From contig NZ_CP017415.1 of NCBI RefSeq assembly GCF_001753245.1, forward strand, positions 3,466,040 through 3,530,039: a stretch of 64,000 nt of DNA, read 5' to 3'. Below, in pieces: positions 1-64,000 of this stretch. The translations under genes and the position numbers were made by a program. The notes under the pieces are model-generated. The model was not told where the DNA came from. It ran no database searches and saw only the letters and a list, made by a program, of their open reading frames with translations. This stretch comes from Acidihalobacter yilgarnensis. Lineage in GTDB: Bacteria; Pseudomonadota; Gammaproteobacteria; DSM-5130; Acidihalobacteraceae. Position 1 is the first letter of the stretch. Every line of letters begins with the position of its first letter.

Positions 1-478
1 CGGTCGTGTCGGGATCGTTACAGTTGAGCAACTGCAGCACCTCGCCCTCGGCGATGGTGTTGGTTGCCTGAGCAAGAATGTCCATAATGCGCATACTGCC
101 CAGATCGACCATCATCTGGAAGGCGCGGGTATACAGAAAATCCCCCACCAGCACCGCCGCTTCATTGCCCCAGATCGCATTGGCGGTCTCGCGGTTGCGC
201 CGCAGTTTGGAGTCGTCGACCACGTCGTCATGCAGTAGGGTCGCGGTATGAATCAGCTCGACAATTGCGGCCAGCCCGATGTGACCGTCGCCCTGATAAT
301 CGCAAGCCTTGGCGCTTAGCAGCGCTAACAGAGGCCGCAACCGCTTGCCGCCGCTGTTCACGATATAGCCGCCGAGCTGGTTGATGAGGGCCACGTCGGA
401 ACGCAAATGTCGGATGATGTGCGCATCGACAGACTGCATCTCGGCTTCAACCAACAGACGTATAGCGCTCAGCTCCAT
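1..478 (-). CDS. ispB: Octaprenyl diphosphate synthase, partial (C-terminus beyond window start)
   Basis: Polyprenyl synthase that extends farnesyl diphosphate with isopentenyl units to make the quinone side chain. Translating the minus strand from the ATG at 478 gives 159 residues that run off the window edge. The substrate-binding GGKRLRP motif is at about residues 43-49 and the first Asp-rich motif DDVVD at about 84-88, in the context LLHDDVVDDSKLRR typical of trans-isoprenyl diphosphate synthases. The second Asp-rich motif would lie outside the window. It is divergent from rplU, the standard gammaproteobacterial arrangement, and has its own sigma-70-type promoter at 542-570. The quinone product supports the respiratory flavoproteins encoded elsewhere in the window. 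Confidence 0.93.
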   Translation of the reverse strand, partial: MELSAIRLLVEAEMQSVDAHIIRHLRSDVALINQLGGYIVNSGGKRLRPLLALLSAKACDYQGDGHIGLAAIVELIHTATLLHDDVVDDSKLRRNRETANAIWGNEAAVLVGDFLYTRAFQMMVDLGSMRIMDILAQATNTIAEGEVLQLLNCNDPDTT

Positions 479-541
479 GACGGATTCGGCCTAGCCAGGG
501 TAATGGGAATAAGTGGAAGTTAGTATTGGCGCGGTCCGCGC

Positions 542-570
542 ATGCTAGGGAGGGGGCGACGGGGTGTCAA
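542..570 (-). promoter_or_regulatory. Sigma-70 promoter of ispB
   Basis: On the minus strand TTGACA (565-570) and TAGCAT (542-547) are separated by 17 nt, about 65 nt upstream of the ispB ATG. The -35 hexamer is a perfect consensus match. Confidence 0.6.
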
Positions 571-602
571 GCGTATACTCCCACCCCAAACAGACGTGGG
601 CA

Positions 603-631
603 TTGACCCTGATCATGGCGCGGGCTAGAAT
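603..631 (+). promoter_or_regulatory. Sigma-70 promoter of rplU-rpmA
   Basis: TTGACC (603-608) and TAGAAT (626-631) with a 17-nt spacer precede the rplU start by about 40 nt. Position and spacing fit a strong ribosomal-protein promoter. Confidence 0.6.
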
Positions 632-669
632 TCCGCCTCTTTTTTGACAGCAGTTGCGGAGAAACAAAC

Positions 670-981
670 ATGTACGCGGTGATCGCTACGGGCGGCAAGC
701 AATACCGGGTCGCGGAAGGCGACGTCATCCAGGTCGAACGCCTGGCCGTGGACGTTGGCAACGAGATCGAATTCGACAAGGTGCTGATGGTCGGCGCCGG
801 CGAGGACGTCACCGTGGGCGCGCCCTACATTGATGGCGGCAAGGTTTCTGCAACGGTGCGCAATCATGGCCGCGGCGAGAAGATCGTGATCATCAAGATG
901 CGTCGACGCAAGCATCATCGCAAGCAGATGGGGCACCGCCAGGACTATACCGAAGTCCAGATCGGCGCCATCAAGGGCTGA
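670..981 (+). CDS. rplU: 50S ribosomal protein L21
   Basis: Structural protein of the large ribosomal subunit, binding 23S rRNA. The 103-residue product begins [14 protein letters not shown] and has the basic C-terminal segment [15 protein letters not shown] that characterises L21. Length matches the family. It is followed after 27 nt by rpmA, the usual two-gene operon, with a GGAGA ribosome-binding site before the ATG. Confidence 0.98.
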
Positions 982-1008
982 ACGGCGACACACCAGAGGT
1001 AACGAGAA

Positions 1009-1266
1009 ATGGCACATAAAAAAGCAGGCGGCAGCACGCGTAACGGCCGCGATTCAGAATCCAAGCGACTGGGCGTGAAGCGCTTCGGTGGCCAGATTGT
1101 CTCCGCCGGCAACATTATCGTGCGCCAGCGCGGCACGCAGTTCCATCCCGGCCTGAACGTCGGCCTGGGGCGCGACCACACCCTGTTTTCCAAAATTGAT
1201 GGCGAGGTCAAATTCGTTATCAAGGGCCCCAAGAATCGCAGGTACGTCAACGTACTACCTGCCTGA
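1009..1266 (+). CDS. rpmA: 50S ribosomal protein L27
   Basis: Large-subunit protein near the peptidyl-transferase centre. The 85-residue product starts [19 protein letters not shown], the highly conserved L27 N-terminus that reaches toward the P-site tRNA. It has no Firmicutes-type N-terminal extension. It is co-transcribed with rplU and followed by a strong hairpin at 1291-1314 before obgE. Confidence 0.98.
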
Positions 1267-1290
1267 GCCCACCCGCGGGCTGGTTCTCGG

Positions 1291-1314
1291 AAAGCCCCGC
1301 TCCGGCGGGGCTTT
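1291..1314 (+). terminator. Hairpin terminator after rpmA
   Basis: A 10-bp perfect stem (AAAGCCCCGC / GCGGGGCTTT) with loop TCCG lies 24 nt after the rpmA stop. No long U tract follows, so read-through into obgE is possible. Confidence 0.7.
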
Positions 1315-1346
1315 CGCGTATGCGTGGTGCTCAAACACTTGCATGA

Positions 1347-3552
<2,206 letters not shown>

Positions 3553-3623
3553 ATCCCACAAGCACGATCACAACAACACGGGGTCATCAGAACATCCCAC
3601 GCGTCATCGGCTCGTGGGAAACG

Positions 3624-3663
3624 CGAAGAGGCCTTGGCAGCGCTAACTGCCAAGGCCTCTTCG
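3624..3663. terminator. Bidirectional terminator between proB and rpsT
   Basis: A perfect 17-bp stem (3624-3640 with 3647-3663) closes a 6-nt loop CGCTAA between the convergent proB and rpsT genes. The stem ends CTCTTCG on the plus strand. No long T run follows, but stem strength and location support termination for both genes. Confidence 0.75.
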
Positions 3664-3700
3664 TTGCGGCATGCCCGAGCGCGACGCGCTCGGGGGCGCA

Positions 3701-3961
3701 TCACATCGCGCGGATACGTGCGTTCAGGCGGCTCTTGTGACGAGCGGCCTTGTTCTTGTGCACCATACCCTTGTTCACCGAACCATCGATCACCGGCATC
3801 GCAGTCTGGAACGCCTGCTGAGCAGATGTCTTGTCGCCACTCTGGATGGCCTTGAGCACCTTTTTCACCGCGGTCCGCAGGCGCGACATGAGGGCCATGT
3901 TGCGTTCGCGGTGCACCAGGGCCTGACGGGCGCGTTTGCGGGCAGAAGCGATATTGGCCAA
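3701..3961 (-). CDS. rpsT: 30S ribosomal protein S20
   Basis: Small-subunit protein that binds 16S rRNA. The 86-residue, Lys/Arg/Ala-rich product starts MANIASARKRARQA and contains MVHKNKAARHKSRL, both S20 signatures. The start is TTG, preceded by AAGGAG with 6-nt spacing; a UUG start is also known for E. coli rpsT, where it takes part in autoregulation. The gene is divergent from murJ, as in E. coli and relatives. Confidence 0.97.
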   Translation of the reverse strand: MANIASARKRARQALVHRERNMALMSRLRTAVKKVLKAIQSGDKTSAQQAFQTAMPVIDGSVNKGMVHKNKAARHKSRLNARIRAM

Positions 3962-4045
3962 GGTTAACTCCTTAAGGAATTCTGTATAAAGAAAGGTGCC
4001 GGATTATCCTTGCCTGGGCGCGGCATGTCAATCTAGGCGTCGGGC

Positions 4046-5671
4046 TTGCGCCTGGAGAGGCGCGTACTTATTGTGTCGGGCTCCCATCACCCCTCGGAGA
4101 TCGCCCCCCTGAGCCGCAAGCTGTTCCGCTCCACCGCCGTCGTCAGCGCCATGACACTGGTTTCGCGCGTCTTCGGCTACCTGCGCGATATGGTTCTGGC
4201 GGTTTATTTCGGTGCCAACGGGGCCACGGACGCCTTCTTTGTCGCCTTCCGTATTCCCAATTTTCTGCGCCGATTGTTCGCAGAGGGTGCCTTTGCTCAG
4301 GCCTTCGTCCCCGTCTTCACCGAATACAAGGAGCACCGCACGGCCGCCGAGCTGCGCGAACTGCTTGCCCACACGGCGGGCACGCTTGCCAGTGTGCTCT
4401 TCGTCGTCACCGCGCTGGGCGTGCTCGGCGCGCCGCTGCTGATCTTTATCTTCGCGCCAGGCTTCACCGACAACCCCCATCAGTACGCCCTGGCCAGTGA
4501 GATGTTGCGCATCACCTTCCCCTATCTCTTGTTCATCGCGCTGACCGCACTCGCCGGCGGCGTACTCAACAGCTTCGGGCGCTTTGCCATCCCCGCGCTG
4601 ACGCCGGTGCTGCTCAACCTCTCGCTGATCGGCGCCACCTTGTGGCTCGCACCGCATCTATCACAACCAGTCGTGGCGCTGTCCATCGGCGTCCTTGTCG
4701 CCGGCGTGCTCCAGCTTGCCTTCCAGTTACCTTTTCTGTTGCGCTTGGGTCTACTCCCGCGCCCGCGACTGTCGCGTACGCACGAGGGTGTACGCCGCAT
4801 CATGCGCCTGATGCTGCCGGCGCTGTTCGGCTCCTCCGTAGTCCAGGTCAACCTGCTGTTCGACACCCTGGTCGCATCCTTTCTCGCCGCCGGCAGCATC
4901 TCCTGGCTGTACTATTCGGACCGCTTCGTCGAACTACCGCTGGCGCTATTCGGCATCGCCCTGGGCACCGTCATCCTGCCGCAACTCTCGCGCCACCGCG
5001 CCCAAGGCGAAACCGCGGGTTTCGAGGCCACGCTCGACTGGGCAATCCGCGTTGCACTGGTGATCGCCGTACCGGCGGCGCTTGGGCTTGCACTGCTCGC
5101 CGGCCCGATTCTGGCTGCACTCATTGAATATCGCGCCTTCAACGCCGAGGACGCGCGCATGGCCTCGATGAGCCTTGCAGCCTTCGCCACCGGTCTGCCC
5201 GCCTTCATGCTGATCAAGGTACTCGCGCCGGGATTTTATTCGCGCCAGGATACGCGTACCCCGGTACGCATCGGCATCGCCGCCATGCTGGTCAACATGG
5301 GCCTGACCGCGCTCATCGTCACACCGTGGTATTTGCTCAAACTCCCAGGCCCACACGCAGGTCTCGCACTATCGACCTCGCTCGCAGCCTATCTCAATGC
5401 GGGATTGCTTTACCGCGGCCTGCGTCGCGACGGCGTCTATTCGAAGCCGCGCTGGGCAGGGCTGTTCTGGCGGACTCTCGCAGCCAGCGCGGTCATGAGT
5501 GCGGTCTTGCTCTGGATGACGCCGCCACTGAGCGACTGGGCAGGCTGGGATGCGCCCCATCGCGTATTGCGACTCGGATTGATGATCGGAGCCGGCGCAC
5601 TGGCTTACGGTATCCCACTGTGGCTGCTCGGCGTACGCCTACGCGGCTTGCTCGGACGCCCCGGTAGCTGA
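4046..5671 (+). CDS. murJ: Lipid II flippase MurJ/MviN
   Basis: Inner-membrane flippase that moves lipid II to the periplasm for peptidoglycan synthesis. The MOP-superfamily protein has about 14 hydrophobic segments. Recognisable stretches are LFRSTAVVSAMTLVSRVFG, GATDAFFVAFRIPNFLRRLFAEGAF and VNLLFDTLVASFL. The reading frame opens at TTG 4046; GTG 4073, with GGAGAGG at 4054-4060, is an alternative, and the conserved region begins at about 4110, so the exact start is uncertain. It normally precedes ribF, but here a sulfur module intervenes. Confidence 0.95.
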   Translation: MRLERRVLIVSGSHHPSEIAPLSRKLFRSTAVVSAMTLVSRVFGYLRDMVLAVYFGANGATDAFFVAFRIPNFLRRLFAEGAFAQAFVPVFTEYKEHRTAAELRELLAHTAGTLASVLFVVTALGVLGAPLLIFIFAPGFTDNPHQYALASEMLRITFPYLLFIALTALAGGVLNSFGRFAIPALTPVLLNLSLIGATLWLAPHLSQPVVALSIGVLVAGVLQLAFQLPFLLRLGLLPRPRLSRTHEGVRRIMRLMLPALFGSSVVQVNLLFDTLVASFLAAGSISWLYYSDRFVELPLALFGIALGTVILPQLSRHRAQGETAGFEATLDWAIRVALVIAVPAALGLALLAGPILAALIEYRAFNAEDARMASMSLAAFATGLPAFMLIKVLAPGFYSRQDTRTPVRIGIAAMLVNMGLTALIVTPWYLLKLPGPHAGLALSTSLAAYLNAGLLYRGLRRDGVYSKPRWAGLFWRTLAASAVMSAVLLWMTPPLSDWAGWDAPHRVLRLGLMIGAGALAYGIPLWLLGVRLRGLLGRPGS

Positions 5672-5678
5672 GGCGACC

Positions 5679-7052
5679 TCAACCCAGGCCGTAACGCCTG
5701 AGCTTGCGATAGAGCGTCCGCTCGCTGACACCAAGCGCCTCTGCCACCCGGCGCCGATGCCCATCGTGATGCGCCAGCAACTCAGCGATATAACGACTTT
5801 CCACGCGCTGTAAGGGCGCACCGCGCGAACCCTCCGCGGACGGCGCCTCGGATACAGCCCGCCGCTCGCGCGACACGTCGAGATCAATCTGGCCCGCATC
5901 GATCACGCCATCGGGCGACAGCGCGACCGCGCGCTGCAAGACGTTCTTGAGCTCTCGAATATTGCCCGGAAAGTCGTAACAGATCAGACAGTCGACCGCT
6001 TCGCGTGTCATATAGCAGGGCCGCCCATGCTCGCGACAGAGCTGATTGAGGAGCGCATCGGCCAAGGCGGGAATATCCTCGCGGCGCTCACGCAACGCGG
6101 GCAACGACACTACGATGCAGGCCAGCCGGTAGTAGAGATCCTCGCGGAAACTGCCCTCGTCCACACGTTGACGCAGATCTCGATTGGTGGCCGCGACTAC
6201 CCGCACGTCCGCATGAAGCAGATTGCGTCCACCGACCCGCCGGAACTCGCCCGTTTCGAGCACGCGCAGCAACTTGGCCTGCAGCTCCAGCGGCAGCTCA
6301 CCCACTTCGTCGAGAAACAACGTGCCCTTGTCGGCCTGCTCGAACAGGCCGGGGCGACGCCCAACGCTGCCGGTAAAGGCGCCACGCTCGTGACCGAACA
6401 ACTCGGCCTCAAAAAGATTGCCATTGAGCGTGGTGCAGTCGACCGTGACCAAAGGCCCTTCGGCGCGTGGGCTACGATGGTGGATAAAGCGCGCGGCCAG
6501 TTCCTTGCCCACGCCACTCTCGCCCTGCAACAGCACGCCGGCCTGACTCGCCGCCGACTGTCCAAGCTGCTGCAGCATGCGCAGATAGCGGGGCGAGAAG
6601 CCGATCATGCGGCCTTCGCAGCCATGCGCCTCGGGTGTAGCGAGGCGCTCGATGGATTCGCCCAGCCACAATTGCCCATCGATGCCGCGTATGGCATGAC
6701 CGCGAATGCGCACCTGCTCGGCCTGACCGCGGGCGTCGTAGTGTGTGTGTAGCACCTCATGAGTCTCGCCGGTCGCGAAGACCTGGCGATGGGGGCAATC
6801 CTCGCCATTGAGATGGCAAGGTCGGTCGAGGCGATGGGACACCTCGTAGCAATGGCGCCCGACCACGTCGGCATGCTCGTCAAGTCCATAGACTCGCCGG
6901 TAGGCGAGATTGGCGGCGACCAGCCGGTATTCCTCATCGATCAGTACGAAGGGGTGATCCTGGGCATCGATCAGCGATTGCGTCAGATTCGCTCCCATTT
7001 CCGTGGGGATCGTATGGCTCGGACGTTGTTGCGGAAAGCGGGGTGTTGTCAT
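5679..7052 (-). CDS. PAS-containing sigma-54-dependent activator (Fis-type HTH)
   Basis: Bacterial enhancer-binding protein that activates RNA polymerase with sigma-54. From ATG 7052 (GGAG at 5-nt spacing) it is 457 residues. An N-terminal PAS domain covers about residues 20-125, with a Cys-rich loop ([12 protein letters not shown] ... CPH) that could sense redox or metal. The AAA+ domain has Walker A GESGVGKE, the sigma-54 contact GAFTGS and Walker [10 protein letters not shown] Fis-like HTH ends the protein ([20 protein letters not shown]). There is no receiver domain, so sensing is probably by PAS. It is divergent from dsrE-tusA-SQR, whose promoter has a -24/-12 element, so that operon is the likely target. 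An upstream ATG at 7103 is less likely. Confidence 0.9.
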
Positions 7053-7077
7053 GACAACTCCGTCAGTATGACCTGAC
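7045..7077. promoter_or_regulatory. Candidate upstream activator sites for the sigma-54 regulator
   Basis: A perfect 14-bp palindrome GTTGTCATGACAAC occupies 7045-7058, and an inverted repeat GTCAG-N6-CTGAC occupies 7062-7077. They lie about 90-120 nt upstream of the predicted start of the dsrE operon, a usual distance for enhancer-binding-protein sites. The first overlaps the regulator's own start codon, so autoregulation is possible. Confidence 0.5.
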
Positions 7078-7138
7078 AAAAGTGACGGCGGCAGGTTCAG
7101 CATACCCCCAAAGCCCTGCTCCGTCAGCCACACCACGT

Positions 7139-7153
7139 TGGCACAAGTCTTGA
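7139..7153 (+). promoter_or_regulatory. Sigma-54 (-24/-12) promoter of the dsrE-tusA-SQR operon
   Basis: TGGCACA-AGTC-TTGA matches the consensus TGGCACG-N4-TTGC with the invariant GG (7140-7141) and the -12 element correctly spaced. Two positions deviate, including A for C at -12. Predicted transcription start is near 7165, about 30 nt before the dsrE ATG. Confidence 0.65.
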
Positions 7154-7196
7154 GTGCAGTTGTACTGATCGTCCGCATTGAACTGGAGTCGCAACC

Positions 7197-7583
7197 ATGG
7201 AAAGGATCTGCATCCTCGTCACCTCGGGTAGCCGCGAAAAGCTGCAAATGGCCGGCATGCTGGCATCGGTCGGCGCGGTGAGCGGTAGCGAGGTACTCGT
7301 TTTCTTGTCGATGAATGCCTTGACGCCCTTCGTCAAAGATCGCATCGACGACATTCCCGCCGAGGGCGAGCTAGGTCAGTTGATCCTGGACAAACAGGCG
7401 CCCCCCTTTCTCCAACTTTTTGAACAGGCCGTCGAACTGGGTGACGCCAAGGTTCACCCCTGCTCGATGGCGATGGATGTCTTGGGCGTGGGTCGCGACG
7501 ATCTGCTGCCGTTTCTCGGTGCCCCACTTGGGTTAACCAAATTCCTGAGCGAGGCACAGGGCGCACAGACCTGGAGTTTCTGA
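7197..7583 (+). CDS. DsrE-family sulfur-carrier protein
   Basis: Small cytoplasmic protein of the DsrE superfamily, whose members bind or transfer sulfane sulfur through a conserved Cys. The 128-residue product has the beta-alpha start [11 protein letters not shown], a hydrophobic [11 protein letters not shown] strand, and one late cysteine (Cys89) in [11 protein letters not shown] where DsrE active-site cysteines lie. A second Cys is at position 5. It is first in a tight operon with tusA (20-nt gap) and an SQR-like flavoprotein. DsrE-TusA pairs are established persulfide relay partners; the relay here is inferred. The subtype was not determined. Confidence 0.85.
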
Positions 7584-7603
7584 TAACCGCATGGAGAGCC
7601 GGC

Positions 7604-7834
7604 ATGGCCGAAAAACATCAGATCGACGCCCGCGGCAGCTATTGCCCGGGGCCTCTCATGGAACTCATCGCACGTATCAAACAGGCCGAAATTGGCGATG
7701 AACTGGAGGTGTTATCCACCGACGAAGGCTCGGCCAACGACATCCCTGAATGGGTGAAAAAGGTCGGTCACGAAATGATCGAAAGTTTCCAGGCCGATGG
7801 GGTCTGGCACGTCGTTATCCGCAAGGTGAAGTAG
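7604..7834 (+). CDS. tusA: TusA-family sulfurtransferase
   Basis: Carries sulfur as a persulfide on a single Cys, delivering it to oxidation systems or to tRNA thiolation. The 76-residue product starts MAEKHQIDARGSYCPGPLME with Cys14 in the family CPxP-type motif (here CPGP). Length is typical. Its position between DsrE and an SQR-like flavoprotein indicates a role in dissimilatory sulfur traffic rather than tRNA modification; that is inference from context. Confidence 0.92.
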   Translation: MAEKHQIDARGSYCPGPLMELIARIKQAEIGDELEVLSTDEGSANDIPEWVKKVGHEMIESFQADGVWHVVIRKVK

Positions 7835-7900
7835 TCCCCCGGCGTACGCCCCACGCCGGCAAACCGAAAAAGCATAACGCGACAGCCAAAGGAGTAAGCC

Positions 7901-9034
7901 ATGAAGATACTGATCGTAGGCGGTGGGATGGGCGGCACCATTCTCGCCAACAACCTCGCAAGGCGCCTCAAGCACGAACTCAAGCAGGGCAAGTCGCACA
8001 TCACCATGCTCTCTGCCTCCGAGCAGCACATGTATCAACCGGGCCTGCTCTATGTCTGTGTCGGACGCATGGCGACCGACGAACTATATCGCGAGCAGAC
8101 CTCTCTGCTCGAACCGGAAATCGAGTTCCACGTCGACCCGGTGACCGGCTTCCAGCTCGATCAGAACGAAGTCACCACGCAATCCGGCAAGACCTATGGC
8201 TACGATCTGCTGGTGATCGCCACCGGCTCGCGCGCGATGCCGGAAAGCGTCCCCGGTCTGGCCGAAAATTCGGTCAACTGCTACACCGAGGCCAACGCAG
8301 TCGAGATGTGGCGCCAAGTGCGCGACTTCCAGGGTGGCACCGTAACCATCGCCGTCGGCGTGCCGCACAAGTGCCCGATGGTCCCGCTGGAGGTCACCTT
8401 CGTGCTCCACGACTATTTCAAGGAGCGCGGCATTCTCGACAAGGTCAAATTCCAGTACACCTACCCGATCGGTCGCATCCATTCGCTGGCACCCGTTGGC
8501 GAATGGGCCAAGGGCGAATTTGATCGCATGGGCATCCAGTACGAAACACTGTTCAATATGAAAGAAATCGATGGCGCCAACCACGTCGTACATAGCGAGG
8601 AGGGCACTCAGAGTCATTACGACCTGCTGGTCGCCGTGCCACCGCACAAGGGCATGGCCGTGATCGAGGAAAACGGTCTCGGCCAGAGCGGCTGGATTCC
8701 CACCGACCGTCACAGCCTGAAAATGGAAGGCCGCGATAACGTCTACGTACTCGGTGACACCACCAATCTGCCGATCTCCAAAGCCGGCTCCACGGCTCAC
8801 TTCGAAGCCGAGGTACTGGCCGAGAACATCGCCGCGATCATCAAGCTCGGTGGGCCGGTACGCGACTACGACGGCAAGGTGTTCTGCTTCATTGAGGCCG
8901 GCAGTAACCGCGCCACCTATGCCATGTTCAATTACACACAACCACCGGCACCCAGGGCTCCGAACCGCGCGGTGCACTGGTTCAAGATGGCCTACAACCA
9001 GCTTTATTGGGCCTCCGCCCGTGGCTTGCTGTGA
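7901..9034 (+). CDS. SQR-like FAD-dependent oxidoreductase
   Basis: Related to sulfide:quinone oxidoreductases, which oxidise sulfide at FAD with a cysteine pair and reduce quinone. The 377-residue protein begins with the FAD fold MKILIVGGGMGGT, has VIATGSRAMP around residue 105, and a second FAD contact VYVLGDTTNLPISKAG near 281-296. Cysteines are at 53, 127, 158 (HKCPM) and 329 (VFCF); 158 and 329 are plausible equivalents of the essential SQR pair. The C-terminal region is amphipathic (WFKMAYNQLYW), consistent with membrane association. It is operonic with DsrE, TusA and DUF1641. Sulfide or a DsrE/TusA-bound persulfide are candidate substrates; sqr is not assigned outright. Confidence 0.82.
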   Translation: MKILIVGGGMGGTILANNLARRLKHELKQGKSHITMLSASEQHMYQPGLLYVCVGRMATDELYREQTSLLEPEIEFHVDPVTGFQLDQNEVTTQSGKTYGYDLLVIATGSRAMPESVPGLAENSVNCYTEANAVEMWRQVRDFQGGTVTIAVGVPHKCPMVPLEVTFVLHDYFKERGILDKVKFQYTYPIGRIHSLAPVGEWAKGEFDRMGIQYETLFNMKEIDGANHVVHSEEGTQSHYDLLVAVPPHKGMAVIEENGLGQSGWIPTDRHSLKMEGRDNVYVLGDTTNLPISKAGSTAHFEAEVLAENIAAIIKLGGPVRDYDGKVFCFIEAGSNRATYAMFNYTQPPAPRAPNRAVHWFKMAYNQLYWASARGLL

Positions 9035-9044
9035 GGAGCGCATC

Positions 9045-9647
9045 ATGACCGAAACCGCAGATAAGACCGCGAACACGCGGGTACGGGTCGAGGCGCTGAT
9101 CGGCGAGCTGGTCGACAACGGCGATCTCGACAGCCTGGTGCACCTGGCACGCCTCGTCGGCGCCGCGCAGGACGCGCTCACCGACGACATGGTGGGCCGG
9201 CTCGCCGGGCTAGCTGGCGACAGCCTCGACATGCTCGACCGGGTCAATCGCAGCGGCGTGATTCGCGCCCTGCCAGCCATCGCTGCCATGGTCGATAACG
9301 GCGACCTGGAGCGCATCACCCATTTAGCCCGCCTACTCGGTTCCGCCGAGGACGCGCTCACCGACGATATGATCGGGCGACTTGCGGGACTGGCCGGCGA
9401 CGGGCTTGCGCTGCTCGACCGCATCACCCGCTCGGATGGTATCCCGCGTCTGCTCGGCCTGATCGAGCGCGTCGAGGTGCAGGACGCACTGGCCGCCTTG
9501 CTCGAAGCGCTCGCCACCAGTCGTAGTGAGCAGCGCGAACCTACGAGTGGCGGCCTGGGCGAGATGCTACGCCTCGCCCGCGACCCCCAGACACACGAAG
9601 CCCTGCGCTTCATGGTCAACCTGACGGGACACCTCAACAAGCGCTGA
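9045..9647 (+). CDS. DUF1641 family protein with internal duplication
   Basis: A 200-residue, Asp/Leu-rich helical protein of the DUF1641 type, a family found next to SQR-like and sulfur-relay genes; its molecular role is unknown. Two copies of a 49-residue unit, residues 23-71 and 83-131, start VDNGDL and share ALTDD and GRLAGLAGD at the same spacing. The C-terminal third (RLARDPQTHEALRFMVNL) is single copy. ATG 9045 begins 11 nt after the SQR-like stop and is preceded by GAGGAG. It may be an adaptor or membrane anchor for the SQR-like enzyme (inference). There is no signal peptide or transmembrane helix. Confidence 0.82.
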   Translation: MTETADKTANTRVRVEALIGELVDNGDLDSLVHLARLVGAAQDALTDDMVGRLAGLAGDSLDMLDRVNRSGVIRALPAIAAMVDNGDLERITHLARLLGSAEDALTDDMIGRLAGLAGDGLALLDRITRSDGIPRLLGLIERVEVQDALAALLEALATSRSEQREPTSGGLGEMLRLARDPQTHEALRFMVNLTGHLNKR

Positions 9648-9682
9648 AGCAAACCGATTAAAACCCGGGCAAAGGCACACGG

Positions 9683-10120
9683 ATGTGCCACCCGGTCACC
9701 TTCGGCGGCATCATGGAAAGCCCTGAGTGGTATGGCCTGGTTGAGCCCATGCGCACATCGGTCGAGGATTGGGTGCATGGCATGGTCGCGGTGATCAATA
9801 CGCTCGGCTGGAGCGTCTGGCGGGTCGAAAAACTCGTGCCGGGCAAGGAGCTGGTCGTGCGCATCTACAACGCCTATGAGGGCGTCGGCTACCGCCGGCT
9901 CTGCCCGCAGGCCGACGAAAAACAGCTTTCCTTTCTGGCACAGGGCGCCGTACGCGGACTCGCCCATCTATTCTGGAAAATCGATATCCGCGATCGCCCC
10001 GGTCTGGGAGAGGATTTCTATTTCAGCGTATTCAATAATCCGGAAGGCTACTGGAACGTCGAACAGACGCATGCCATTGCCTGCGGCGACGCCTACGACC
10101 GAATCGTCACCACCCTCTAG
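9683..10120 (+). CDS. Hypothetical protein, last gene of the sulfur operon
   Basis: Not recognised. The 145-residue product begins MCHPVTFGGIMESPEWYGLV and appears soluble. It contains three Cys (residue 2, RLCPQ, AIACGDAY) and many aromatic residues. The core (VVRIYNAYEGVGYRRLCPQ, then AVRGLAHLFWKIDIRDRPG) looks like a compact alpha/beta sensor- or V4R-like fold, but that is a weak impression. It begins 35 nt after DUF1641 on the same strand with no terminator between, so it is probably co-transcribed. ATG 9713 is an alternative start. Confidence 0.65.
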   Translation: MCHPVTFGGIMESPEWYGLVEPMRTSVEDWVHGMVAVINTLGWSVWRVEKLVPGKELVVRIYNAYEGVGYRRLCPQADEKQLSFLAQGAVRGLAHLFWKIDIRDRPGLGEDFYFSVFNNPEGYWNVEQTHAIACGDAYDRIVTTL

Positions 10121-10163
10121 AACGCACATGGCGCATGGATGTCTAAAAACACCCAAGGCTGCG

Positions 10164-10169
10164 TATAAT
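10164..10169 (+). promoter_or_regulatory. Possible -10 element of ribF operon
   Basis: A perfect TATAAT lies 39 nt before the ribF ATG. The -35 region is poor (TGTCTA at about 18 nt), so this is a candidate only. Confidence 0.35.
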
Positions 10170-10207
10170 CAAGCTCTTTGCCTTCTTTGGGGGGATGGTC
10201 GGCGCCA

Positions 10208-11140
10208 ATGGAACTCATCCGCGGCGAACACAACCTGCGACCGCAGCATCGAGGCTGCGTCGCGACCATCGGCAACTTCGATGGCGTGCATCTCGGGCAT
10301 CAGGCCATCCTGGACCAGCTCAGGCATGAAGCCGCTGTCCGTGGCCTGCCCAGCCTCGTCATCACCTTCGAGCCCCTGCCGCACGAATTCTTCCGTGGCG
10401 CCAGCGCACCAGCACGCCTGACCGGCCTGCGCGAGCGCCTGCGCCAATTCGCCCTTCACGGCATCGACCGCGTCCTGCTACTACGCTTCGACCAGCATCT
10501 GGCCGACCTTGAAGCCAACCGCTTCGTCGAGCGCATTCTCGTCGAAAGACTTGGCATCCGCGCCATGTTGGTCGGCGATGACTTCCGCTTCGGGCGCGAC
10601 CGCGCAGGCGACTTCGCCAGCTTGCGTCAGGCCGGCGAAGATCACGTCTTCGAGGTTATCCGCCGCGAGACCTACGACCTCGGCGGCGAGCGCGTCAGCA
10701 GTACACGCATACGCCAAGCACTTGCCGCGAGCGACCTCGATACCGCACGCGAACTGCTCGGCCGCCCCTATACCCTGAGCGGACGGGTACGCCACGGAGA
10801 CGCCCGTGGCCGCACCATCGGCTTTCCTACCGCCAACATCGCCCTGCCCACCGGACACAGCCCGTTGCGTGGCGTCTTTGCCGTCACCGTCACCTCCGAG
10901 GAGGGACTCAGCGCCAACGGTGTCGCCAACATCGGCACCCGCCCGACGGTGGACGGTTTGCACGCACTGCTGGAGGTGCATGTACTGGCCTTCGACGGCA
11001 ACCTGTACCACCAGCACCTATGCGTGGCCCTGCAACGCAAGATCCGCGATGAGCAACGCTTCGAATCCCTGGACGCCCTGGTCCACCAAATACGCCGAGA
11101 CGCCAGCCTCGCTGAAGCGCTGCTGGCGCAAACCTCCTGA
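10208..11140 (+). CDS. ribF: Bifunctional riboflavin kinase/FAD synthetase
   Basis: Makes FMN and then FAD from riboflavin. From ATG 10208 the protein is 310 residues, typical for RibF, and starts MELIRGEHNL. The FAD-synthetase (nucleotidyltransferase) half has ATIGNFDGVHLGHQ and VSSTRIRQAL; the kinase half has GRPYTLSGRVRHGDARGRTIGFPTAN and GVANIGTRPTV. It is followed by ileS after 24 nt and lspA, the conserved ribF-ileS-lspA operon. Supply of FAD is relevant to the many flavoproteins here. Confidence 0.96.
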   Translation: MELIRGEHNLRPQHRGCVATIGNFDGVHLGHQAILDQLRHEAAVRGLPSLVITFEPLPHEFFRGASAPARLTGLRERLRQFALHGIDRVLLLRFDQHLADLEANRFVERILVERLGIRAMLVGDDFRFGRDRAGDFASLRQAGEDHVFEVIRRETYDLGGERVSSTRIRQALAASDLDTARELLGRPYTLSGRVRHGDARGRTIGFPTANIALPTGHSPLRGVFAVTVTSEEGLSANGVANIGTRPTVDGLHALLEVHVLAFDGNLYHQHLCVALQRKIRDEQRFESLDALVHQIRRDASLAEALLAQTS

Positions 11141-11164
11141 AACGACGACAACCGGCAGATACCC

Positions 11165-14005
11165 GTGACCGATTACAAACAAACGCTCAATCTCCCGAGC
11201 ACCGACTTCCCCATGCGCGGCGACCTCGCCCGGCGCGAGCCCGAAACCCTCGCACGTTGGGCCGAGTTGGACATTTATCATCGGCTGCGCAAGGAACGCG
11301 CGGGACGCGAGCGTTTCATCCTGCACGATGGCCCGCCCTACGCCAACGGCGATATTCATATCGGCCACGCGGTGAACAAGGTCCTAAAAGACATCATCGT
11401 CAAGAGCCGTAGCCTCGACGGCCTCGACGCGCCCTACGTGCCCGGCTGGGACTGCCACGGCTTGCCCATCGAACACAAGGTGGAGCAGACCGTCGGCAAG
11501 GTGGGCGAGGGCATCGACCCGACCGCCTTCCGCAAGGCCTGCCGCGAATACGCCGCCGGCCAGATCGAGGGTCAGCGACGCGACTTCAAGCGCCTGGGGA
11601 TCATCGGCGACTGGGATGCGCCTTATCTGACCATGAACTTCCGCACCGAGGCCGACATCATCCGCGCCCTCGGCCGCACCATAGCGCGTGGCCATGTGAT
11701 CAAGGGTTACAAGCCGGTGCACTGGTGCGTGGACTGCGGCTCGGCGCTGGCCGAGGCCGAGGTCGAATACGAAGACAAAACCTCGCCGGCGATCGACGTT
11801 CGCTTCACCGTCGTCGATCCCGAAGGCTTGCTCGCGCGCTGCGAAACCGAGGGCACGGGCTCCGGCCCCCTGTCGGTGGTCATCTGGACCACCACACCGT
11901 GGACCCTGCCGGCCAACCAGGCCGTGGCCCTGCACGCCGAACTGGAATACGCAGTGATCGACTGCAAGGGTCCGAACGGCCAAGAACGCCTGCTGCTGGC
12001 CACCGAGCTCGCCGAATCCGCCCTACAGCGCTGGGGCATCGAGACCTGGCACATCGTCGCCCGCTGCCGCGGCGCCGACTTGGAACATCTGCGACTACGT
12101 CACCCCTTCATCGAGCGCGAGGTACCGATTATCCTCGGCGAGCACGTCACCCTCGACGCCGGTACCGGCGCCGTGCACACCGCTCCCGGCCATGGCCAAG
12201 AGGACTACGTCGCCGGCCTTCGCTACGGGCTCGATGCCGATCATCCCGTTGGCTCCGATGGACGCTTCCGTGAGGGCACACCGTATTTCGCGGGCGAACG
12301 CGTATTCGAGGCCAACACTCACGTCATCGAGGTGCTGCGCGAGCGCGGCGCGCTGATGCATGCCGAAAAGCTGCGCCACAGCTACCCGCATTGCTGGCGC
12401 CACAAGACCCCGCTGATCTTCCGCGCCACGCCACAGTGGTTCATCAGCATGGACAAAGAAGGGCTTCGTCAGACCGCGCTCGACGCCTTGCCCGACATCC
12501 AGTTCACGCCCGAATGGGGCCGCGACCGTCTCGCCGGCATGGTGGCCAACCGCCCCGACTGGTGCATCTCCCGCCAGCGCAACTGGGGCGTGCCGCTGGC
12601 CCTGTTCGTGCACCGCGAAACTGGGGCGCTGCACCCCGATACCCCGCGCCTGGTCGAGGCCGTCGCCGAACGCGTCGAGCAAAGCGGCGTGGACGCTTGG
12701 TTCGACCTTGATGCCACCGACATCCTCGGGGCCGAAGCCAGCGACTACGAAAAGGTCACCGACATCCTTGACGTGTGGTTCGACTCCGGCACCACCCACG
12801 CCAGCGTGCTCGACCGCCGCCCCGAACTGGGCTTTCCCGCGAACCTCTATCTCGAAGGCTCCGATCAGCACCGCGGCTGGTTCCAGTCCTCGCTGCTCGC
12901 TTCTGTAGCGATGCGCGGCGTTGCGCCCTACCGCGGCGTGCTCACCCACGGCTTCACCGTGGACGAGAAGGGCCGCAAGATGTCCAAGTCGCTCGGCAAT
13001 ACGGTCTCGCCGCAAAAGCTGTTCAATAGCCTTGGCGCGGACATCATCCGTTTGTGGGTTGCCTCCGGCGACTACCGCCGCGAGATCGCCGTCTCCGACG
13101 AAATCCTCAAGCGGATGTCCGACGCCTACCGGCGCATCCGCAACACCGCGCGCTTCCTGCTCGCCAACCTCGTCGGTTTCGACCCGACCACCAATCTCAT
13201 CGCGCCCGCGGATCTGCTGCCGTTGGATGCCTGGATCTGCAGCCGCGCCGCCGCCCTGCAGACCGAGTTGCGCGAAGCCTATACACGCTACGAATTCCAC
13301 CTGATCTACCAGAAGGTACACAACTTCTGCTCGGTCGAGCTGGGCTCGCTGTATCTCGACATCATCAAGGACCGCCAGTACACCACCCAGGCGGACAGTC
13401 TGGCGCGGCGCTCGGCGCAGACCGCGCTATATCACCTCGCCGAGGCACTACCGCGCTGGCTAGCGCCGATTCTGAGCTTCACGGCAGACGAAATCTGGCG
13501 TCACCTGCCGGGTGAGCGTGCCGAATCCGTCCTGCTCGCCACTTGGTATGAATTCCCGGCGGGGCTGGCAGACGGCAGCGTGCTGCCCGCGGCCATGGGA
13601 CCGGATTACTGGGAGGCAGTGATCGAGGTGCGCGAGATCGTCAACAAGACCCTCGAAACCTTGCGCAAGGACGGGGCCATCGGCGCCAATCTCGATGCCG
13701 AGGTCACCTTGTTCTGTGGCGAACGGACCGCCGACCTGCTCGAACGTCTTGGCGAGGAACTGCGCTTCGTGCTCATCACCTCCGAGGCAACCGTCAGTCG
13801 TGCGCAGGCCCCCGCCGAGGCCACAGCCCAAGCGCTCGCCAACGGCGAAACGCTGCACCTGCTCGCCATCGGCAGCGCCCACACCAAGTGCTCGCGATGC
13901 TGGCACCACCGGGCCGATGTCGGCACCGATACAACCCACCCAGAATTGTGCGGCCGCTGTATCGAAAACATCGCCGGCAGCGGCGAGACTCGGCACTTCG
14001 CATGA
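11165..14005 (+). CDS. ileS: Isoleucyl-tRNA synthetase
   Basis: Class I aminoacyl-tRNA synthetase charging tRNA-Ile. The 946-residue protein starts at GTG and shows the HIGH motif ([10 protein letters not shown]), the class I editing domain, the KMSKS loop ([10 protein letters not shown]) and a C-terminal zinc site with CSRCW and CGRC. This architecture is the bacterial eubacterial-type IleRS. Its stop overlaps the lspA start as ATGA, so the two are translationally coupled. Confidence 0.98.
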
Positions 14006-14469
14006 AGCGCCGAGGCCTGCATTGGCTATGGCTGAGCGTAGCCGTCATCGGCTTCGACCAGCTGAGCAAGTGGCTGGCGCTGCAGGGGCTACCCTACGGC
14101 CAGCCCCTGTCGATACTGCCCGGCTTCAACCTCACGTTGGTATTCAACACGGGCGCGGCCTTTAGCATGCTCAGCGGCGCAGGCGGCTGGCAGCGCTGGC
14201 TGTTCATCGCTCTGGCCATGATCGTCGCCGTGACACTGATCACTTGGCTGGCCCGGCTCGGACCACGCGAACGCTGGGCCGGCGCCGCCGTGTCGCTGAT
14301 CCTTGGCGGCGCGCTGAGCAACGCCCTAGACCGCATCCTGCGCGATCACGTGATCGATTTTATCGACGTCTACTATCACCAATGGCACTGGCCGGTCTTC
14401 AACCTGGCGGATTCCGCCATCACCCTAGGCGCGGCCATACTGGTCGCGCGTACGCTATTCCGCCGCTGA
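14002..14469 (+). CDS. lspA: Lipoprotein signal peptidase
   Basis: Aspartic protease of the inner membrane that removes signal peptides from prolipoproteins. From ATG 14002 the product is 155 residues with four hydrophobic segments. Catalytic aspartates are in NALDRIL and NLADSAI, and [10 protein letters not shown] is a conserved family stretch. It overlaps ileS by 4 nt. Confidence 0.96.
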
Positions 14470-14509
14470 ATCACCGGGCCGGTTTGCCCGCCCTGAAGGC
14501 CTGAATCCC

Positions 14510-15043
14510 ATGCTGATCCTGTTCAACAAGCCCTACGGCATACTGCCGCAGTTCACCGACGACGGCGGTCGACCGACCTTGGCCGAGTTCATCCCGGTAC
14601 CCGACGTCTACGCTGCCGGCCGTCTCGACCGCGACAGCGAAGGCCTGCTGCTGCTGACCGACGACGGCGCACTGCAACACCGCATCACCGATCCCGCGAA
14701 CGAAATGAGCAAGGCCTACTGGGTGCAGGTCGAAGGTGAGCCGGACGATATGGCCCTGGAAGCCCTGCGCAACGGCGTCGAACTGCGCGACGGGCCCACG
14801 CGTCCCGCCAAGGTCAGTCGGATCGAGGAACCACCTACGCTGTGGCCCAGACAGCCACCGATTCGTACGCGCCGGGCCATTCCCACCCGCTGGCTGCTGC
14901 TCAGCCTCAGCGAAGGGCGTAACCGCCAAGTGCGTCGCATGACCGCCGCGGTTGGTCACCCGACCCTACGTCTGATCCGCTACCGCATCGGTTCGTGGAC
15001 CCTCGACGGTCTCGCTTCCGGCGAGTGGCGCGAACAAACCTGA
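14510..15043 (+). CDS. rluE: 23S rRNA pseudouridine synthase (RluE type)
   Basis: Isomerises uridine to pseudouridine in 23S rRNA. The 177-residue protein lacks an S4 domain and is a compact RsuA/RluB/E/F-type enzyme. The catalytic Asp is in [19 protein letters not shown] and the C-terminal signature is [18 protein letters not shown]. Length and the [10 protein letters not shown] start fit RluE. A hairpin terminator follows directly. Confidence 0.9.
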
Positions 15044-15047
15044 TCGA

Positions 15048-15076
15048 CGATGGTACGCAATATCTGCGTACCATCG
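15048..15076. terminator. Terminator between rluE and glcF
   Basis: A perfect 12-bp stem (CGATGGTACGCA / TGCGTACCATCG) with a 5-nt loop lies 4 nt after the rluE stop and 8 nt before the end of the convergent glcF. It lacks a U tract but can act on both strands. Confidence 0.6.
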
Positions 15077-15083
15077 GGCAAGT

Positions 15084-16301
15084 CTAGTGGGGTGGCGTAG
15101 GATCCAGCAGCTCGATCCAATGATGGACCGGCGTCGTGCTGGCCTGCTGCAGATGCAACTGGCAACCAATGTTGGCGCTGACGATCACCTCCGGCTCGCC
15201 TGCCGACAACGCCTTAAGTTTGTTGGCGCGCAACTCCTGCGAAAGTGCCGGCTGCAGCAACGAATAGGTGCCAGCAGAACCACAGCACAAGTGTCCATCA
15301 GCGACCGGGCACAACTCGTAACCAAGTTCGCCCAGTAAGCCCTCGACCGAGCCGCGCTGACGTTGCCCATGCTGCAGTGTGCACGGTGCGTGAAAGGCCA
15401 CACGCCGGCCGGCCCCGCGCGGCAGGGCAGACAGGTCCTCGGCTGCCAGCACCTCGGCCAGATCGCGCGTCAATGCGCTCACGCGGGCAGCCTTTTCGGC
15501 GTAGACCGGGTCTTCACGCAACAACTCGCCATATTCCTTGACCACCAGCCCGCAGCCGCTGGCGGTCATCACCAGCGCCTCTGCGCCACGTTCGATCCAC
15601 GGCCACCAGGCATCGATGTTACGGCGCGCCTGATTGAGACCTTCTTCGTGAGCATTGAGGTGGTAGCTGACCGCGCCGCAGCAACCCTGGCCTTGCGGGC
15701 GTTCCAAGCGAATACCCAGCTGATCGAGTACCCGCGCGGCGGCCGCATTGGTTGCCGGCGCCGCCGCCGGCTGCACACAGCCGTCGAGCACCAGCATGAT
15801 GCGCGTATGTGTACTCATCGGCCATATCCCCGCCGGACGTCGCGGCGGCAGAGCCGCGCGCGCGCGGCGCGGCAGCACCGGTGCGAACAATCGCCCCACG
15901 CGCAGCAGCGCGGCAAAGCGTGGCGTATACGGCAATACCTGACGCAGCCCCCAACGGAACAACTGCGCACGCCAGTTTCGCGGTTGCTGGCGCTCGATAA
16001 CGGCGCGGCCGATCTCGGCCAAGCGCGCATAACGCACGCCCGAGGGACAGGTCGTCTCGCAGGAACGGCATTGCAGGCAACGGTCCAGGTGTAGCTGTGT
16101 CGTCGCGCTGGCCTGCTCCCCTTCCAGTACTTGCTTAATCTGGTAGATGCGGCCGCGCGGACCGTCGAGTTCATCGCCCAGCAATTGGTAGGTCGGACAG
16201 GTCGCGTTGCAAAAGCCGCAATGGACGCAGGTACGCAGAATCGATTCGGCCTCGCGACCTTCGGCGGTTTCCAGCAGCGCTTGGCTCAAATGGGTTTGCA
16301 T
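15084..16301 (-). CDS. glcF: Glycolate oxidase iron-sulfur subunit GlcF
   Basis: Electron-transfer subunit of membrane-associated glycolate dehydrogenase (GlcDEF). From ATG 16301 it has 405 residues, the family length. Two [4Fe-4S] motifs appear: CVHCGFCNATCP near residue 25 and CLQCRSCETTCP near residue 75. Two CCG-type domains (QGCCGAVSYH, LCCGSAGTYS) follow. It is third in a glcD-glcE-glcF operon. In an autotroph the complex would oxidise glycolate from the oxygenase reaction of RuBisCO; that application is inference. Confidence 0.95.
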   Translation of the reverse strand: MQTHLSQALLETAEGREAESILRTCVHCGFCNATCPTYQLLGDELDGPRGRIYQIKQVLEGEQASATTQLHLDRCLQCRSCETTCPSGVRYARLAEIGRAVIERQQPRNWRAQLFRWGLRQVLPYTPRFAALLRVGRLFAPVLPRRARAALPPRRPAGIWPMSTHTRIMLVLDGCVQPAAAPATNAAAARVLDQLGIRLERPQGQGCCGAVSYHLNAHEEGLNQARRNIDAWWPWIERGAEALVMTASGCGLVVKEYGELLREDPVYAEKAARVSALTRDLAEVLAAEDLSALPRGAGRRVAFHAPCTLQHGQRQRGSVEGLLGELGYELCPVADGHLCCGSAGTYSLLQPALSQELRANKLKALSAGEPEVIVSANIGCQLHLQQASTTPVHHWIELLDPTPPH

Positions 16302-16332
16302 GGCTTTCCGTTCGCTTAGAGTGTGCCGTCGT

Positions 16333-17397
16333 TCAGGCTTGCGGATACAGCGGGTGACCCGCGTTGAGAATGCCGGCCGGATCCAGTGCCGCCTTGAGGC
16401 GACGGTGCAGCGCCAATACCATCGGCGCCAGCGGTTGATAGCGCGGCGCGTCGGCCTCGCCGCGCCACAGCGTCGCATGCCCGCCGGCACGCACCGCCGC
16501 TTGACGTACCATTGCGGCATCCGCGTCGCCGGCATACCAGCGCTGCGCACCCGCCCAGTCGACCAACCAGTTCCCAGGCAGCTCGATGGGCGCCGCGCTC
16601 GATGCCACGCTCAACCGCCAGAGACGTCCGGGGTGACGGAAAAAGGCATGCTCATGCTCGCGCAGACGATGCCAAAAGTCCGCGCCATCTTCCACCGGCT
16701 CTCCGCCGATGCGCCGCTGGGCGGCGCGCAGCGCAGTCTCCGAACCCGATAAACGCAGATAGACGCATGCCCCGTCGTAGGCCCCGGCGGATAACGGCAA
16801 CGGCTGCCCCGCCCAGGTATTGAGCTGACGAATGGCCTCCTCTGGCGACAGCTCTTGACGCAAGGTCAATTCGGCCGGCGGGCGCGGCAATATCTTCATG
16901 CTCGCATCAAGTAACACGCCGAGGGTGCCATGGCTGCCAGCCATGAGGCGCGAGAGATCGTAACCGGCCACGTTCTTCATCACCTCGCCACCGAAGCGCA
17001 GCATTTCGCCGCGACCGTTGATGATGCGCGTGCCCAACAAAAAATCCCGTGCCGCGCCGGCGAACGGCCGACGTGGGCCGGACAGATTCATCGCCAGGGT
17101 TCCGCCGAGGGTTGCCGTCGGGCCGAAGCGCGGCGGCTCAAAGGGCAGCATTTGCCCGTGTGCGGCCAACACAGCTTCGATCTCGGCGATGGGCGTGCCG
17201 GCGCGCGCCGTGATGACCAGCTCCACGGGCTCGTAATGCACGATACCGCGATGCCCCCCGATGTCCAGCACGTCGGTCGCTTCGGCCTGCCCCAGAAAGG
17301 CCTTGCTGCCACCGCCCACAATGCGCAGGCCACGGCCCGTGTCGACGGCCTCGCTCACCTGTTCCGTGAGCACCGCGGCAATATCCCGCTCTTCCAT
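16333..17397 (-). CDS. glcE: Glycolate oxidase FAD-binding subunit GlcE
   Basis: Second flavin subunit of glycolate dehydrogenase. The 354-residue protein has a FAD_binding_4-type domain with PFEPPRFGPTATLGGTLAMN and LSGPRRPFAGAARDF, and a shorter C-terminal cap than GlcD. Its ATG directly follows the glcD TAG (TAGATG), implying coupled translation. glcF starts 31 nt downstream. Confidence 0.95.
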   Translation of the reverse strand: MEERDIAAVLTEQVSEAVDTGRGLRIVGGGSKAFLGQAEATDVLDIGGHRGIVHYEPVELVITARAGTPIAEIEAVLAAHGQMLPFEPPRFGPTATLGGTLAMNLSGPRRPFAGAARDFLLGTRIINGRGEMLRFGGEVMKNVAGYDLSRLMAGSHGTLGVLLDASMKILPRPPAELTLRQELSPEEAIRQLNTWAGQPLPLSAGAYDGACVYLRLSGSETALRAAQRRIGGEPVEDGADFWHRLREHEHAFFRHPGRLWRLSVASSAAPIELPGNWLVDWAGAQRWYAGDADAAMVRQAAVRAGGHATLWRGEADAPRYQPLAPMVLALHRRLKAALDPAGILNAGHPLYPQA

Positions 17398-18888
17398 CTA
17401 GAAGCGCTCCAGTTCAGGAAAGGCGAGAGCACCGCCGTGCACGTGCATCGCACCGAACTCGGCGCAACGCTGCAGTGTAGGGACCGCCTTGCCGGGATTG
17501 AGCAGACCGGCCTCGTCGAAGGCCGCCTTCACTGCGTGAAACTGCGTCAACTCGGCACTGCCGAACTGTACGCACATTTGATTGATCTTCTCCACGCCAA
17601 CGCCGTGCTCGCCTGTCACCGTGCCACCAACCGCAACGCACAGCTCCAGAATACGCCCGCCGAATTCCTCGGTGCGATCCAATTCGCCCGGCACATTGGC
17701 GTCGTAGAGAATCAGTGGGTGCAGATTGCCATCGCCGGCATGGAATACATTGGCCACACGCAAACCATATTCCCGACTGAGCGCGGCAATACCGTCGAGC
17801 ACTTCGGGCAGGCGACTGCGCGGAATGGTGCCGTCCATGCAGTAGTAGTCCGGCGATAGACGGCCCACCGCAGGAAACGCCGCCTTGCGGCCGTGCCACA
17901 TCCGCTGACGCTCGGCCTCGTCCTGCGCCGTGCGTAGGCTGGTCGCCCCGGCCTTGCCCAGCAGATCGTGAATCTGCAGCAATTGATCGGAGACCTCTTC
18001 ATTGGTCCCGTCCAGCTCGCATAACAGAATCGCAGCCGCGTCGCGTGGATAACCCGCATGCACGAAATCCTCCGCCGCCGAGATGGCGAAGCTGTCCATC
18101 ATCTCAAGCCCTGCAGGCACGATACCCGCCGCAATGATCGCGCCGACCGCGGCGCCCGCAATAGCCACGTCGTCGAACCCAGCCATGACCACCTGCGCAC
18201 GCTCAGGCACCGGCAATAACCGAACGGTGATCTCCACGATCACACCGAGCATGCCTTCCGATCCGTGCATCAGCGCCAGCAGGTCGTAACCCGGTGCATC
18301 GAGCGCATCCCCACCCAGTGTGATGCGCTCGCCCTCGACGGTGACCACTTCGAGACGCAGCACGTTGTGTACGGTCAAGCCGTACTTGAGGCAGTGCACA
18401 CCACCTGCATTCTCGGCAACGTTACCGCCGATGCTGCAAGCGATCTGCGAGGAAGGGTCCGGGGCGTAATAGAGGCCATGGGGCCGCGCCGCCTCGCTGA
18501 TTGCCAGATTGCGCACACCGGGCTGCACCTGCGCCGTGCGCGCTAGGGTATCGATCTTCAGGATACGATTGAATTTCGCGAGCGACAGAAGGACGCCCTC
18601 GGCATGCGGCAACGCGCCGCCGGAGAGCCCGGTGCCCGCACCGCGAGCCACCACCGGCACGCGGTGCGCGTGACAGACTCGCATCACCGCCTGCACCTGT
18701 TCGACGGTCTCCGGCAAGGCAACCAGCATCGGCAAGCGCCGATAAGCCGTCAGGCCGTCACATTCGTAGGGTCGCCGTTCCTCTTCGCGGACGAGCAGCG
18801 CGCGCGCAGGTATCACCGCGTGTAGCGCTTCGATCAGACGCCTGCGATCCTCGCTATTCCCTGACACATCCTGGATTTGTGCCTCCAA
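17398..18888 (-). CDS. glcD: Glycolate oxidase catalytic subunit GlcD
   Basis: FAD-linked (S)-2-hydroxyacid dehydrogenase subunit that oxidises glycolate to glyoxylate. The 496-residue protein contains VARGAGTGLSGGALPHAEGV for FAD binding, CSIGGNVAENAGG, and the C-terminal HAGDGNLHP and TVTGEHGVGVEKI motifs of the family. The start is TTG with a near-perfect AGGAGG upstream. It is first in the glcDEF operon. No glcC-type GntR regulator is adjacent. Confidence 0.95.
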   Translation of the reverse strand: MEAQIQDVSGNSEDRRRLIEALHAVIPARALLVREEERRPYECDGLTAYRRLPMLVALPETVEQVQAVMRVCHAHRVPVVARGAGTGLSGGALPHAEGVLLSLAKFNRILKIDTLARTAQVQPGVRNLAISEAARPHGLYYAPDPSSQIACSIGGNVAENAGGVHCLKYGLTVHNVLRLEVVTVEGERITLGGDALDAPGYDLLALMHGSEGMLGVIVEITVRLLPVPERAQVVMAGFDDVAIAGAAVGAIIAAGIVPAGLEMMDSFAISAAEDFVHAGYPRDAAAILLCELDGTNEEVSDQLLQIHDLLGKAGATSLRTAQDEAERQRMWHGRKAAFPAVGRLSPDYYCMDGTIPRSRLPEVLDGIAALSREYGLRVANVFHAGDGNLHPLILYDANVPGELDRTEEFGGRILELCVAVGGTVTGEHGVGVEKINQMCVQFGSAELTQFHAVKAAFDEAGLLNPGKAVPTLQRCAEFGAMHVHGGALAFPELERF

Positions 18889-19059
18889 GGATCTCCTCCT
18901 GTCACCCCATCGATAGACGGCGACTGGTGCCGCCGATTTGCGCCGACGAGGGTATCGCCAAGCGCATATGCACCCGAATCGTATCGGGCGACTCGGGTGG
19001 AGGGGCGAGTTTACACGTTGGAGGTATCGATTTTGAATGCACGGTGTCGTTGCCGCGAC

Positions 19060-20316
19060 TCATACCGTGCGGCGGATACCCTCGGGCTTCCAGGCGGGCG
19101 CGATTACGTCATGCAAGGGGACGCGGCCAAGTAGCGACGCGGTTGACATCGCCTGGGTGCCGAAGCGTCGATTGATGCGATCGACGGCACGATTGATCGC
19201 TTGGCGCCTCGGTGCCGCCTGATCTGCGAATAGGTCGAGCTGAATGTCGGCCTGCACCGGGTCGAGCGCGGTGACTTGAACTTGATGCACGCCCTCCCCC
19301 TGCCAAACCTTCTGCAGCACCTGTCGGCACAAGGCGGCAATGGGCTGCCCGTCATCGGTCGGCCTCGGCGTCAGATAACGCCCACCGAGCCAGCCGGCAT
19401 CGGTACGCAAACCGATGAAGAGTTGCTGCGCCTCCAGGCCGTTCCCGCGCAACCGCGCAGCGACCTTCTGCGCCATGTGTTCGAGGTAGTGTTGCAGCAG
19501 TTGGACGTCACGCGTCGCCGGAGGGAGTACCTTGCCGTGGCCCACGCTCTTCGGCGGCGCCATACCGCAACTGACCGGATCTGGGTCTCGCCCCTGGGCC
19601 ATCAGCCAGATACGGCGACCGATATTGCCCCAGCGCTGCGCCAGCACACTCACGGGCAGCCGGCTCATATCGCCACAGGTACGCACACCACGACTGGCGA
19701 GAAAACCGCCAATGCCGCGGCCCACGCCGCACAGCTCGGTGACCGGGACATCATGCAGACGCGCGGCGGTTTCCCAGGGGGAAACCACGGTCAACCCTTC
19801 GGGTTTGTGCTGTTTGGCAGCCCATTTGGCGGTGGTCTTGTCGCCTGCGACACCGACCGAACACGGCAGCCCGGAAACCTCGCGAACCAACCGCTGTACC
19901 TGCCGCGCGATCACCGGTGGCGCACCATGCAAGCGCTGCACGTGGGTCACGTCGAGAAAGGCCTCATCCACCGAGAACACCTCGATGTCCGGGGTGATCG
20001 CCTGCAAGGCGCTCATGATGCGCGCGGACATCTCGGCGTAGCGAGACGAGCGCGCGGTAATCCGGATCAGCGCCGGGCAGCGCTGCCGCGCCTCCGGCAG
20101 GCGCATGCCAGTGTGGATGCCGAAGGCACGCGCTTCGTAGGAGCAGGTGATGATGCAGGTGCCCTGATCGCCGTTGGTGATTGCCACCGGTTTTCCCCTG
20201 AGCGCGGGATCATCGAGCTGTTCGACGGAAGCGAAGAAGGCATTCATATCGATCAGGATGATGGCGCGCGCCCAGCGGCGATCGATGCTTTCGGGCAGTA
20301 CGGTGGGCATTTTCAT
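19060..20316 (-). CDS. dinB: Y-family DNA polymerase (Pol IV/UmuC-like)
   Basis: Error-prone translesion polymerase of the SOS response. The 418-residue product has the Y-family catalytic motifs IILIDMNAFFASVEQ, CSYEARAFGIHTGM and FSVDEAFLDVT, a helix-hairpin-helix thumb (LCGVGRGIGGFLASRGVRTCGD) and a little-finger domain. The family is certain; whether it is closer to DinB or UmuC is less so, because the polymerase is near UmuC length and no UmuD is present. It starts 7 nt after lexA, so the two are co-transcribed and DNA damage should induce both. There is no obvious C-terminal beta-clamp motif. Confidence 0.87.
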   Translation of the reverse strand: MKMPTVLPESIDRRWARAIILIDMNAFFASVEQLDDPALRGKPVAITNGDQGTCIITCSYEARAFGIHTGMRLPEARQRCPALIRITARSSRYAEMSARIMSALQAITPDIEVFSVDEAFLDVTHVQRLHGAPPVIARQVQRLVREVSGLPCSVGVAGDKTTAKWAAKQHKPEGLTVVSPWETAARLHDVPVTELCGVGRGIGGFLASRGVRTCGDMSRLPVSVLAQRWGNIGRRIWLMAQGRDPDPVSCGMAPPKSVGHGKVLPPATRDVQLLQHYLEHMAQKVAARLRGNGLEAQQLFIGLRTDAGWLGGRYLTPRPTDDGQPIAALCRQVLQKVWQGEGVHQVQVTALDPVQADIQLDLFADQAAPRRQAINRAVDRINRRFGTQAMSTASLLGRVPLHDVIAPAWKPEGIRRTV

Positions 20317-20323
20317 GGCGGGT

Positions 20324-20911
20324 CTACCGGTAGCGGCGGAATTGGGCGACCAGCACGCCTTGGATGCGCACCCGTTCGGGGGTGAAATGCATCGGCGCCA
20401 TGTCGACGTTTTCGGGAATCAGCAGCACCTCACCGCCACTGGTGCGACGCAGGCGTTTGAGGGTGGCCTCGTCGTCGTCGATCAGCGCCGCGACAATGTC
20501 GCCGTCGTCGGCACTGTCGCGGCGCTCCATCACCACGTAGTCACCATCGAAGATGCCGGCATCAATCATCGAGTCGCCCTTGACGATCAGTGCGTAACGA
20601 TCCGGCCCCAACAGCAGCGCGCCGAAATCGATGCTGTCCTGCCCCGGAATCGCCTCGATGGGTCGCCCGGCGGCGATGCGCCCGGCCAGCGGCATCGCGT
20701 AGGGTCCTGCCGGGTCCTGCGGGATGCGCAGGCCGCGCCAGCCGGATTCCCGTTCCAACAGCCCCGCCGCCAGCATCGATTGGACATGGTAATGCACCGT
20801 GTTACGGCCGACACCGAGGGTGCTACCGATCTCGGCTAACGTGGGCGAACGCCCATGTCGCGCACTGTGATCACGGATGCACTGGAGGATTTCGTGTTGG
20901 CGCGGATGCAT
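20324..20911 (-). CDS. lexA: LexA-type SOS repressor
   Basis: Repressor that self-cleaves when stimulated by RecA filaments. The 195-residue protein has an N-terminal winged helix (SPTLAEIGSTLGVGRNTVHYH), an Ala-Gly cleavage site in PLAGRIAAG, and the catalytic Ser in KGDSMIDAGI with Lys in EATLKRLRR. The recognition helix differs from E. coli LexA, and the promoter carries GTTC-N7-GTTC boxes instead of CTGT-N8-ACAG. It forms a two-gene operon with the polymerase, so this could be a second, specialised LexA. Confidence 0.92.
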   Translation of the reverse strand: MHPRQHEILQCIRDHSARHGRSPTLAEIGSTLGVGRNTVHYHVQSMLAAGLLERESGWRGLRIPQDPAGPYAMPLAGRIAAGRPIEAIPGQDSIDFGALLLGPDRYALIVKGDSMIDAGIFDGDYVVMERRDSADDGDIVAALIDDDEATLKRLRRTSGGEVLLIPENVDMAPMHFTPERVRIQGVLVAQFRRYR

Positions 20912-20914
20912 GAG

Positions 20915-20968
20915 AATGTCCCATAAATGTTCAATGTCACGAGCAAATTAGAACATTCATGGAACATT
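20915..20968. promoter_or_regulatory. Two LexA-box-like elements in the lexA-dinB promoter
   Basis: Box 1 (20951-20968, read on the minus strand) is AATGTTCCATGAATGTTC. Box 2 (20915-20932, plus strand) is AATGTCCCATAAATGTTC. They match at 16 of 18 positions, are inverted to each other and are separated by exactly 18 nt. Each is a GTTC-N7-GTTC direct repeat (GTCC-N7-GTTC in box 2). Box 2 ends 4 nt from the lexA start codon. Confidence 0.65.
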
Positions 20969-20989
20969 TGCAAGCATCGCCCGGCAGCT

Positions 20990-21811
20990 TTAGCGCAAGA
21001 TCGATTTCAGACCCGTCTGGTGAATGATGTGTGCCGCGATCTCCTCGACCGAGACGTGCGTGGTATCCAGCGAAGGTGCGCCAAGGCGGCGGTAGATGCC
21101 TTGGGCGAGCCGCAGTTCGCGTTCGCACTGCTCGCGGGAGGCATAGTGGCTGTTGGGCAGGCGTTCGCTGCGAATCTGCGCCAATCTCACGGGATCGATG
21201 GTCAACCCGAACAACTTGCTGCGGTAATCGAGCAGTGACGCAGGCAGGCGCTCGGCCTCCAGCACTTCCTCGGTCAGAGGCATGTTGGCGGCGCGCAGCC
21301 CGTGCTGCAGGGCAAGATAGAGACAGGTCGGCGTCTTGCCGCAACGCGAGGGGGCCAGCAGGATCACATCGGCCTCTGCGTAGTGATCGGTACGCGCGCC
21401 GTCGTCATGCGCGAGGGCGAAATTCACCGCCTCGATACGCCGATGATAGGTGCCAGGGTTGACGCCGTGGGCCAGTCCGACGGAGTGCGAGGCGCGCACA
21501 TCCAGGGTGTCTTCCAGACGCGCGATGAAGGACTCGAAGAAGTCCATGAACACGCCGTCGGCGGTCGCCAGGATGCCGCGGACCTCGTCGTCGACGGCGG
21601 TACTGAAGATCAGCGGCGGCTCGCCATGACGCTCGCGATAGGCATCGATACGCTCCACCACGCCGCGCGCCTTTGCCGCCGAGTTGATAAAAGGTATCGT
21701 GACACGTTCAAATTGCACCCCCGCGAACTGGGTGAGCAACATGTTCCCCAATGTTTCGGAGGTAATGCCGGTTCGGTCGGACAAAAAGAATGCGCCGCGT
21801 ACCTTGGTCAT
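20990..21811 (-). CDS. ppsR: PEP synthase regulatory kinase/pyrophosphorylase
   Basis: Controls PEP synthase by ADP-dependent phosphorylation and phosphate-dependent dephosphorylation (DUF299 family). From the ATG at 21811 the protein has 273 residues, with GAFFLSDRTGITSETLG at the N-terminus and the P-loop LLAPSRCGKTPTCLYLALQ. GGAGG lies 11 nt before this start; ATG 21829 is an alternative. It is divergent from ppsA, its target, which is standard for gammaproteobacteria. Confidence 0.95.
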   Translation of the reverse strand: MTKVRGAFFLSDRTGITSETLGNMLLTQFAGVQFERVTIPFINSAAKARGVVERIDAYRERHGEPPLIFSTAVDDEVRGILATADGVFMDFFESFIARLEDTLDVRASHSVGLAHGVNPGTYHRRIEAVNFALAHDDGARTDHYAEADVILLAPSRCGKTPTCLYLALQHGLRAANMPLTEEVLEAERLPASLLDYRSKLFGLTIDPVRLAQIRSERLPNSHYASREQCERELRLAQGIYRRLGAPSLDTTHVSVEEIAAHIIHQTGLKSILR

Positions 21812-21881
21812 CTTGTTGTTCGCCTCCATATTGACCGGATTAACCCACCCGATAGTGCCAAAGATCAGATAGGAGATGGTA

Positions 21882-24263
21882 ATGGGAACTGAATACGTCC
21901 TCTGGTTCAACCAGGTGGGCATGCACAACATCGGCGAGGTCGGCGGCAAGAACGCCTCGTTGGGCGAGATGATCAGCCACCTGAGCGAGCTCGGCGTGCA
22001 AGTCCCCAACGGCTTCGCCACCACCGCCGATGCCTACCGCGAATTCCTGACCCACGAGTCCCTCGACGACCGCATCCGTACGCGGCTCGAAGCCCTCGAC
22101 GTCGACGATGTTAACGCCCTGGTGGCGGCTGGCGCGGAAATCCGTGGCTGGCTCATGGCCCAACCCTTCCCGCCGGCACTAGACGCCGCGATCCGCGAAG
22201 CCTATGCCCGCCTGGAAACGGAAAGCGGTCCCGGTCCCTCATTCGCCGTGCGCTCCTCGGCCACCGCCGAAGACCTGCCCGACGCCTCCTTCGCCGGCCA
22301 GCAGGAGACCCTGCTCAACGTCAGTGGCATCGAGCAGATTCTCGACGCCGTGAGAACGGTATTCGCCAGCCTGTTCAACGACCGTGCGATCTCCTATCGC
22401 GTGCACAAGGGCTTCGAGCACAGCGGCGTCGCCCTCAGCGCGGGCATCCAACGTATGGTGCGCTCGGACATCGGTGCCAGCGGCGTCATGTTCAGCATCG
22501 ACACCGAATCCGGCTTCCGCGATGTGGTCTTCGTCACCGCATCCTACGGCCTTGGCGAGGCGGTGGTGCAGGGCTCGGTCAACCCCGATGAGTTTTACGT
22601 GCACAAGCCCACGCTGAACGCCGGGCGGCCAGCGATCCTGCGCCGCACGCTCGGCAGCAAGGCCTCCAAAATCATCTACGCGCCCGACGATCACCACGAG
22701 ACCGTGGTCACCGTCGACACCGATGCCAAGGAACGCCGCCACTTCTGCATCGACGATGCCGACGTGGAATCTCTGGCCCGCCAGGCGCTGCTGATCGAGC
22801 AGCATTACGGCCGGCCAATGGACATCGAATGGGGTAAAGACGGGCACGACGGCCAAGTCTACGTGCTACAGGCGCGCCCGGAGACCGTGCACAGCCACAG
22901 CGCGCAGTCGATGATGCGCTACCAGCTCAACGACAAGAAACCGCGCAAAATCCTCATTGAGGGACGCTCCGTGGGCGACCGCATCGGTGCCGGCACCGTC
23001 CGCGTAATCCACGACCTCAGCGAGATGGACAAGGTGCGCGACGGCGACGTACTGGTCACCGGCATGACCGATCCCGACTGGGAGCCGGTGATGAAGCGCG
23101 TGGCGGCGGTGGTCACCGACCGCGGCGGCCGCACCTGCCACGCCGCCATCATCGCCCGCGAGCTGGGCATTCCCGCGGTAGTCGGCAGCGGCCACGCCAC
23201 CGAGCTGCTCCACAACGGCACCGAGGTCACCGTCTCCTGTGCCGAAGGCGACACCGGCTACGTCTACGAAGGGCGCCTGGATTTCTCGGTGGACGAGATC
23301 AGCACCGGCGCCATGCCCGATATCCCGGTCAAGATCATGATGAACGTGGGCAACCCCGACCGCGCCTTCGCCTTCGCCGGCTTGCCGCACCGTGGCGTCG
23401 GTCTCGCCCGGCTGGAGTTCATCATCAACCGCATGATCGGCATCCACCCCAAGGCATTGCTTGAATTCGACCGACTGCCAACAGAGCTGCAGAGCGAGAT
23501 TCGTGCGCGCATCGAGGCCTACGGCGACCCCATCGAGTTCTACGTCAAGCGCCTCGCAGAGGGTATCGCCACCATCGGCGCGGCCTTCGCGCCGGAGCCG
23601 GTGATCGTCCGCCTGTCCGATTTCAAGTCCAACGAATATGCCAATCTCCTCGGCGGGCAGCGCTACGAACCGGAGGAGGAAAACCCCATGCTCGGCTTCC
23701 GCGGCGCCTCACGCTACATCTCCAAGGACTTCCGCCCCTGCTTCGAGCTGGAATGCCGCGCAGTGCGCTATGTACGCGAGGAAATGGGGCTGGCTAACGT
23801 GCAGATCATGATCCCCTTCGTGCGCACCGTGGAGGAGGCGCGTCAGGTTACCGAGCTGCTCGCCGCCAACGGCCTTGCACGCGGCCAAGCCGGACTGAAA
23901 ATCATGATGATGTGCGAGCTGCCCTCCAACGCCCTGTTGGCCGAAGACTTCCTCGAATATTTCGACGGCTTCTCCATCGGCTCCAACGATATGACTCAGC
24001 TCACGTTGGGTCTGGACCGTGATTCCGGCGTCATCGCGCACCTCTTCGACGAGCGCAATCCCGCCGTGCGTCGCCTACTCGGCATGGCCATCGAGGCCTG
24101 CCTCAAGGCCGAGAAATACGTCGGCATCTGCGGCCAGGGACCGTCCGACCACCCGGACCTCGCCGTATGGTTGATGGCACAGGGCATCGAAAGCATCTCC
24201 CTCAACCCAGACACCGTCATCCCCACCTGGCTACGCCTAGCGGAAGCCGCCGACAAGACCTGA
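21882..24263 (+). CDS. ppsA: Phosphoenolpyruvate synthase
   Basis: Converts pyruvate plus ATP to PEP, AMP and phosphate; gluconeogenic, and in an autotroph an anabolic link from pyruvate. The protein is 793 residues from ATG 21882, which has AGGAG at 6-nt spacing; the ATG at 21876 abuts the Shine-Dalgarno and is less likely. Visible are the N-terminal ATP-binding domain ([12 protein letters not shown]-like [12 protein letters not shown]), the phosphohistidine motif [21 protein letters not shown] and the C-terminal TIM-barrel PEP site with [19 protein letters not shown]. ppsR is divergent. Confidence 0.97.
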
Positions 24264-24270
24264 GGCCCGC

Positions 24271-24300
24271 GCGGCGGTCCGACATACACCGGACCGCCGC
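24271..24300. terminator. Terminator between ppsA and the ABC operon
   Basis: An 11-bp perfect GC-rich stem (GCGGCGGTCCG / CGGACCGCCGC) with an 8-nt loop begins 8 nt after the ppsA stop. It lies between convergent genes and so may serve both. Confidence 0.65.
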
Positions 24301-24321
24301 CTACGAAGGCCATCAAACGAG

Positions 24322-25278
24322 CTATGCTCGAAGCGGCTTCATTTCGTTATTATCATCCGCTTCGTCGTCACCATCCTGTAAACCGAAGGCCTTGCGGCTC
24401 TCGCGTTCCAGCAGATCCAGGCACTGACCCTTGAAACGGCCGAAGCGCGGGTCGGTCAACGCCCGTACGTTGCGGGGACGCTCCATGTCTACCTTGATTT
24501 CGGAAATCACACGGCCGGGTGAGACGCCCATGATCAGAATCCGGTCAGCCAGCAGCACGGCTTCATCGATATCGTGCGTCACGAACAGCACCGTCGGCTT
24601 GAGCTGCTCCCACAATTCGAGCAACCCATCCTGCATCACCAGCCGCGTCTGCGCGTCGAGTGCCCCGAAGGGTTCGTCCATGAGCAGCACGCCAGGATAA
24701 TTAGCCAACGCTCGGGCGATCTCGACTCGGTGCTGCATGCCACCTGAAAGCTGGGAGGGATAATGATCGGCGAATTTACTCAAGCCGACCATCTCCAGGA
24801 ACGTTCGTGCAATGCCTTCAGTCGTTGCCTTACTTTGACCACTCATTTTTGGACCGAACTCAATATTTTCCTGGACGGTTTTCCAAGGAAATAGCGTGTG
24901 CTGCTGAAACACCATCCCCCGCTGCGGATCGGGGCCGGTTATCGGTTTACTATTTACCAGTACACTGCCAGTACTTGGCTTCAAATAGCCCGCGACCAGG
25001 TTCAACACCGTCGATTTACCGCAGCCGCTGGGCCCCAGCAGAGCCACGAATTCACCCGGTTCGACATGCATGGTCAGGGAAGAGAGAATCGTTTTCCTCC
25101 GCTTCTCTGAACCAAAGGCTACCGACGCTTCATCTAGCGTGATTGAAGCTTGAAAAAAACTGCCGCTTCGCTTGGCCGATTCGCCATGTTTGCCGTTCAA
25201 GGCCACCACCTGTGGTGAGCTAATCATCGTCGTGCCTCTCATTTCGGTTCGTAAACGAGGTTTAACGCAGCGGGCCAT
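24322..25278 (-). CDS. ABC transporter ATP-binding protein (NitT/TauT type)
   Basis: ATPase of an importer in the nitrate/sulfonate/taurine group. From ATG 25278, which lies 3 nt beyond the permease stop and follows GAGGTG, it is 318 residues. Motifs are Walker A GPSGCGKST, Q-loop MVFQQHTLFPWK, signature LSGGMQHRVEIARAL, Walker B VLLMDEPFGALD and switch His in FVTHDIDEAV. An extra ~50-residue N-terminal segment and an acidic C-terminal tail (DGDDEADDNNE) are unusual. It is the last gene of the gntR-AprAB-like cluster. Substrate unknown. Confidence 0.9.
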   Translation of the reverse strand: MARCVKPRLRTEMRGTTMISSPQVVALNGKHGESAKRSGSFFQASITLDEASVAFGSEKRRKTILSSLTMHVEPGEFVALLGPSGCGKSTVLNLVAGYLKPSTGSVLVNSKPITGPDPQRGMVFQQHTLFPWKTVQENIEFGPKMSGQSKATTEGIARTFLEMVGLSKFADHYPSQLSGGMQHRVEIARALANYPGVLLMDEPFGALDAQTRLVMQDGLLELWEQLKPTVLFVTHDIDEAVLLADRILIMGVSPGRVISEIKVDMERPRNVRALTDPRFGRFKGQCLDLLERESRKAFGLQDGDDEADDNNEMKPLRA

Positions 25279-25280
25279 GA

Positions 25281-26141
25281 TCACCTCTGTTCTGGTGGCA
25301 CCCAACGCAGCAACAGCCGGGCCGTCAGTTTCACCAAACTGGTCGAGAGCGTACCCAATACACCGATCGTGAGCATGCCGACCACCACATCTGGATATCG
25401 GATCAGCTCGTACGACTCCCAAGTGAAGTATCCGATGCCATACTGGCCACTGATAATTTCACCTGCCAACAGGGAAAACCAGGACACGCCCATTCCCACG
25501 GCAAGGCCCGTTGAAATGCTCGGTAATGCGGACGGCAGTATTACGTGTCGCAAAATGGAGATACGCTTAGCGCCGAGTGTAGCCGCTGCGCGAATTAGCA
25601 ACTCAGGCGTCTGTCTTACTCCCTCCATGGTATTGATCGCAATGGGGAACACGGCTCCCAGAAACGTAATGTAAATGATACTGGCCTCATTCGTCGGCCA
25701 CATAATTATAGATAACGGAATCCATGCGACGGCAGGAATAGGGCGCAATATTTCGATATACGGGAGAATGATATCTCGGGCCAACTGCGAACGGCCCATC
25801 GCGATACCCGCTATCATTCCGATCACTACCGCTAAAAAAAATGAGATGCCGATTCTGCGCAAGCTGGTGCCGATATCGATATAAAACGTCTTCGTGCCGA
25901 GTAAATGATAAAACTGCTGACCGACTTGGACTGGTGTCGGCAGATTATTGAAATTCAAGATAAACTGCACACCTTTTACGGTCAATATCTGCCAGATCAC
26001 CACACCGACGACCAACGAGAGAATCTGTACAGCGTGGCGCTTCAGCCTCGCCCACAATAATTCCTTGTCCAAGTCTAAAAATTTACGAACGACCACATTG
26101 TAATCCGTCTGCACATTGCTGCTCATTACGTCACCCACCAT
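25281..26141 (-). CDS. ABC transporter permease (NitT/TauT type)
   Basis: Inner-membrane subunit of the same importer. The 286-residue protein has about six hydrophobic segments and the BPD_transp_1 EAA-like loop (RAAATLGAKRISILRHVILPSALP). ATG 26126 (MSSNVQ) is an alternative start. An intercistronic hairpin (26158-26183) separates it from the binding-protein gene, and the ATPase start overlaps its end region. This stretch is visibly richer in A and T than the flavoprotein genes upstream, which may mean a separate origin. Confidence 0.9.
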   Translation of the reverse strand: MVGDVMSSNVQTDYNVVVRKFLDLDKELLWARLKRHAVQILSLVVGVVIWQILTVKGVQFILNFNNLPTPVQVGQQFYHLLGTKTFYIDIGTSLRRIGISFFLAVVIGMIAGIAMGRSQLARDIILPYIEILRPIPAVAWIPLSIIMWPTNEASIIYITFLGAVFPIAINTMEGVRQTPELLIRAAATLGAKRISILRHVILPSALPSISTGLAVGMGVSWFSLLAGEIISGQYGIGYFTWESYELIRYPDVVVGMLTIGVLGTLSTSLVKLTARLLLRWVPPEQR

Positions 26142-26157
26142 CGCTGCGTGAGGCGCG

Positions 26158-26183
26158 ACGACTGCGGTGTTAGCCGCAGTCGT
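26158..26183 (-). other. Intercistronic hairpin between binding protein and permease
   Basis: A 10-bp perfect stem (ACGACTGCGG / CCGCAGTCGT) with a 6-nt loop. On the plus strand it is followed by TTTT, but the operon runs on the minus strand, where no U tract follows. It may stabilise the 3' end of the binding-protein message and give it higher expression than permease and ATPase. Confidence 0.5.
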
Positions 26184-26231
26184 TTTTGCCTGTTTGGATC
26201 GGCAATCCTGTTGCTGCAGACCTAGTTCTGT

Positions 26232-27608
26232 TTAAGCCATCGCCTTGGCAATTTCCGCGAACGTCAGCACCTTACCTGCATGTACGCTGGCATATTGATC
26301 GGCTTCATTCTTGAGCATGAAGGTACTGACCGACTGACCACTCATCACGTAAAAGGCGTCCTTGCCAAAAAGCTTTAGACCGGTTTTCTGATCGTACACA
26401 TAAGTCGCGTCGACTTTTTTACCCAATTTCTCATAATGCTCGTAGCCCTTAAGCATTTCAGTCGTGTTCGAATAGTGGTGCATCGGTTCGCCATTGATCC
26501 AAATTTCGTCTGGCAGATGAATATTTTCCTTCGGGTGGTAGAAAGTCTTGAGCTGCGTCTCGTAATTCAGCCCGAGCTTCTTGTAGGCCGTCTCTAAATA
26601 CTGTGGCGCAGCCCATGTCTTGAAGTTGAGTGGCGGCATGTTGGCGTACTTCATCAAAACTTTGTGGTCGTAGGCTAATGTTTTGATGAATTTAGGTTTG
26701 AAGGTCGGATCGGGGGTCAGATAACCGCCCTTGCTGAAGTAGAGATACAGTACTTCCTTGGGAATCATCGTCCACTTGGAGATCATTTTCGCGGCGTGTT
26801 GCGGATCATCCTGCACCCACTGACCGGCCTTGATCAGCGCCTCGAGATAAGCGACGACGACTTCAGGATATTTTTCGGCGAAGGATTTACGCACCACCAC
26901 ACCGTGCAGATAGGGGATGCCGGCCTCGGCGCCGTTGTAGATCATGCGACCGGTGCCCTTGTATTCCATCAGCTCGGACATTGGACAGAAGTCTGCATGG
27001 GCGGCGATCTTGTTATTCGCAATCGCCGCGATACCAACCATCGGGCCCTGATTGATCATGTGGAAATAATCCTTGGGCAGATGCTTCTCCTTCATCATGT
27101 TGAAGAGCATGCCCCAGGCTGCGCTGCCCACCGGCACCGACACGGTCTTGCCCTTGAGCTGATCGACGCTGTAGATGTCGGATTTGGTCGGCACCACGAT
27201 GCCGTTGCCGGCGCCGTCGAGGTTGTAGGCGGTGAACGAGATCATCAGCGAACGCTCGCCGCGCGTCTGCTGAAATTTCGCGCCGTTGACCACCAGCGGG
27301 TAATCACCCATCACGCCAAAAGCGAGCTTGCCGGCGATCATCATGTTGGTGATCGGGCCACCGGACATGTAATTACGCCAAACGATCTTGTATTTGACGT
27401 CCTTGTATTTACCGTCGTGCGGCAGATACTTGGGCAGAAGTTTCAGCCCGCGGATGATGGTACCGCCCTGATACGTGTCGGTGCACATATTCTGGATGCC
27501 GATACCGATCGTGATCGTCTTGCTGTACGCAGGCGCTGCGGCGACACCTGCTGCGGCGCAAAGCGCCATCAGCGACGCGCGCACCTCATTTTTCCCCAGC
27601 ATTCGCAT
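26232..27608 (-). CDS. ABC substrate-binding protein with NosL-like C-terminal domain
   Basis: Periplasmic solute-binding protein of the NitT/TauT group (SBP_bac NMT1-like). From ATG 27608 (GGGAGG at 8 nt) it has 458 residues, beginning with a signal peptide (ALCAAAGVAAAPAYS, cleavage probably after AYS). The NMT1-like core includes GGTIIRGLKLLPKYL, DQLKGKTVSVPVGSAAWG and GVVVRKSFAEKYPEVV. The last ~65 residues (YVYDQKTGLKLFGKDAFYV, then ADQYASVHAGKVLTFAEI) resemble NosL, the copper-binding accessory protein of nitrous oxide reductase. The fusion is longer than TauA/SsuA. It may need a metal or deliver one; this is inference. Confidence 0.85.
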   Translation of the reverse strand: MRMLGKNEVRASLMALCAAAGVAAAPAYSKTITIGIGIQNMCTDTYQGGTIIRGLKLLPKYLPHDGKYKDVKYKIVWRNYMSGGPITNMMIAGKLAFGVMGDYPLVVNGAKFQQTRGERSLMISFTAYNLDGAGNGIVVPTKSDIYSVDQLKGKTVSVPVGSAAWGMLFNMMKEKHLPKDYFHMINQGPMVGIAAIANNKIAAHADFCPMSELMEYKGTGRMIYNGAEAGIPYLHGVVVRKSFAEKYPEVVVAYLEALIKAGQWVQDDPQHAAKMISKWTMIPKEVLYLYFSKGGYLTPDPTFKPKFIKTLAYDHKVLMKYANMPPLNFKTWAAPQYLETAYKKLGLNYETQLKTFYHPKENIHLPDEIWINGEPMHHYSNTTEMLKGYEHYEKLGKKVDATYVYDQKTGLKLFGKDAFYVMSGQSVSTFMLKNEADQYASVHAGKVLTFAEIAKAMA

Positions 27609-28010
27609 GACACACACCCTCCCAAATTGATCGAATAAATGATGCATTGATGGTGATGCAAGGCCACCACCCTTAAATTCCAAACAAACACGTCATAACA
27701 GGACAGGTCATCAAAAGCCAGCATGGATTGTGCCAATAAATTCAAGTTCGATTGATCGAATGCAACTGGTTGTTTTTTAATTGGATTGACAGTTTTTATT
27801 CGCGTTGTCCAGAATGCATGAACGCGCTCCACTTTGGTGATCTCAGCGTAAACCTGCACAGTTTCCGTGCCCGAATCGCATCACTGAACCACGCTGGCGC
27901 ACGACGGTGTCGCGACGCCTAGCGTCAGCTCAGGGAATGGGCGAAAAAACCCGTCGGCTCGCGCGCAGTGACCGGCGGAAAGAAGGGGGAAACGACGAGG
28001 AAAAAATTGC
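27609..28010 (-). promoter_or_regulatory. 402-nt gap upstream of the ABC importer genes
   Basis: No gene was recognised. The stretch is AT-rich near 27740-27800. It contains a candidate sigma-54 promoter (27722-27736), an 11-nt direct repeat ATTGATCGAAT at 27626-27636 and 27752-27762 (the second copy within TTCGATTGATCGAA, itself an imperfect palindrome), and a small GACGC/GCGTC hairpin at 27914-27926 downstream of the flavoprotein stop. The gap suggests the importer genes have their own promoter. Confidence 0.45.
27722..27736 (-). promoter_or_regulatory. Candidate sigma-54 promoter for the ABC importer
   Basis: On the minus strand TGGCACA-ATCC-ATGC matches the -24/-12 consensus with GG and GC at the right 12-nt offset, and one mismatch in the TTGC box. 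It is about 115 nt upstream of the binding-protein ATG. Confidence 0.4.
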
Positions 28011-31000
28011 TTAGCGGGATTCGGCCAGCGCATCGGGCGCGGACGATTGCACATGGCTCAGCCACAGCGAGGCGATGCGTTCCTGCAGTGCGTTCTGCCG
28101 CTGGCGCAGACGCAGATTGTCGAAATCGACGTCGAACAAAGGCTGGTGCTGGTTGAAGCAGGAGAACACCGTCTTCGGCGCGTCGTCGGGACCGTCGCCG
28201 CGCCGGTGCTGGCACAGGCACTGCGCGCACACTTCCTTGAGCATGCACTGCATCGGGCTGTTGACCACGGCGGTACCGTGCACGCTGGGCTTCAGCCGGG
28301 GAGCCAGCTCGCCCTTGAAAGTCGTTACCAGCATGTCCATGACCTCTGGCCGGTCGGAGATGACGAATTGGTCGGTGATTTCGACCCAGTTGCTGGTATC
28401 GCGGTCGCCTGCCGCAACGGCTCGTAGATAGGCTGTCATGTCGCCCACGAAGCAGCGGTCCTGGACACGCAAATTATCCAGCACCTCATCGCCATCGAGC
28501 ACCCAAACGATCTCGTCCGCAGCCTCTTGCACGAGTGTCTGCAGCGCCTCGGCTCGTCGCCGGTCGGCCAGGTGCGCGATCATCAGCACGCGGTTGCCCG
28601 CCGCCTTCCAGGCGTGGCTGCCGTCGATCATGCTCGTCACCGCTGAATGACCGCCAATCACCGTGATCGTCTTGTCCATCGGCATCGGCAACGAGGTTCC
28701 GGTCGGCCCCATCAGAATCACTGAATCGCCCGGAGCGAGCGTGGCGGCCAGTCGGCTCGAGGTACCCACCTCGTTGATCAGCAGATTGATGCGCCCCTGC
28801 GCCTTGTCCACCTGCACGCCGTCGACCGCCATACCCTCCATCTGCAGGGCCGTGCCGAGGTCGCGCGCAACCAGCGTCTCGAAATTCTGCAGCCGATAGA
28901 CCTGCCCCGGCTGCCAGTTGCGGCTGGCCTGCGGTGCATGCACGGCGATGCTCACCAGATGCTCGGCCAGGCGCGTCACCGCCACGATACGCGGACGCAG
29001 ATTTTCGTCCAGCCGCGCACACAGCGTATCCCACTTCGCCGCGTGTCCGCTGTCGCCAATGCGTTCCGCGAACAGGCGCACGAGCGCCCGCGCCCCCGCC
29101 CGGCCCGAGGCCATCGCGCGCACCACGCTGCCGCTGTAGACGGGGTGGTTGTCGCCCAGGAAGGAGATGCGTCGGCCGTCCTTGCGGTATGAGGTGAACA
29201 CCGCCTCGCGGTCGCCGGCCGCGGCACGCTCGCCGTCGAGCCCGTAGGCGGCGTAGAAACGTCCTTCCATCTCGAAGGTCTCCCTGTGCTCGCGCTCGTA
29301 GCTGGTATTAGGCACGCTGCCAGCCGCCATGAACACGGCGCGTGCGGGCAATTCCACTCGCTCGCCGGCCGGACCATCGAAGGCCATCGCCCGCACATGG
29401 CCATGGCGATCCACCAGCGCCTCACGCGGATTCAGCCCTTCCGCGTAACGGATGCCCTCCTCCAACGCCTTTTCAATTTCCTCGTGGTTACGCAGATAGG
29501 CGGGCGATTCGCCCATGCGACGCCGATAGGCCACGGTGACGCCACCCCAGCGATCGATCAGCTCGGCGAAATCAGGCGCGACACCCAGCCGCTGCGCCTG
29601 CGCGCGTACGCGCCTGACCTCGCGGCCATGGGCAAGGAATTCCTGCAGGATCGCGGCCTCCTCGACGTCCAGCATCCGCTCGACCGCGGACTCGCCCAAC
29701 GCCTCGCAGCGCTCCAGCATTTTCTCCACCTGGCGGATGTAGTACGCCTGGACCTCGGTCGCTGTGTCGATCGCGGTCAGTCCGCCGCCAATTACCACGG
29801 CTGGCAGACGGACCTGCAAATTCGCCAGGCTCGTGCGCTTGGCAGCGCCGGTTAACTGCAGACCCATCAGAAAATCGCTCGCCTGGCGGATACCGCGTGC
29901 GAGGTGGTTTTTTACCGGCACTATCGTCGGCCGGCCTGCACCGATCGCCAGCGCGATATGCTCGAAGCCGTAGTCCCAAGCGTCGTCGATGGTCAGCGTG
30001 CCGCCGAAGCGGATGCCGCCGTACAGGCGGTAATGCCGGTTACGCGCCAGCGTCAGGTGGATGATCTTCAGGAAGTTCTTGTCCCAACGCACGGTGATAC
30101 CGTATTCAGCTACTCCGCCGAAGCCCGCCATCACCCGGTCGTCCAGCGACTCGCGCAGCTCCGCCACCTCGCGCACGGGCTGGGGCGTCCGCCCGTCGGC
30201 GCCGATCAGCTCCGCCGGCAGCGGCTCGATCTTGAGTCCGTCCGCGCCGACCACGCCGAAACCCGCCTGTAACAGGTGGTGCGACAGGTTGAAACCTGCA
30301 GGTCCCGCACCGACACACAACACATCAGTGCCGTGGTAGGGCAGTGCGTAGGGGCGCTCGCGGTTCAACGGATTCCATCGGGTGAGCAGGAAATAGATCT
30401 CGTAGCCCCAGGGCAGATTCAGCACGTCGTCGAGGATGCGCGTTTCGATCTGCGGCATGTCGACCGGATCCTGCTTCTGGTAGATGCAGCTCTTCATGCA
30501 GTCGTTGCAGATGCGGTGACCGGTCGCCGGCACCAGTGGGTTATCGATCATGATCGTAGCGAGCGCGCCGAGGGTGTGGCCGTCGCGCATCAGCGCATTG
30601 GCCTCGGAGATCTTCTCCTCCAGCGGACAGCCTTCAAGCGGCACGCCCAGGGGGTTGCTGCGAGTCTTTTCCTGGCCCTTGCCGGGAAAACCCTTGGAAC
30701 AGTAATCGCCCTGGTGCGAATGGCAGAACTTGCAGTAATGCACCTGATCCAACGCCTCGCCACGGCCGTAGCGCATGTCGGTCAGCGCGAAGCCGTCGCG
30801 CTGCCTGCGCGCGGTGGGCTTCACCGCCACGCCGCAGCCACGGGCCGCGGGTTGCAGCTCGGTGCGTACCAGACCGGCGAAATCACGTTTCGCCGGGAAG
30901 CGGAAACTGCCCCAACCCGCAGTCGCTGCGCGACCGGCCGCGCTGGCCACCGCAGCGCGTACCCAGGCAGCCAGGGTGACGAGGCGCTGCTCGTCGCCCG

Positions 31001-31457
31001 CGTCCGCCGCATGGCGCCACAGCTGCGCCACCGCGTACTCGCAGTCCGCGCCGTCGATCTCGCCCAGCCACGCATGCACACAGGCATCGACCGCCGCGAA
31101 ATCGTGCTCCTGTGCGTCGCCTGCGGTCTGCAGGCTGCGCTTCACGAAGTCGTTTTTGAACGCCCACACCAGCGCGCTCCGGCCGGCGTGACCGCCCAGG
31201 GCGTCGCACTCACGCCTCACGCCGAAGACCTCGGCGATGAAATCCTCCAGCACCCCGGCAACGGCGATCAGCAGCTCCGACTCCGCAGCAGCATCGAACG
31301 CCGCCTGCGCGCGGTAGCGCGCGAAGGTCGCCGCCAGGTCGGCGTCGCGCGTCTCCATATGTGCTGCGAACGCGCGGTCGAGTTCTGGCAGGCGTTCCGC
31401 ACGGTACAGATCCTCGTACCCGAATCCGGGCAAATTCAGCGTCAACACCTGTTCCAT
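28011..31457 (-). CDS. Giant multidomain FAD/NAD(P) oxidoreductase (GltD-like plus FNR/PyrK-like)
   Basis: A 1,148-residue flavoprotein from ATG 31457 (GAGGG at 7 nt). Domains: residues about 1-230 are helical and unrecognised. About 235-340 form a GltD-like Fe-S domain (CKFCHSHQGDYC, EGCPLEEKI, ICNDCMKSC). About 375-800 form a pyridine-nucleotide-disulfide type FAD/NAD(P) domain (VLCVGAGPAGFNLS, then AVVIGGGLTAIDTATE). About 820-1060 resemble ferredoxin-NADP reductase/PyrK (GQVYRLQNFE, GPTGTSLPM, TVIGGHSAVTSM). A C-terminal Cys cluster (CMLKEVCAQCLC plus a later Cys) resembles the PyrK [2Fe-2S] site. It probably links NAD(P)H to ferredoxin and the AprAB-like pair. Two flavins plus several Fe-S centres would permit bifurcation, but that is speculation. 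Confidence 0.82.
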   Translation of the reverse strand: MEQVLTLNLPGFGYEDLYRAERLPELDRAFAAHMETRDADLAATFARYRAQAAFDAAAESELLIAVAGVLEDFIAEVFGVRRECDALGGHAGRSALVWAFKNDFVKRSLQTAGDAQEHDFAAVDACVHAWLGEIDGADCEYAVAQLWRHAADAGDEQRLVTLAAWVRAAVASAAGRAATAGWGSFRFPAKRDFAGLVRTELQPAARGCGVAVKPTARRQRDGFALTDMRYGRGEALDQVHYCKFCHSHQGDYCSKGFPGKGQEKTRSNPLGVPLEGCPLEEKISEANALMRDGHTLGALATIMIDNPLVPATGHRICNDCMKSCIYQKQDPVDMPQIETRILDDVLNLPWGYEIYFLLTRWNPLNRERPYALPYHGTDVLCVGAGPAGFNLSHHLLQAGFGVVGADGLKIEPLPAELIGADGRTPQPVREVAELRESLDDRVMAGFGGVAEYGITVRWDKNFLKIIHLTLARNRHYRLYGGIRFGGTLTIDDAWDYGFEHIALAIGAGRPTIVPVKNHLARGIRQASDFLMGLQLTGAAKRTSLANLQVRLPAVVIGGGLTAIDTATEVQAYYIRQVEKMLERCEALGESAVERMLDVEEAAILQEFLAHGREVRRVRAQAQRLGVAPDFAELIDRWGGVTVAYRRRMGESPAYLRNHEEIEKALEEGIRYAEGLNPREALVDRHGHVRAMAFDGPAGERVELPARAVFMAAGSVPNTSYEREHRETFEMEGRFYAAYGLDGERAAAGDREAVFTSYRKDGRRISFLGDNHPVYSGSVVRAMASGRAGARALVRLFAERIGDSGHAAKWDTLCARLDENLRPRIVAVTRLAEHLVSIAVHAPQASRNWQPGQVYRLQNFETLVARDLGTALQMEGMAVDGVQVDKAQGRINLLINEVGTSSRLAATLAPGDSVILMGPTGTSLPMPMDKTITVIGGHSAVTSMIDGSHAWKAAGNRVLMIAHLADRRRAEALQTLVQEAADEIVWVLDGDEVLDNLRVQDRCFVGDMTAYLRAVAAGDRDTSNWVEITDQFVISDRPEVMDMLVTTFKGELAPRLKPSVHGTAVVNSPMQCMLKEVCAQCLCQHRRGDGPDDAPKTVFSCFNQHQPLFDVDFDNLRLRQRQNALQERIASLWLSHVQSSAPDALAESR

Positions 31458-31493
31458 GGAGTGTCCCTCGTAAACGCCGACGTTCACGGCATT

Positions 31494-31509
31494 ACATGTC
31501 ATGACATGT
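31494..31509. promoter_or_regulatory. 16-bp perfect palindrome between ferredoxin and giant flavoprotein genes
   Basis: ACATGTCATGACATGT overlaps the ferredoxin stop codon and lies 37 nt before the flavoprotein ATG. Its core TGTCATGACA also forms the core of the palindrome at 7045-7058. It may be an operator or a processing hairpin. Confidence 0.4.
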
Positions 31510-31850
31510 TAGGCATCAACGAAACTTCCGGCATCCAGAAATTGTCGCTTACCTTCCAACTCAGCCCAGCGCTCCGCCTCCGGCAACGGCTCGTGGCTGG
31601 TCGCGATGATCGGCCAACGCTTGGCGAGGTCCGCATTGATCGCGTGGAAGTCGGCGAATTCCGTCGGCAAGTCGCCTTCGGCATAGATCGCCTCCACCGG
31701 GCATTCGGGCACACACAGGGAGCAGTCGATGCACTCCTCCGGATCGATCACCAGGAAATTCGGTCCCTCGTGGAAGCAATCCACCGGGCACACGTCCACG
31801 CAGTCGGTATATTTGCAGCGGATGCAGTTCTCGGTCACCACGTATGTCAT
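31509..31850 (-). CDS. fdxA: 7Fe-type ferredoxin (FdxA-like)
   Basis: Small electron carrier. From ATG 31850 the protein has 113 residues and begins [17 protein letters not shown]. The first Cys set (C-x2-C-x4-C-x3-CP) and the second ([12 protein letters not shown]) match 7Fe [3Fe-4S][4Fe-4S] ferredoxins, as does the C-terminal tail ([21 protein letters not shown]). It sits between the HEAT protein and the giant flavoprotein and is the likely electron shuttle of the cluster. Confidence 0.9.
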
Positions 31851-31920
31851 GTTTTTCCGTCCTTTGCGGTTACGCCACGCTACGTGGCGGTTCGTCCTCG
31901 CCGGGTGGTGGCTGTGCGGT

Positions 31921-32874
31921 TCAGCCAATCTTGCTCAACGCCCAGGCCGCCAACTTGCGCACGTCTGGGTCCTCGTCGTTGAGCGCAACTTCCAGGTACG
32001 GCCTCGCGGAAACATCCGCGATTTCGCCCATCGCGCCGACGATTTCCTTACGCAGGTTACTGATTGGGTGCGCGAAGGCCGCGCCGAGGGCATCCACCGC
32101 CGCCGGATTACCCAGCTGCCCCAGGCTGCAGGCCGCCTTCTGCCGCACCTGCCAGTAATCGTCGTCAAGTGCGTCGATCAACGCGTCCATAGCCGCCACG
32201 ATATGCAGTCGACCGATCACCTGCGCGGCCTCCTCGCGCACCAACCAGTCAGCGTCGGCAACTGCGTGCACCAACGTCTCGTGCACGTGACCGCCGTCCG
32301 CAAACACCAACGCACCGACGGCGGCGCGGCGGACTTGCGCGTCCGGATCATTGCGCACCACACCGAGCAGCGCCGGCAGCACGGTCTCGGACTTCAAATA
32401 AGCCAGTACGCCCACGGCCTCTCTTCGCACCTGCACGTTGTCGCTGCCGAGCGCGTTCATCGCCGGCTCCAGCGCCTCGCGCACGCGCAACGGCTTGATC
32501 GCGCGCAGCAACGCGGCCTTGGCGAAGGGATCGTGAGTGGCCAGACCGCTCAATAGGAACGGCGCCGCATCGACCGACTTGATCTCGGACAAGGTCTCAG
32601 CGGCAGAGATCCTCACCGCCTCGTTCGCGTCAGACAGCGAGGCGATCAGCGCCTCCACGCCGTCCACCGTGTCGAATTCGTCAAGCACGCGCGCCGCCTC
32701 GGCGCGCACGTCTGCGTTCGCGTCGCCCAGCGCCTGTACCAACAGACCGACCGCGTCCGGATCCGCCGTTTCGCCGATGCGAAGCACCGCCATACGGCGC
32801 ACCGCAGCGTCGTCACTCTCCAGTCGCGTACGAATATCCTCGAGATCCGGGGAAATATCGAAAAGCATGGCCAT
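31921..32874 (-). CDS. HEAT-repeat protein
   Basis: A 317-residue protein made almost entirely of PBS-lyase-type HEAT repeats about 31 residues long. Units share the pattern D-x-VR-xx-A-xx-L (for example [43 protein letters not shown]), about nine copies from residue 20 to the end. No catalytic motif is visible. Such solenoids act as scaffolds or in cofactor-lyase roles. It lies between the AprB-like ferredoxin (9-nt gap) and FdxA, so it is a candidate assembly scaffold or chaperone for the redox complex. Confidence 0.88.
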
Positions 32875-32883
32875 AGAGACCTC

Positions 32884-33117
32884 TCAGCGCAGCAAATAAG
32901 GGATGTTCACCGTCACCGCGCCGGTCGGGCAGTCGACCTCGCACGGCGTGCAGTACCAGCACTCGTCGTACTTCATATAGGCCTTCTGGGTGATGCTATC
33001 GACCACCAGCACATCCAGTGGGCAGACATCCACGCATACGGTGCAGCCTTTGTCGGCGATGCATTTTTCGTTGTCCACGATGACCGGGACGCTGGTGTTG
33101 GTTTGGGCAAGCGGCAT
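32884..33117 (-). CDS. AprB-like 2[4Fe-4S] ferredoxin subunit
   Basis: A 77-residue ferredoxin with eight cysteines in two motifs: CIADKGCTVCVDVCP (C-x5-C-x2-C-x3-CP) and CWYCTPCEVDCP. The enlarged first loop, the aromatic CWYC and the end GAVTVNIPYLL resemble AprB, the electron-transfer subunit of adenylylsulfate reductase, but without its C-terminal tail (AprB is about 150 residues). It is 15 nt downstream of the AprA-like gene, so the two probably form a heterodimer. Confidence 0.87.
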   Translation of the reverse strand: MPLAQTNTSVPVIVDNEKCIADKGCTVCVDVCPLDVLVVDSITQKAYMKYDECWYCTPCEVDCPTGAVTVNIPYLLR

Positions 33118-33132
33118 GTCGGTGCTCCCTGG

Positions 33133-34872
33133 TTACTGTGCAGTGGCGGCGATGCGCAGGTTGTCGTAAGCCTGGGTCTCATCCTCATCCAGCTCGACCA
33201 CGTAGGGGTCGATCGGACGCTTAAAGCAGGTCATTTCTCCATTCTCGTTTTGTTTGACCTGGACGTGGCAGAACCAGTCGTCCTGGTTACGCTCGGGGTA
33301 ATCGACGCGATAGTGGTACAGACCCCAGCGGCTTTCGGTGCGGTACAACGAGGCTCGCGCCGCCATTTCCGCGCAGTCGAGAATGGCGTGCACCTCCATC
33401 GCGCGCATCAGTTCGTGCGGGTCTGACGCCGCCAGCATGGCCATGTCGTCGCGGATCTCCATAAACCGGTCGAGGCCGATTTCCATCTTCGTGGTGACCT
33501 TCGGCGGCTGCAGGTAGTCGTTCACCATGCGACGCAGCTTGTATTCCATCTGGTACGGCGTGATGCCGTCGGCGACCGTCAGCGGCGCCTGGATGCGCGC
33601 GGTCTCTGCGGCGATCTCGGCCTCGTCCAGTGTCGGCATATCCACCCCGGCGCAGTAATCCGCCGCATCGTGGCCAGCGATCTCGCCGTAGACGAAGGCA
33701 CCGAGCATGTAGTTGTGCGGTACGCAGGCTAGGTCACCGGCGGCATACAGCCCCGGCACCGTGGTGCGCGCGTGTTCATCGACCCAAACCCCGGATGCGC
33801 TATGCCCGCTGCACAGACCGATTTCCGAGATGTGCATCTCAACCATGCGTTCGCGGTAATTCGTCCCGCGCCGTTCGTGGAAGCGTCCTCGGCTCGGGCG
33901 CTCGTTGCTATGCAGGATGGTCTCGATCTCCTGGATCGTCTCCTCGGCGAGATGGTCGAGCTTGAGGAACACCGGGCCCTTACCGCCCTCCAACTCGCGG
34001 TAGAACTCCAGCATCATCTGCCCGCTCCAGTAATCGCATTCGATGAAACGGTCGCCCTTGGAGTTGGCCGTGTAGCCGCCCAGCGGGCCGGTCACGTACG
34101 CACAAGCCGGGCCGTTGTAGTCCTTGATCAGCGGGTTGATCTGGTAGCACTCGATACCCGACAGCTCCGCGCCCACACGGTAGGCCATGCTGTAACCATC
34201 GCCGGCGTTGGTCGGGTTCTCATAGGTGCCGAACAGATAACCGGAGGCGGGCAGGCCGAGGCGCCCCGCCGCGCCCGTCGCCAGAATCACCGCCTTGGCG
34301 CGGATCACCGCGACCTCCGCGGTGCGACTGTTGACCATCATCGCACCGGCGATACGCCCACTGGCATCCTTGAGTAATCGGGTGACCACGTAGCGGTTGA
34401 CCACGTCGACACGTTTGCGGCGCAGTTGGCGGTACAGGATTTTCTTCATGTGATGACCCTCCGGCATGGGCAGCACATAGGTACCCATGTGGTGGACCTT
34501 CTTCACGCTGTAATCGCCGGTCTCATCCTTCTCGAACTTCACGCCCCAGCTGTCGAGTTTGTTAATCATGTCGAAGCTGCGCGTCGCGTAGGCCATCACC
34601 GTTTTCTGGTTGATGATGCCGTCGTTGGCCACCGTGATTTCCTTCACATACTGCTCAGGCGTCGCGTGGCCGGGGATGATGGCGTTGTTCAGCCCGTCCA
34701 TCCCCATGCTGATCGCGCCGCTGCGCTTGACGTTGGCCTTCTCCAGGAGCGTCACGCGCAACTCGGGATTACGCTCCTTGCTGGCCACAGCCGCCATCGG
34801 CCCAGCCGTGCCACCACCGATGACCAAGACATCCGTATCGAAGATCTCTGCTGGCGCTGATGCGACATTCAT
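33133..34872 (-). CDS. AprA-like / fumarate-reductase-family flavoprotein
   Basis: Flavoprotein of the FrdA/SdhA/AprA superfamily, 579 residues. FAD-binding VLVIGGGTAGPMAAV is at residues 16-30. Later features are ERMVEMHISEIGLCSGHSAS, TTVPGLYAAGDLACV and PHNYMLGAFVYGEIAG, which correspond to the active-site and FAD-capping regions. The partner is an AprB-like ferredoxin and there is no SdhB/C/D, so it resembles adenylylsulfate reductase alpha more than succinate dehydrogenase. It is shorter than canonical AprA, and residues for AMP binding cannot be confirmed here. No sat or qmo gene is adjacent, arguing against classical sulfite oxidation. Its substrate is unknown. It follows gntR by 19 nt. 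Confidence 0.83.
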   Translation of the reverse strand: MNVASAPAEIFDTDVLVIGGGTAGPMAAVASKERNPELRVTLLEKANVKRSGAISMGMDGLNNAIIPGHATPEQYVKEITVANDGIINQKTVMAYATRSFDMINKLDSWGVKFEKDETGDYSVKKVHHMGTYVLPMPEGHHMKKILYRQLRRKRVDVVNRYVVTRLLKDASGRIAGAMMVNSRTAEVAVIRAKAVILATGAAGRLGLPASGYLFGTYENPTNAGDGYSMAYRVGAELSGIECYQINPLIKDYNGPACAYVTGPLGGYTANSKGDRFIECDYWSGQMMLEFYRELEGGKGPVFLKLDHLAEETIQEIETILHSNERPSRGRFHERRGTNYRERMVEMHISEIGLCSGHSASGVWVDEHARTTVPGLYAAGDLACVPHNYMLGAFVYGEIAGHDAADYCAGVDMPTLDEAEIAAETARIQAPLTVADGITPYQMEYKLRRMVNDYLQPPKVTTKMEIGLDRFMEIRDDMAMLAASDPHELMRAMEVHAILDCAEMAARASLYRTESRWGLYHYRVDYPERNQDDWFCHVQVKQNENGEMTCFKRPIDPYVVELDEDETQAYDNLRIAATAQ

Positions 34873-34891
34873 TAACGTTACCTCGCTTGGA

Positions 34892-35656
34892 TTAACGACG
34901 TTCGATACGCAGACGGTATTGATAGGCTTCGCCGATGTAGTACAGGTGCTCGTAATCGATCGGGGTGCCGTCCCGAGTGGACGTGAGGCGTTCCATTCGC
35001 AAAATCGGCGCGCCGGATTCGATGGCCAACAACTCGGCCTCTCTCTCGTCCGCCACCGTTGCGTTGATCACGATATCGGCCGCGCCCAGCGGCAAGGCGT
35101 AATCGTTTTCCAGGATGACGAAGATGTCACGTGTTTCCAGATCCTCATCCATGAGCCGCCGGCCGATATCCAGCGAGAAGTAGCTGATGTCCAGCGAGAT
35201 CGGCGAACGGTTCAGGTAGCGAACCCGCTCGATCTCAACCACCGACGTGTCGCGGCTCAACTGCAGCGCACGCGCAACCTCACTGCTCGCGGGCATTTCG
35301 CGGACACCGATCAGTCGCGAATAGGTCTCGTAGCCCTTGCTGTTCATCGCCTCGCCGAAACCCTCCAGACGGGTCAAGTCCTGCACCGCCTTCGGCTTGG
35401 TGACGAAGCTGCCCTTGCCCTGGATCGTGAACACCAGACCTTCCTTCTGCAGATCACGGATCGCCTGACGCGCCGTAATCCGGCTCACGTCGAACAGCGC
35501 CATGAGTTCGCTTTCCGACGGCAACTTGCTATGTGGCGGATAACTGCCATCCAGAATTTTCTTGCGCAGCATGTCCTTGATCTGGCCGTACAGCGGAATC
35601 GGCGACACCAGCTTCAGGCCACCTGCGCCCAACTTCGTGTCTTCGTGCTTCGTCAT
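34892..35656 (-). CDS. GntR-family regulator (HutC/FadR-C UTRA type)
   Basis: Transcription factor of 254 residues. An N-terminal winged helix (LPSESELMALFDVSRITARQAIRDLQKEGLV, motif in parts) is followed by a UTRA ligand-binding domain with the typical ERVRYLNRSPISLDISYF and SGAPILRMERLTSTRDGTPIDY segments. UTRA domains bind small effectors, so it probably senses the cluster's substrate or product. It is the first gene of the minus-strand cluster, and its promoter region carries candidate operator sequence, so autoregulation is likely. Confidence 0.92.
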   Translation of the reverse strand: MTKHEDTKLGAGGLKLVSPIPLYGQIKDMLRKKILDGSYPPHSKLPSESELMALFDVSRITARQAIRDLQKEGLVFTIQGKGSFVTKPKAVQDLTRLEGFGEAMNSKGYETYSRLIGVREMPASSEVARALQLSRDTSVVEIERVRYLNRSPISLDISYFSLDIGRRLMDEDLETRDIFVILENDYALPLGAADIVINATVADEREAELLAIESGAPILRMERLTSTRDGTPIDYEHLYYIGEAYQYRLRIERR

Positions 35657-35667
35657 CGTTGTCTCGT

Positions 35668-35722
35668 CCGAGCATGTCTTGTATGTACTTGTTATGATAT
35701 GTTGGCTTTGTCACCTCGTCAA
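35668..35722 (-). promoter_or_regulatory. Promoter and candidate GntR operator of the AprAB-like cluster
   Basis: On the minus strand TTGACG (35717-35722) and TATCAT (35694-35699) are separated by 17 nt. Just downstream, over the predicted start site, CAAGTACATA and CAAGACATG form a repeated CAAG(n)ACAT unit (35668-35690). Location fits repression by the GntR protein encoded 12 nt below. Confidence 0.5.
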
Positions 35723-35765
35723 TACATAAAAGCGCTTCGCCCACGAATCTCTAGCCAGGCAGAAT

Positions 35766-35965
35766 TCAAGCACAATGCCAAGATCCGCCAGCGCATCCGA
35801 CAGGTAACGCGTTCAGCAACAACAGGACGGCCGCAAACAGAAGCACAGAGCCATAAAGGTATAGGGATCCAGTTCCACCAACGCCGGCTCGCCGACCACG
35901 AAGGCGGACTCCCAGATCACGCTGAACAGAACGATCAGCGGATACAACGTTACAGCGGCGGGCAT
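35766..35965 (-). pseudogene. Truncated EamA/DMT-family transporter remnant
   Basis: An ATG at 35965 with GGAGG at 6 nt opens a frame reading PLIVLFSVIWESAFVVGEPA then LDPYTFMALCF, which resembles the first helices of EamA transporters. After about 45 residues the homology moves to another frame (FAAVLLLLNALPVG) and then ends; the remaining ~230 residues are absent. LysR-EamA divergent pairs are common, so this is the decayed partner of the LysR gene at 36082. The break lies directly beside the gntR promoter. Confidence 0.6.
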
Positions 35966-36081
35966 CATAAGCCTCCGGCGGGCGTGGTGGGCGGCCAAGT
36001 CCGGTCAGACGTCTATACTCAGCGAATCGAATTATCACGCACAACAAATCATTCGAATTAATTATCAATAAGGATGCCGAG

Positions 36082-36990
36082 ATGGACGAGTCCGGCAATC
36101 GTGCAATCTCGCGCACGGGGGGAGACCGTCGGCTGACGTTCGAGCAGCTGCGGGTCTTCGTGACCGTGGCGAGTGACGGTGGATTCGGCAAGGCCGGCGA
36201 GCTGCTGCATCGCTCACAGTCGGCGATTTCTCAGAACCTCCAGCGGCTCGAAGAAATCCTCGGTTACCGCCTCGTGGTGCGCAGCCAGGGGCACATCGAC
36301 GGACTGACGCTCGAGGGTCAACGCTTTCTCGGCTACGCACGCGACATACTTGCTCGTATGGATGACGCCGTGCAGGCCATCTGCCGACCCAGATTACGCG
36401 GGCGAATACGCCTCGGCGTGCCCGAGGATTTCGCCGTGGCAGAGCTGCACGCCGTGGTTTCTCGCTGCCTCACTCGCAACCCGGACCTTCAAATCGAGAT
36501 TACCGCCACGCTTTCGTGCTATCTGGTCGAACAGTTCGATGCCCAGCTGCTCGACATCATCATCTTCAAGCGCACCGCTCACAGCTATAGTCCAGACCAT
36601 GCCTGCCGCATCCTGCGCAGAGATCCATTGCACTGGCTGCATCACCGCCACATCCACATCGACCGTTTCGACGAAATCCCGCTGATCGGCTTCCCCGAAG
36701 GCTGCGCCTACCGGGAAGCGGCCCTACATGCCCTCGATAGCGTCGGACGGCCGTGGTTCTTCGCCTATACCAGCGCCTCCTACGACAATATCCGCAGCGC
36801 AATCTCATCCGGCCTAGGAGTGGGTTTCCTGCCCCAATCCACCCATAAGCACAACCACCTCGCACTGACCGCCGATGAAGGCTTCCCCGCACTACCCGAC
36901 GTGCAATTGGTCATGAGCCTGCGCGCAGAAGACGATGTGATCGCCCAGGTCGCCGACTACATCGTGCAGGGTTATCGCACACCGGCCTGA
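36082..36990 (+). CDS. LysR-family transcriptional regulator
   Basis: A 302-residue LTTR. The N-terminal HTH is in FEQLRVFVTVASDGGFGKAG ELLHRSQSAISQNLQRLEE and the effector domain begins near residue 100 (GRIRLGVPEDFAV). The substrate-domain C-terminal half contains SGLGVGFLPQS. It is divergent from an EamA-type remnant that was probably its target. With the target lost, its present role is unclear. Confidence 0.92.
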   Translation: MDESGNRAISRTGGDRRLTFEQLRVFVTVASDGGFGKAGELLHRSQSAISQNLQRLEEILGYRLVVRSQGHIDGLTLEGQRFLGYARDILARMDDAVQAICRPRLRGRIRLGVPEDFAVAELHAVVSRCLTRNPDLQIEITATLSCYLVEQFDAQLLDIIIFKRTAHSYSPDHACRILRRDPLHWLHHRHIHIDRFDEIPLIGFPEGCAYREAALHALDSVGRPWFFAYTSASYDNIRSAISSGLGVGFLPQSTHKHNHLALTADEGFPALPDVQLVMSLRAEDDVIAQVADYIVQGYRTPA

Positions 36991-37055
36991 TTCCGGTCCT
37001 CGCGGCACGCACTACTGGTCCCTCGCAATATCCGCTCGCGGAACAATTCTGGATA

Positions 37056-37072
37056 TTAAGTGTCTAGATAAT
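37056..37072 (+). promoter_or_regulatory. Candidate Rrf2 operator upstream of the Rrf2 gene
   Basis: TTAAG followed by TGTCTAGATAA (37061-37071), with GATAAT at 37067-37072 a plausible -10. The sequence TGTCCAGATAA recurs at 37616-37626. Confidence 0.4.
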
Positions 37073-37094
37073 CGTCCTCGCACAGGAGCTATGC

Positions 37095-37565
37095 ATGCGT
37101 ATCAGTCAAGGCGTCGAATGGGGATTGCACTGCTGTCTCACGCTGGCCTGGGCGGATAACCCGGAGCCTCTGCCTACCGCCAAACTCGCCGCGCGATTCG
37201 ATCTACCATCGGCGTATCTAAATAAACGCCTCCAGGCGCTCATGCGCGCAGGCATTCTCACCTCGACATCCGGCAGCCGGGGTGGTTTTCGACTCGCTCG
37301 TTCACCCGTCGACATTACCCTATGGGATGTCGTAGCCGCCATCGAAGGCGAGGAGACAGCCTTTCGCTGTACCGAAATCCGTCAGCGCGCCGGCGCCAGC
37401 CCGGACGAGTGCCGACACCCCTGCAGCGTTGCGCTCGCCATGTACACCGCCGAAGCCGCTTGGCGTGAGGCCTTGTCGAAGCAAACTCTCGCCGACCTGA
37501 TGAATGCCTCCCCAGAGGCTGCGCCGACACGCGCCCGGCGCTGGTTCGAACTCAACCGCCGCTAA
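37095..37565 (+). CDS. Rrf2-family transcriptional regulator, possible Fe-S sensor
   Basis: A 156-residue Rrf2 winged-helix protein (MRISQGVEWGLHCCLTLAW; YLNKRLQALMRAGILTSTSGSRGGFRLA in parts; ITLWDVVAAIEGEE). Three later cysteines (FRCTE, DECRHPC) are arranged like the cluster ligands of NsrR/IscR-type sensors, so it may bind an Fe-S cluster. It precedes the MFS gene on the same strand; a shared motif TGTCYAGATAA lies ahead of both genes and may be its operator. Confidence 0.87.
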   Translation: MRISQGVEWGLHCCLTLAWADNPEPLPTAKLAARFDLPSAYLNKRLQALMRAGILTSTSGSRGGFRLARSPVDITLWDVVAAIEGEETAFRCTEIRQRAGASPDECRHPCSVALAMYTAEAAWREALSKQTLADLMNASPEAAPTRARRWFELNRR

Positions 37566-37607
37566 ATCCGTATCCGTGCACGATGCAAGACCGAGGACAC
37601 AATCGGG

Positions 37608-38786
37608 ATGTTTAATGTCCAGATAAAACCGTCCCCACGAACGCCCGCCTCGCGCCCGTGGGTCAAGATCGCGCTGCTCGCACTCGGGACCTTCACGGTA
37701 GGCACCGATGCCTTCATCGTAGCCAGCATCCTACCCGGCATGGCCAAAACGCTGGACGTCACGCCCACTGTGGCCGGTCAAGCAGTGACCGTGTTTGCGA
37801 TCACTTACGCCATCGCCGCCCCCGTCCTCGCCGCGCTCACCGGCGCTTACTCACGACGTAGAGTGCTCATCGCGGCCCTGCTAACACTGGCCACGGCAAA
37901 CCTCGCGGCCGCTACCGCGCATGACCTCGGCACCTTGCTCGCCAGCCGTGCCCTCGCTGCGCTCGGCGCGGCGGTTTACACCCCCACCGCGGGCGCATTG
38001 GCCGCCAGCCTGTATGCGCCACGCTATCGCGGCCGCGCACTATCGGTGGTCATCGGAGGGCTGACCTTGGCCACCGCACTCGGCGTACCGTTGGGTGGAT
38101 TACTCGCCCACTGGCTGAATTGGCGCGCCGCGCTGGCCGTCATCAGCCTGCTCGCACTGTTGGTGGCCGCAACCCACCTACATACTTTGGCCGGGCAGCC
38201 CAACAACACCGCTCCGGCGAAGCTCGGCGAACGGCTAACCGCATTGCGCACGCCCGGCGTGACATCGACGCTCGTCTTGACCGTGACTGGCATGGCGGCG
38301 AGCTATACCCTCTATCCCTACAGCCTGCCGTTGTTGCATGACCTGGGCATACCTGCGTATCTAGCCAATCCCATGCTGTTTCTATACGGTGCCGGGGCGC
38401 TCGTCGGCAATCTCTTCTGCGGTCACGCCACCGACCGCTGGGGGCCGGCACGCGTACTGGCTGCGGCTTATCTCGCCATGTGCATGGCTTTCGGATTGAT
38501 GATCGCCTGCCTATGGATGCAGACCGCCCAGCTGACCCTTACCGCAATTGCGGTCACGCTCTGGGGCGCATCCACCTGGTCGCAAACACCCCCGCAGCAA
38601 CACCGACTCATCGCGCTGAGCCCCGATACCGGGCACCTGCTGATCGCACTGAACGCCTCCGCCATTTATCTCGGCATCGGCATCGGCGCCGTACTCGGCG
38701 GCCTCGCCATCCACGCAGGCGCACCTGCGGTTCTGCTAACCGGACTGAGCCTAGCCCTGTATGCCTGGTTACAAACACACCGGTAA
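37608..38786 (+). CDS. MFS transporter (DHA1-type)
   Basis: A 392-residue major-facilitator protein with about 12 hydrophobic segments. Features are TVGTDAFIVASILPGMAK in helix 1 and the motif A-like loop GAYSRRRVLIAALL. It resembles AraJ/NepI-type drug or metabolite exporters. It lies 42 nt after the Rrf2 gene, and the candidate Rrf2 motif overlaps its first codons (ATGTTTAATGTCCAGATAA). Export substrate unknown. Confidence 0.9.
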   Translation: MFNVQIKPSPRTPASRPWVKIALLALGTFTVGTDAFIVASILPGMAKTLDVTPTVAGQAVTVFAITYAIAAPVLAALTGAYSRRRVLIAALLTLATANLAAATAHDLGTLLASRALAALGAAVYTPTAGALAASLYAPRYRGRALSVVIGGLTLATALGVPLGGLLAHWLNWRAALAVISLLALLVAATHLHTLAGQPNNTAPAKLGERLTALRTPGVTSTLVLTVTGMAASYTLYPYSLPLLHDLGIPAYLANPMLFLYGAGALVGNLFCGHATDRWGPARVLAAAYLAMCMAFGLMIACLWMQTAQLTLTAIAVTLWGASTWSQTPPQQHRLIALSPDTGHLLIALNASAIYLGIGIGAVLGGLAIHAGAPAVLLTGLSLALYAWLQTHR

Positions 38787-39072
38787 AACCGCGCTGCCCG
38801 TTAGGGCTTTACGGCACGCGTCCACGTGCGCCGCGCGAATCTGCGGCAGCACGACAACCGATAGGCCTTTCCCGAAGAGGCGACCGCGATCCGCCTTAGA
38901 AACCGATATTTTCAACCCACCCTAAATCAGCCCTTGCGGCAGCATTCATAAATCTAATGAAACGACACGCCGGCGCATGGCGTGCTTACAAGTGGCAGCG
39001 ACGGCTTTATACCTTCCGAGGGAACTCATCGTTTTCCCATTTATATAGATTTCTCCTATTGAGGGGGCTGTT

Positions 39073-39771
39073 ATGAAACCGTTCTCGTCCTACGCAAAAC
39101 TCGGTCTTGCCATCATCGTCATCGGTGCTACAAATCAGGCATTCGGTGCGACCCATACACCCAGCCGCGTACTCACGGCCGAGTACGCATTACCCGGACA
39201 TCAGCATATCGCCATCAGCATCGACCCCGCTGGCGTTACGCAGGAAAGCTTCGTCTACGGCAAAGCGGGGATCAAGGGGCAGAAGAGCGTCACCTACTGG
39301 ATCAAGGGTACCAAGGTCATCAGCTGCTTCACCCAACCCGGCGAAACACAGGCTCAAGCCCATCTGGTCACAACACCCCGCAAGCGCATCGTTGGCCCGG
39401 AGATCGGCGCGATTCGGATCGCACCGACGACGCGGCAAGTCAACGTACTGGGACACATCGGTCGCGAATATCAGATCAGCGCCAGGATCGATGGCCGGGC
39501 GCACAGCTGGACGGTCATTCTCGCCAAGGGTAAAAACATGGCCAGTCTGAATCGGGCATTAAATCAGGCTTTGGCAGCGGTTGGTGACATACAACCCTCG
39601 CATGAAGTTGCCGCCACCATGCGTGCGATCTCACTTGACCCGAGTCTGCACGGCTACGCACCGCTCGTCGTTGGGGATTCGATCAAGCTCACCGCCATGC
39701 ATACCGAATCCGCCTCCCAAATAATGCTGCCGTCCATCCCGGTCTACGAAGAATCGCATAAGCATGTATGA
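39073..39771 (+). CDS. Hypothetical periplasmic protein
   Basis: Not recognised. The 232-residue product has a signal peptide (LGLAIIVIGATNQAFGA, cleavage likely after AFGA). The rest is beta-rich with polar and charged residues, includes one Cys (VISCFTQ) and ends in EESHKHV. GAGGGGG precedes the ATG, and an AT-rich TATATA lies further upstream as a possible -10. A 34-bp palindrome follows 66 nt after the stop and probably serves as terminator. No neighbour suggests a function. Confidence 0.7.
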   Translation: MKPFSSYAKLGLAIIVIGATNQAFGATHTPSRVLTAEYALPGHQHIAISIDPAGVTQESFVYGKAGIKGQKSVTYWIKGTKVISCFTQPGETQAQAHLVTTPRKRIVGPEIGAIRIAPTTRQVNVLGHIGREYQISARIDGRAHSWTVILAKGKNMASLNRALNQALAAVGDIQPSHEVAATMRAISLDPSLHGYAPLVVGDSIKLTAMHTESASQIMLPSIPVYEESHKHV

Positions 39772-39836
39772 CCGGTATGTTTCACGGACGCGAGACAGCT
39801 AACGCAACCGGCGCATATATCCCAAAATCCTCATCG

Positions 39837-39870
39837 ACCGGTGTCCGTAGCGCGCGCTACGGACACCGGT
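39837..39870. terminator. 34-bp perfect palindrome after the periplasmic hypothetical
   Basis: Two 17-nt arms (ACCGGTGTCCGTAGCGC and its complement) meet with no spacer. RNA could fold with a CGCG loop. No U tract follows. The position after the 232-residue gene suggests termination; the perfect symmetry could also be a binding site. Confidence 0.5.
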
Positions 39871-40063
39871 ATCATCGGTTCACCACGGATAGAGACGCTG
39901 TCCGGTGTCCTCCCGGCGAAAACACGCGGCATACAGACACACACTTCTGCGAAAACCCACGAACCTTTGGCGTGACAACATAACCGAGCCGCAGGTGCGC
40001 AAATCGCAATCTTCAGGTTACAGTCTCCATATACGACAACCGAAAATGCACCACGGGTGGATT

Positions 40064-40617
40064 ATGAGATTCAAGGGAATTCATCATGTCGAATTTTCAG
40101 TGCTCGAATACGAGAAATCGATCGCCTTCTTCGACAAAATGTTCGGCTGGCTGGGATACAAGAGTTTCTGGACACTCGACATCGAATATCGATCAACCTA
40201 CTACATGGCCCGCTTCCCTTTCTTCCATAGTTATATCGGCATACAAGCGGCCAAAGCCGGCAGCAAATTGAATCCAGATGGTCATTCCACCGGAATACAC
40301 CATATCGCGCTGTGGGCCAAAAACAGAAAGGAAGTGGATGCCTTCCACGAAAAATTTCTGCTCAAAAACAATATCGATGTCAGCGATCCCCCGCTGAATA
40401 TCCTGCTTATACGCCAGGTTATTATGCGGTGTTTTTTAACGATCCATTTACGGGCATCCATTTCGAATTGAGCCACACCCCAATGCTGCCATCCATCCAA
40501 GCTTATCTAAGCTGGATCAGCAGCCTGAAAAAAATATGGAAAAAACACCCAGAATGGAAATCGCCACCCTGGAAGGAAGCTATGCGCGAACTTCCTTCAA
40601 GACGCGAACAGGAATAA
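40064..40617 (+). pseudogene. VOC/glyoxalase-superfamily protein, frameshifted
   Basis: Vicinal-oxygen-chelate fold metalloenzyme or binding protein. Frame 1 from ATG 40064 gives MRFKGIHHVEFSVLEYEKS, then TGIHHIALWAKNRKEVDAFH, and is in register to about 40390. The homologous sequence then continues in the +1 frame as AEYPAYTPGYYAVFF then TGIHFELSHTP, to a stop at 40617. A C5 run (40387-40392) sits at the break; one extra C would restore an uninterrupted 184-residue protein with His ligands in both halves. It may be a sequence error or true inactivation. Confidence 0.75.
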
Positions 40618-41048
40618 CGGGGTGATTGCCGCGCATCACTTCGCTCCAGACACCCTGGCATAAACCCGATAACACTTGTGGCTCTGCCCATATCTCACAT
40701 CGAGCCGAGCAGCATACTGACGCGCACCGGGCTCTGGCAGTCGTTGGCAAAACCGGGGGTTCAATTCAACGAGGTCACAACGGCAGGTATTCGCGGCGAA
40801 TCATGGCCCGATCGAACCTGGAAAATCACCGGCGCTTCAAACCGAAATCCGGGATATGCCGGCGACAACGCGCACCATCGAGCGCATAACCTGACCCGCT
40901 CCCGCATGATGCCGGGAATAAACGCCCGCCGCGTTCGCTTCCGCCTCCCCCGAAGAGGCGTACTTCGGTTATCCTCCGATTTCTCCACCCGACGATCCCA
41001 ATGCCCCACCCATGAGGGCATGGGCCGTGCTTTCCCGAGGAAACCCGC
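40618..41048. other. 431-nt intergenic stretch without a recognised gene
   Basis: Reading frames here resemble no known protein and the longest overlaps rarD in another frame. No terminator or promoter stands out. It separates the VOC remnant from rarD. Confidence 0.5.
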
Positions 41049-42005
41049 ATGCCCGATATCGGCACCCCGCGCAACGGTCTGTTGTTCGGCCTCACGGCCT
41101 ATACGCTGTGGGGTGTCTTCCCACTGTACTTCATGCTGCTCGCCTTCGCCTCGCCGGTCGAGATCGTGGCCGACCGCATCCTTTGGTCACTGGCTCTGTG
41201 TAGCCTGATTCTGGCCGTGACCGGGCGCCTCGGGGATCTGATGCAAATGCTACGCGAGCCGCGCCAACTGGGTTATCTGGCCATCGCGGCGGTTCTGATC
41301 AGCGCCAATTGGCTGGGCTATGTCTATGCCGCCAACAACGGGCAGGTACTGCAAGCCTCGTTGGGCTATTTCATCAATCCACTGATTACCGTCCTGTTGG
41401 CTGTGTTCATCTTGCGCGAGCGCCTGCGCGCGCTGCAGTGGGCGGCCATCGCGCTCGCCCTGGTAGCCGTGAGTTGTATCGGCGTTGCCTACGGACACCC
41501 GCCGTGGCTCGCGCTGCTGCTCGCCTTCAGCTTCGGACTCTACGGGTTGACCAAGAAATTCGCCGGCAGAAGGACGGGGGCGGTGCAGAGCCTCACCATC
41601 GAGACGCTCTTGCTCAGCCCGATCGCCGTGCTCGTCCTGCTCTGGTTGGGGCACAAAGGTGAGACGCATTTCACCAGCCACGGTCTCTCATCGATGCTAC
41701 TACTCGCCTCGACGGGCCTGGTCACCACCATACCGCTGACCAGCTTCGCCGCGGCGGCGCGGCGGCTGCCCTTGAGCACGCTGGGTATGCTGCAGTACAT
41801 CGCGCCGATCCTGCAGTTCGTCGTCGCGGTGGCGATCGTCCACGAGCCGATGACGCCGCTGCGCTGGGTTGGCTTCATACTCATCTGGGTGGCGCTTGCC
41901 ATCTTCAGCGCCGATGCGATCGCCGCCTCGCAGCGTGGCCGTCGGGCGGCTAGGCTGCAAAACGAACGTGAGGCCCTCGCGGTACTCAATCAAGAAGTGC
42001 GCTGA
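41049..42005 (+). CDS. rarD: EamA-family transporter RarD
   Basis: A 318-residue drug/metabolite transporter with ten hydrophobic segments. The N-terminus GLLFGLTAYTLWGVFPLYF is the RarD signature, followed by SANWLGYVYAANNGQVLQAS and ASTGLVTTIPLTSFAAAARR. RarD was linked to chloramphenicol resistance by name, but its substrate is not established. The end overlaps the convergent HDAC-like gene by 16 nt. Confidence 0.92.
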   Translation: MPDIGTPRNGLLFGLTAYTLWGVFPLYFMLLAFASPVEIVADRILWSLALCSLILAVTGRLGDLMQMLREPRQLGYLAIAAVLISANWLGYVYAANNGQVLQASLGYFINPLITVLLAVFILRERLRALQWAAIALALVAVSCIGVAYGHPPWLALLLAFSFGLYGLTKKFAGRRTGAVQSLTIETLLLSPIAVLVLLWLGHKGETHFTSHGLSSMLLLASTGLVTTIPLTSFAAAARRLPLSTLGMLQYIAPILQFVVAVAIVHEPMTPLRWVGFILIWVALAIFSADAIAASQRGRRAARLQNEREALAVLNQEVR

Positions 42006-42934
42006 GCGGGCGCGTACTCGAGCAATGCCTTGACATGCGCCGCGACGCTACGACCCAGCGCCGGCAGGGCGTAACCCCCCTCCAGCGCCGATACCAACCG
42101 GCCGCCGCAGTGGCGTTCAGCTAGGTCGATCAGACGCCGCGTGATCCAGTCGTAGTCGTCCTCGACCAAGGTCAGATGGGCCAACGGGTCCTCGCGGTGC
42201 CCATCGAAACCGGCGGAAACCATCAGCAATTCGGGCTTGAAGGCCTCCAAAGCCGGCAATATTCGTGCTTCGAAGGCACGACGGTAGGACGCTCCGTCGG
42301 TTCCGGCCGGCAAAGGCACATTGACGATATGCGCACTCTGCGTATCCGCGCCGGAATCCGGATACAGCGGATGCTCGAACGTGGAGCACAGCAGCACGCG
42401 CGGTTCGTCGCGGAAGACCGCCTCGGTGCCGTTGCCGTGATGCACGTCGAAGTCGACGATGGCCACGCGGGCGAGGCCATGGACCGCCAGTGCGTGGGCC
42501 GTACCGACTGCAATGTTGTTGTACAGGCAAAAACCCATCGCGCGCGCGGGCTCGGCGTGGTGTCCCGGCGGACGCACGGCGCAAAAGGCGCGCCGAACGT
42601 CGCCGTGGATCACCCGATCCACAGCCATCACCACCGCGCCAGCCGCATGCCGGGCGGCCTCGAGGCTGCCCGGTGACAACGCGGTATCGGGATCGAGTGC
42701 TGCGTGACCTGCCTCTGGGCGCGCGGCCTCCAGGGCATCGAGATAGCGCCCCGTATGCACGCGCAGCAACTGCTCACGGGTGGCCGCAGGCGCCTCCAGA
42801 TGATGCAGCAACCCATCCAGCCCAGACGCGATGAGCTGATCGCCGATGGCACCCAGACGAGCCGGGGATTCGGGATGTCCATGACCCGGATCATGTCCGC
42901 GACAGGTCGGGTGAGAGATCAGTAATACGGACAT
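41990..42934 (-). CDS. HDAC-family (AcuC/acetylpolyamine-type) deacetylase
   Basis: Zn-dependent deacetylase of the arginase/deacetylase fold, 314 residues from ATG 42934. Motifs are RPPGHHAEPARAMGFC (catalytic His-His), VDFDVHHGNGTEAVF (metal ligands D/H) and SAGFDGHREDPLAHL (second metal Asp). Substrates in the family include acetylated acyl-CoA synthetase, acetylpolyamines and protein lysines. It is divergent (65-nt spacing) from a Pat-type acetyltransferase, which suggests a reversible lysine-acetylation pair. Confidence 0.92.
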   Translation of the reverse strand: MSVLLISHPTCRGHDPGHGHPESPARLGAIGDQLIASGLDGLLHHLEAPAATREQLLRVHTGRYLDALEAARPEAGHAALDPDTALSPGSLEAARHAAGAVVMAVDRVIHGDVRRAFCAVRPPGHHAEPARAMGFCLYNNIAVGTAHALAVHGLARVAIVDFDVHHGNGTEAVFRDEPRVLLCSTFEHPLYPDSGADTQSAHIVNVPLPAGTDGASYRRAFEARILPALEAFKPELLMVSAGFDGHREDPLAHLTLVEDDYDWITRRLIDLAERHCGGRLVSALEGGYALPALGRSVAAHVKALLEYAPAQRTS

Positions 42935-42999
42935 GTCATGACCCTGACGATAGGCATCCGTTAAGCTTAACATCCGTCCGCCGACACCCGAGAGCCGCC

Positions 43000-45675
43000 A
43001 TGCCAACGCATACCCTGGAGGCGCTGTTCGCCGCCGAGCGCATCGCAATCATCGGTGCCAGCCCGCGTGCCGACGCCGTCGGCGGTCGCCTGCTGCGCAA
43101 TCTGGTTGAAGCCGGTTACCAAGGCCGCATTCACCCGGTGAACCCCAAATACGCACGCATCGGTCGGCGTCGTTGCTATCCCGATGTGGCCGCCATCGAA
43201 GAACACGTGGACCTGGCGGTAATCGCAACGCCGGCGGCTTCCGTGCCGGCCATCCTGCGCCAGTGCGGCGAACACGGGGTCGGGGCTGCCATCGTCGTCT
43301 CCGCTGGATTCGCCGAAAGCGGCCCCGAGGGACGACAGCTTCAACTTGACCTGATCGAGGCGGCACGGCCCTCGGGTCTGCGCGTACTCGGCCCGAACTG
43401 CCTCGGGCTGATCCGGCCTCATCTCCATCTCAATGCCACCTTCAGCAACAATCAGGCCCTGCCTGGGGACGTCGCGCTGGTCTCGCAATCCGGCGCCTTG
43501 TGTACCGCCATCCTCGATTGGGCCGAGCCCAATCAGGTCGGCTTTTCGGCCGTGGTCTCGATGGGTGACGCCGCTGATGTGGACTTCGGCGATATCCTCG
43601 ATTACCTCGCACTCGACGTGCACACGCGCAGTATTTTGCTCTATGTAGAGGGCGTGCAGGATGCGCGGCGCTTCATCAGTGGCTTGCGGGCCGCCGCGCG
43701 CATGAAGCCTGTGATCGTGATCAAGGCCGGGCGTCATGCCGCCGGATCGCGTGCCGCAAGCTCGCATACCGGCGCCCTGGTGGGCGCCGACGATGTATTC
43801 AATGCCGCCCTGGAACGCGCTGGCGTGGTGCGTGCCTACAGCATCGAGCAACTCTTTTCCGCTGCACAGATCCTCTCCAGCGGCCACCGTTTGCATGGCA
43901 ACCGCCTGCTCATCCTTGGCAACGCCGGCGGCCCTGGCGTGCTCGCCACCGACCGCGCCAGCGAGCTGGACCTCGCACTGGCGCAGCTCGCACCGGAGAC
44001 CATCGAGGCCCTCGATGCGGTACTGCCGGCGCAGTGGCCGCGCGCGAATCCCGTCGATATCCTCGGCGATGCCGAGCCCGCACGCTATGCCAAAGCCCTC
44101 GACATCTGCCTGGCTGATCCAGGCGTCGATGCCGCGCTGGTGATACTCACCCCGCAGGGCATGACCGACCCGCTGGGCTGTGCCGAGGCGGTGATCGGCG
44201 TGGCACGTCGCGGCAAGCCCGTAACCGCCTGCTGGATGGGACAAAAACAGGTAGCCCCTGCGTGGTCGCGCTTCGCGGAGGCGCATCTCCCCTATTTCCA
44301 TACCCCCGAGGCGGCCATCGAGGCGCTGGATTATCTCGCCAAATATCAGCGCAACCAGCACCTGCTGCTACAGGTCCCCGGCTCGCTGTCGCAGCATGCC
44401 GAGCCCGACATCGAGGGCGCACGCATGATCATCGAGGGGGTGCTGAACGAAGGACGCGACACGCTGAGCACCCAAGAATCCAAGGCCCTGCTGACCGCCT
44501 TCCGTATCCCCGTCATGCCGGCAATGCTGGCGCGCAACGCCAACGAGGCCCTGGTTGCGGCAGAAACCCTGGGCTTTCCGGTGGCGATGAAGATCGCCTC
44601 GCATACGCTCTCTCACAAATCCGACGCAGGGGGCGTGCATCTCGACATCCGTACGCCCGCAGCCGTGCGCGCGGCTTACCGTGAACTCCTCGACGACGTC
44701 CGCAGGGCACGCCCGGATGCCGACATCGACGGGGTTACCCTAGAGCGCATGGCCGATACCCGCAACGGCCGCGAACTCATCATCGGCGTGGTAAGAGACC
44801 CGGTATTCGGCCCGGCGATCAGCTTCGGTGCTGGCGGTACCCAGGTTGAGATTCTCAAGGATCGCGCCGTCGCCCTACCACCACTCAATACGCTGCTGAT
44901 CGACTCCCTGATAGAGCGCACCCGCGTCGCCTGCCTGCTACACGATTTTCGGCAGATGCCCGCGATCGACCACGCCGCACTCGTACGGGTACTCCATCGC
45001 ATTTCCGAGCTGGTTTGCGAGCTGCCGGAAATTCTGGAGATGGATATCAACCCGCTGATCGCCAGCGATCGTGGCGTGATCGCGGTAGATGCACGCTTCG
45101 TGATCGCGCCCTCACCGGGAGACGCTGACCCCTATGCGCACATGGCGATCCATCCCTATCCAGTACATCTTGCGCAGCGCTGGCAACTGCCCGACGGCAC
45201 CGATCTTCGCATCCGACCGATCCGTCCTGAGGATGCTCAAGTCGAGCAAAGCTTCGTGCTGGGGCTATCCGAGGAAAGCAAGTACTTCCGCTTCCGCCAG
45301 ACACTCAACGCATTGACGCCAGAGATGCTGGTGCGTTTCACCCAGATCGATTACGACCGTGAGATGGCCTTCATCGCGGTGACCGGACCAGAGGATGCAG
45401 AAATCGAAATCGGCGTGTCACGCTACATTGCGAATCCAGACCGGGAAAGCTGCGAATTCGCACTGGTGGTGGCCGACGACTGGCAACGCAAGGGTATTGG
45501 CACACGCTTGATGGAGGCACTGATGCGCACCGCACACGATCGCGGATTACGGCACATGGAGGGCGAAGTGGTGATGCGCAATCAGGCCATGCTCGCCCTG
45601 GTCACACGCCTGGGTTTCGACCGACGCCCTCACCCCGATGACCCCGAGGTACGCATCGTCTCGCGAACGCTCTAG
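43000..45675 (+). CDS. Pat-like fusion: ADP-forming acyl-CoA synthetase plus GNAT acetyltransferase
   Basis: An 891-residue protein. The N-terminal half is an ADP-forming acetyl-CoA synthetase-type CoA-binding region (IIGASPRADAVGGRLLRNL) with succinyl-CoA-ligase-like domains (VALVSQSGALC). An ATP-grasp-5 domain follows (VAMKIASHTLSHKSDAGGVH), then a C-terminal GNAT domain from about residue 720 (VVADDWQRKGIGTRLMEALM). This is the YfiQ/Pat architecture; E. coli Pat (PatZ) acetylates acetyl-CoA synthetase. Which catalytic activities remain cannot be judged from sequence alone. It is divergent from the HDAC-like deacetylase. Confidence 0.93.
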   Translation: MPTHTLEALFAAERIAIIGASPRADAVGGRLLRNLVEAGYQGRIHPVNPKYARIGRRRCYPDVAAIEEHVDLAVIATPAASVPAILRQCGEHGVGAAIVVSAGFAESGPEGRQLQLDLIEAARPSGLRVLGPNCLGLIRPHLHLNATFSNNQALPGDVALVSQSGALCTAILDWAEPNQVGFSAVVSMGDAADVDFGDILDYLALDVHTRSILLYVEGVQDARRFISGLRAAARMKPVIVIKAGRHAAGSRAASSHTGALVGADDVFNAALERAGVVRAYSIEQLFSAAQILSSGHRLHGNRLLILGNAGGPGVLATDRASELDLALAQLAPETIEALDAVLPAQWPRANPVDILGDAEPARYAKALDICLADPGVDAALVILTPQGMTDPLGCAEAVIGVARRGKPVTACWMGQKQVAPAWSRFAEAHLPYFHTPEAAIEALDYLAKYQRNQHLLLQVPGSLSQHAEPDIEGARMIIEGVLNEGRDTLSTQESKALLTAFRIPVMPAMLARNANEALVAAETLGFPVAMKIASHTLSHKSDAGGVHLDIRTPAAVRAAYRELLDDVRRARPDADIDGVTLERMADTRNGRELIIGVVRDPVFGPAISFGAGGTQVEILKDRAVALPPLNTLLIDSLIERTRVACLLHDFRQMPAIDHAALVRVLHRISELVCELPEILEMDINPLIASDRGVIAVDARFVIAPSPGDADPYAHMAIHPYPVHLAQRWQLPDGTDLRIRPIRPEDAQVEQSFVLGLSEESKYFRFRQTLNALTPEMLVRFTQIDYDREMAFIAVTGPEDAEIEIGVSRYIANPDRESCEFALVVADDWQRKGIGTRLMEALMRTAHDRGLRHMEGEVVMRNQAMLALVTRLGFDRRPHPDDPEVRIVSRTL

Positions 45676-45699
45676 TAATAAATATCGCCCAGAAAAAAA

Positions 45700-45728
45700 C
45701 GGGGAGGTGGGTAGCGTCCACCTCCCCG
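45700..45728 (-). terminator. Rho-independent terminator of the aquaporin gene
   Basis: On the minus strand an 11-bp stem (CGGGGAGGTGG paired with CCACCTCCCCG, 7-nt loop) is followed by seven consecutive T residues. It lies 12 nt past the aquaporin stop, the clearest intrinsic terminator in the window. Confidence 0.85.
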
Positions 45729-45740
45729 CGACCATCGATA

Positions 45741-46454
45741 TCAGGCGCCGACCGCCTCCGCCACGGGCACGGTCTTGCCTGCACGCATCACGCGATACAG
45801 CAGACCGGCTGCGATCGCACCGACTGGCGTGGCCACCAGATAGACCCAGATGTGCGTGTACACACCCGAGGCCACGGCCGGACCGATCGTCCTCGCCGGG
45901 TTAAGGCTGGCACCGGTCAATCCACCGAAGAACATCACTGAAATCGAGATGGTCAACCCGATGGCCAGCGGCGCCATGACACCGGCACGGTCACTCATCG
46001 CCGTATGCAACACCGTGGACATCAGGAAGAACGTCCCGATCATCTCCAGCACAAAGCCACCCGTGAGCGTGGTCAGCTTGGTATTGATCAACGTCGCGCC
46101 CAGGTCGCCGTATGGCCCCACGTGCGTGCCACTATGATCGTGTGCGAAGATAAAGCCCAGTATCAGGCCCGCAACGATGCCGCCCGCGATCTGCGCCGCG
46201 ATGTAGGGTAGGATCCGCGCCGGCGGCAACTTGCCCGCCACCGCCGCACCCAGGGTGATTGCCGGATTCACCAAGCCTCCGCTGATGTCGCCGAACACGA
46301 AGATGGCAATCGCCACCGCCAAGCCGTTAGCCAGCGCTGCATCCAGCAGCCCGGCATGTCCCGTGGTCACCATGGCGGCGGCGCCGCCCCCAAAAAAGAT
46401 CAGTCCGAACGTGCCGATAAACTCGGCGATCAGAGCCTTACTCATGTTTTGCAT
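45741..46454 (-). CDS. Aquaporin (MIP-family channel)
   Basis: A 237-residue channel of the major intrinsic protein family with six transmembrane helices. NPA boxes are LVNPAITLGAAV and SLNPARTIGPAV. The four-residue selectivity filter was not assigned, so water versus glycerol specificity is not settled. A His/Gly-rich loop (HDHSGTHVGPYG) extends between helices 3 and 4. AAGGAG precedes the ATG. A role in osmotic balance would fit a halotolerant lifestyle. Confidence 0.93.
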   Translation of the reverse strand: MQNMSKALIAEFIGTFGLIFFGGGAAAMVTTGHAGLLDAALANGLAVAIAIFVFGDISGGLVNPAITLGAAVAGKLPPARILPYIAAQIAGGIVAGLILGFIFAHDHSGTHVGPYGDLGATLINTKLTTLTGGFVLEMIGTFFLMSTVLHTAMSDRAGVMAPLAIGLTISISVMFFGGLTGASLNPARTIGPAVASGVYTHIWVYLVATPVGAIAAGLLYRVMRAGKTVPVAEAVGA

Positions 46455-46724
46455 TGCAGCATTCTCCTTTGGACGGAATTACCCCCAATTCGCCGATGCA
46501 TCAAATCCTTTTATGACATATAGATAAACAATTTTCTGGACGCTGTTTAATTATCAGCGCCAAGCATAGGACTGCATTTCACCAGGGCGGTTCAGGACTT
46601 TTAGCATTACGCTTTGGTAAGAATTTAACTATGGCGGTGCAAGGCGATGCCTATCGCACCCTTGAAAAACCGAGCAATACACTCAACTATTAACCCCTGA
46701 GTCCCATCATTCAGGGAGATATCG

Positions 46725-47411
46725 ATGAGTCTATTCCGACAGCTGTATGACGAAGACAGCTCAACCTTGAGCTACCTGATCGCCGACGCGGATACGCAGG
46801 ACGCCGTGATGATCGACCCCGTGCTGGGGCAGCATCAACGCGATCTGAAACTGATCGAGACGCTCGGCCTGAAGCTGCGCTATATCGTCGAAACCCACGT
46901 ACACGCCGACCACGTGACCGGTGCCGGCCGTCTGCGCGAGGCCACGGGGGCGCGTGTCGCAGTCGGTGCAGCCGCGGACGTGAGCTGTGCAGACATCCAA
47001 ATCGCAGATGGGGCACGCCTGGCTTTCGGCAAGGAACACCTCTCCGCGATGGCCACGCCCGGACACACGCGCGGCTGCACCAGTTATCGCTGGCATGATC
47101 GCGTGTTTACCGGCGACACCCTGCTCATCGGCGGCTGTGGACGTACGGATTTCCAACAAGGCAATGCCGGCCAACTCTACGACAGTCTGCAACGATTGTT
47201 GGCGCTGTCGGACGAGACCTTGGTTTACCCAGGACACGACTACGCAGGGCGTCGTGTGTCATGCATCGGTGAGGAGCGCACGCTCAATTCGAGAATCGCC
47301 GGGCAAGACCGTGAGGCGTTCGTCGCACTGATGGAAGGCTTGTCGTTACCCTACCCACGCCATATCGACGAGGCATTGCCGGCCAACCAAGCTTGCGGCA
47401 GGCTCGCCTGA
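46725..47411 (+). CDS. ETHE1-type persulfide dioxygenase (MBL fold)
   Basis: Non-haem iron enzyme that oxidises glutathione persulfide to sulfite and glutathione. The 228-residue protein has the metallo-beta-lactamase ligand motif THVHADHVTGAG (H-x-H-x-D-H), MATPGHTRGC, FTGDTLLIGGCGRTDF and YPGHDY. GGCGRTDFQ is a feature of ETHE1 over glyoxalase II. A short hairpin (CCCTGA / TCAGGG, 46695-46716) overlaps the ribosome-binding site AGGGAG and could modulate translation. It complements the DsrE/TusA/SQR operon in sulfane-sulfur oxidation (inference). Confidence 0.92.
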   Translation: MSLFRQLYDEDSSTLSYLIADADTQDAVMIDPVLGQHQRDLKLIETLGLKLRYIVETHVHADHVTGAGRLREATGARVAVGAAADVSCADIQIADGARLAFGKEHLSAMATPGHTRGCTSYRWHDRVFTGDTLLIGGCGRTDFQQGNAGQLYDSLQRLLALSDETLVYPGHDYAGRRVSCIGEERTLNSRIAGQDREAFVALMEGLSLPYPRHIDEALPANQACGRLA

Positions 47412-47443
47412 GCGGGTGGTTATGCGCAGACCCGCAGGGGCAA

Positions 47444-47468
47444 ACCGCGCGGGGCTGGTACGCGCGGT
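47444..47468. terminator. Weak terminator hairpin between ETHE1-like gene and kup
   Basis: An 8-bp stem (ACCGCGCG / CGCGCGGT) with a 9-nt loop abuts the kup stop codon, between convergent genes. No T tract is present. Confidence 0.4.
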
Positions 47469-49460
47469 CTAAATATCCACTTGGATACCCAGCTCCACCG
47501 AGCGCCCAGCAGGTAGACGGTAGTACTCCACCGCGCCTTGCGCGTTGCGTGCCATGAAGGCGAACAAACGCCTACGCCAGCGCGAAACGATGGGATTGCG
47601 ACCGGCAACTGCGATGTGCAGTCGATCCGCATAATAGGTCGTGGCCTCCGCCTCCAACCCCGGAATCGCGCCCAGGTCTTGGCACAACTTGGTCGCCACG
47701 CTCAGGTTCGGCGTCTGCATGAAGCCATAGTTCACGAATACCCGGTAGAAATCGGCACCCAAGGCGGTAATTTCCAAGCGATCCGAAGCGGACACGCGCG
47801 GCACGTCTCGAGTGACCGCGGTCATCAGTAATACGCGTTCATGCAGTACCTGATTGAGCTTGAGGTGGTGCAGCAAGCCTTGCGGCACGGTGTCTCCAGG
47901 CCCACAAAGGAATACGGCCGTACCACGCACGCGAGCGGGAGGCTCGAAGGAAAGGCTCTGCAGAAACGTCGCCACCGGCATACCGCGCTCCTGGGCCGTA
48001 GCTCGGCGCAGCTGCATCCCGCGACGCCAGGTCGTCATCAGCATGACCACGGCACCAGCTACCAGCAGAGGCAGCCAGCCGCCGTCCGGCACCTTGAGCA
48101 AATTGGAGCTGAGGAACACCAGATCGGGGATCAGAAACAGACCGGCCACCAGGCCGGCGCGTAGTAGCGACCAGTGCCAGCGGCTACGCATGACCCAGAA
48201 GGCCAATATTGTGGTGATCGCCATGGTGGCGCTCACCGCCACGCCGTACGCCCCCGCCAACCGGGCGGTCGAACCGAAGCCGATGACCACCGCGATGGTC
48301 GCGATCATCAACACCACGTTCACGCCGGGCATATAGATCTGCCCCATTTCCTCGGCCGAGGTCTGCACGATCCCCAAACGGGGACTCAAACCCATCTGTA
48401 TCGACTGACGTGCCAGCGAATAGGCCCCGGAGATGACCGCCTGCGATGCGATGACGGTGGCCACCGTCGCCAGTGCGACCATCGGGTACACCCCCCAGGT
48501 CGGCACCAGGCTATAGAACGGATGCGCCGCCTTCGCCGGATCGATGAGTAGAATCGCCCCCTGACCGAAGTAATTGAGCAGCAGGGCCGGTAGCACCAGG
48601 CTAAACCAGGCCCAGCGTATCGGCGCCGGCCCAAAGTGACCCATGTCGGCATACAGCGTCTCACCGCCGGTGACCACCAGGAACACGCTACCGAGCACCA
48701 GAAAAGCCGTGCCGGGTGCATCCATAATGAAGCGCGCGGCGGCCAGCGGGTTGGCGCTGGCGAGTACCGCGGGTGCCTCGAGGATGCCGTGCAGCCCCAG
48801 CAAAGCCAGGATCGAAAACCACAGCAGCATGATGGGACCGAGCCAGCGGCCGAGGCGGGCCGTGCCCTTGCGCTGGGTGGCAAACAGGAACAGCAGGGTG
48901 AGCACGGTAATGGGAATCACCCAGGGTCGCAACGCGGGTGCCGCCACGCGTAACCCATCTACCGCACTGAGTACGGAAATCGCCGGCGTGATCATGCCGT
49001 CACCGTAGAGCAGTGCGGCGCCGAAGGTGCCCAGCAAGATCAGTAGTATCGCGCCGCGACCATTGCTGCGCCAAGGATCGAGCAGCGCAAGCAAGGCGAG
49101 TATCCCGCCCTCGCCCCGGTTGTCGGCCTGCATCATAAAGGCGACGTATTTGATCGAGATCACCACGATCAAGGCCCAGAAGATCAGCGACAGGATGCCG
49201 AGCACATGCGCAGGTGTTACCGCGAGGTGTCCGCCGCTGTAGAAGCAGGCATGCAGGGCATATAGGGGGCTGGTGCCGATATCACCGTAGACGATGCCCA
49301 GAGCCATTAGACTCAGGGAGGCGGTGCGGCGTCGCTCGACAGATTTTGCGGGGGGGCCGGCTGGGTATCGGGATGGCTGACCGATGTCGCGTTCATCGCC
49401 GCTCAGATCGCGTGCAAGCTGCGCCCGAACCTTTTTCGTTACCGTCGTTTTCCATTGCAA
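47469..49460 (-). CDS. kup: Low-affinity K+ transporter Kup
   Basis: Potassium:proton symporter, about 12 transmembrane segments with a hydrophilic C-terminal domain. Signatures are ALGIVYGDIGTSPLYAL near the N-terminus and FSILALLGLHGI; the C-terminus VSRWRRRLFAFMARNAQ is typical of Kup. Length is about 660 residues. The start is uncertain: TTG 49460 sits only 3 nt from GGAGG, whereas ATG 49455, at 8-nt spacing, is in another frame and joins the Kup frame if the A5 run (minus strand, 49432-49436) had one base fewer. Kup would aid osmotic adaptation. Confidence 0.92.
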   Translation of the reverse strand: MQWKTTVTKKVRAQLARDLSGDERDIGQPSRYPAGPPAKSVERRRTASLSLMALGIVYGDIGTSPLYALHACFYSGGHLAVTPAHVLGILSLIFWALIVVISIKYVAFMMQADNRGEGGILALLALLDPWRSNGRGAILLILLGTFGAALLYGDGMITPAISVLSAVDGLRVAAPALRPWVIPITVLTLLFLFATQRKGTARLGRWLGPIMLLWFSILALLGLHGILEAPAVLASANPLAAARFIMDAPGTAFLVLGSVFLVVTGGETLYADMGHFGPAPIRWAWFSLVLPALLLNYFGQGAILLIDPAKAAHPFYSLVPTWGVYPMVALATVATVIASQAVISGAYSLARQSIQMGLSPRLGIVQTSAEEMGQIYMPGVNVVLMIATIAVVIGFGSTARLAGAYGVAVSATMAITTILAFWVMRSRWHWSLLRAGLVAGLFLIPDLVFLSSNLLKVPDGGWLPLLVAGAVVMLMTTWRRGMQLRRATAQERGMPVATFLQSLSFEPPARVRGTAVFLCGPGDTVPQGLLHHLKLNQVLHERVLLMTAVTRDVPRVSASDRLEITALGADFYRVFVNYGFMQTPNLSVATKLCQDLGAIPGLEAEATTYYADRLHIAVAGRNPIVSRWRRRLFAFMARNAQGAVEYYRLPAGRSVELGIQVDI

Positions 49461-49583
49461 GTCCCTCCGGCATACGCAACGCGTCGCCAACCGCCACATG
49501 CGGATAGCACTACGACGCGGGCGCACGGGAATAGTTCCACCTTAATCGCTTTAACTTCTTAAGCCTTGGGCCGCACCGCTCGC

Positions 49584-50903
49584 TCAACCGTAATCGAGGG
49601 CGCCCTCGCCCCCGCCCGGATCCTCGAGGCTCAATACCTCGGCGTCATCGTCGTAGGCGAAGATTTCGGCGTAGCGCCCCCAATTGATGACCACGTCGAG
49701 CACGCGTTGCGATTCGTCGTCACTCAGGCTGTCCTCCAGCTCGGCCAGAAACCGCTCTGCGGGTGCGCGGTGGTTGGGGCGCTCATCGAGCACGCTGCGG
49801 ATGTGCGCGGCCAACGGAATATGTTTGAGCAGCTGACGTGCGAATACCGCCTTGCGTTCCTGGGTATCGCCGTTGACGTAGCGCCGGCCGATGGTGGTCA
49901 ACGCGATCTGTCCCTGCACGACCATGGCCAGATCCAGAATCTCCAGCGACTCGACCAATGGAAACAGGTCGTCGACCGAGAGCTGCATGTCGTCCGCAAG
50001 ATCGGGGAGGCTGATGAAGCGCTGCCCCGACGTCTCGCTCTCCGCGTCGATGGCCTCGATCAGGCCGGCCAAGCGATTGATCGCCGCCGTGGGCAATCGA
50101 TAACTCACGCCCTCGGCGCGGCGCGGCGCCTCCGGCCCACGCCGGGTCATAATCGCGTATATCTCCTCAACCAGGCGACGGAATTCCGGGGCCTGGCGGT
50201 TGCGCGGCTGCGGTAGGCGCACCGGAATTTCGGCCGCCACCCGCCCTGGATTGGAGGCGAAGATGATGATGCGATCGGCCATCAGCACGGCCTCCTCGAT
50301 ATTGTGCGAGACCAGCAAAATACCGCGCAGCGGGATCTGGCGTGCCTCCCACAAGTCCAGCAGATCGGTGCGCAGATTCTCGGCGGTCAGCACGTCCAGC
50401 GCGGAAAAGGCCTCGTCCATCAACAACACGTCGGGATCGACCACCAACGCGCGCGCAAAGCCGACTCGTTGACGCATGCCGCCGGAAAGCTCGCGCGGGT
50501 AAGCCGACTCGAAGCCATCGAGACCGATCAGGTCAATGGCCGCCAAGGCGCGGCGCAGGCGCTCGGCACGCGGCACGCCACGCGCCTCCAGCCCCAACTC
50601 CACGTTCTCCAGCACGGTCAACCAGGGAAACAGCGCGAAACTCTGAAACACCATGGACAGCCCAGGCACCGGGCCGGTTACCGGGCGGTCGCGGTAGATC
50701 ACCTCGCCACCGGTAGGCGGCACCAATCCCGACATGATCCGTAACAGGGTCGACTTACCCGAACCCGAGCGCCCGAGCAACACCAAGATTTCGCCCTCAT
50801 GCAGGCATAGATCGACACCGTCGAGAATCTTCAAATCCTCGCCGTCCGGGCTCTTGAAGGCCTTCTGCACACCATTCAGGCGCAGGATTTCCGTGGCAGT
50901 CAT
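49584..50903 (-). CDS. ABC ATPase with AAA-associated C-terminal domain
   Basis: A 439-residue NitT/TauT-type ATPase. The N-terminal ABC domain has Walker A GRSGSGKST, signature LSGGMRQRVGFARAL, Walker B VLLMDEAFSALD and VSHNIEEAVLMADRI. Residues from about 265 onward form an extra domain (IDLDDDMQLSVDDLFPLVES-like region; QIALTTIGRRYV) matching the AAA-associated C-terminal domain found in this subfamily, which resembles a winged helix and may be regulatory. It begins 15 nt below the paired permease. Confidence 0.9.
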   Translation of the reverse strand: MTATEILRLNGVQKAFKSPDGEDLKILDGVDLCLHEGEILVLLGRSGSGKSTLLRIMSGLVPPTGGEVIYRDRPVTGPVPGLSMVFQSFALFPWLTVLENVELGLEARGVPRAERLRRALAAIDLIGLDGFESAYPRELSGGMRQRVGFARALVVDPDVLLMDEAFSALDVLTAENLRTDLLDLWEARQIPLRGILLVSHNIEEAVLMADRIIIFASNPGRVAAEIPVRLPQPRNRQAPEFRRLVEEIYAIMTRRGPEAPRRAEGVSYRLPTAAINRLAGLIEAIDAESETSGQRFISLPDLADDMQLSVDDLFPLVESLEILDLAMVVQGQIALTTIGRRYVNGDTQERKAVFARQLLKHIPLAAHIRSVLDERPNHRAPAERFLAELEDSLSDDESQRVLDVVINWGRYAEIFAYDDDAEVLSLEDPGGGEGALDYG

Positions 50904-50917
50904 AGCGTGTACCCTCC

Positions 50918-52636
50918 TTAGTCGAGCCGCCAGCGCGTCTCGGCGAACTGATAGAGACGATGCCAGACGAAGCGATTGATGGTGATGACGAACAGCGCCA
51001 TGACACCGGTGCCGAGCACGACGTGACGCACGTCACCGCGTGCGGTGGCCTGAGCGATGTAGGCACCGAGCCCGGTGGCAACCAGCGTATGGTTACCCCA
51101 GCTCACGACCTCGGCGACGATGCTCGCGTTCCAGGCGCCACCCGAAGCTGTGATCGCTCCGGTGACGTAGGATTGGAACACACCGGGGAACAAGAGCCTG
51201 CGGAAACGCAGCCACCCGCTCAATCCCAGGTTGCGCGAGGCTTCCTTCAGATCCGAGGGCAGGGCCGCCGCGCCACCGACGACGTTGAACAGGATGTACC
51301 ACTGGCTACCGAGGATCATCAGCGGACTGACCCAGATGTTCACGTTGAGGTGGAACCCGACGATCCCCACCACGACCAGCGGGAACAGCAAATTCGCGGG
51401 GAAGGCGGCCAGGAACTGGGCCAATGGCTGAATCCGCTGCGCCAGGCGCGGGCGTAAACCGATCCAGATACCGATCGGCACCCAGACAACGCTGGCCAGC
51501 ACCACCAACGCGAACACACGCAGCGCGGTAGCACCACCGAGCATGAAGACATGCGCAACCTCGCCCCAACCATAATCGCGCGGGATGATGCGCCACATTT
51601 CGATCAGCGTGGCGACCACGGCCAGCGCCAGCACCAGATTGAAGGCCAAGTCAGGCCAACGCCGGACGCGTTGGTCTGCGGGCTCTGGGAATGTTTTCGG
51701 TCGACTACCCAGACGCAAACTGGCCTGCCAGAACACGCCTGGCACCACCGCCAACAAGCGCATGATCCGTGTCCGCTTGATGAAATCGAGCACCGCCGAT
51801 TCCGGTGCCGTGGACGAGGCGCTGCTCTCGAACTTGAACTTGTCGGCCCAGGCCACCACCGGGCGGAATAACAGCCAGTCGTAGAGCAGGATCACCAACA
51901 ACATGGTCAGGATGGCCCAGCCGATCGCACCCAGATTACGCTGCTGGATGGCCAGCGCGATATACGAGCCAACGCCGGGCACCATGATCTGATGCCCGCC
52001 GACCGTGATCGCCTCGGCCGCGACCACGAAGAACCAGCCACCAGACACCGACATCATGGTATTCCACACCAATCCGGGCATGGCATAGGGTAATTCCAGG
52101 CGCCAGAAGCGCAACCAGGGCGAAAGTTGATAGGTCGCCGAGGCCTCGCGCAAATCACGCGGCACCGTCTTGAGCGAGTGATACAGGCTGAAGGCCATGT
52201 TCCAGGCCTGCGAAGTAAACACCGCAAAGATCACCGCCATCTGCACACCCCACAGGCTGCCGGGGAACAAGGCGACGAAACCAGCCACGGTAATCGACAG
52301 ATAGCCGAGGATCGGCACCGATTGCAGCACATCGAGCGCCGGCACCAGGATGCGCTCGGCATAGCGGTTTTTCGCTGCCAGGGTGGCGTAGACGAGCGAA
52401 AACAGCAGCGACAAACCCAGCGCCGCCGCCATTCGCAGCACCGTATACAGCGCATAACCGGGCAGCGCCAACGGCGACAAGCTGATCGGCAACGGCTGCC
52501 CGATGACATACGGCGCACTCATGCGCCCGCCAGCCCAGGCCACCAGATAGATCAGCCCGAAGACCAGTGGCAACGCGATCAGATCGCGGCGATTGGGCAA
52601 TGGCAGCCGGGCGGGCAACGATGGAAGCTGGGCCAC
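50918..52636 (-). CDS. Fused ABC permease (two BPD_transp_1 domains)
   Basis: A 572-residue inner-membrane protein made of two tandem binding-protein-dependent permease domains, about residues 60-280 and 330-560. EAA-type loops are REASATYQLSPWLRFWRLELP and KEASRNLGLSGWLRFRRLLFP. GTG 52636 with AGGAG 10 nt upstream is preferred; an ATG at 52669 lacks a Shine-Dalgarno. One polypeptide supplies both membrane halves, so the complex would be permease plus two ATPase chains. No binding protein is adjacent, which is unusual for an importer. Substrate unknown. Confidence 0.88.
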   Translation of the reverse strand: MAQLPSLPARLPLPNRRDLIALPLVFGLIYLVAWAGGRMSAPYVIGQPLPISLSPLALPGYALYTVLRMAAALGLSLLFSLVYATLAAKNRYAERILVPALDVLQSVPILGYLSITVAGFVALFPGSLWGVQMAVIFAVFTSQAWNMAFSLYHSLKTVPRDLREASATYQLSPWLRFWRLELPYAMPGLVWNTMMSVSGGWFFVVAAEAITVGGHQIMVPGVGSYIALAIQQRNLGAIGWAILTMLLVILLYDWLLFRPVVAWADKFKFESSASSTAPESAVLDFIKRTRIMRLLAVVPGVFWQASLRLGSRPKTFPEPADQRVRRWPDLAFNLVLALAVVATLIEMWRIIPRDYGWGEVAHVFMLGGATALRVFALVVLASVVWVPIGIWIGLRPRLAQRIQPLAQFLAAFPANLLFPLVVVGIVGFHLNVNIWVSPLMILGSQWYILFNVVGGAAALPSDLKEASRNLGLSGWLRFRRLLFPGVFQSYVTGAITASGGAWNASIVAEVVSWGNHTLVATGLGAYIAQATARGDVRHVVLGTGVMALFVITINRFVWHRLYQFAETRWRLD

Positions 52637-52808
52637 GTGCGCGGATCTCCTGTGGGGCCATACAGCCATGGCGCGGGTGGGATGTCTTGTCCCGCGGCGT
52701 TTTGCTTATGTCGGGCGCCGCGCGCATCGACCCGGTTGGGCGGGACGAGACCGCGTGCGGCGGGCGCCCTTTATAGCCGTGGGGAATCCCAGATACAAGC
52801 CCCTCGGC

Positions 52809-53153
52809 TCAGCCGTAAGGTTCTTCCTCTCGAGGATCGATCAGACGCAAGCCGTGACGTTCCAGTTCACCGACCCGATAGAGCGTGTGGGCCAGCGTTT
52901 GCGGGGCGTGCAGCACCGTCACGTGCATCTTGTCGGCCATCAGTCCGCGTATCAGCTCAAGCATGCCGATCACGGCTGCGGCATCCAGCAGCTCCAGTTC
53001 GTCAAGTTCGAGCGTGCATTCGGCACCCTCCTCACCGCGCAGGGACTGCAAGCGCGCATTCAGCGCCGGCACACCGGCCGCATCCAACTCGCCATGCAGG
53101 TGAACCGTACCATCGGCGACGCGGTACAGCGCGACCGGCTCGGCCACGCTCAA
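52809..53153 (-). CDS. STAS-domain protein
   Basis: A 114-residue STAS (anti-sigma-antagonist-like) protein: RVADGTVHLHGELDAAGVPA, then LELDELELLDAAAVIGMLEL. The middle acidic strand and helix match the fold. The Ser/Thr usually phosphorylated in antagonists is not obvious, so it may resemble MlaB-type accessory proteins more than SpoIIAA. It overlaps the AcuI-like stop by 4 nt and precedes the fused permease by about 170 nt. Confidence 0.85.
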   Translation of the reverse strand: MSVAEPVALYRVADGTVHLHGELDAAGVPALNARLQSLRGEEGAECTLELDELELLDAAAVIGMLELIRGLMADKMHVTVLHAPQTLAHTLYRVGELERHGLRLIDPREEEPYG

Positions 53154-54151
53154 AGAGCGAGGTCCACCACCGTGCGCCCGCGCAAGCCACCAGCCATCAC
53201 CTGCTCGAATACACCGGGCAGACCATCAAGGCCAACCGTGCCGGCCACCATTCGCGCCAGATGACGCGGGCGCAGATCATCGCCCAAACGCGCCCACACC
53301 TCCCGTCGTAGTGCGGGTGAGCATTCGACCGAATGAATACCAAGCAGACTGACGCCGCGCAGGATAAACGGCAGCACGGTCGTATCGAGCGCGGTACCGG
53401 CGGCCAAGCCCACGGCGGCAATGTTGCCGTAGGGTCGCACCGTCCGTGTCAGCCAGGCGAGGATATCCCCACCGACGGCATCCACCGCCCCGCCCCATTG
53501 CGCGGACTCCAGCGGGCGAGTGCCCAACTCGAGTTCACGGCGGTCGAGCACGGCGCTCGCACCCAATTCGCGCAGGTAGGCCTCGGCCTCGGGCTTGCCG
53601 GTTAGGGCATGTACCTCGTAACCACGACCCGCCAGCAGATCGACGGCGAATCCACCCACCCCGCCGGTCGCGCCAGTCACCAGGATCGGTCCCATGTCCG
53701 GGCGCTGGTGGTTTTCCTCCAGACGCATCACCGCCAGCGCCGCGCTGAAGCCCGCGGTTCCGATGGCCATGGCGGCATATTCGTCCAGGCTCGCCGGCAG
53801 CGATACGACGCAGTCGGCTGGTACTCGCACGAATTCGGCATAACCGCCATCGCGCGTCTCCGACAAGCCGCAACCGGTCACCAGTACGGCATCACCGGGC
53901 GCAAAGGCCGGGGCATCCGAATGCACCACCTCACCGGCAACATCGACGCCACCGACCAGCGGATAACGTCGCAGGATACGCCCGCGCCCGGTGCCCGCCA
54001 GGGCATCCTTGTAGTTCACACCCGAGTAGCGAGCACGAATGACTACCTCACCGGGATTGAGATCGTTCAACGTCAACGACTCGATAGCGGCCCGGATCGC
54101 GCCATCGTCACCGCGATGGATACGAAAGGCCTTGAAGGTGGCGCTGGACAT
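53150..54151 (-). CDS. acuI: Acrylyl-CoA reductase / YhdH-type zinc-independent oxidoreductase
   Basis: MDR-superfamily NADPH-dependent reductase of 333 residues. The Rossmann motif is VTGATGGVGGFAVDLLA, and the N-terminus YSGVNYKDALAGTGRGRI is typical of the AcuI/YhdH subfamily. Cys/His zinc ligands are absent. AcuI reduces acrylyl-CoA to propionyl-CoA and protects against that electrophile. Its place between FadL and STAS genes suggests a link with acyl-CoA metabolism. The stop is overlapped by the STAS start. Confidence 0.92.
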   Translation of the reverse strand: MSSATFKAFRIHRGDDGAIRAAIESLTLNDLNPGEVVIRARYSGVNYKDALAGTGRGRILRRYPLVGGVDVAGEVVHSDAPAFAPGDAVLVTGCGLSETRDGGYAEFVRVPADCVVSLPASLDEYAAMAIGTAGFSAALAVMRLEENHQRPDMGPILVTGATGGVGGFAVDLLAGRGYEVHALTGKPEAEAYLRELGASAVLDRRELELGTRPLESAQWGGAVDAVGGDILAWLTRTVRPYGNIAAVGLAAGTALDTTVLPFILRGVSLLGIHSVECSPALRREVWARLGDDLRPRHLARMVAGTVGLDGLPGVFEQVMAGGLRGRTVVDLAL

Positions 54152-54204
54152 TCAATCGGCTCCTCTATGGTGTTCGATGTGGTCTCCGACGACTCGCGAA
54201 GGCA

Positions 54205-55572
54205 TCAGAAGCGGTAATTGGCCTGGGCGCCGAACATGTTGACGTGCCCACGGTACTGGCCAGTGAGGGTGTTCTGATAGCTGCCTTCGGTGGTGTTGTT
54301 GATACTGACATTGCGGAACAGGATATAGGTGTAGCCGAGATCCCAGCTCAACTGCGGGCTGACCCGATAACCCATACCCAGCGACAACCAAGTGCGGTCG
54401 CTACCGGGCAGCCGGGCAGTGCGATGACGAGCATCTGGCACCGGCGTCTGATCGAGGGCCAAACCACCGCGCCAGGTCAAACGTTCGTTTTGCCTAAAAG
54501 TCAGGCCAACGGCATAACGCATGGTGTCACGCCAGTTCTCGGTGGTCACCAGATCAGGCTGGCCGTTGTCCTTGACCACCCGCAGGCTGGAGAATCGGCT
54601 CCACTGGGTCCAGGTCAGATCGCCACTCATCGTCCAGTGGCGATCCAATCGCTGCGACACCCCGAGGGAAGCCATCGCCGGCAGGTCCAGCGCGGCCGAA
54701 GCGCCTGTGTCGGCAAGCTGCGGATTGGATGCCAGCAGCGCGGGAATATGGCTGTAGGTCACCTGCCCCTTGAGTTTGTGATCCACCGCCGCGCGGTAGG
54801 CAAGACCCAGGCGCGTATCCGGCGTGATGTTGTAGATCAAGCCGATATTCCAGCCAAAGGCCCAGTCGTGACCCTTGACCCGAGCCAGACCGTCAACCTG
54901 GGAATTGCCCGGCGTCAGGCCATAGGCGTTGCAGGTGGCCAAACCGCCCGGTACCTGGCCGTGAGCGGCGGCCCCGTAGCACAGCGAACCGCTGTCGATC
55001 GCCGAGCTGAGATTGGCTTTTGCGTACTGGGCATCGAGGCCTGCGCCGATGCTCAGGGTCGGGCTCAGACGATAGGACAGCGACGGGCTCAGATTGATGA
55101 CCTGCACCTGGCTGGTCAGGGCGTGATAGCGACCCACCCAGCCATCCTGATACTGCGTCGCAAGGCCGTAGGGCACGCTGAGACCGAAGCCGACGCGGGT
55201 ACGCGCGTCCAGCGCGTGGCTCAGAAACAGGTTCGGCACCCAGGCCTGTTCGCCAGCGTTACCGCCGTTATTGCCGTTGGTGATGTTACCGATCCCTGCC
55301 ACACTCGACTGGCCATTGCTGAACTGGATGTTGGGCGCGATGTCGATCAGACCCGCGCTCAGTTGCGTACCCGACAGATTCGCCATCGTCGCGGGATTGA
55401 AATACTGTCCGCTGGCATGGCCGTTGCCGGTAGTCGCGCCGGCGTAGGCATCGCCCAAACCGGTTGCGTTCTGTTCGGTAATGGCAAAACCCGCTGCCAA
55501 ACCGCTGATCGGCAGACCGAGTGCGGCCACGCCCAGCAGAATGCGCACATGCGCCCGTATCGAATGCTCCAT
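54205..55572 (-). CDS. fadL: FadL/OmpP1/TodX-family outer-membrane transporter
   Basis: Outer-membrane beta-barrel channel for long-chain fatty acids and other hydrophobic molecules. The 455-residue protein has a signal peptide (LLGVAALGLPISGLAAG) followed by FAITEQNATGLGDAYAGA and the NPA motif in YFNPATMANLSGTQ, both FadL hallmarks. The end YRF is the BamA-recognised C-terminus. It sits in an operon with an acyl-CoA synthetase and thioesterase, so it probably feeds a fatty-acid or hydrocarbon pathway. Confidence 0.93.
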   Translation of the reverse strand: MEHSIRAHVRILLGVAALGLPISGLAAGFAITEQNATGLGDAYAGATTGNGHASGQYFNPATMANLSGTQLSAGLIDIAPNIQFSNGQSSVAGIGNITNGNNGGNAGEQAWVPNLFLSHALDARTRVGFGLSVPYGLATQYQDGWVGRYHALTSQVQVINLSPSLSYRLSPTLSIGAGLDAQYAKANLSSAIDSGSLCYGAAAHGQVPGGLATCNAYGLTPGNSQVDGLARVKGHDWAFGWNIGLIYNITPDTRLGLAYRAAVDHKLKGQVTYSHIPALLASNPQLADTGASAALDLPAMASLGVSQRLDRHWTMSGDLTWTQWSRFSSLRVVKDNGQPDLVTTENWRDTMRYAVGLTFRQNERLTWRGGLALDQTPVPDARHRTARLPGSDRTWLSLGMGYRVSPQLSWDLGYTYILFRNVSINNTTEGSYQNTLTGQYRGHVNMFGAQANYRF

Positions 55573-55641
55573 GAGACGCTCCCCCTCGCTGTTTACATTA
55601 TTTGGTTGTCTAGTCGGTTATCCACACGACCGGTCACGCGT

Positions 55642-56043
55642 TCATTGCGTGGCTGCAGGCACCGGGCGCGGCTTGCCGTGCTCGTCGATGGCGACGTAGG
55701 TCAATTCCGCCTCGCACACGTGGATGAATTCCGGTGGCGCAAGGCTGCGGTGTACGTAGACCTCGACGGCAACCTGGATCGAGGTGCGCCCGACGCCCGC
55801 CACGCGCGCATACAGACTGACCAAGTCACCGACCTTGACCGGCTTGAGGAACACCAGCCGCTGTACCGCGACCGTGACCACACGCCCTTGTGCCAGCGCC
55901 ACCGCAGGAATGCTGCCGGCGATATCGACCTGCGACATGATCCAGCCACCGAAGATGTCGCCACCGGCATTGATATCCGCGGGCCTCGCGGGCACGCGCA
56001 GGACGGGCTCGACACCCGCCAGTAGATCCTTGCCGTCAGCCAT
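55642..56043 (-). CDS. YciA-type acyl-CoA thioesterase
   Basis: Hot-dog-fold hydrolase that cleaves acyl-CoA. From ATG 56043 it has 133 residues: PADINAGGDIFGGWIMSQVD is the family catalytic region. It overlaps the acyl-CoA synthetase stop by 8 nt, which suggests coupled translation and paired activity on acyl-CoA pools. GAGGG 9 nt upstream favours this start; ATG 56049 is an alternative. Confidence 0.9.
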   Translation of the reverse strand: MADGKDLLAGVEPVLRVPARPADINAGGDIFGGWIMSQVDIAGSIPAVALAQGRVVTVAVQRLVFLKPVKVGDLVSLYARVAGVGRTSIQVAVEVYVHRSLAPPEFIHVCEAELTYVAIDEHGKPRPVPAATQ

Positions 56044-57856
56044 CGCCATTACCCTCGTACAGGCGGTTGAGGTCATTCTCGTGCAGCGTGAGAATACGTC
56101 TGCGTTTGAGTTTCTGCGTCGGAGTCATCAGACCCTCTTCCAATGTCCAAGGTTCAAGTCTGGCGCTCAGCCGCCGGATCTGCGCATAACCGGGGAAATC
56201 GTGCAGAGCACGCCCGATGCGCTGCAGTAGACGGCGCTCCACGAAGCGGTCTAGCAGGGCCTCCGGATCTGCCGGATCGACGTCGCAGGCCGCCGCGAAG
56301 GCCGGCCACGCCTCGGGATTGAGCACCACCAGCGCCGAGAGATATGGGCGGCCTTCGCCGGCCACTACGACCTGGTCGAACAACTCGTCGAGACAGATCG
56401 CGGTCTCCATTTCCGACGGCGGCACTTTTTCACCGTTGTTGAGCACGATGATGTCCTTGATGCGCCCGGTAATGTATAGCCGGCCCGCCTCATCCTGGCG
56501 CACCTGATCGCCGGTACGCAGCCACCCGGTATCCTTCAAGGCGATGCGCGTGGCCTCTTCGTCCTGCCAGTAGCCGCGCATCACGTTGGGTCCGCGGACT
56601 AGCAGCTCGCTATCGGCGCCGATGCGTACCTCCACGCCCTTGAGCGGGGCGCCGATGCTGTCGAAGCGATTGTCCGCCGGGCGGTTGACGCTAACCACGG
56701 GGCTCGCCTCGGTCAGGCCGTAGCCCTGTAGCACCGGGATACCGAGCGCCGAGAATTCGCGCGCCAGTCGCGGTGCCAGGGCCGCCCCCCCGCAGACGGC
56801 AAAACGCAGACGGCCGCCGAGCTGCTCGCGAATCTTGGACGCGACCAGATGGTCTAGCACAGGCCACAGCCACTGCGAGGGCCGCCAGGCGGTCAGACCC
56901 AGGCTGCGCTCATAACGCCGCGCACCGACATTCACGGCCAGTTCGAACAATCCTCGGGCGAGTGGCGATTTGCGCGACAGGTTTTTGGTGATGCGTGCAT
57001 GCAGACGCTCATACACGCGAGGCACCGAGATCAGCACCGTCGGGCGCACCGCGCGCAAGTCCTCGCCGAGCTGCTGGACCGAGCGCGCATAAGCCACACG
57101 GGCACCGTAGAACATCGGGAAATAGTAACCGCCGGTGCGTTCAAGGGTGTGCGACAGCGGCAGAAAGGACAGAAATACGTCGTCGGCATATAGCGGCTCC
57201 ACATCGCACACCGCCCAGGCGTTGCCGAGCAGATTGCCGTGGGTGAGCATCACGCCCTTGGGCCGGCCGGCGGTACCGGAGGTGTAGACGATGCTGGCCA
57301 ATTCACCGACATCCGCGCCAGAGCGCTGCGGTTCGCCGTGGCAACCGAAGCTCCATTCGGCGAAGGATTCGAGGTGCTTGTCGCGCGCGCCGTCCTCCAT
57401 CTCGATATTGCCGAGGCTAACGATGCGCTTGAGGGAATTGAAGCCGGCCTGCACCTCTTGTAGGTGCCGCCACTGGCGTCTGCCGTTGACCACCAGTAGC
57501 CGAGCGCCGGTTTCCTCCACGATATGCGCGACATTATCCGGCCGATCATCGGTATAAAGCGGTACCGTCACCAAGCCCAAACCCAGCGCGGCCTGATCGA
57601 GTACCACCCATTCGCGGGCATTGCGCAACATGATCGCAACACGGTCGCCCGGCTGTAGGCCCTCGCGATGCATGGCCGCCTGCCAGCGCCCGACCTCCAG
57701 CGCCATCTCGCGCCACGTGGTGTCCACCCAAGTCTGACTGCCGGCATCAAAGTGGGTATAAGCCGCGCGGTCGGGTGTGCGGCGCACACGCTCGTGGAAA
57801 AGCCCGCTGAGATTACCGGCTTCCTCAAGCCGGATCAGGTCTGTCTGCGAGACCAT
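56036..57856 (-). CDS. Long-chain acyl-CoA synthetase (AMP-forming)
   Basis: ANL-superfamily ligase that activates fatty acids with ATP and CoA. The 606-residue protein has the P-loop YTSGTAGRPKGVMLTHGN, the A5 region LQGYGLTEASPVVSVN and the A8 hinge TGRIKDIIVLNNGEKV. Its N-terminus (NLSGLFHERVRRTPDRAAY) is that of the FadD15/FAA1 long-chain subgroup. It is first in the minus-strand lipid operon, and a 34-bp palindrome lies 28 nt upstream of its start. Confidence 0.93.
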   Translation of the reverse strand: MVSQTDLIRLEEAGNLSGLFHERVRRTPDRAAYTHFDAGSQTWVDTTWREMALEVGRWQAAMHREGLQPGDRVAIMLRNAREWVVLDQAALGLGLVTVPLYTDDRPDNVAHIVEETGARLLVVNGRRQWRHLQEVQAGFNSLKRIVSLGNIEMEDGARDKHLESFAEWSFGCHGEPQRSGADVGELASIVYTSGTAGRPKGVMLTHGNLLGNAWAVCDVEPLYADDVFLSFLPLSHTLERTGGYYFPMFYGARVAYARSVQQLGEDLRAVRPTVLISVPRVYERLHARITKNLSRKSPLARGLFELAVNVGARRYERSLGLTAWRPSQWLWPVLDHLVASKIREQLGGRLRFAVCGGAALAPRLAREFSALGIPVLQGYGLTEASPVVSVNRPADNRFDSIGAPLKGVEVRIGADSELLVRGPNVMRGYWQDEEATRIALKDTGWLRTGDQVRQDEAGRLYITGRIKDIIVLNNGEKVPPSEMETAICLDELFDQVVVAGEGRPYLSALVVLNPEAWPAFAAACDVDPADPEALLDRFVERRLLQRIGRALHDFPGYAQIRRLSARLEPWTLEEGLMTPTQKLKRRRILTLHENDLNRLYEGNGDG

Positions 57857-57883
57857 GCCGCATCCTTATCCTTGTATTCGTCT

Positions 57884-57917
57884 CGCCTCTGGCAGACGCG
57901 CGCGTCTGCCAGAGGCG
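57884..57917. promoter_or_regulatory. 34-bp perfect palindrome between divergent acyl-CoA synthetase and parA
   Basis: Arms CGCCTCTGGCAGACGCG and complement meet without a spacer. Both flanking genes start away from it, so it cannot be a normal terminator for either; it is 28 nt from the synthetase ATG and 80 nt from the parA ATG. A regulator binding site or 5'-UTR hairpin is likely. Confidence 0.6.
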
Positions 57918-57997
57918 GTGTTAAAGTGTAGGTCGCCCCGCCGCCAAGGCGGCCGATAGTAAGTGTAACAGCCCCTTCATCCGGTGCTTACCCCGAC

Positions 57998-58747
57998 ATG
58001 AAAACTCTGGCTCTGTTCAATCTCAAAGGCGGCGTTGGCAAGACCGTGTCCGCCGTCAACCTCGCTGCCCTCGCCAGCGCTTCCGGACTTAAGACCTTGC
58101 TCTGGGACCTCGATCCGCAAGGCTCGGCAGCTTGGTATCTGGGCGTCGACACGGACGAAATCGGCGGCATGAAGCGCCTTGCCCGTGGCAAGACAACGAT
58201 CGGCGAACTCATCCGGCAAACAGGCGTATCCAGGTTGGATCTGGTGGCCGGCGGGCTCTCCAGCCTGCACCTGGAGGCGGCTCAGGCCGATCATGCCTCG
58301 CTGCTGGCACGACTGACCGAGCCGCTGTCCGAGGAGTATCACCTGCTAATCTACGATTGCCCCGCGGGCCTGCAAGCCATCAACGAGGCGGTGCTCGGAC
58401 AGGCCGACGCGGTTGCGATGCCAATGATTCCCACCAGCCTGTCGGTACACACCTATGAGGTATTCCTGCGCTATCTGAGCAAGCGGCGGCTCAGCGGACT
58501 CAAGCTATATCCCTTCCTGACACAGGTGGATCGACGCCGCCGGCTACACCGTGATCTTGTCGAGGCCTTACCCGCGCAGATCCAGACCTTGCTTGAGGCC
58601 ACAGTTCCCTATGCCTCGGTCGTCGAGCAAATGGGACCACGTCGCCTGCCCCTGCCGCTGTTCGCGCCGAAAACCACGGCGGGACAGGCCTACGCCGCGC
58701 TGTGGTCCGAGCTGGCGGATGCGCTCTCTCACAGGCGTCCGGGTTGA
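57998..58747 (+). CDS. Orphan ParA-family ATPase
   Basis: A 249-residue ParA/MinD-type ATPase with the deviant Walker A FNLKGGVGKTVSAVNLA, DLDPQGSAAWYLG and YDCPAGL. No ParB or parS-like site was seen nearby, so the chromosome-partition locus is probably elsewhere. It may position a cellular structure or act in plasmid-derived partitioning. The next gene (DUF4440) starts 33 nt later. Confidence 0.88.
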   Translation: MKTLALFNLKGGVGKTVSAVNLAALASASGLKTLLWDLDPQGSAAWYLGVDTDEIGGMKRLARGKTTIGELIRQTGVSRLDLVAGGLSSLHLEAAQADHASLLARLTEPLSEEYHLLIYDCPAGLQAINEAVLGQADAVAMPMIPTSLSVHTYEVFLRYLSKRRLSGLKLYPFLTQVDRRRRLHRDLVEALPAQIQTLLEATVPYASVVEQMGPRRLPLPLFAPKTTAGQAYAALWSELADALSHRRPG

Positions 58748-58780
58748 GTTCAGGCCGATCATCGGGGGAATCCATTCAAC

Positions 58781-59162
58781 ATGACGACAGACGCCGAAAG
58801 CGCTGCCGCCACACTGATCCGGTCCCGCGAACTGCTGCTCCTTCGGGCCGGCGGGCCACAAGCGCTCGAATTGACCAACGCTCTGCTCTGCGACGATTTC
58901 GTCGAGTTCGGCCAGTCGGGAGGTCGCTATGACAAATCAGCCTGCTTGCACGCCATCGAGCACCGTGCCGAATCCACAGGGTGGCTAAGCGAATTTGTCG
59001 CGCATTCATTGTCGCCCAGCTGGATTCACGTGACATACCGCGCTTGGCTGCCACGTCCCGATGGCACCGTATCTCAGTCGCTACGCAGCTCGCTATGGCG
59101 TCTGGACGAACGGGGTTGGCGGAATGGCCTTCCACCAGGGCACGATGGCCCTCGACGGCTAA
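58781..59162 (+). CDS. DUF4440/NTF2-like protein with probable C-terminal frameshift
   Basis: Compact alpha/beta-cone domain protein of unknown role: LLCDDFVEFGQSGGRYDKSA and SLWRLDERGW fit DUF4440. The open frame continues to 59185 as WRNGLPPGHDG, whereas removing one A at 59123-59124 gives WRMAFHQGTMALDG and a stop at 59160-59162, the expected family ending. The corrected protein has 126 residues. It follows the ParA gene and meets the convergent TlpA-like gene with a 4-nt overlap. Confidence 0.7.
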
Positions 59163-59686
59163 ACCCCGCTACGCGCCAGCCATAAGCGCGCGCGCAGGCC
59201 CCAGCTAGAGGTCAGGCCGATTAGGCGAAAGCGAATCTGGCCCGACGGGGCCAGCACGAAGCCGGCGGGCACGGCCACCACGCCCCAGCGCCGCGCGAGC
59301 GCACCGTCATCGTCGGGTATCACGGTAAAATCCAGGTGACGCGCGCGCATGAACGCCCGAATATGCGCCGCGTCGCCAGAATCCATGGCGACGGTCACTA
59401 CCGTCCAGTCTTGCGACAGCGATTGCAGGGTCCCCAATTCAGCGCGACACAACGGGCACCACGTCCCCCAGAACATTACCAGCACCGGGCGCCCATGCAG
59501 GCCAGCAAGATCAATGACGTGCCCGTCGGTCGCGACGGCGGTCAACGGCGGTGCCGGGCCACTGACAAGATGCCGGGCCTGCCACAGCGAAACGGCCGCG
59601 TAGACCACCAGCAGAATCGTCACATCGCGCGCCAGACGCAACCAGGTACGGCGACTCGGGCGCAGTCGTTTCAGCAGGGATCGCAT
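59159..59686 (-). CDS. Membrane-anchored TlpA/ScsD-like protein disulfide reductase
   Basis: A 175-residue thioredoxin-fold protein with an N-terminal membrane helix (DVTILLVVYAAVSLWQ) and the redox motif in FWGTWCPLCRAEL (CPLC). The cis-Pro loop is VVAVPAGFVL. It probably faces the periplasm and reduces or transfers disulfides. It is co-oriented with the LRV-like gene, whose stop lies 5 nt upstream of its start. Confidence 0.9.
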   Translation of the reverse strand: MRSLLKRLRPSRRTWLRLARDVTILLVVYAAVSLWQARHLVSGPAPPLTAVATDGHVIDLAGLHGRPVLVMFWGTWCPLCRAELGTLQSLSQDWTVVTVAMDSGDAAHIRAFMRARHLDFTVIPDDDGALARRWGVVAVPAGFVLAPSGQIRFRLIGLTSSWGLRARLWLARSGV

Positions 59687-59691
59687 GAGAT

Positions 59692-60120
59692 TCAGCGGAT
59701 CACCTCGGCTTGGCCTGGGCGGGCGGCAAGCCGCCGCCGTTTGGGGCCCTTGCCTGCCGCCTTGCGCACCAACGGATCCTCATCCTCCAATAGACGCGTG
59801 CGCTGCGCGTCGGTCAACAATACGTTACGGGCAATAAAGTAACGCAGATTGGGGTCGCGGTCCTCCACACAGCGCGCCACCTGCTCGGCGGTCAGATCCT
59901 CGCGTCGCGCACAAGTGATGCGCACCGTCTGATCCGGGTCCTTGATGAGCTGGGCGATCTCCTCCGCCCGCAGATCGGCGCGACGCCCGAAGTAAATCTT
60001 CACCAGACTCCACTGATCGCGGACCAGGAGAGGTCGAAAACCGGCATCGAGGTCCACCGCCAGCGCCAACGACTTGCGCTCCTCGGTCGACAGGGCTCGA
60101 TACAGCGCCTCATGATCCAT
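59692..60120 (-). CDS. LRV-like repeat protein
   Basis: A 142-residue helical-repeat protein. Three ~24-residue units are visible in the middle: [40 protein letters not shown] and the related [18 protein letters not shown]. Each resembles the leucine-rich-repeat variant. The Fe4-S4 Cys cluster found in some LRV proteins is absent. The C-terminal tail is basic ([11 protein letters not shown]). The function is unknown. It precedes the TlpA-like gene. Confidence 0.7.
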
Positions 60121-60227
60121 TTTTTCTGTCCTTCCCGACGAAAGGCGTCAAATTACCGGCTGAGACGCCACCAGCCAAGCCCCTACAGGGATGCCGCTCC
60201 CGACATCCTGCGTTACACTCGACGAAA

Positions 60228-61337
60228 ATGCCGATCCGCAAGAGCCGCCTGCGCATGAGCCTGGCCGAAGCCATTCCCAAGATCCCCCGCATCATCGTAC
60301 CGCGCACCGCTGGTGTCATCGCGCTCGACCCACCGCTGTCTGGCGAGGCGCGGGAGGTGGCGGTGCACAGAATCAAGACACTGCTACGCGAGCGCAACGC
60401 CGTCCTGGTGGCGCATTATTACGTTGACGAGGCACTCCAGTGCATCGCCGAGGAAACCGGTGGCACGGTTTCCGATTCCCTCGACATGGCCCGCTTCGGT
60501 CACGAGCATCCGGCCGAAACCATCGTCGTCGCCGGTGTGCGCTTCATGGGCGAGACCGCCAAGATACTCAATCCTGAAAAGCGCGTGCTGATGCCAGCGC
60601 TTGAGGCCGAATGCTCGCTGGATCTCGAATGCCCTGCCGAGCAATTCATTCCCTTTTGCGACGCGCATCCAGACCGCACCGTAGTGGTGTATTCCAACAC
60701 CAGCGCGGCCGTCAAGGCCCGGGCCGACTATGTGGTCACCTCAAGCATCGCGGTGAAGCTCGTGGCCCATCTGCACTGCCAGGGCAAAAAGATCATCTGG
60801 GCGCCCGACAAACACCTCGGCGATTACGTCCGCCGTGAAACCGGCGCCGACATGCTGATGTGGAACGGCGCCTGCGTGGTACACGATGAATTCCGCGCCC
60901 AGGCCCTCGAACAGCTCAAGGCGCAGCACCCGGAAGCCGCGGTGCTGGTCCACCCCGAGTCGCCGGCTGCCGTGATCGCACTGGCCGATACCGTCGGGTC
61001 GACCACGCAACTGATCGAAGCCGCACGCAACTTGCCTAATCGCACGCTCATCGTCGCAACCGACAATCGCATCTTTCACAAGATGCATCAGGCAGCACCT
61101 GACAAGATCCTCATCGAAGCACCCACCGGGGGACACGGCGCTACCTGCAACAGCTGCGCGCACTGCCCCTGGATGGCGATGAATTCACTGCGCGCGCTGC
61201 TGAAGGCCCTGGAAACAGGTGTGGGTGAAATCCACGTGGAGGAACGTATCCGCGTCAAGGCCCAGCTGGCCACGCAGCGTATGCTGACATTCGCCCAAGA
61301 CCTCAAGCGCGAAGTTATGGGCTTGGGTGACGCATGA
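60228..61337 (+). CDS. nadA: Quinolinate synthase
   Basis: [4Fe-4S] enzyme that condenses iminoaspartate with dihydroxyacetone phosphate to give quinolinate for NAD synthesis. The 369-residue protein has [46 protein letters not shown] and the cluster ligands in [10 protein letters not shown] with partners in LEAECSLD and WNGACVVH. Length is typical of the gammaproteobacterial enzyme. No nadB or nadC is adjacent. Confidence 0.96.
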
Positions 61338-61344
61338 AAATCTC

Positions 61345-61749
61345 ATGAGCACCACCTCGCAGCGAGGCACGCCACCAATCACACTGGATGTGCTGCGCAA
61401 GTTGGTGCAGGATTTGCCGCCAGCGGAAATCTCACGTCTCCCGGTCGACAAGCTCCCCGACAATATCCCCGAGGATCTGGTGGAGGAAGCGCCATATTAC
61501 TCGCGCAATGCCCTCGAAGGCCTGATCATGGAGGCCAACGCCTACCACCTTTCGCTGCGTGTACGCTTGCAGGAATCGATTGGCGACGACGCGATCGTCG
61601 CCCTCGATAAATCGCGTCACGCTGGCGCCACCGCCAACATCCGCGTCTTTCGCAACAAATTGCTCGAACTGATTTCCCTGCGTCAGGATATTGCACGGGG
61701 GAACGGCGAGCCGATTTCGTACTGCTCGCGGCCAATATCAAGCGCATGA
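61345..61749 (+). CDS. Hypothetical protein, possibly N-terminal part of a split gene
   Basis: Not recognised. A 134-residue helical, charged product (LDVLRKLVQDLPPAEISRLP; ALEGLIMEANAYHLSLRVR). Its last residues (GNGEPISYCSRPISSA) look unlike the rest. The frame used by the next gene reads RADFVLLAANIKRMNDLLID across the same DNA, so a single G missing from the G5 run at 61697-61701 may have split one ~395-residue protein. It lies 7 nt after nadA. Confidence 0.6.
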   Translation: MSTTSQRGTPPITLDVLRKLVQDLPPAEISRLPVDKLPDNIPEDLVEEAPYYSRNALEGLIMEANAYHLSLRVRLQESIGDDAIVALDKSRHAGATANIRVFRNKLLELISLRQDIARGNGEPISYCSRPISSA

Positions 61750-62531
61750 ATGATCTGTTGATCGATGTTCGCGCCGAGCTGATCGAAACCATCCGGGCCC
61801 GCGAATTACTGCGCGAGCGCATGCCCCGCGATGAGCGCCTGCAGCCATCCGTACGTCAAGCCGGCGAACGCCTGGATCAGGCAATCAATGGGATCAACCA
61901 ATTGCTCGGGCAGTTTTTCACCCTGCGACTCCAACTGACCCGGCTTGAGATGTCACGCAAGCGTGCGCTCGTGGAATCGCTGCAGGAAAAACGCGAAACC
62001 ATCCGCCTGGAGCTGCAGCAACTCTCCAAGGAACTGCAGTCCACCGGAGGGCTGTTGCAGCGCACCCTTCATCGACGCAAGACGCAGGAACAGCAAAGCG
62101 GCCTACAGACACGCATCATCCATCTCGCGGCCGAACTCAAGAGCGCGGACGTTCCCATCTCCGAAACCGACCTGACCAACTGGCTCGACACCATCGTCGA
62201 TGCCAGCCTGCATCCGCAGGCGCGCGAGTTCGTGCGTGAGCTGCTCAGTCAGGCACGCACCGCGCTGTATTATCTGCTCAACCAGTACTGCATGATGCAG
62301 GAACACTCCGCCCGACAGATCGCCAGTAATCCCTTCTTGCAAGTCGACCCGCAAGGAGCCATCCGCTACGTGCTCAAGTCCGAAGAATTCATCCTGCTTT
62401 ACTTCGCACGCAAACGCGAACAGGCCACCGCGTGGCTCAGCAACGCTGCGCTGATCCGCATGGAGGACCTCGACGAACTCGAAAAAGACTTGGTACACGC
62501 ATTGCGTCGCAGCGCTCGCCTGATCGGCTGA
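61746..62531 (+). CDS. Coiled-coil hypothetical protein, possibly C-terminal part of a split gene
   Basis: Not recognised. A 261-residue product with long Leu/Glu/Arg-rich helices predicted to coil (LVESLQEKRETIRLELQQL, QQSGLQTRIIHLAAELKSA) and a basic C-terminus. No signal peptide or transmembrane helix. ATG 61746 overlaps the preceding stop as ATGA, but the frame runs cleanly upstream to about 61704 with plausible protein sequence, so the start may be artificial. Confidence 0.65.
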   Translation: MNDLLIDVRAELIETIRARELLRERMPRDERLQPSVRQAGERLDQAINGINQLLGQFFTLRLQLTRLEMSRKRALVESLQEKRETIRLELQQLSKELQSTGGLLQRTLHRRKTQEQQSGLQTRIIHLAAELKSADVPISETDLTNWLDTIVDASLHPQAREFVRELLSQARTALYYLLNQYCMMQEHSARQIASNPFLQVDPQGAIRYVLKSEEFILLYFARKREQATAWLSNAALIRMEDLDELEKDLVHALRRSARLIG

Positions 62532-62552
62532 AGCCTCGTCAAGTCGCTCTTT

Positions 62553-62768
62553 CTATAACCCGCGCAGCAGAACACCCCCCAGCCAGGACGCCCACTGCGC
62601 ATGCAGCGACACATCCACACCCTCGTCGCGCGCACAGGTCTGCAGGTAGCGCTGCAATTCCTCCAGCAACTCCGAGTCCATCAACTCCGGGGTCTCCGGC
62701 AATGCCGCGTGTAACGTGCGATACACCAGCTTCAACTCATCCAGCGGATATTGATCCAACGTATTCAC
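62553..62768 (-). CDS. Small conserved-looking hypothetical protein
   Basis: Not recognised. A 71-residue acidic protein from GTG 62768 with GGAG at 7-nt spacing (VNTLDQYPLDELKLVYRTLH read with initiating Met). Two predicted helices dominate; there is one Cys. It is convergent with the coiled-coil gene and divergent from marR. Confidence 0.6.
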   Translation of the reverse strand: MNTLDQYPLDELKLVYRTLHAALPETPELMDSELLEELQRYLQTCARDEGVDVSLHAQWASWLGGVLLRGL

Positions 62769-62817
62769 GTGTAACTCCCAAAGACGAGTGAACCGCTATT
62801 GTCCGCGTCGCGATACC

Positions 62818-62845
62818 TTGCGCCAATAACTAGTGCATGTATAAT
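62818..62845 (+). promoter_or_regulatory. Promoter of marR-emrA
   Basis: TATAAT (62840-62845) with TTGCGC at 16-nt spacing precedes marR by 37 nt. An inverted motif TTAG-N4-CTAA at 62845-62856 overlaps the -10 and may bind the MarR protein. Confidence 0.5.
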
Positions 62846-62881
62846 TAGCCTACTAACTATTAACCCGACCCCATTCAAACC

Positions 62882-63313
62882 ATGAACGATGTCCACGAAC
62901 AATTCGGCGGCCACCTCTCGGAAACTGCCCGCGTCTGGCGCAACAAGCTGGATCAGCGCCTGCGTCCCCTCGGTCTGAGTCAGGCCAAATGGATGGCCAT
63001 CCTATACCTCTCCAAGCAGGGTGACGGCCTGATGCAGCGTGAACTGGCAAATCTGCTCGGCATCGAAGGCGCCTCGCTGGTCGGTCTACTCGACCGCATG
63101 GCACAGGACGGCTGGATCGAACGCCGCGAGAAACCGGAGGATCGCCGCTGCAAGTCCGTACACCTGACCGAGCAGGCACATACGCTCTCACGCGAGATCA
63201 AGGCTATTGCGGGAGCCTTGCGGCGCGAACTACTCGACGGCCTGAGTGCCGAAGAGATTCGCTGCTGCGAGCACGTCCTGACTCACATCAAACAACGTGC
63301 CGCACAGATATGA
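62882..63313 (+). CDS. MarR/SlyA-family transcriptional regulator
   Basis: A 143-residue winged-helix regulator. The DNA-binding region is LMQRELANLLGIEGASLVGLL followed by the wing DGWIERREKPEDRRCKSVHLT. Such proteins usually repress an adjacent efflux operon and release on binding phenolic or drug ligands. It lies 30 nt before emrA and probably autoregulates. Confidence 0.93.
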   Translation: MNDVHEQFGGHLSETARVWRNKLDQRLRPLGLSQAKWMAILYLSKQGDGLMQRELANLLGIEGASLVGLLDRMAQDGWIERREKPEDRRCKSVHLTEQAHTLSREIKAIAGALRRELLDGLSAEEIRCCEHVLTHIKQRAAQI

Positions 63314-63343
63314 GCCCCGCTTACCACTGACACCGAGGACCGC

Positions 63344-64000
63344 ATGAAGCGCAGCTTTAAGATCGCCATCAGCGTGATTGTCGTAGCCGGATTCACCGCC
63401 GCCGCCTACGCCTACTGGCGTCACGGTGAGTATTACCCCAGCACCGACGATGCCTACGTCGGCGCACATACCATCAACGTAGCACCGCGCGTCTCGGGTC
63501 GTGTTGTCGCCGTACCGGTCCACGATCATCAGTCGGTTACCGAAGGGCAGGTGCTCTATCGCATCGATCCCACGACCTTCAAGCTTGAAGTCGATTCGGC
63601 CACTGCGGAGCTGGAGTTGGCCAAGCAGCACATCACCGCCCTACAGGCGGCCGTCAACGCGGCCCGCGCCGATGTCAGTCAGGCTCGCGTGCGGCTCGCC
63701 AATGCCGAATCCAAGGCCAAGCGCCAACAGACCCTGGCCAAGCGGGGGTATACCAACACCCAGGCCGTCGAAGACGCGACCGATAACGCCCACGCCGTAC
63801 GTGCCGCCCTCGCCGTTGCCCAGGCAAATCTGCAACAGGCACTCGCCCAGAAAGGCCCCGCGGGCAGCGCCAATGGCCAGATACAGGCCGCCCAGGCCGC
63901 GCTGGGTATTGCAGAATCCAATCTTTCCGACACCACGGTCACGGCCGCCTGCAACGGCGTGCTGTCGCAACTGAGCCTACGCCCAGGCGACTCGGTTACG
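63344..64000 (+). CDS. emrA: EmrA/HlyD-type membrane fusion protein, partial
   Basis: Periplasmic adaptor of an MFS-type tripartite exporter; the window ends within the gene. The first 219 residues show an inner-membrane anchor (FKIAISVIVVAGFTAAAYAYW), a biotinyl-lipoyl-like region (DDAYVGAHTINVAPRVSGRV, QVLYRIDPTTF), a coiled-coil hairpin and the second lipoyl half (TVTAACNGVLSQLSLRPG). It follows marR; emrB is expected beyond the window. Confidence 0.9.
   Translation, partial: MKRSFKIAISVIVVAGFTAAAYAYWRHGEYYPSTDDAYVGAHTINVAPRVSGRVVAVPVHDHQSVTEGQVLYRIDPTTFKLEVDSATAELELAKQHITALQAAVNAARADVSQARVRLANAESKAKRQQTLAKRGYTNTQAVEDATDNAHAVRAALAVAQANLQQALAQKGPAGSANGQIQAAQAALGIAESNLSDTTVTAACNGVLSQLSLRPGDSVT

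Follow-up and report, generated by a model that had tools for sequence, protein, structure and literature searches.

A NosL-like C-terminal domain lacking the NosL copper ligands recurs on SsuA/TauA-type binding proteins encoded beside AprAB-like genes

The binding proteins of ABC importers usually comprise two lobes and nothing further. In the window analysed here, the whole 64,000-nucleotide stretch of Acidihalobacter yilgarnensis DNA from contig NZ_CP017415.1 (positions 3,466,040 to 3,530,039), one gene encodes such a protein with a C-terminal tail that resembles NosL, the copper chaperone of nitrous oxide reductase, and this raises the question of what a domain of that kind contributes to an importer, and whether it brings a metal with it. 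The fusion of a periplasmic binding protein to a NosL-like C-terminal domain, as proposed in the first-pass annotation, is borne out by the reading frame and by matches to NMT1 and NosL (Table 1), and the motifs by which the tail had been recognized are present as named (YVYD, residues 403-406; AFYV, 418-421; GKVLTF, 445-450). The plus strand of the same interval is interrupted by stops, and the gene itself is the sole match to the 458-residue protein at E<=0.001 in the 3.57 Mb, one-contig genome. No lipobox Cys was seen by eye in the region of the signal peptide.

Table 1. Coordinates, within the window, of the binding-protein gene, its predicted parts and the neighboring genes.
Feature	Position	Strand	Basis
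Binding protein with NosL-like tail, 458 aa	26232..27608	minus	ORF list and Pfam
Likely Sec signal peptide, about residues 1-29	27522..27608	minus	by eye, inference
SsuA/TauA-type (NMT1) substrate-binding domain, about residues 28-345	26574..27527	minus	Pfam, NCBIfam and PDB matches
NosL-like domain, residues 353-457 by Pfam; core predicted to start near residue 366	26238..26552	minus	Pfam, tail profile, predicted fold
ABC ATPase, start codon uncertain, listed ORF overlaps permease	24322..25422	minus	ORF list and NCBIfam
ABC permease	25281..26141	minus	TauC, NtrB, SaoP and SsuC models, all below cut-offs
Large FAD/NAD(P) oxidoreductase, GltD-like, PRK06567-type, 1163 aa	28011..31502	minus	577.8 bits, below cut-off 1072; Pyr_redox_2
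FdxA-type ferredoxin	31509..31850	minus	NCBIfam FdxA_Protbact 157.8 bits, over cut-off 135
HEAT-repeat protein	31921..32874	minus	Pfam HEAT_2 5.6e-51
77-aa two-cluster ferredoxin, AprB-like	32884..33117	minus	PDB 3gyx_B and 1jnr_B (AprB), second and fourth of 26 matches
AprA-like FAD flavoprotein (PRK08275)	33133..34872	minus	1076.9 bits, over cut-off 587; PDB 8a8o_A 1.1e-64
GntR/UTRA regulator	34892..35656	minus	Pfam UTRA 3e-37, GntR 1.2e-21

Within the binding domain, Pfam NMT1 is matched at residues 132-272 (E 9.8e-11), and NMT1 together with NMT1_2 is matched at E<=1 in all 32 family members compared below. The domain also matches the PDB structure of SsuA (3uif, E 2.3e-16) and NCBIfam SsuA_fam (E 1.9e-27), the latter with 96.2 bits, below its cut-off of 163.5; the taurine-binding model scores 64.8 bits, below its cut-off of 304.25. 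Two cysteines of the window protein occupy conserved loops of this domain, Cys42 (loop residues 39-46, window 27471-27494) in 5 of the 32 copies and Cys208 (loop residues 204-210, window 26979-26999) in 7, the other copies having Thr or Val there, and a Cys45 is found in 11 other copies. Cys42 and Cys208 possibly form a disulfide or contribute to a thiophilic pocket.

The tail is almost certainly homologous to the NosL domain. The profile search suggested in the first-pass annotation gave a significant match to Pfam NosL (PF05573; E 2.9e-5, 24.8 bits, just above the gathering cut-off of 24), which spans residues 353-457 and profile positions 17-130 of 131, so that the resemblance proposed earlier is real and the extent given for it, the last ~65 residues, is too short. 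That the match goes beyond chance is argued by the agreement among family members, fused proteins, tail profile and PDB chains. At a lax limit of E<=1, Pfam NosL is found in 26 of the 32 family members, the window protein counted, with a best E of 1.7e-8. Against the curated NosL cut-off, the fused proteins of 24 whole genomes score over it in 15 cases (3 on the stretch itself, 12 only when adjoining frame parts are counted) and below it in 2, with no match at E<=0.01 in the remaining 7. A profile built from the tails only, run over 299 genomes, matched 27 of them, namely 14 through fused proteins (E<=6.6e-31) and 13 at non-fused places (E 2.2e-9 to 2.9e-5); 11 of these 13 are Pfam NosL matches over cut-off, and the other 2 (G505, G582) stood outside the Pfam comparison. 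The same profile recovered NosL chains from the PDB, the best being 7og7 (E 9.2e-5). One stop lies inside the aligned stretch in G239, from the full-length search of class genomes, and in G377, from the search with the tails-only profile.

Structure prediction leads to the same family. AlphaFold2, given the tail alone with three relatives, yielded a model with mean pLDDT 88.3 and pTM 0.78 (67.6 to 88.3 across five models), in which the two-part fold of NosL is predicted to be present. In a Foldseek comparison of the predicted tail with the PDB, the top five rows were all NosL (E 1.7e-4 to 8.4e-4), the sixth having an E of 0.3. VIA-align placed NosL 7og7 at Z 10.5 over 96 residues and NosL 2hpu at Z 8.2; MerB came second among the structural matches, its highest Z of 7.9 falling just short of the value of 8 below which the tool advises caution, and the third family, ERH, reached a Z of at most 4.6. 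Prediction of the full-length protein gave a poor model (mean pLDDT 39.9) that could not be used for the binding domain. Matches of the tail to NosL and then to MerB agree with the common fold that excerpts of PMC4999995 describe for NosL and the MerB catalytic domain.

The fusion is widely repeated. We assembled 31 relatives, of which 3 come from MAGs labelled Planctomycetota or Bacteroidales, 4 from 369 genomes of the class, 19 from 398 genomes of the phylum and 5 from plasmids; with the window protein these make up the set of 32, which leaves out copies of the window gene (L001, L002, L017) and an interrupted A. caldus copy (L011). The plasmid search matched 174 records, 40 of them covering at least 80% of the query, and 11 plasmid stretches were taken (six via that search, one by accession and four from matches of that search and a further one), 5 of which entered the set. 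Taken over 36 loci, a single open frame is found in 35, and the tail is present in all 35, as the first-pass annotation had proposed to check for other copies of the cluster; at the 36th, on plasmid pTcM1, the binding-protein gene is split by the insertion sequence ISAtc1. On A. caldus plasmids the gene is either split by ISAtc1 or ends at it (L057, pTcM1, 17.7-20.3 kb; L011, pLAtc3, 11944-14114).

Full-length searching at the limits used (E<=1e-60 for the class, 1e-50 for the phylum) favours tail-bearing proteins. As a control for this bias, a profile of the binding domain only was run over 249 genomes; it matched 13 of them at E<=1e-35, in each case through a tail-bearing ORF that the phylum search had already found (E<=1.5e-144). 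No tail-less relative appeared at E<=1e-35 in this control, whose genomes overlap those of the phylum search and which scored 9 candidates per genome at most. Some copies also have SsuA-type paralogues with weaker scores (31 to 75 bits) nearby, which the counts do not include. Records bearing the fusion are labelled Pseudomonadota, Planctomycetota and Bacteroidales, the last being a 4 kb MAG contig that is maybe misassigned, and a scan of viral_contigs found no relatives. In a tree of the family the outgroup was very distant (end branches 8.6 and 10), and the root was disregarded. Identity to the window protein is 28-41% in the tail (31 relatives) as against 41-68% in the binding domain (16 relatives), and four tail residues, Trp370, Gly410, Lys412 and Ala436, are invariant in all 32. 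Among the literature matches listed, judged by title and opening of the abstract, none describes a fusion of NosL with a binding protein or of NosL, MerB and TRASH domains, and the matches listed for the gene set, judged in the same way, likewise hold no description of the fusion.

Excerpts of PMC6530538 name two conserved features of NosL, the CXM motif and another Met that is invariant. When the 32 tails were aligned with 20 NosL proteins, the Met residues of CXM, of DM and of GGMG were each found in 0 of 32. The comparators are the best-scoring 20 of the genome Pfam NosL scan, extracted by a pattern that required CXM-type, FS/FC-type and GMG-type motifs and that yielded one protein at each of 20 loci; the presence of CXM and GMG in 20 of 20 comparators is accordingly by construction, and the DM Met, also present in 20 of 20, lies outside the pattern. 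The Cys of CXM is kept in 12 of the 32 tails, the window tail not among them, and a second Cys (alignment column 55) occurs in the same 12, where the two may form a disulfide. The window tail contains no Cys, C.M is found in none of the 32 tails, and across relatives the tails hold 0 to 5 Met and 0 to 6 His (counted from residue 330 on). Judged from these aligned residues, a NosL-type copper site is absent from all 32 tails, and we are confident that the window protein is without one; it is possible that a metal is held by other residues of the tail.

Neither does the genomic setting point to copper. The features listed for 11 annotated plasmid records, whose gene tables are incomplete, include nothing named as a nos or copper gene. 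Other metal genes occur in these records, for arsenic in two, for cadmium in one and for chromate in one. In the window genome neither of the NosZ models finds a match, and no further NosL scores over cut-off. NosZ was found over cut-off in 3 of 24 genomes with TIGR04244 and in 0 of 24 with TIGR04246, and in those 3 genomes a separate NosL adjoins NosZ on a contig other than that of the fusion. The first-pass annotation had seen in the tail a metal-binding module, a claim that finds no support, given the missing NosL Met ligands, the Cys-free window tail and the unconserved Met and His. It had gone on to propose a copper-coordinating sulfur compound as the ligand, or a metal complex as the importer's cargo. 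With the NosL ligands gone and no nos genes accompanying the fusion, we dropped import of copper or of a metal complex as the main interpretation. Two absences had been named in advance as telling against the earlier idea, that of a NosL match and that of conserved metal ligands: the match is significant, and metal residues of the NosL kind are not conserved.

In the window the genes for permease, ATPase, GltD-like protein, FdxA, HEAT protein, ferredoxin, flavoprotein and GntR regulator all lie on one strand. We scored the neighborhoods of 23 genome copies, 20 kb apiece except for one stretch of 17 kb, with limits of our own setting: permease and ATPase genes occur at all 23 loci, and those for AprA-like flavoprotein, 77-residue ferredoxin and HEAT protein at 22 each. 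Accessory genes are more scattered, with GBBH-like_N/DUF971 at 18 of the 23 loci, GntR at 12, a Crp-type regulator at 11, ferredoxin-NADP reductase at 9, FdxA at 7 and the GltD-like protein at 2. The AprA-like protein, 77-residue ferredoxin, HEAT protein, permease and ATPase occur together at 22 of the 23 genome loci and at 33 of all 36; the exceptions are L063 (a genome) and L013 (a Paraburkholderia plasmid), which have no AprA-like gene within about 10 kb, and L005, which is only 4 kb long. GBBH-like_N has no match in the window, the single one of this genome being located elsewhere. Two Planctomycetota copies show, by eye, a sulfotransferase-looking ORF between flavoprotein and importer (L004, 7059-8261; L006, 4439-5587). 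The window also holds a second ABC system (49584-52669), in which the permease is 583 aa long and the ATPase bears a long extension at its C-terminus.

The flavoprotein and the 2x[4Fe-4S] ferredoxin are homologous to the AprAB components of APS/PAPS reductases, the closest PDB chain to the flavoprotein being the alpha subunit of Methanothermococcus PAPS reductase (8a8o_A, 1.1e-64), followed by AprA (8.6e-46). The Arg of AprA FRFKD and of LRVKD in the Methanothermococcus enzyme, which we take to bind substrate, aligns to a Leu in the window flavoprotein, whose own motif QINPLIKDYNGP (LIKD at the aligned site) is invariant in 34 of 34 copies, the window counted. Other motifs invariant in all 34, KVHHxGxYVLPMP and CSGHSASG, likewise belong to this family itself and are unlike those of APS/PAPS reductases. 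Because the aligned Arg is replaced by Leu, the reaction is probably not the reduction of APS or PAPS as such. We therefore set aside plain APS/PAPS reductase activity for this flavoprotein, to which the homology is clear and from which the aligned motif differs (background in excerpts of PMC10322725).

Several features place the importer near sulfur metabolism. The nearest families of its binding domain are the sulfonate and taurine binders, with scores below cut-off, and further genes of organosulfur type lie nearby in 4 of the 11 annotated plasmid records, the other 7 showing none. Alkanesulfonate monooxygenase belongs to the LLM class, and LLM-class oxidoreductases occur in one of the four; another has an aliphatic sulfonate ABC system near the fusion, a third an arylsulfatase, a formylglycine-generating enzyme and SulP, and a fourth an NtaA/DmoA-type monooxygenase with an NrtA/SsuA-type ABC system. 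On the Paraburkholderia plasmid L013 (9917-17121), in a stretch without an AprA-like gene, the tail-bearing importer adjoins the arylsulfatase, formylglycine-generating enzyme and SulP. For plasmids of the pAca1.1 family, PMC12375680 predicts two operons for organosulfonate uptake and assimilation, and the legend to its Figure 6 names a ferredoxin/APS reductase/GntR module and an ABC NirT/TauT sulfonate transporter on pAca1.1, pTcM1 and pTC-F14. We consider it fairly likely that the system imports a sulfur compound; because the binding domain falls far below the cut-offs of the sulfonate and taurine models, the ligand could nevertheless lie outside sulfur chemistry.

Drawing these lines together, we favour a composite proposal, inferred as to ligand, tail role and flavoprotein reaction, that we hold with about even expectation of its being right or wrong: the system imports an anionic organosulfur compound, and the tail of the binding protein, of NosL/MerB fold, serves for docking or as a lid now that its copper site is gone. 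The SsuA/TauA-like domain would capture the anionic ligand, for which a sulfonate or a sulfate ester is likeliest, and pass it to the permease/ATPase pair encoded by the adjoining genes. The C-terminal domain, as a NosL descendant without the copper site, would most likely serve for docking toward the permease or as a lid over the cleft, a role for which the likelihood falls a little short of even. In the cytosol, the AprAB-like FAD/4Fe-4S enzyme would probably act on the compound; the HEAT protein is its putative assembly or scaffold partner, and FdxA and the GltD-like protein are candidate electron carriers. A broader version, in which an ABC importer captured a copper-chaperone fold as a metal-free accessory (for permease docking, or as a second organosulfur pocket) and serves a widespread sulfur pathway whose AprAB-like enzyme acts on a new substrate, seems to us rather doubtful.

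Other roles for the tail have to be weighed against this proposal. That it binds copper, the cargo of the importer being a metal complex or a sulfur compound that coordinates copper, would accord with the reality of the NosL homology, with the cysteine pair of 12 tails and with Cys42 and Cys208, whose conserved binding-domain loops could be thiophilic; the loss of the Met ligands from every tail, the Cys-free window tail with its unconserved Met and His, the 11 annotated records naming no nos or copper gene, and a window genome with neither NosZ nor another NosL over cut-off make it very improbable. The tail might instead be a second site for ligand binding or sensing, a MerB/NosL-type pocket for an organic or organosulfur ligand that gates delivery to the permease. 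MerB, an organometal-binding enzyme, shares the fold and is the second structural match, and the four invariant residues could be read in the same sense, but these may be structural, and we regard a pocket of this kind as distinctly unlikely. MerB, an organomercurial lyase, works with a catalytic Cys pair, and the window tail has no Cys of that kind; MerB activity of the tail was rejected on this ground.

A plainer alternative is that the tail is a mere stabilising or dimerising appendage kept by descent. It is more variable than the binding domain and its NosL ligand residues have decayed, as would suit such an appendage; its retention in every one-frame locus, under Pseudomonadota, Planctomycetota and Bacteroidales labels alike, argues the other way, and on balance this explanation appears unlikely.

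From a wider perspective, a third domain descended from a copper chaperone recurs here on binding proteins, which suggests that the NosL/MerB fold is reusable once its metal site has been lost; as a corollary, such proteins should not be annotated as copper-related. The gene set as a whole (tailed binding protein, permease, ATPase, AprAB-like pair, HEAT protein and often GBBH-like_N) is carried on chromosomes and plasmids of diverse bacteria, and its parts resemble several known systems. With NosL (PF05573), the nitrous oxide reductase copper chaperone, the tail shares a homologous domain and, in the predicted model, the fold over about 96 residues (Z 10.5), but it differs in lacking the CXM, DM and GGMG ligands, in its fusion to an ABC binding protein, in having no nos genes named beside it and in showing no lipobox by eye. 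SsuA/TauA-type (NMT1) proteins have a like binding domain and matching permease and ATPase neighbors; the window protein departs from them in a C-terminal extension of about 110 residues, which holds the NosL-like domain, and in scores far below their cut-offs. To the AprAB APS reductase and the Methanothermococcus PAPS reductase (8a8o) the flavoprotein and ferredoxin are related by homology, with a different residue at the aligned Arg motif.

An analogous pairing is found in the SAO (Sec-assisted organometallic) system, described in part in the review PMC13188914, in which a SaoX/SaoP/SaoA importer goes with the MerB-like SaoL: there too an ABC importer of the same superfamily is associated with a MerB-like protein, whereas here the NosL/MerB fold is fused to the binding protein and is without Cys. 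Membership in SAO was rejected, all three models scoring below their curated cut-offs (SaoX 33.6 against 300, SaoP 135.4 against 295 and SaoA 243.1 against 360 bits). Also alike in gene content is the organosulfonate module of A. caldus pTcM1, treated in a section of PMC12375680 that does not mention NosL; although its binding-protein gene, unlike that of the window, is split by ISAtc1, the module comprises the same kinds of genes, namely GntR, AprA-like, 77-residue ferredoxin, HEAT, FdxA, GltD-like and ABC genes.
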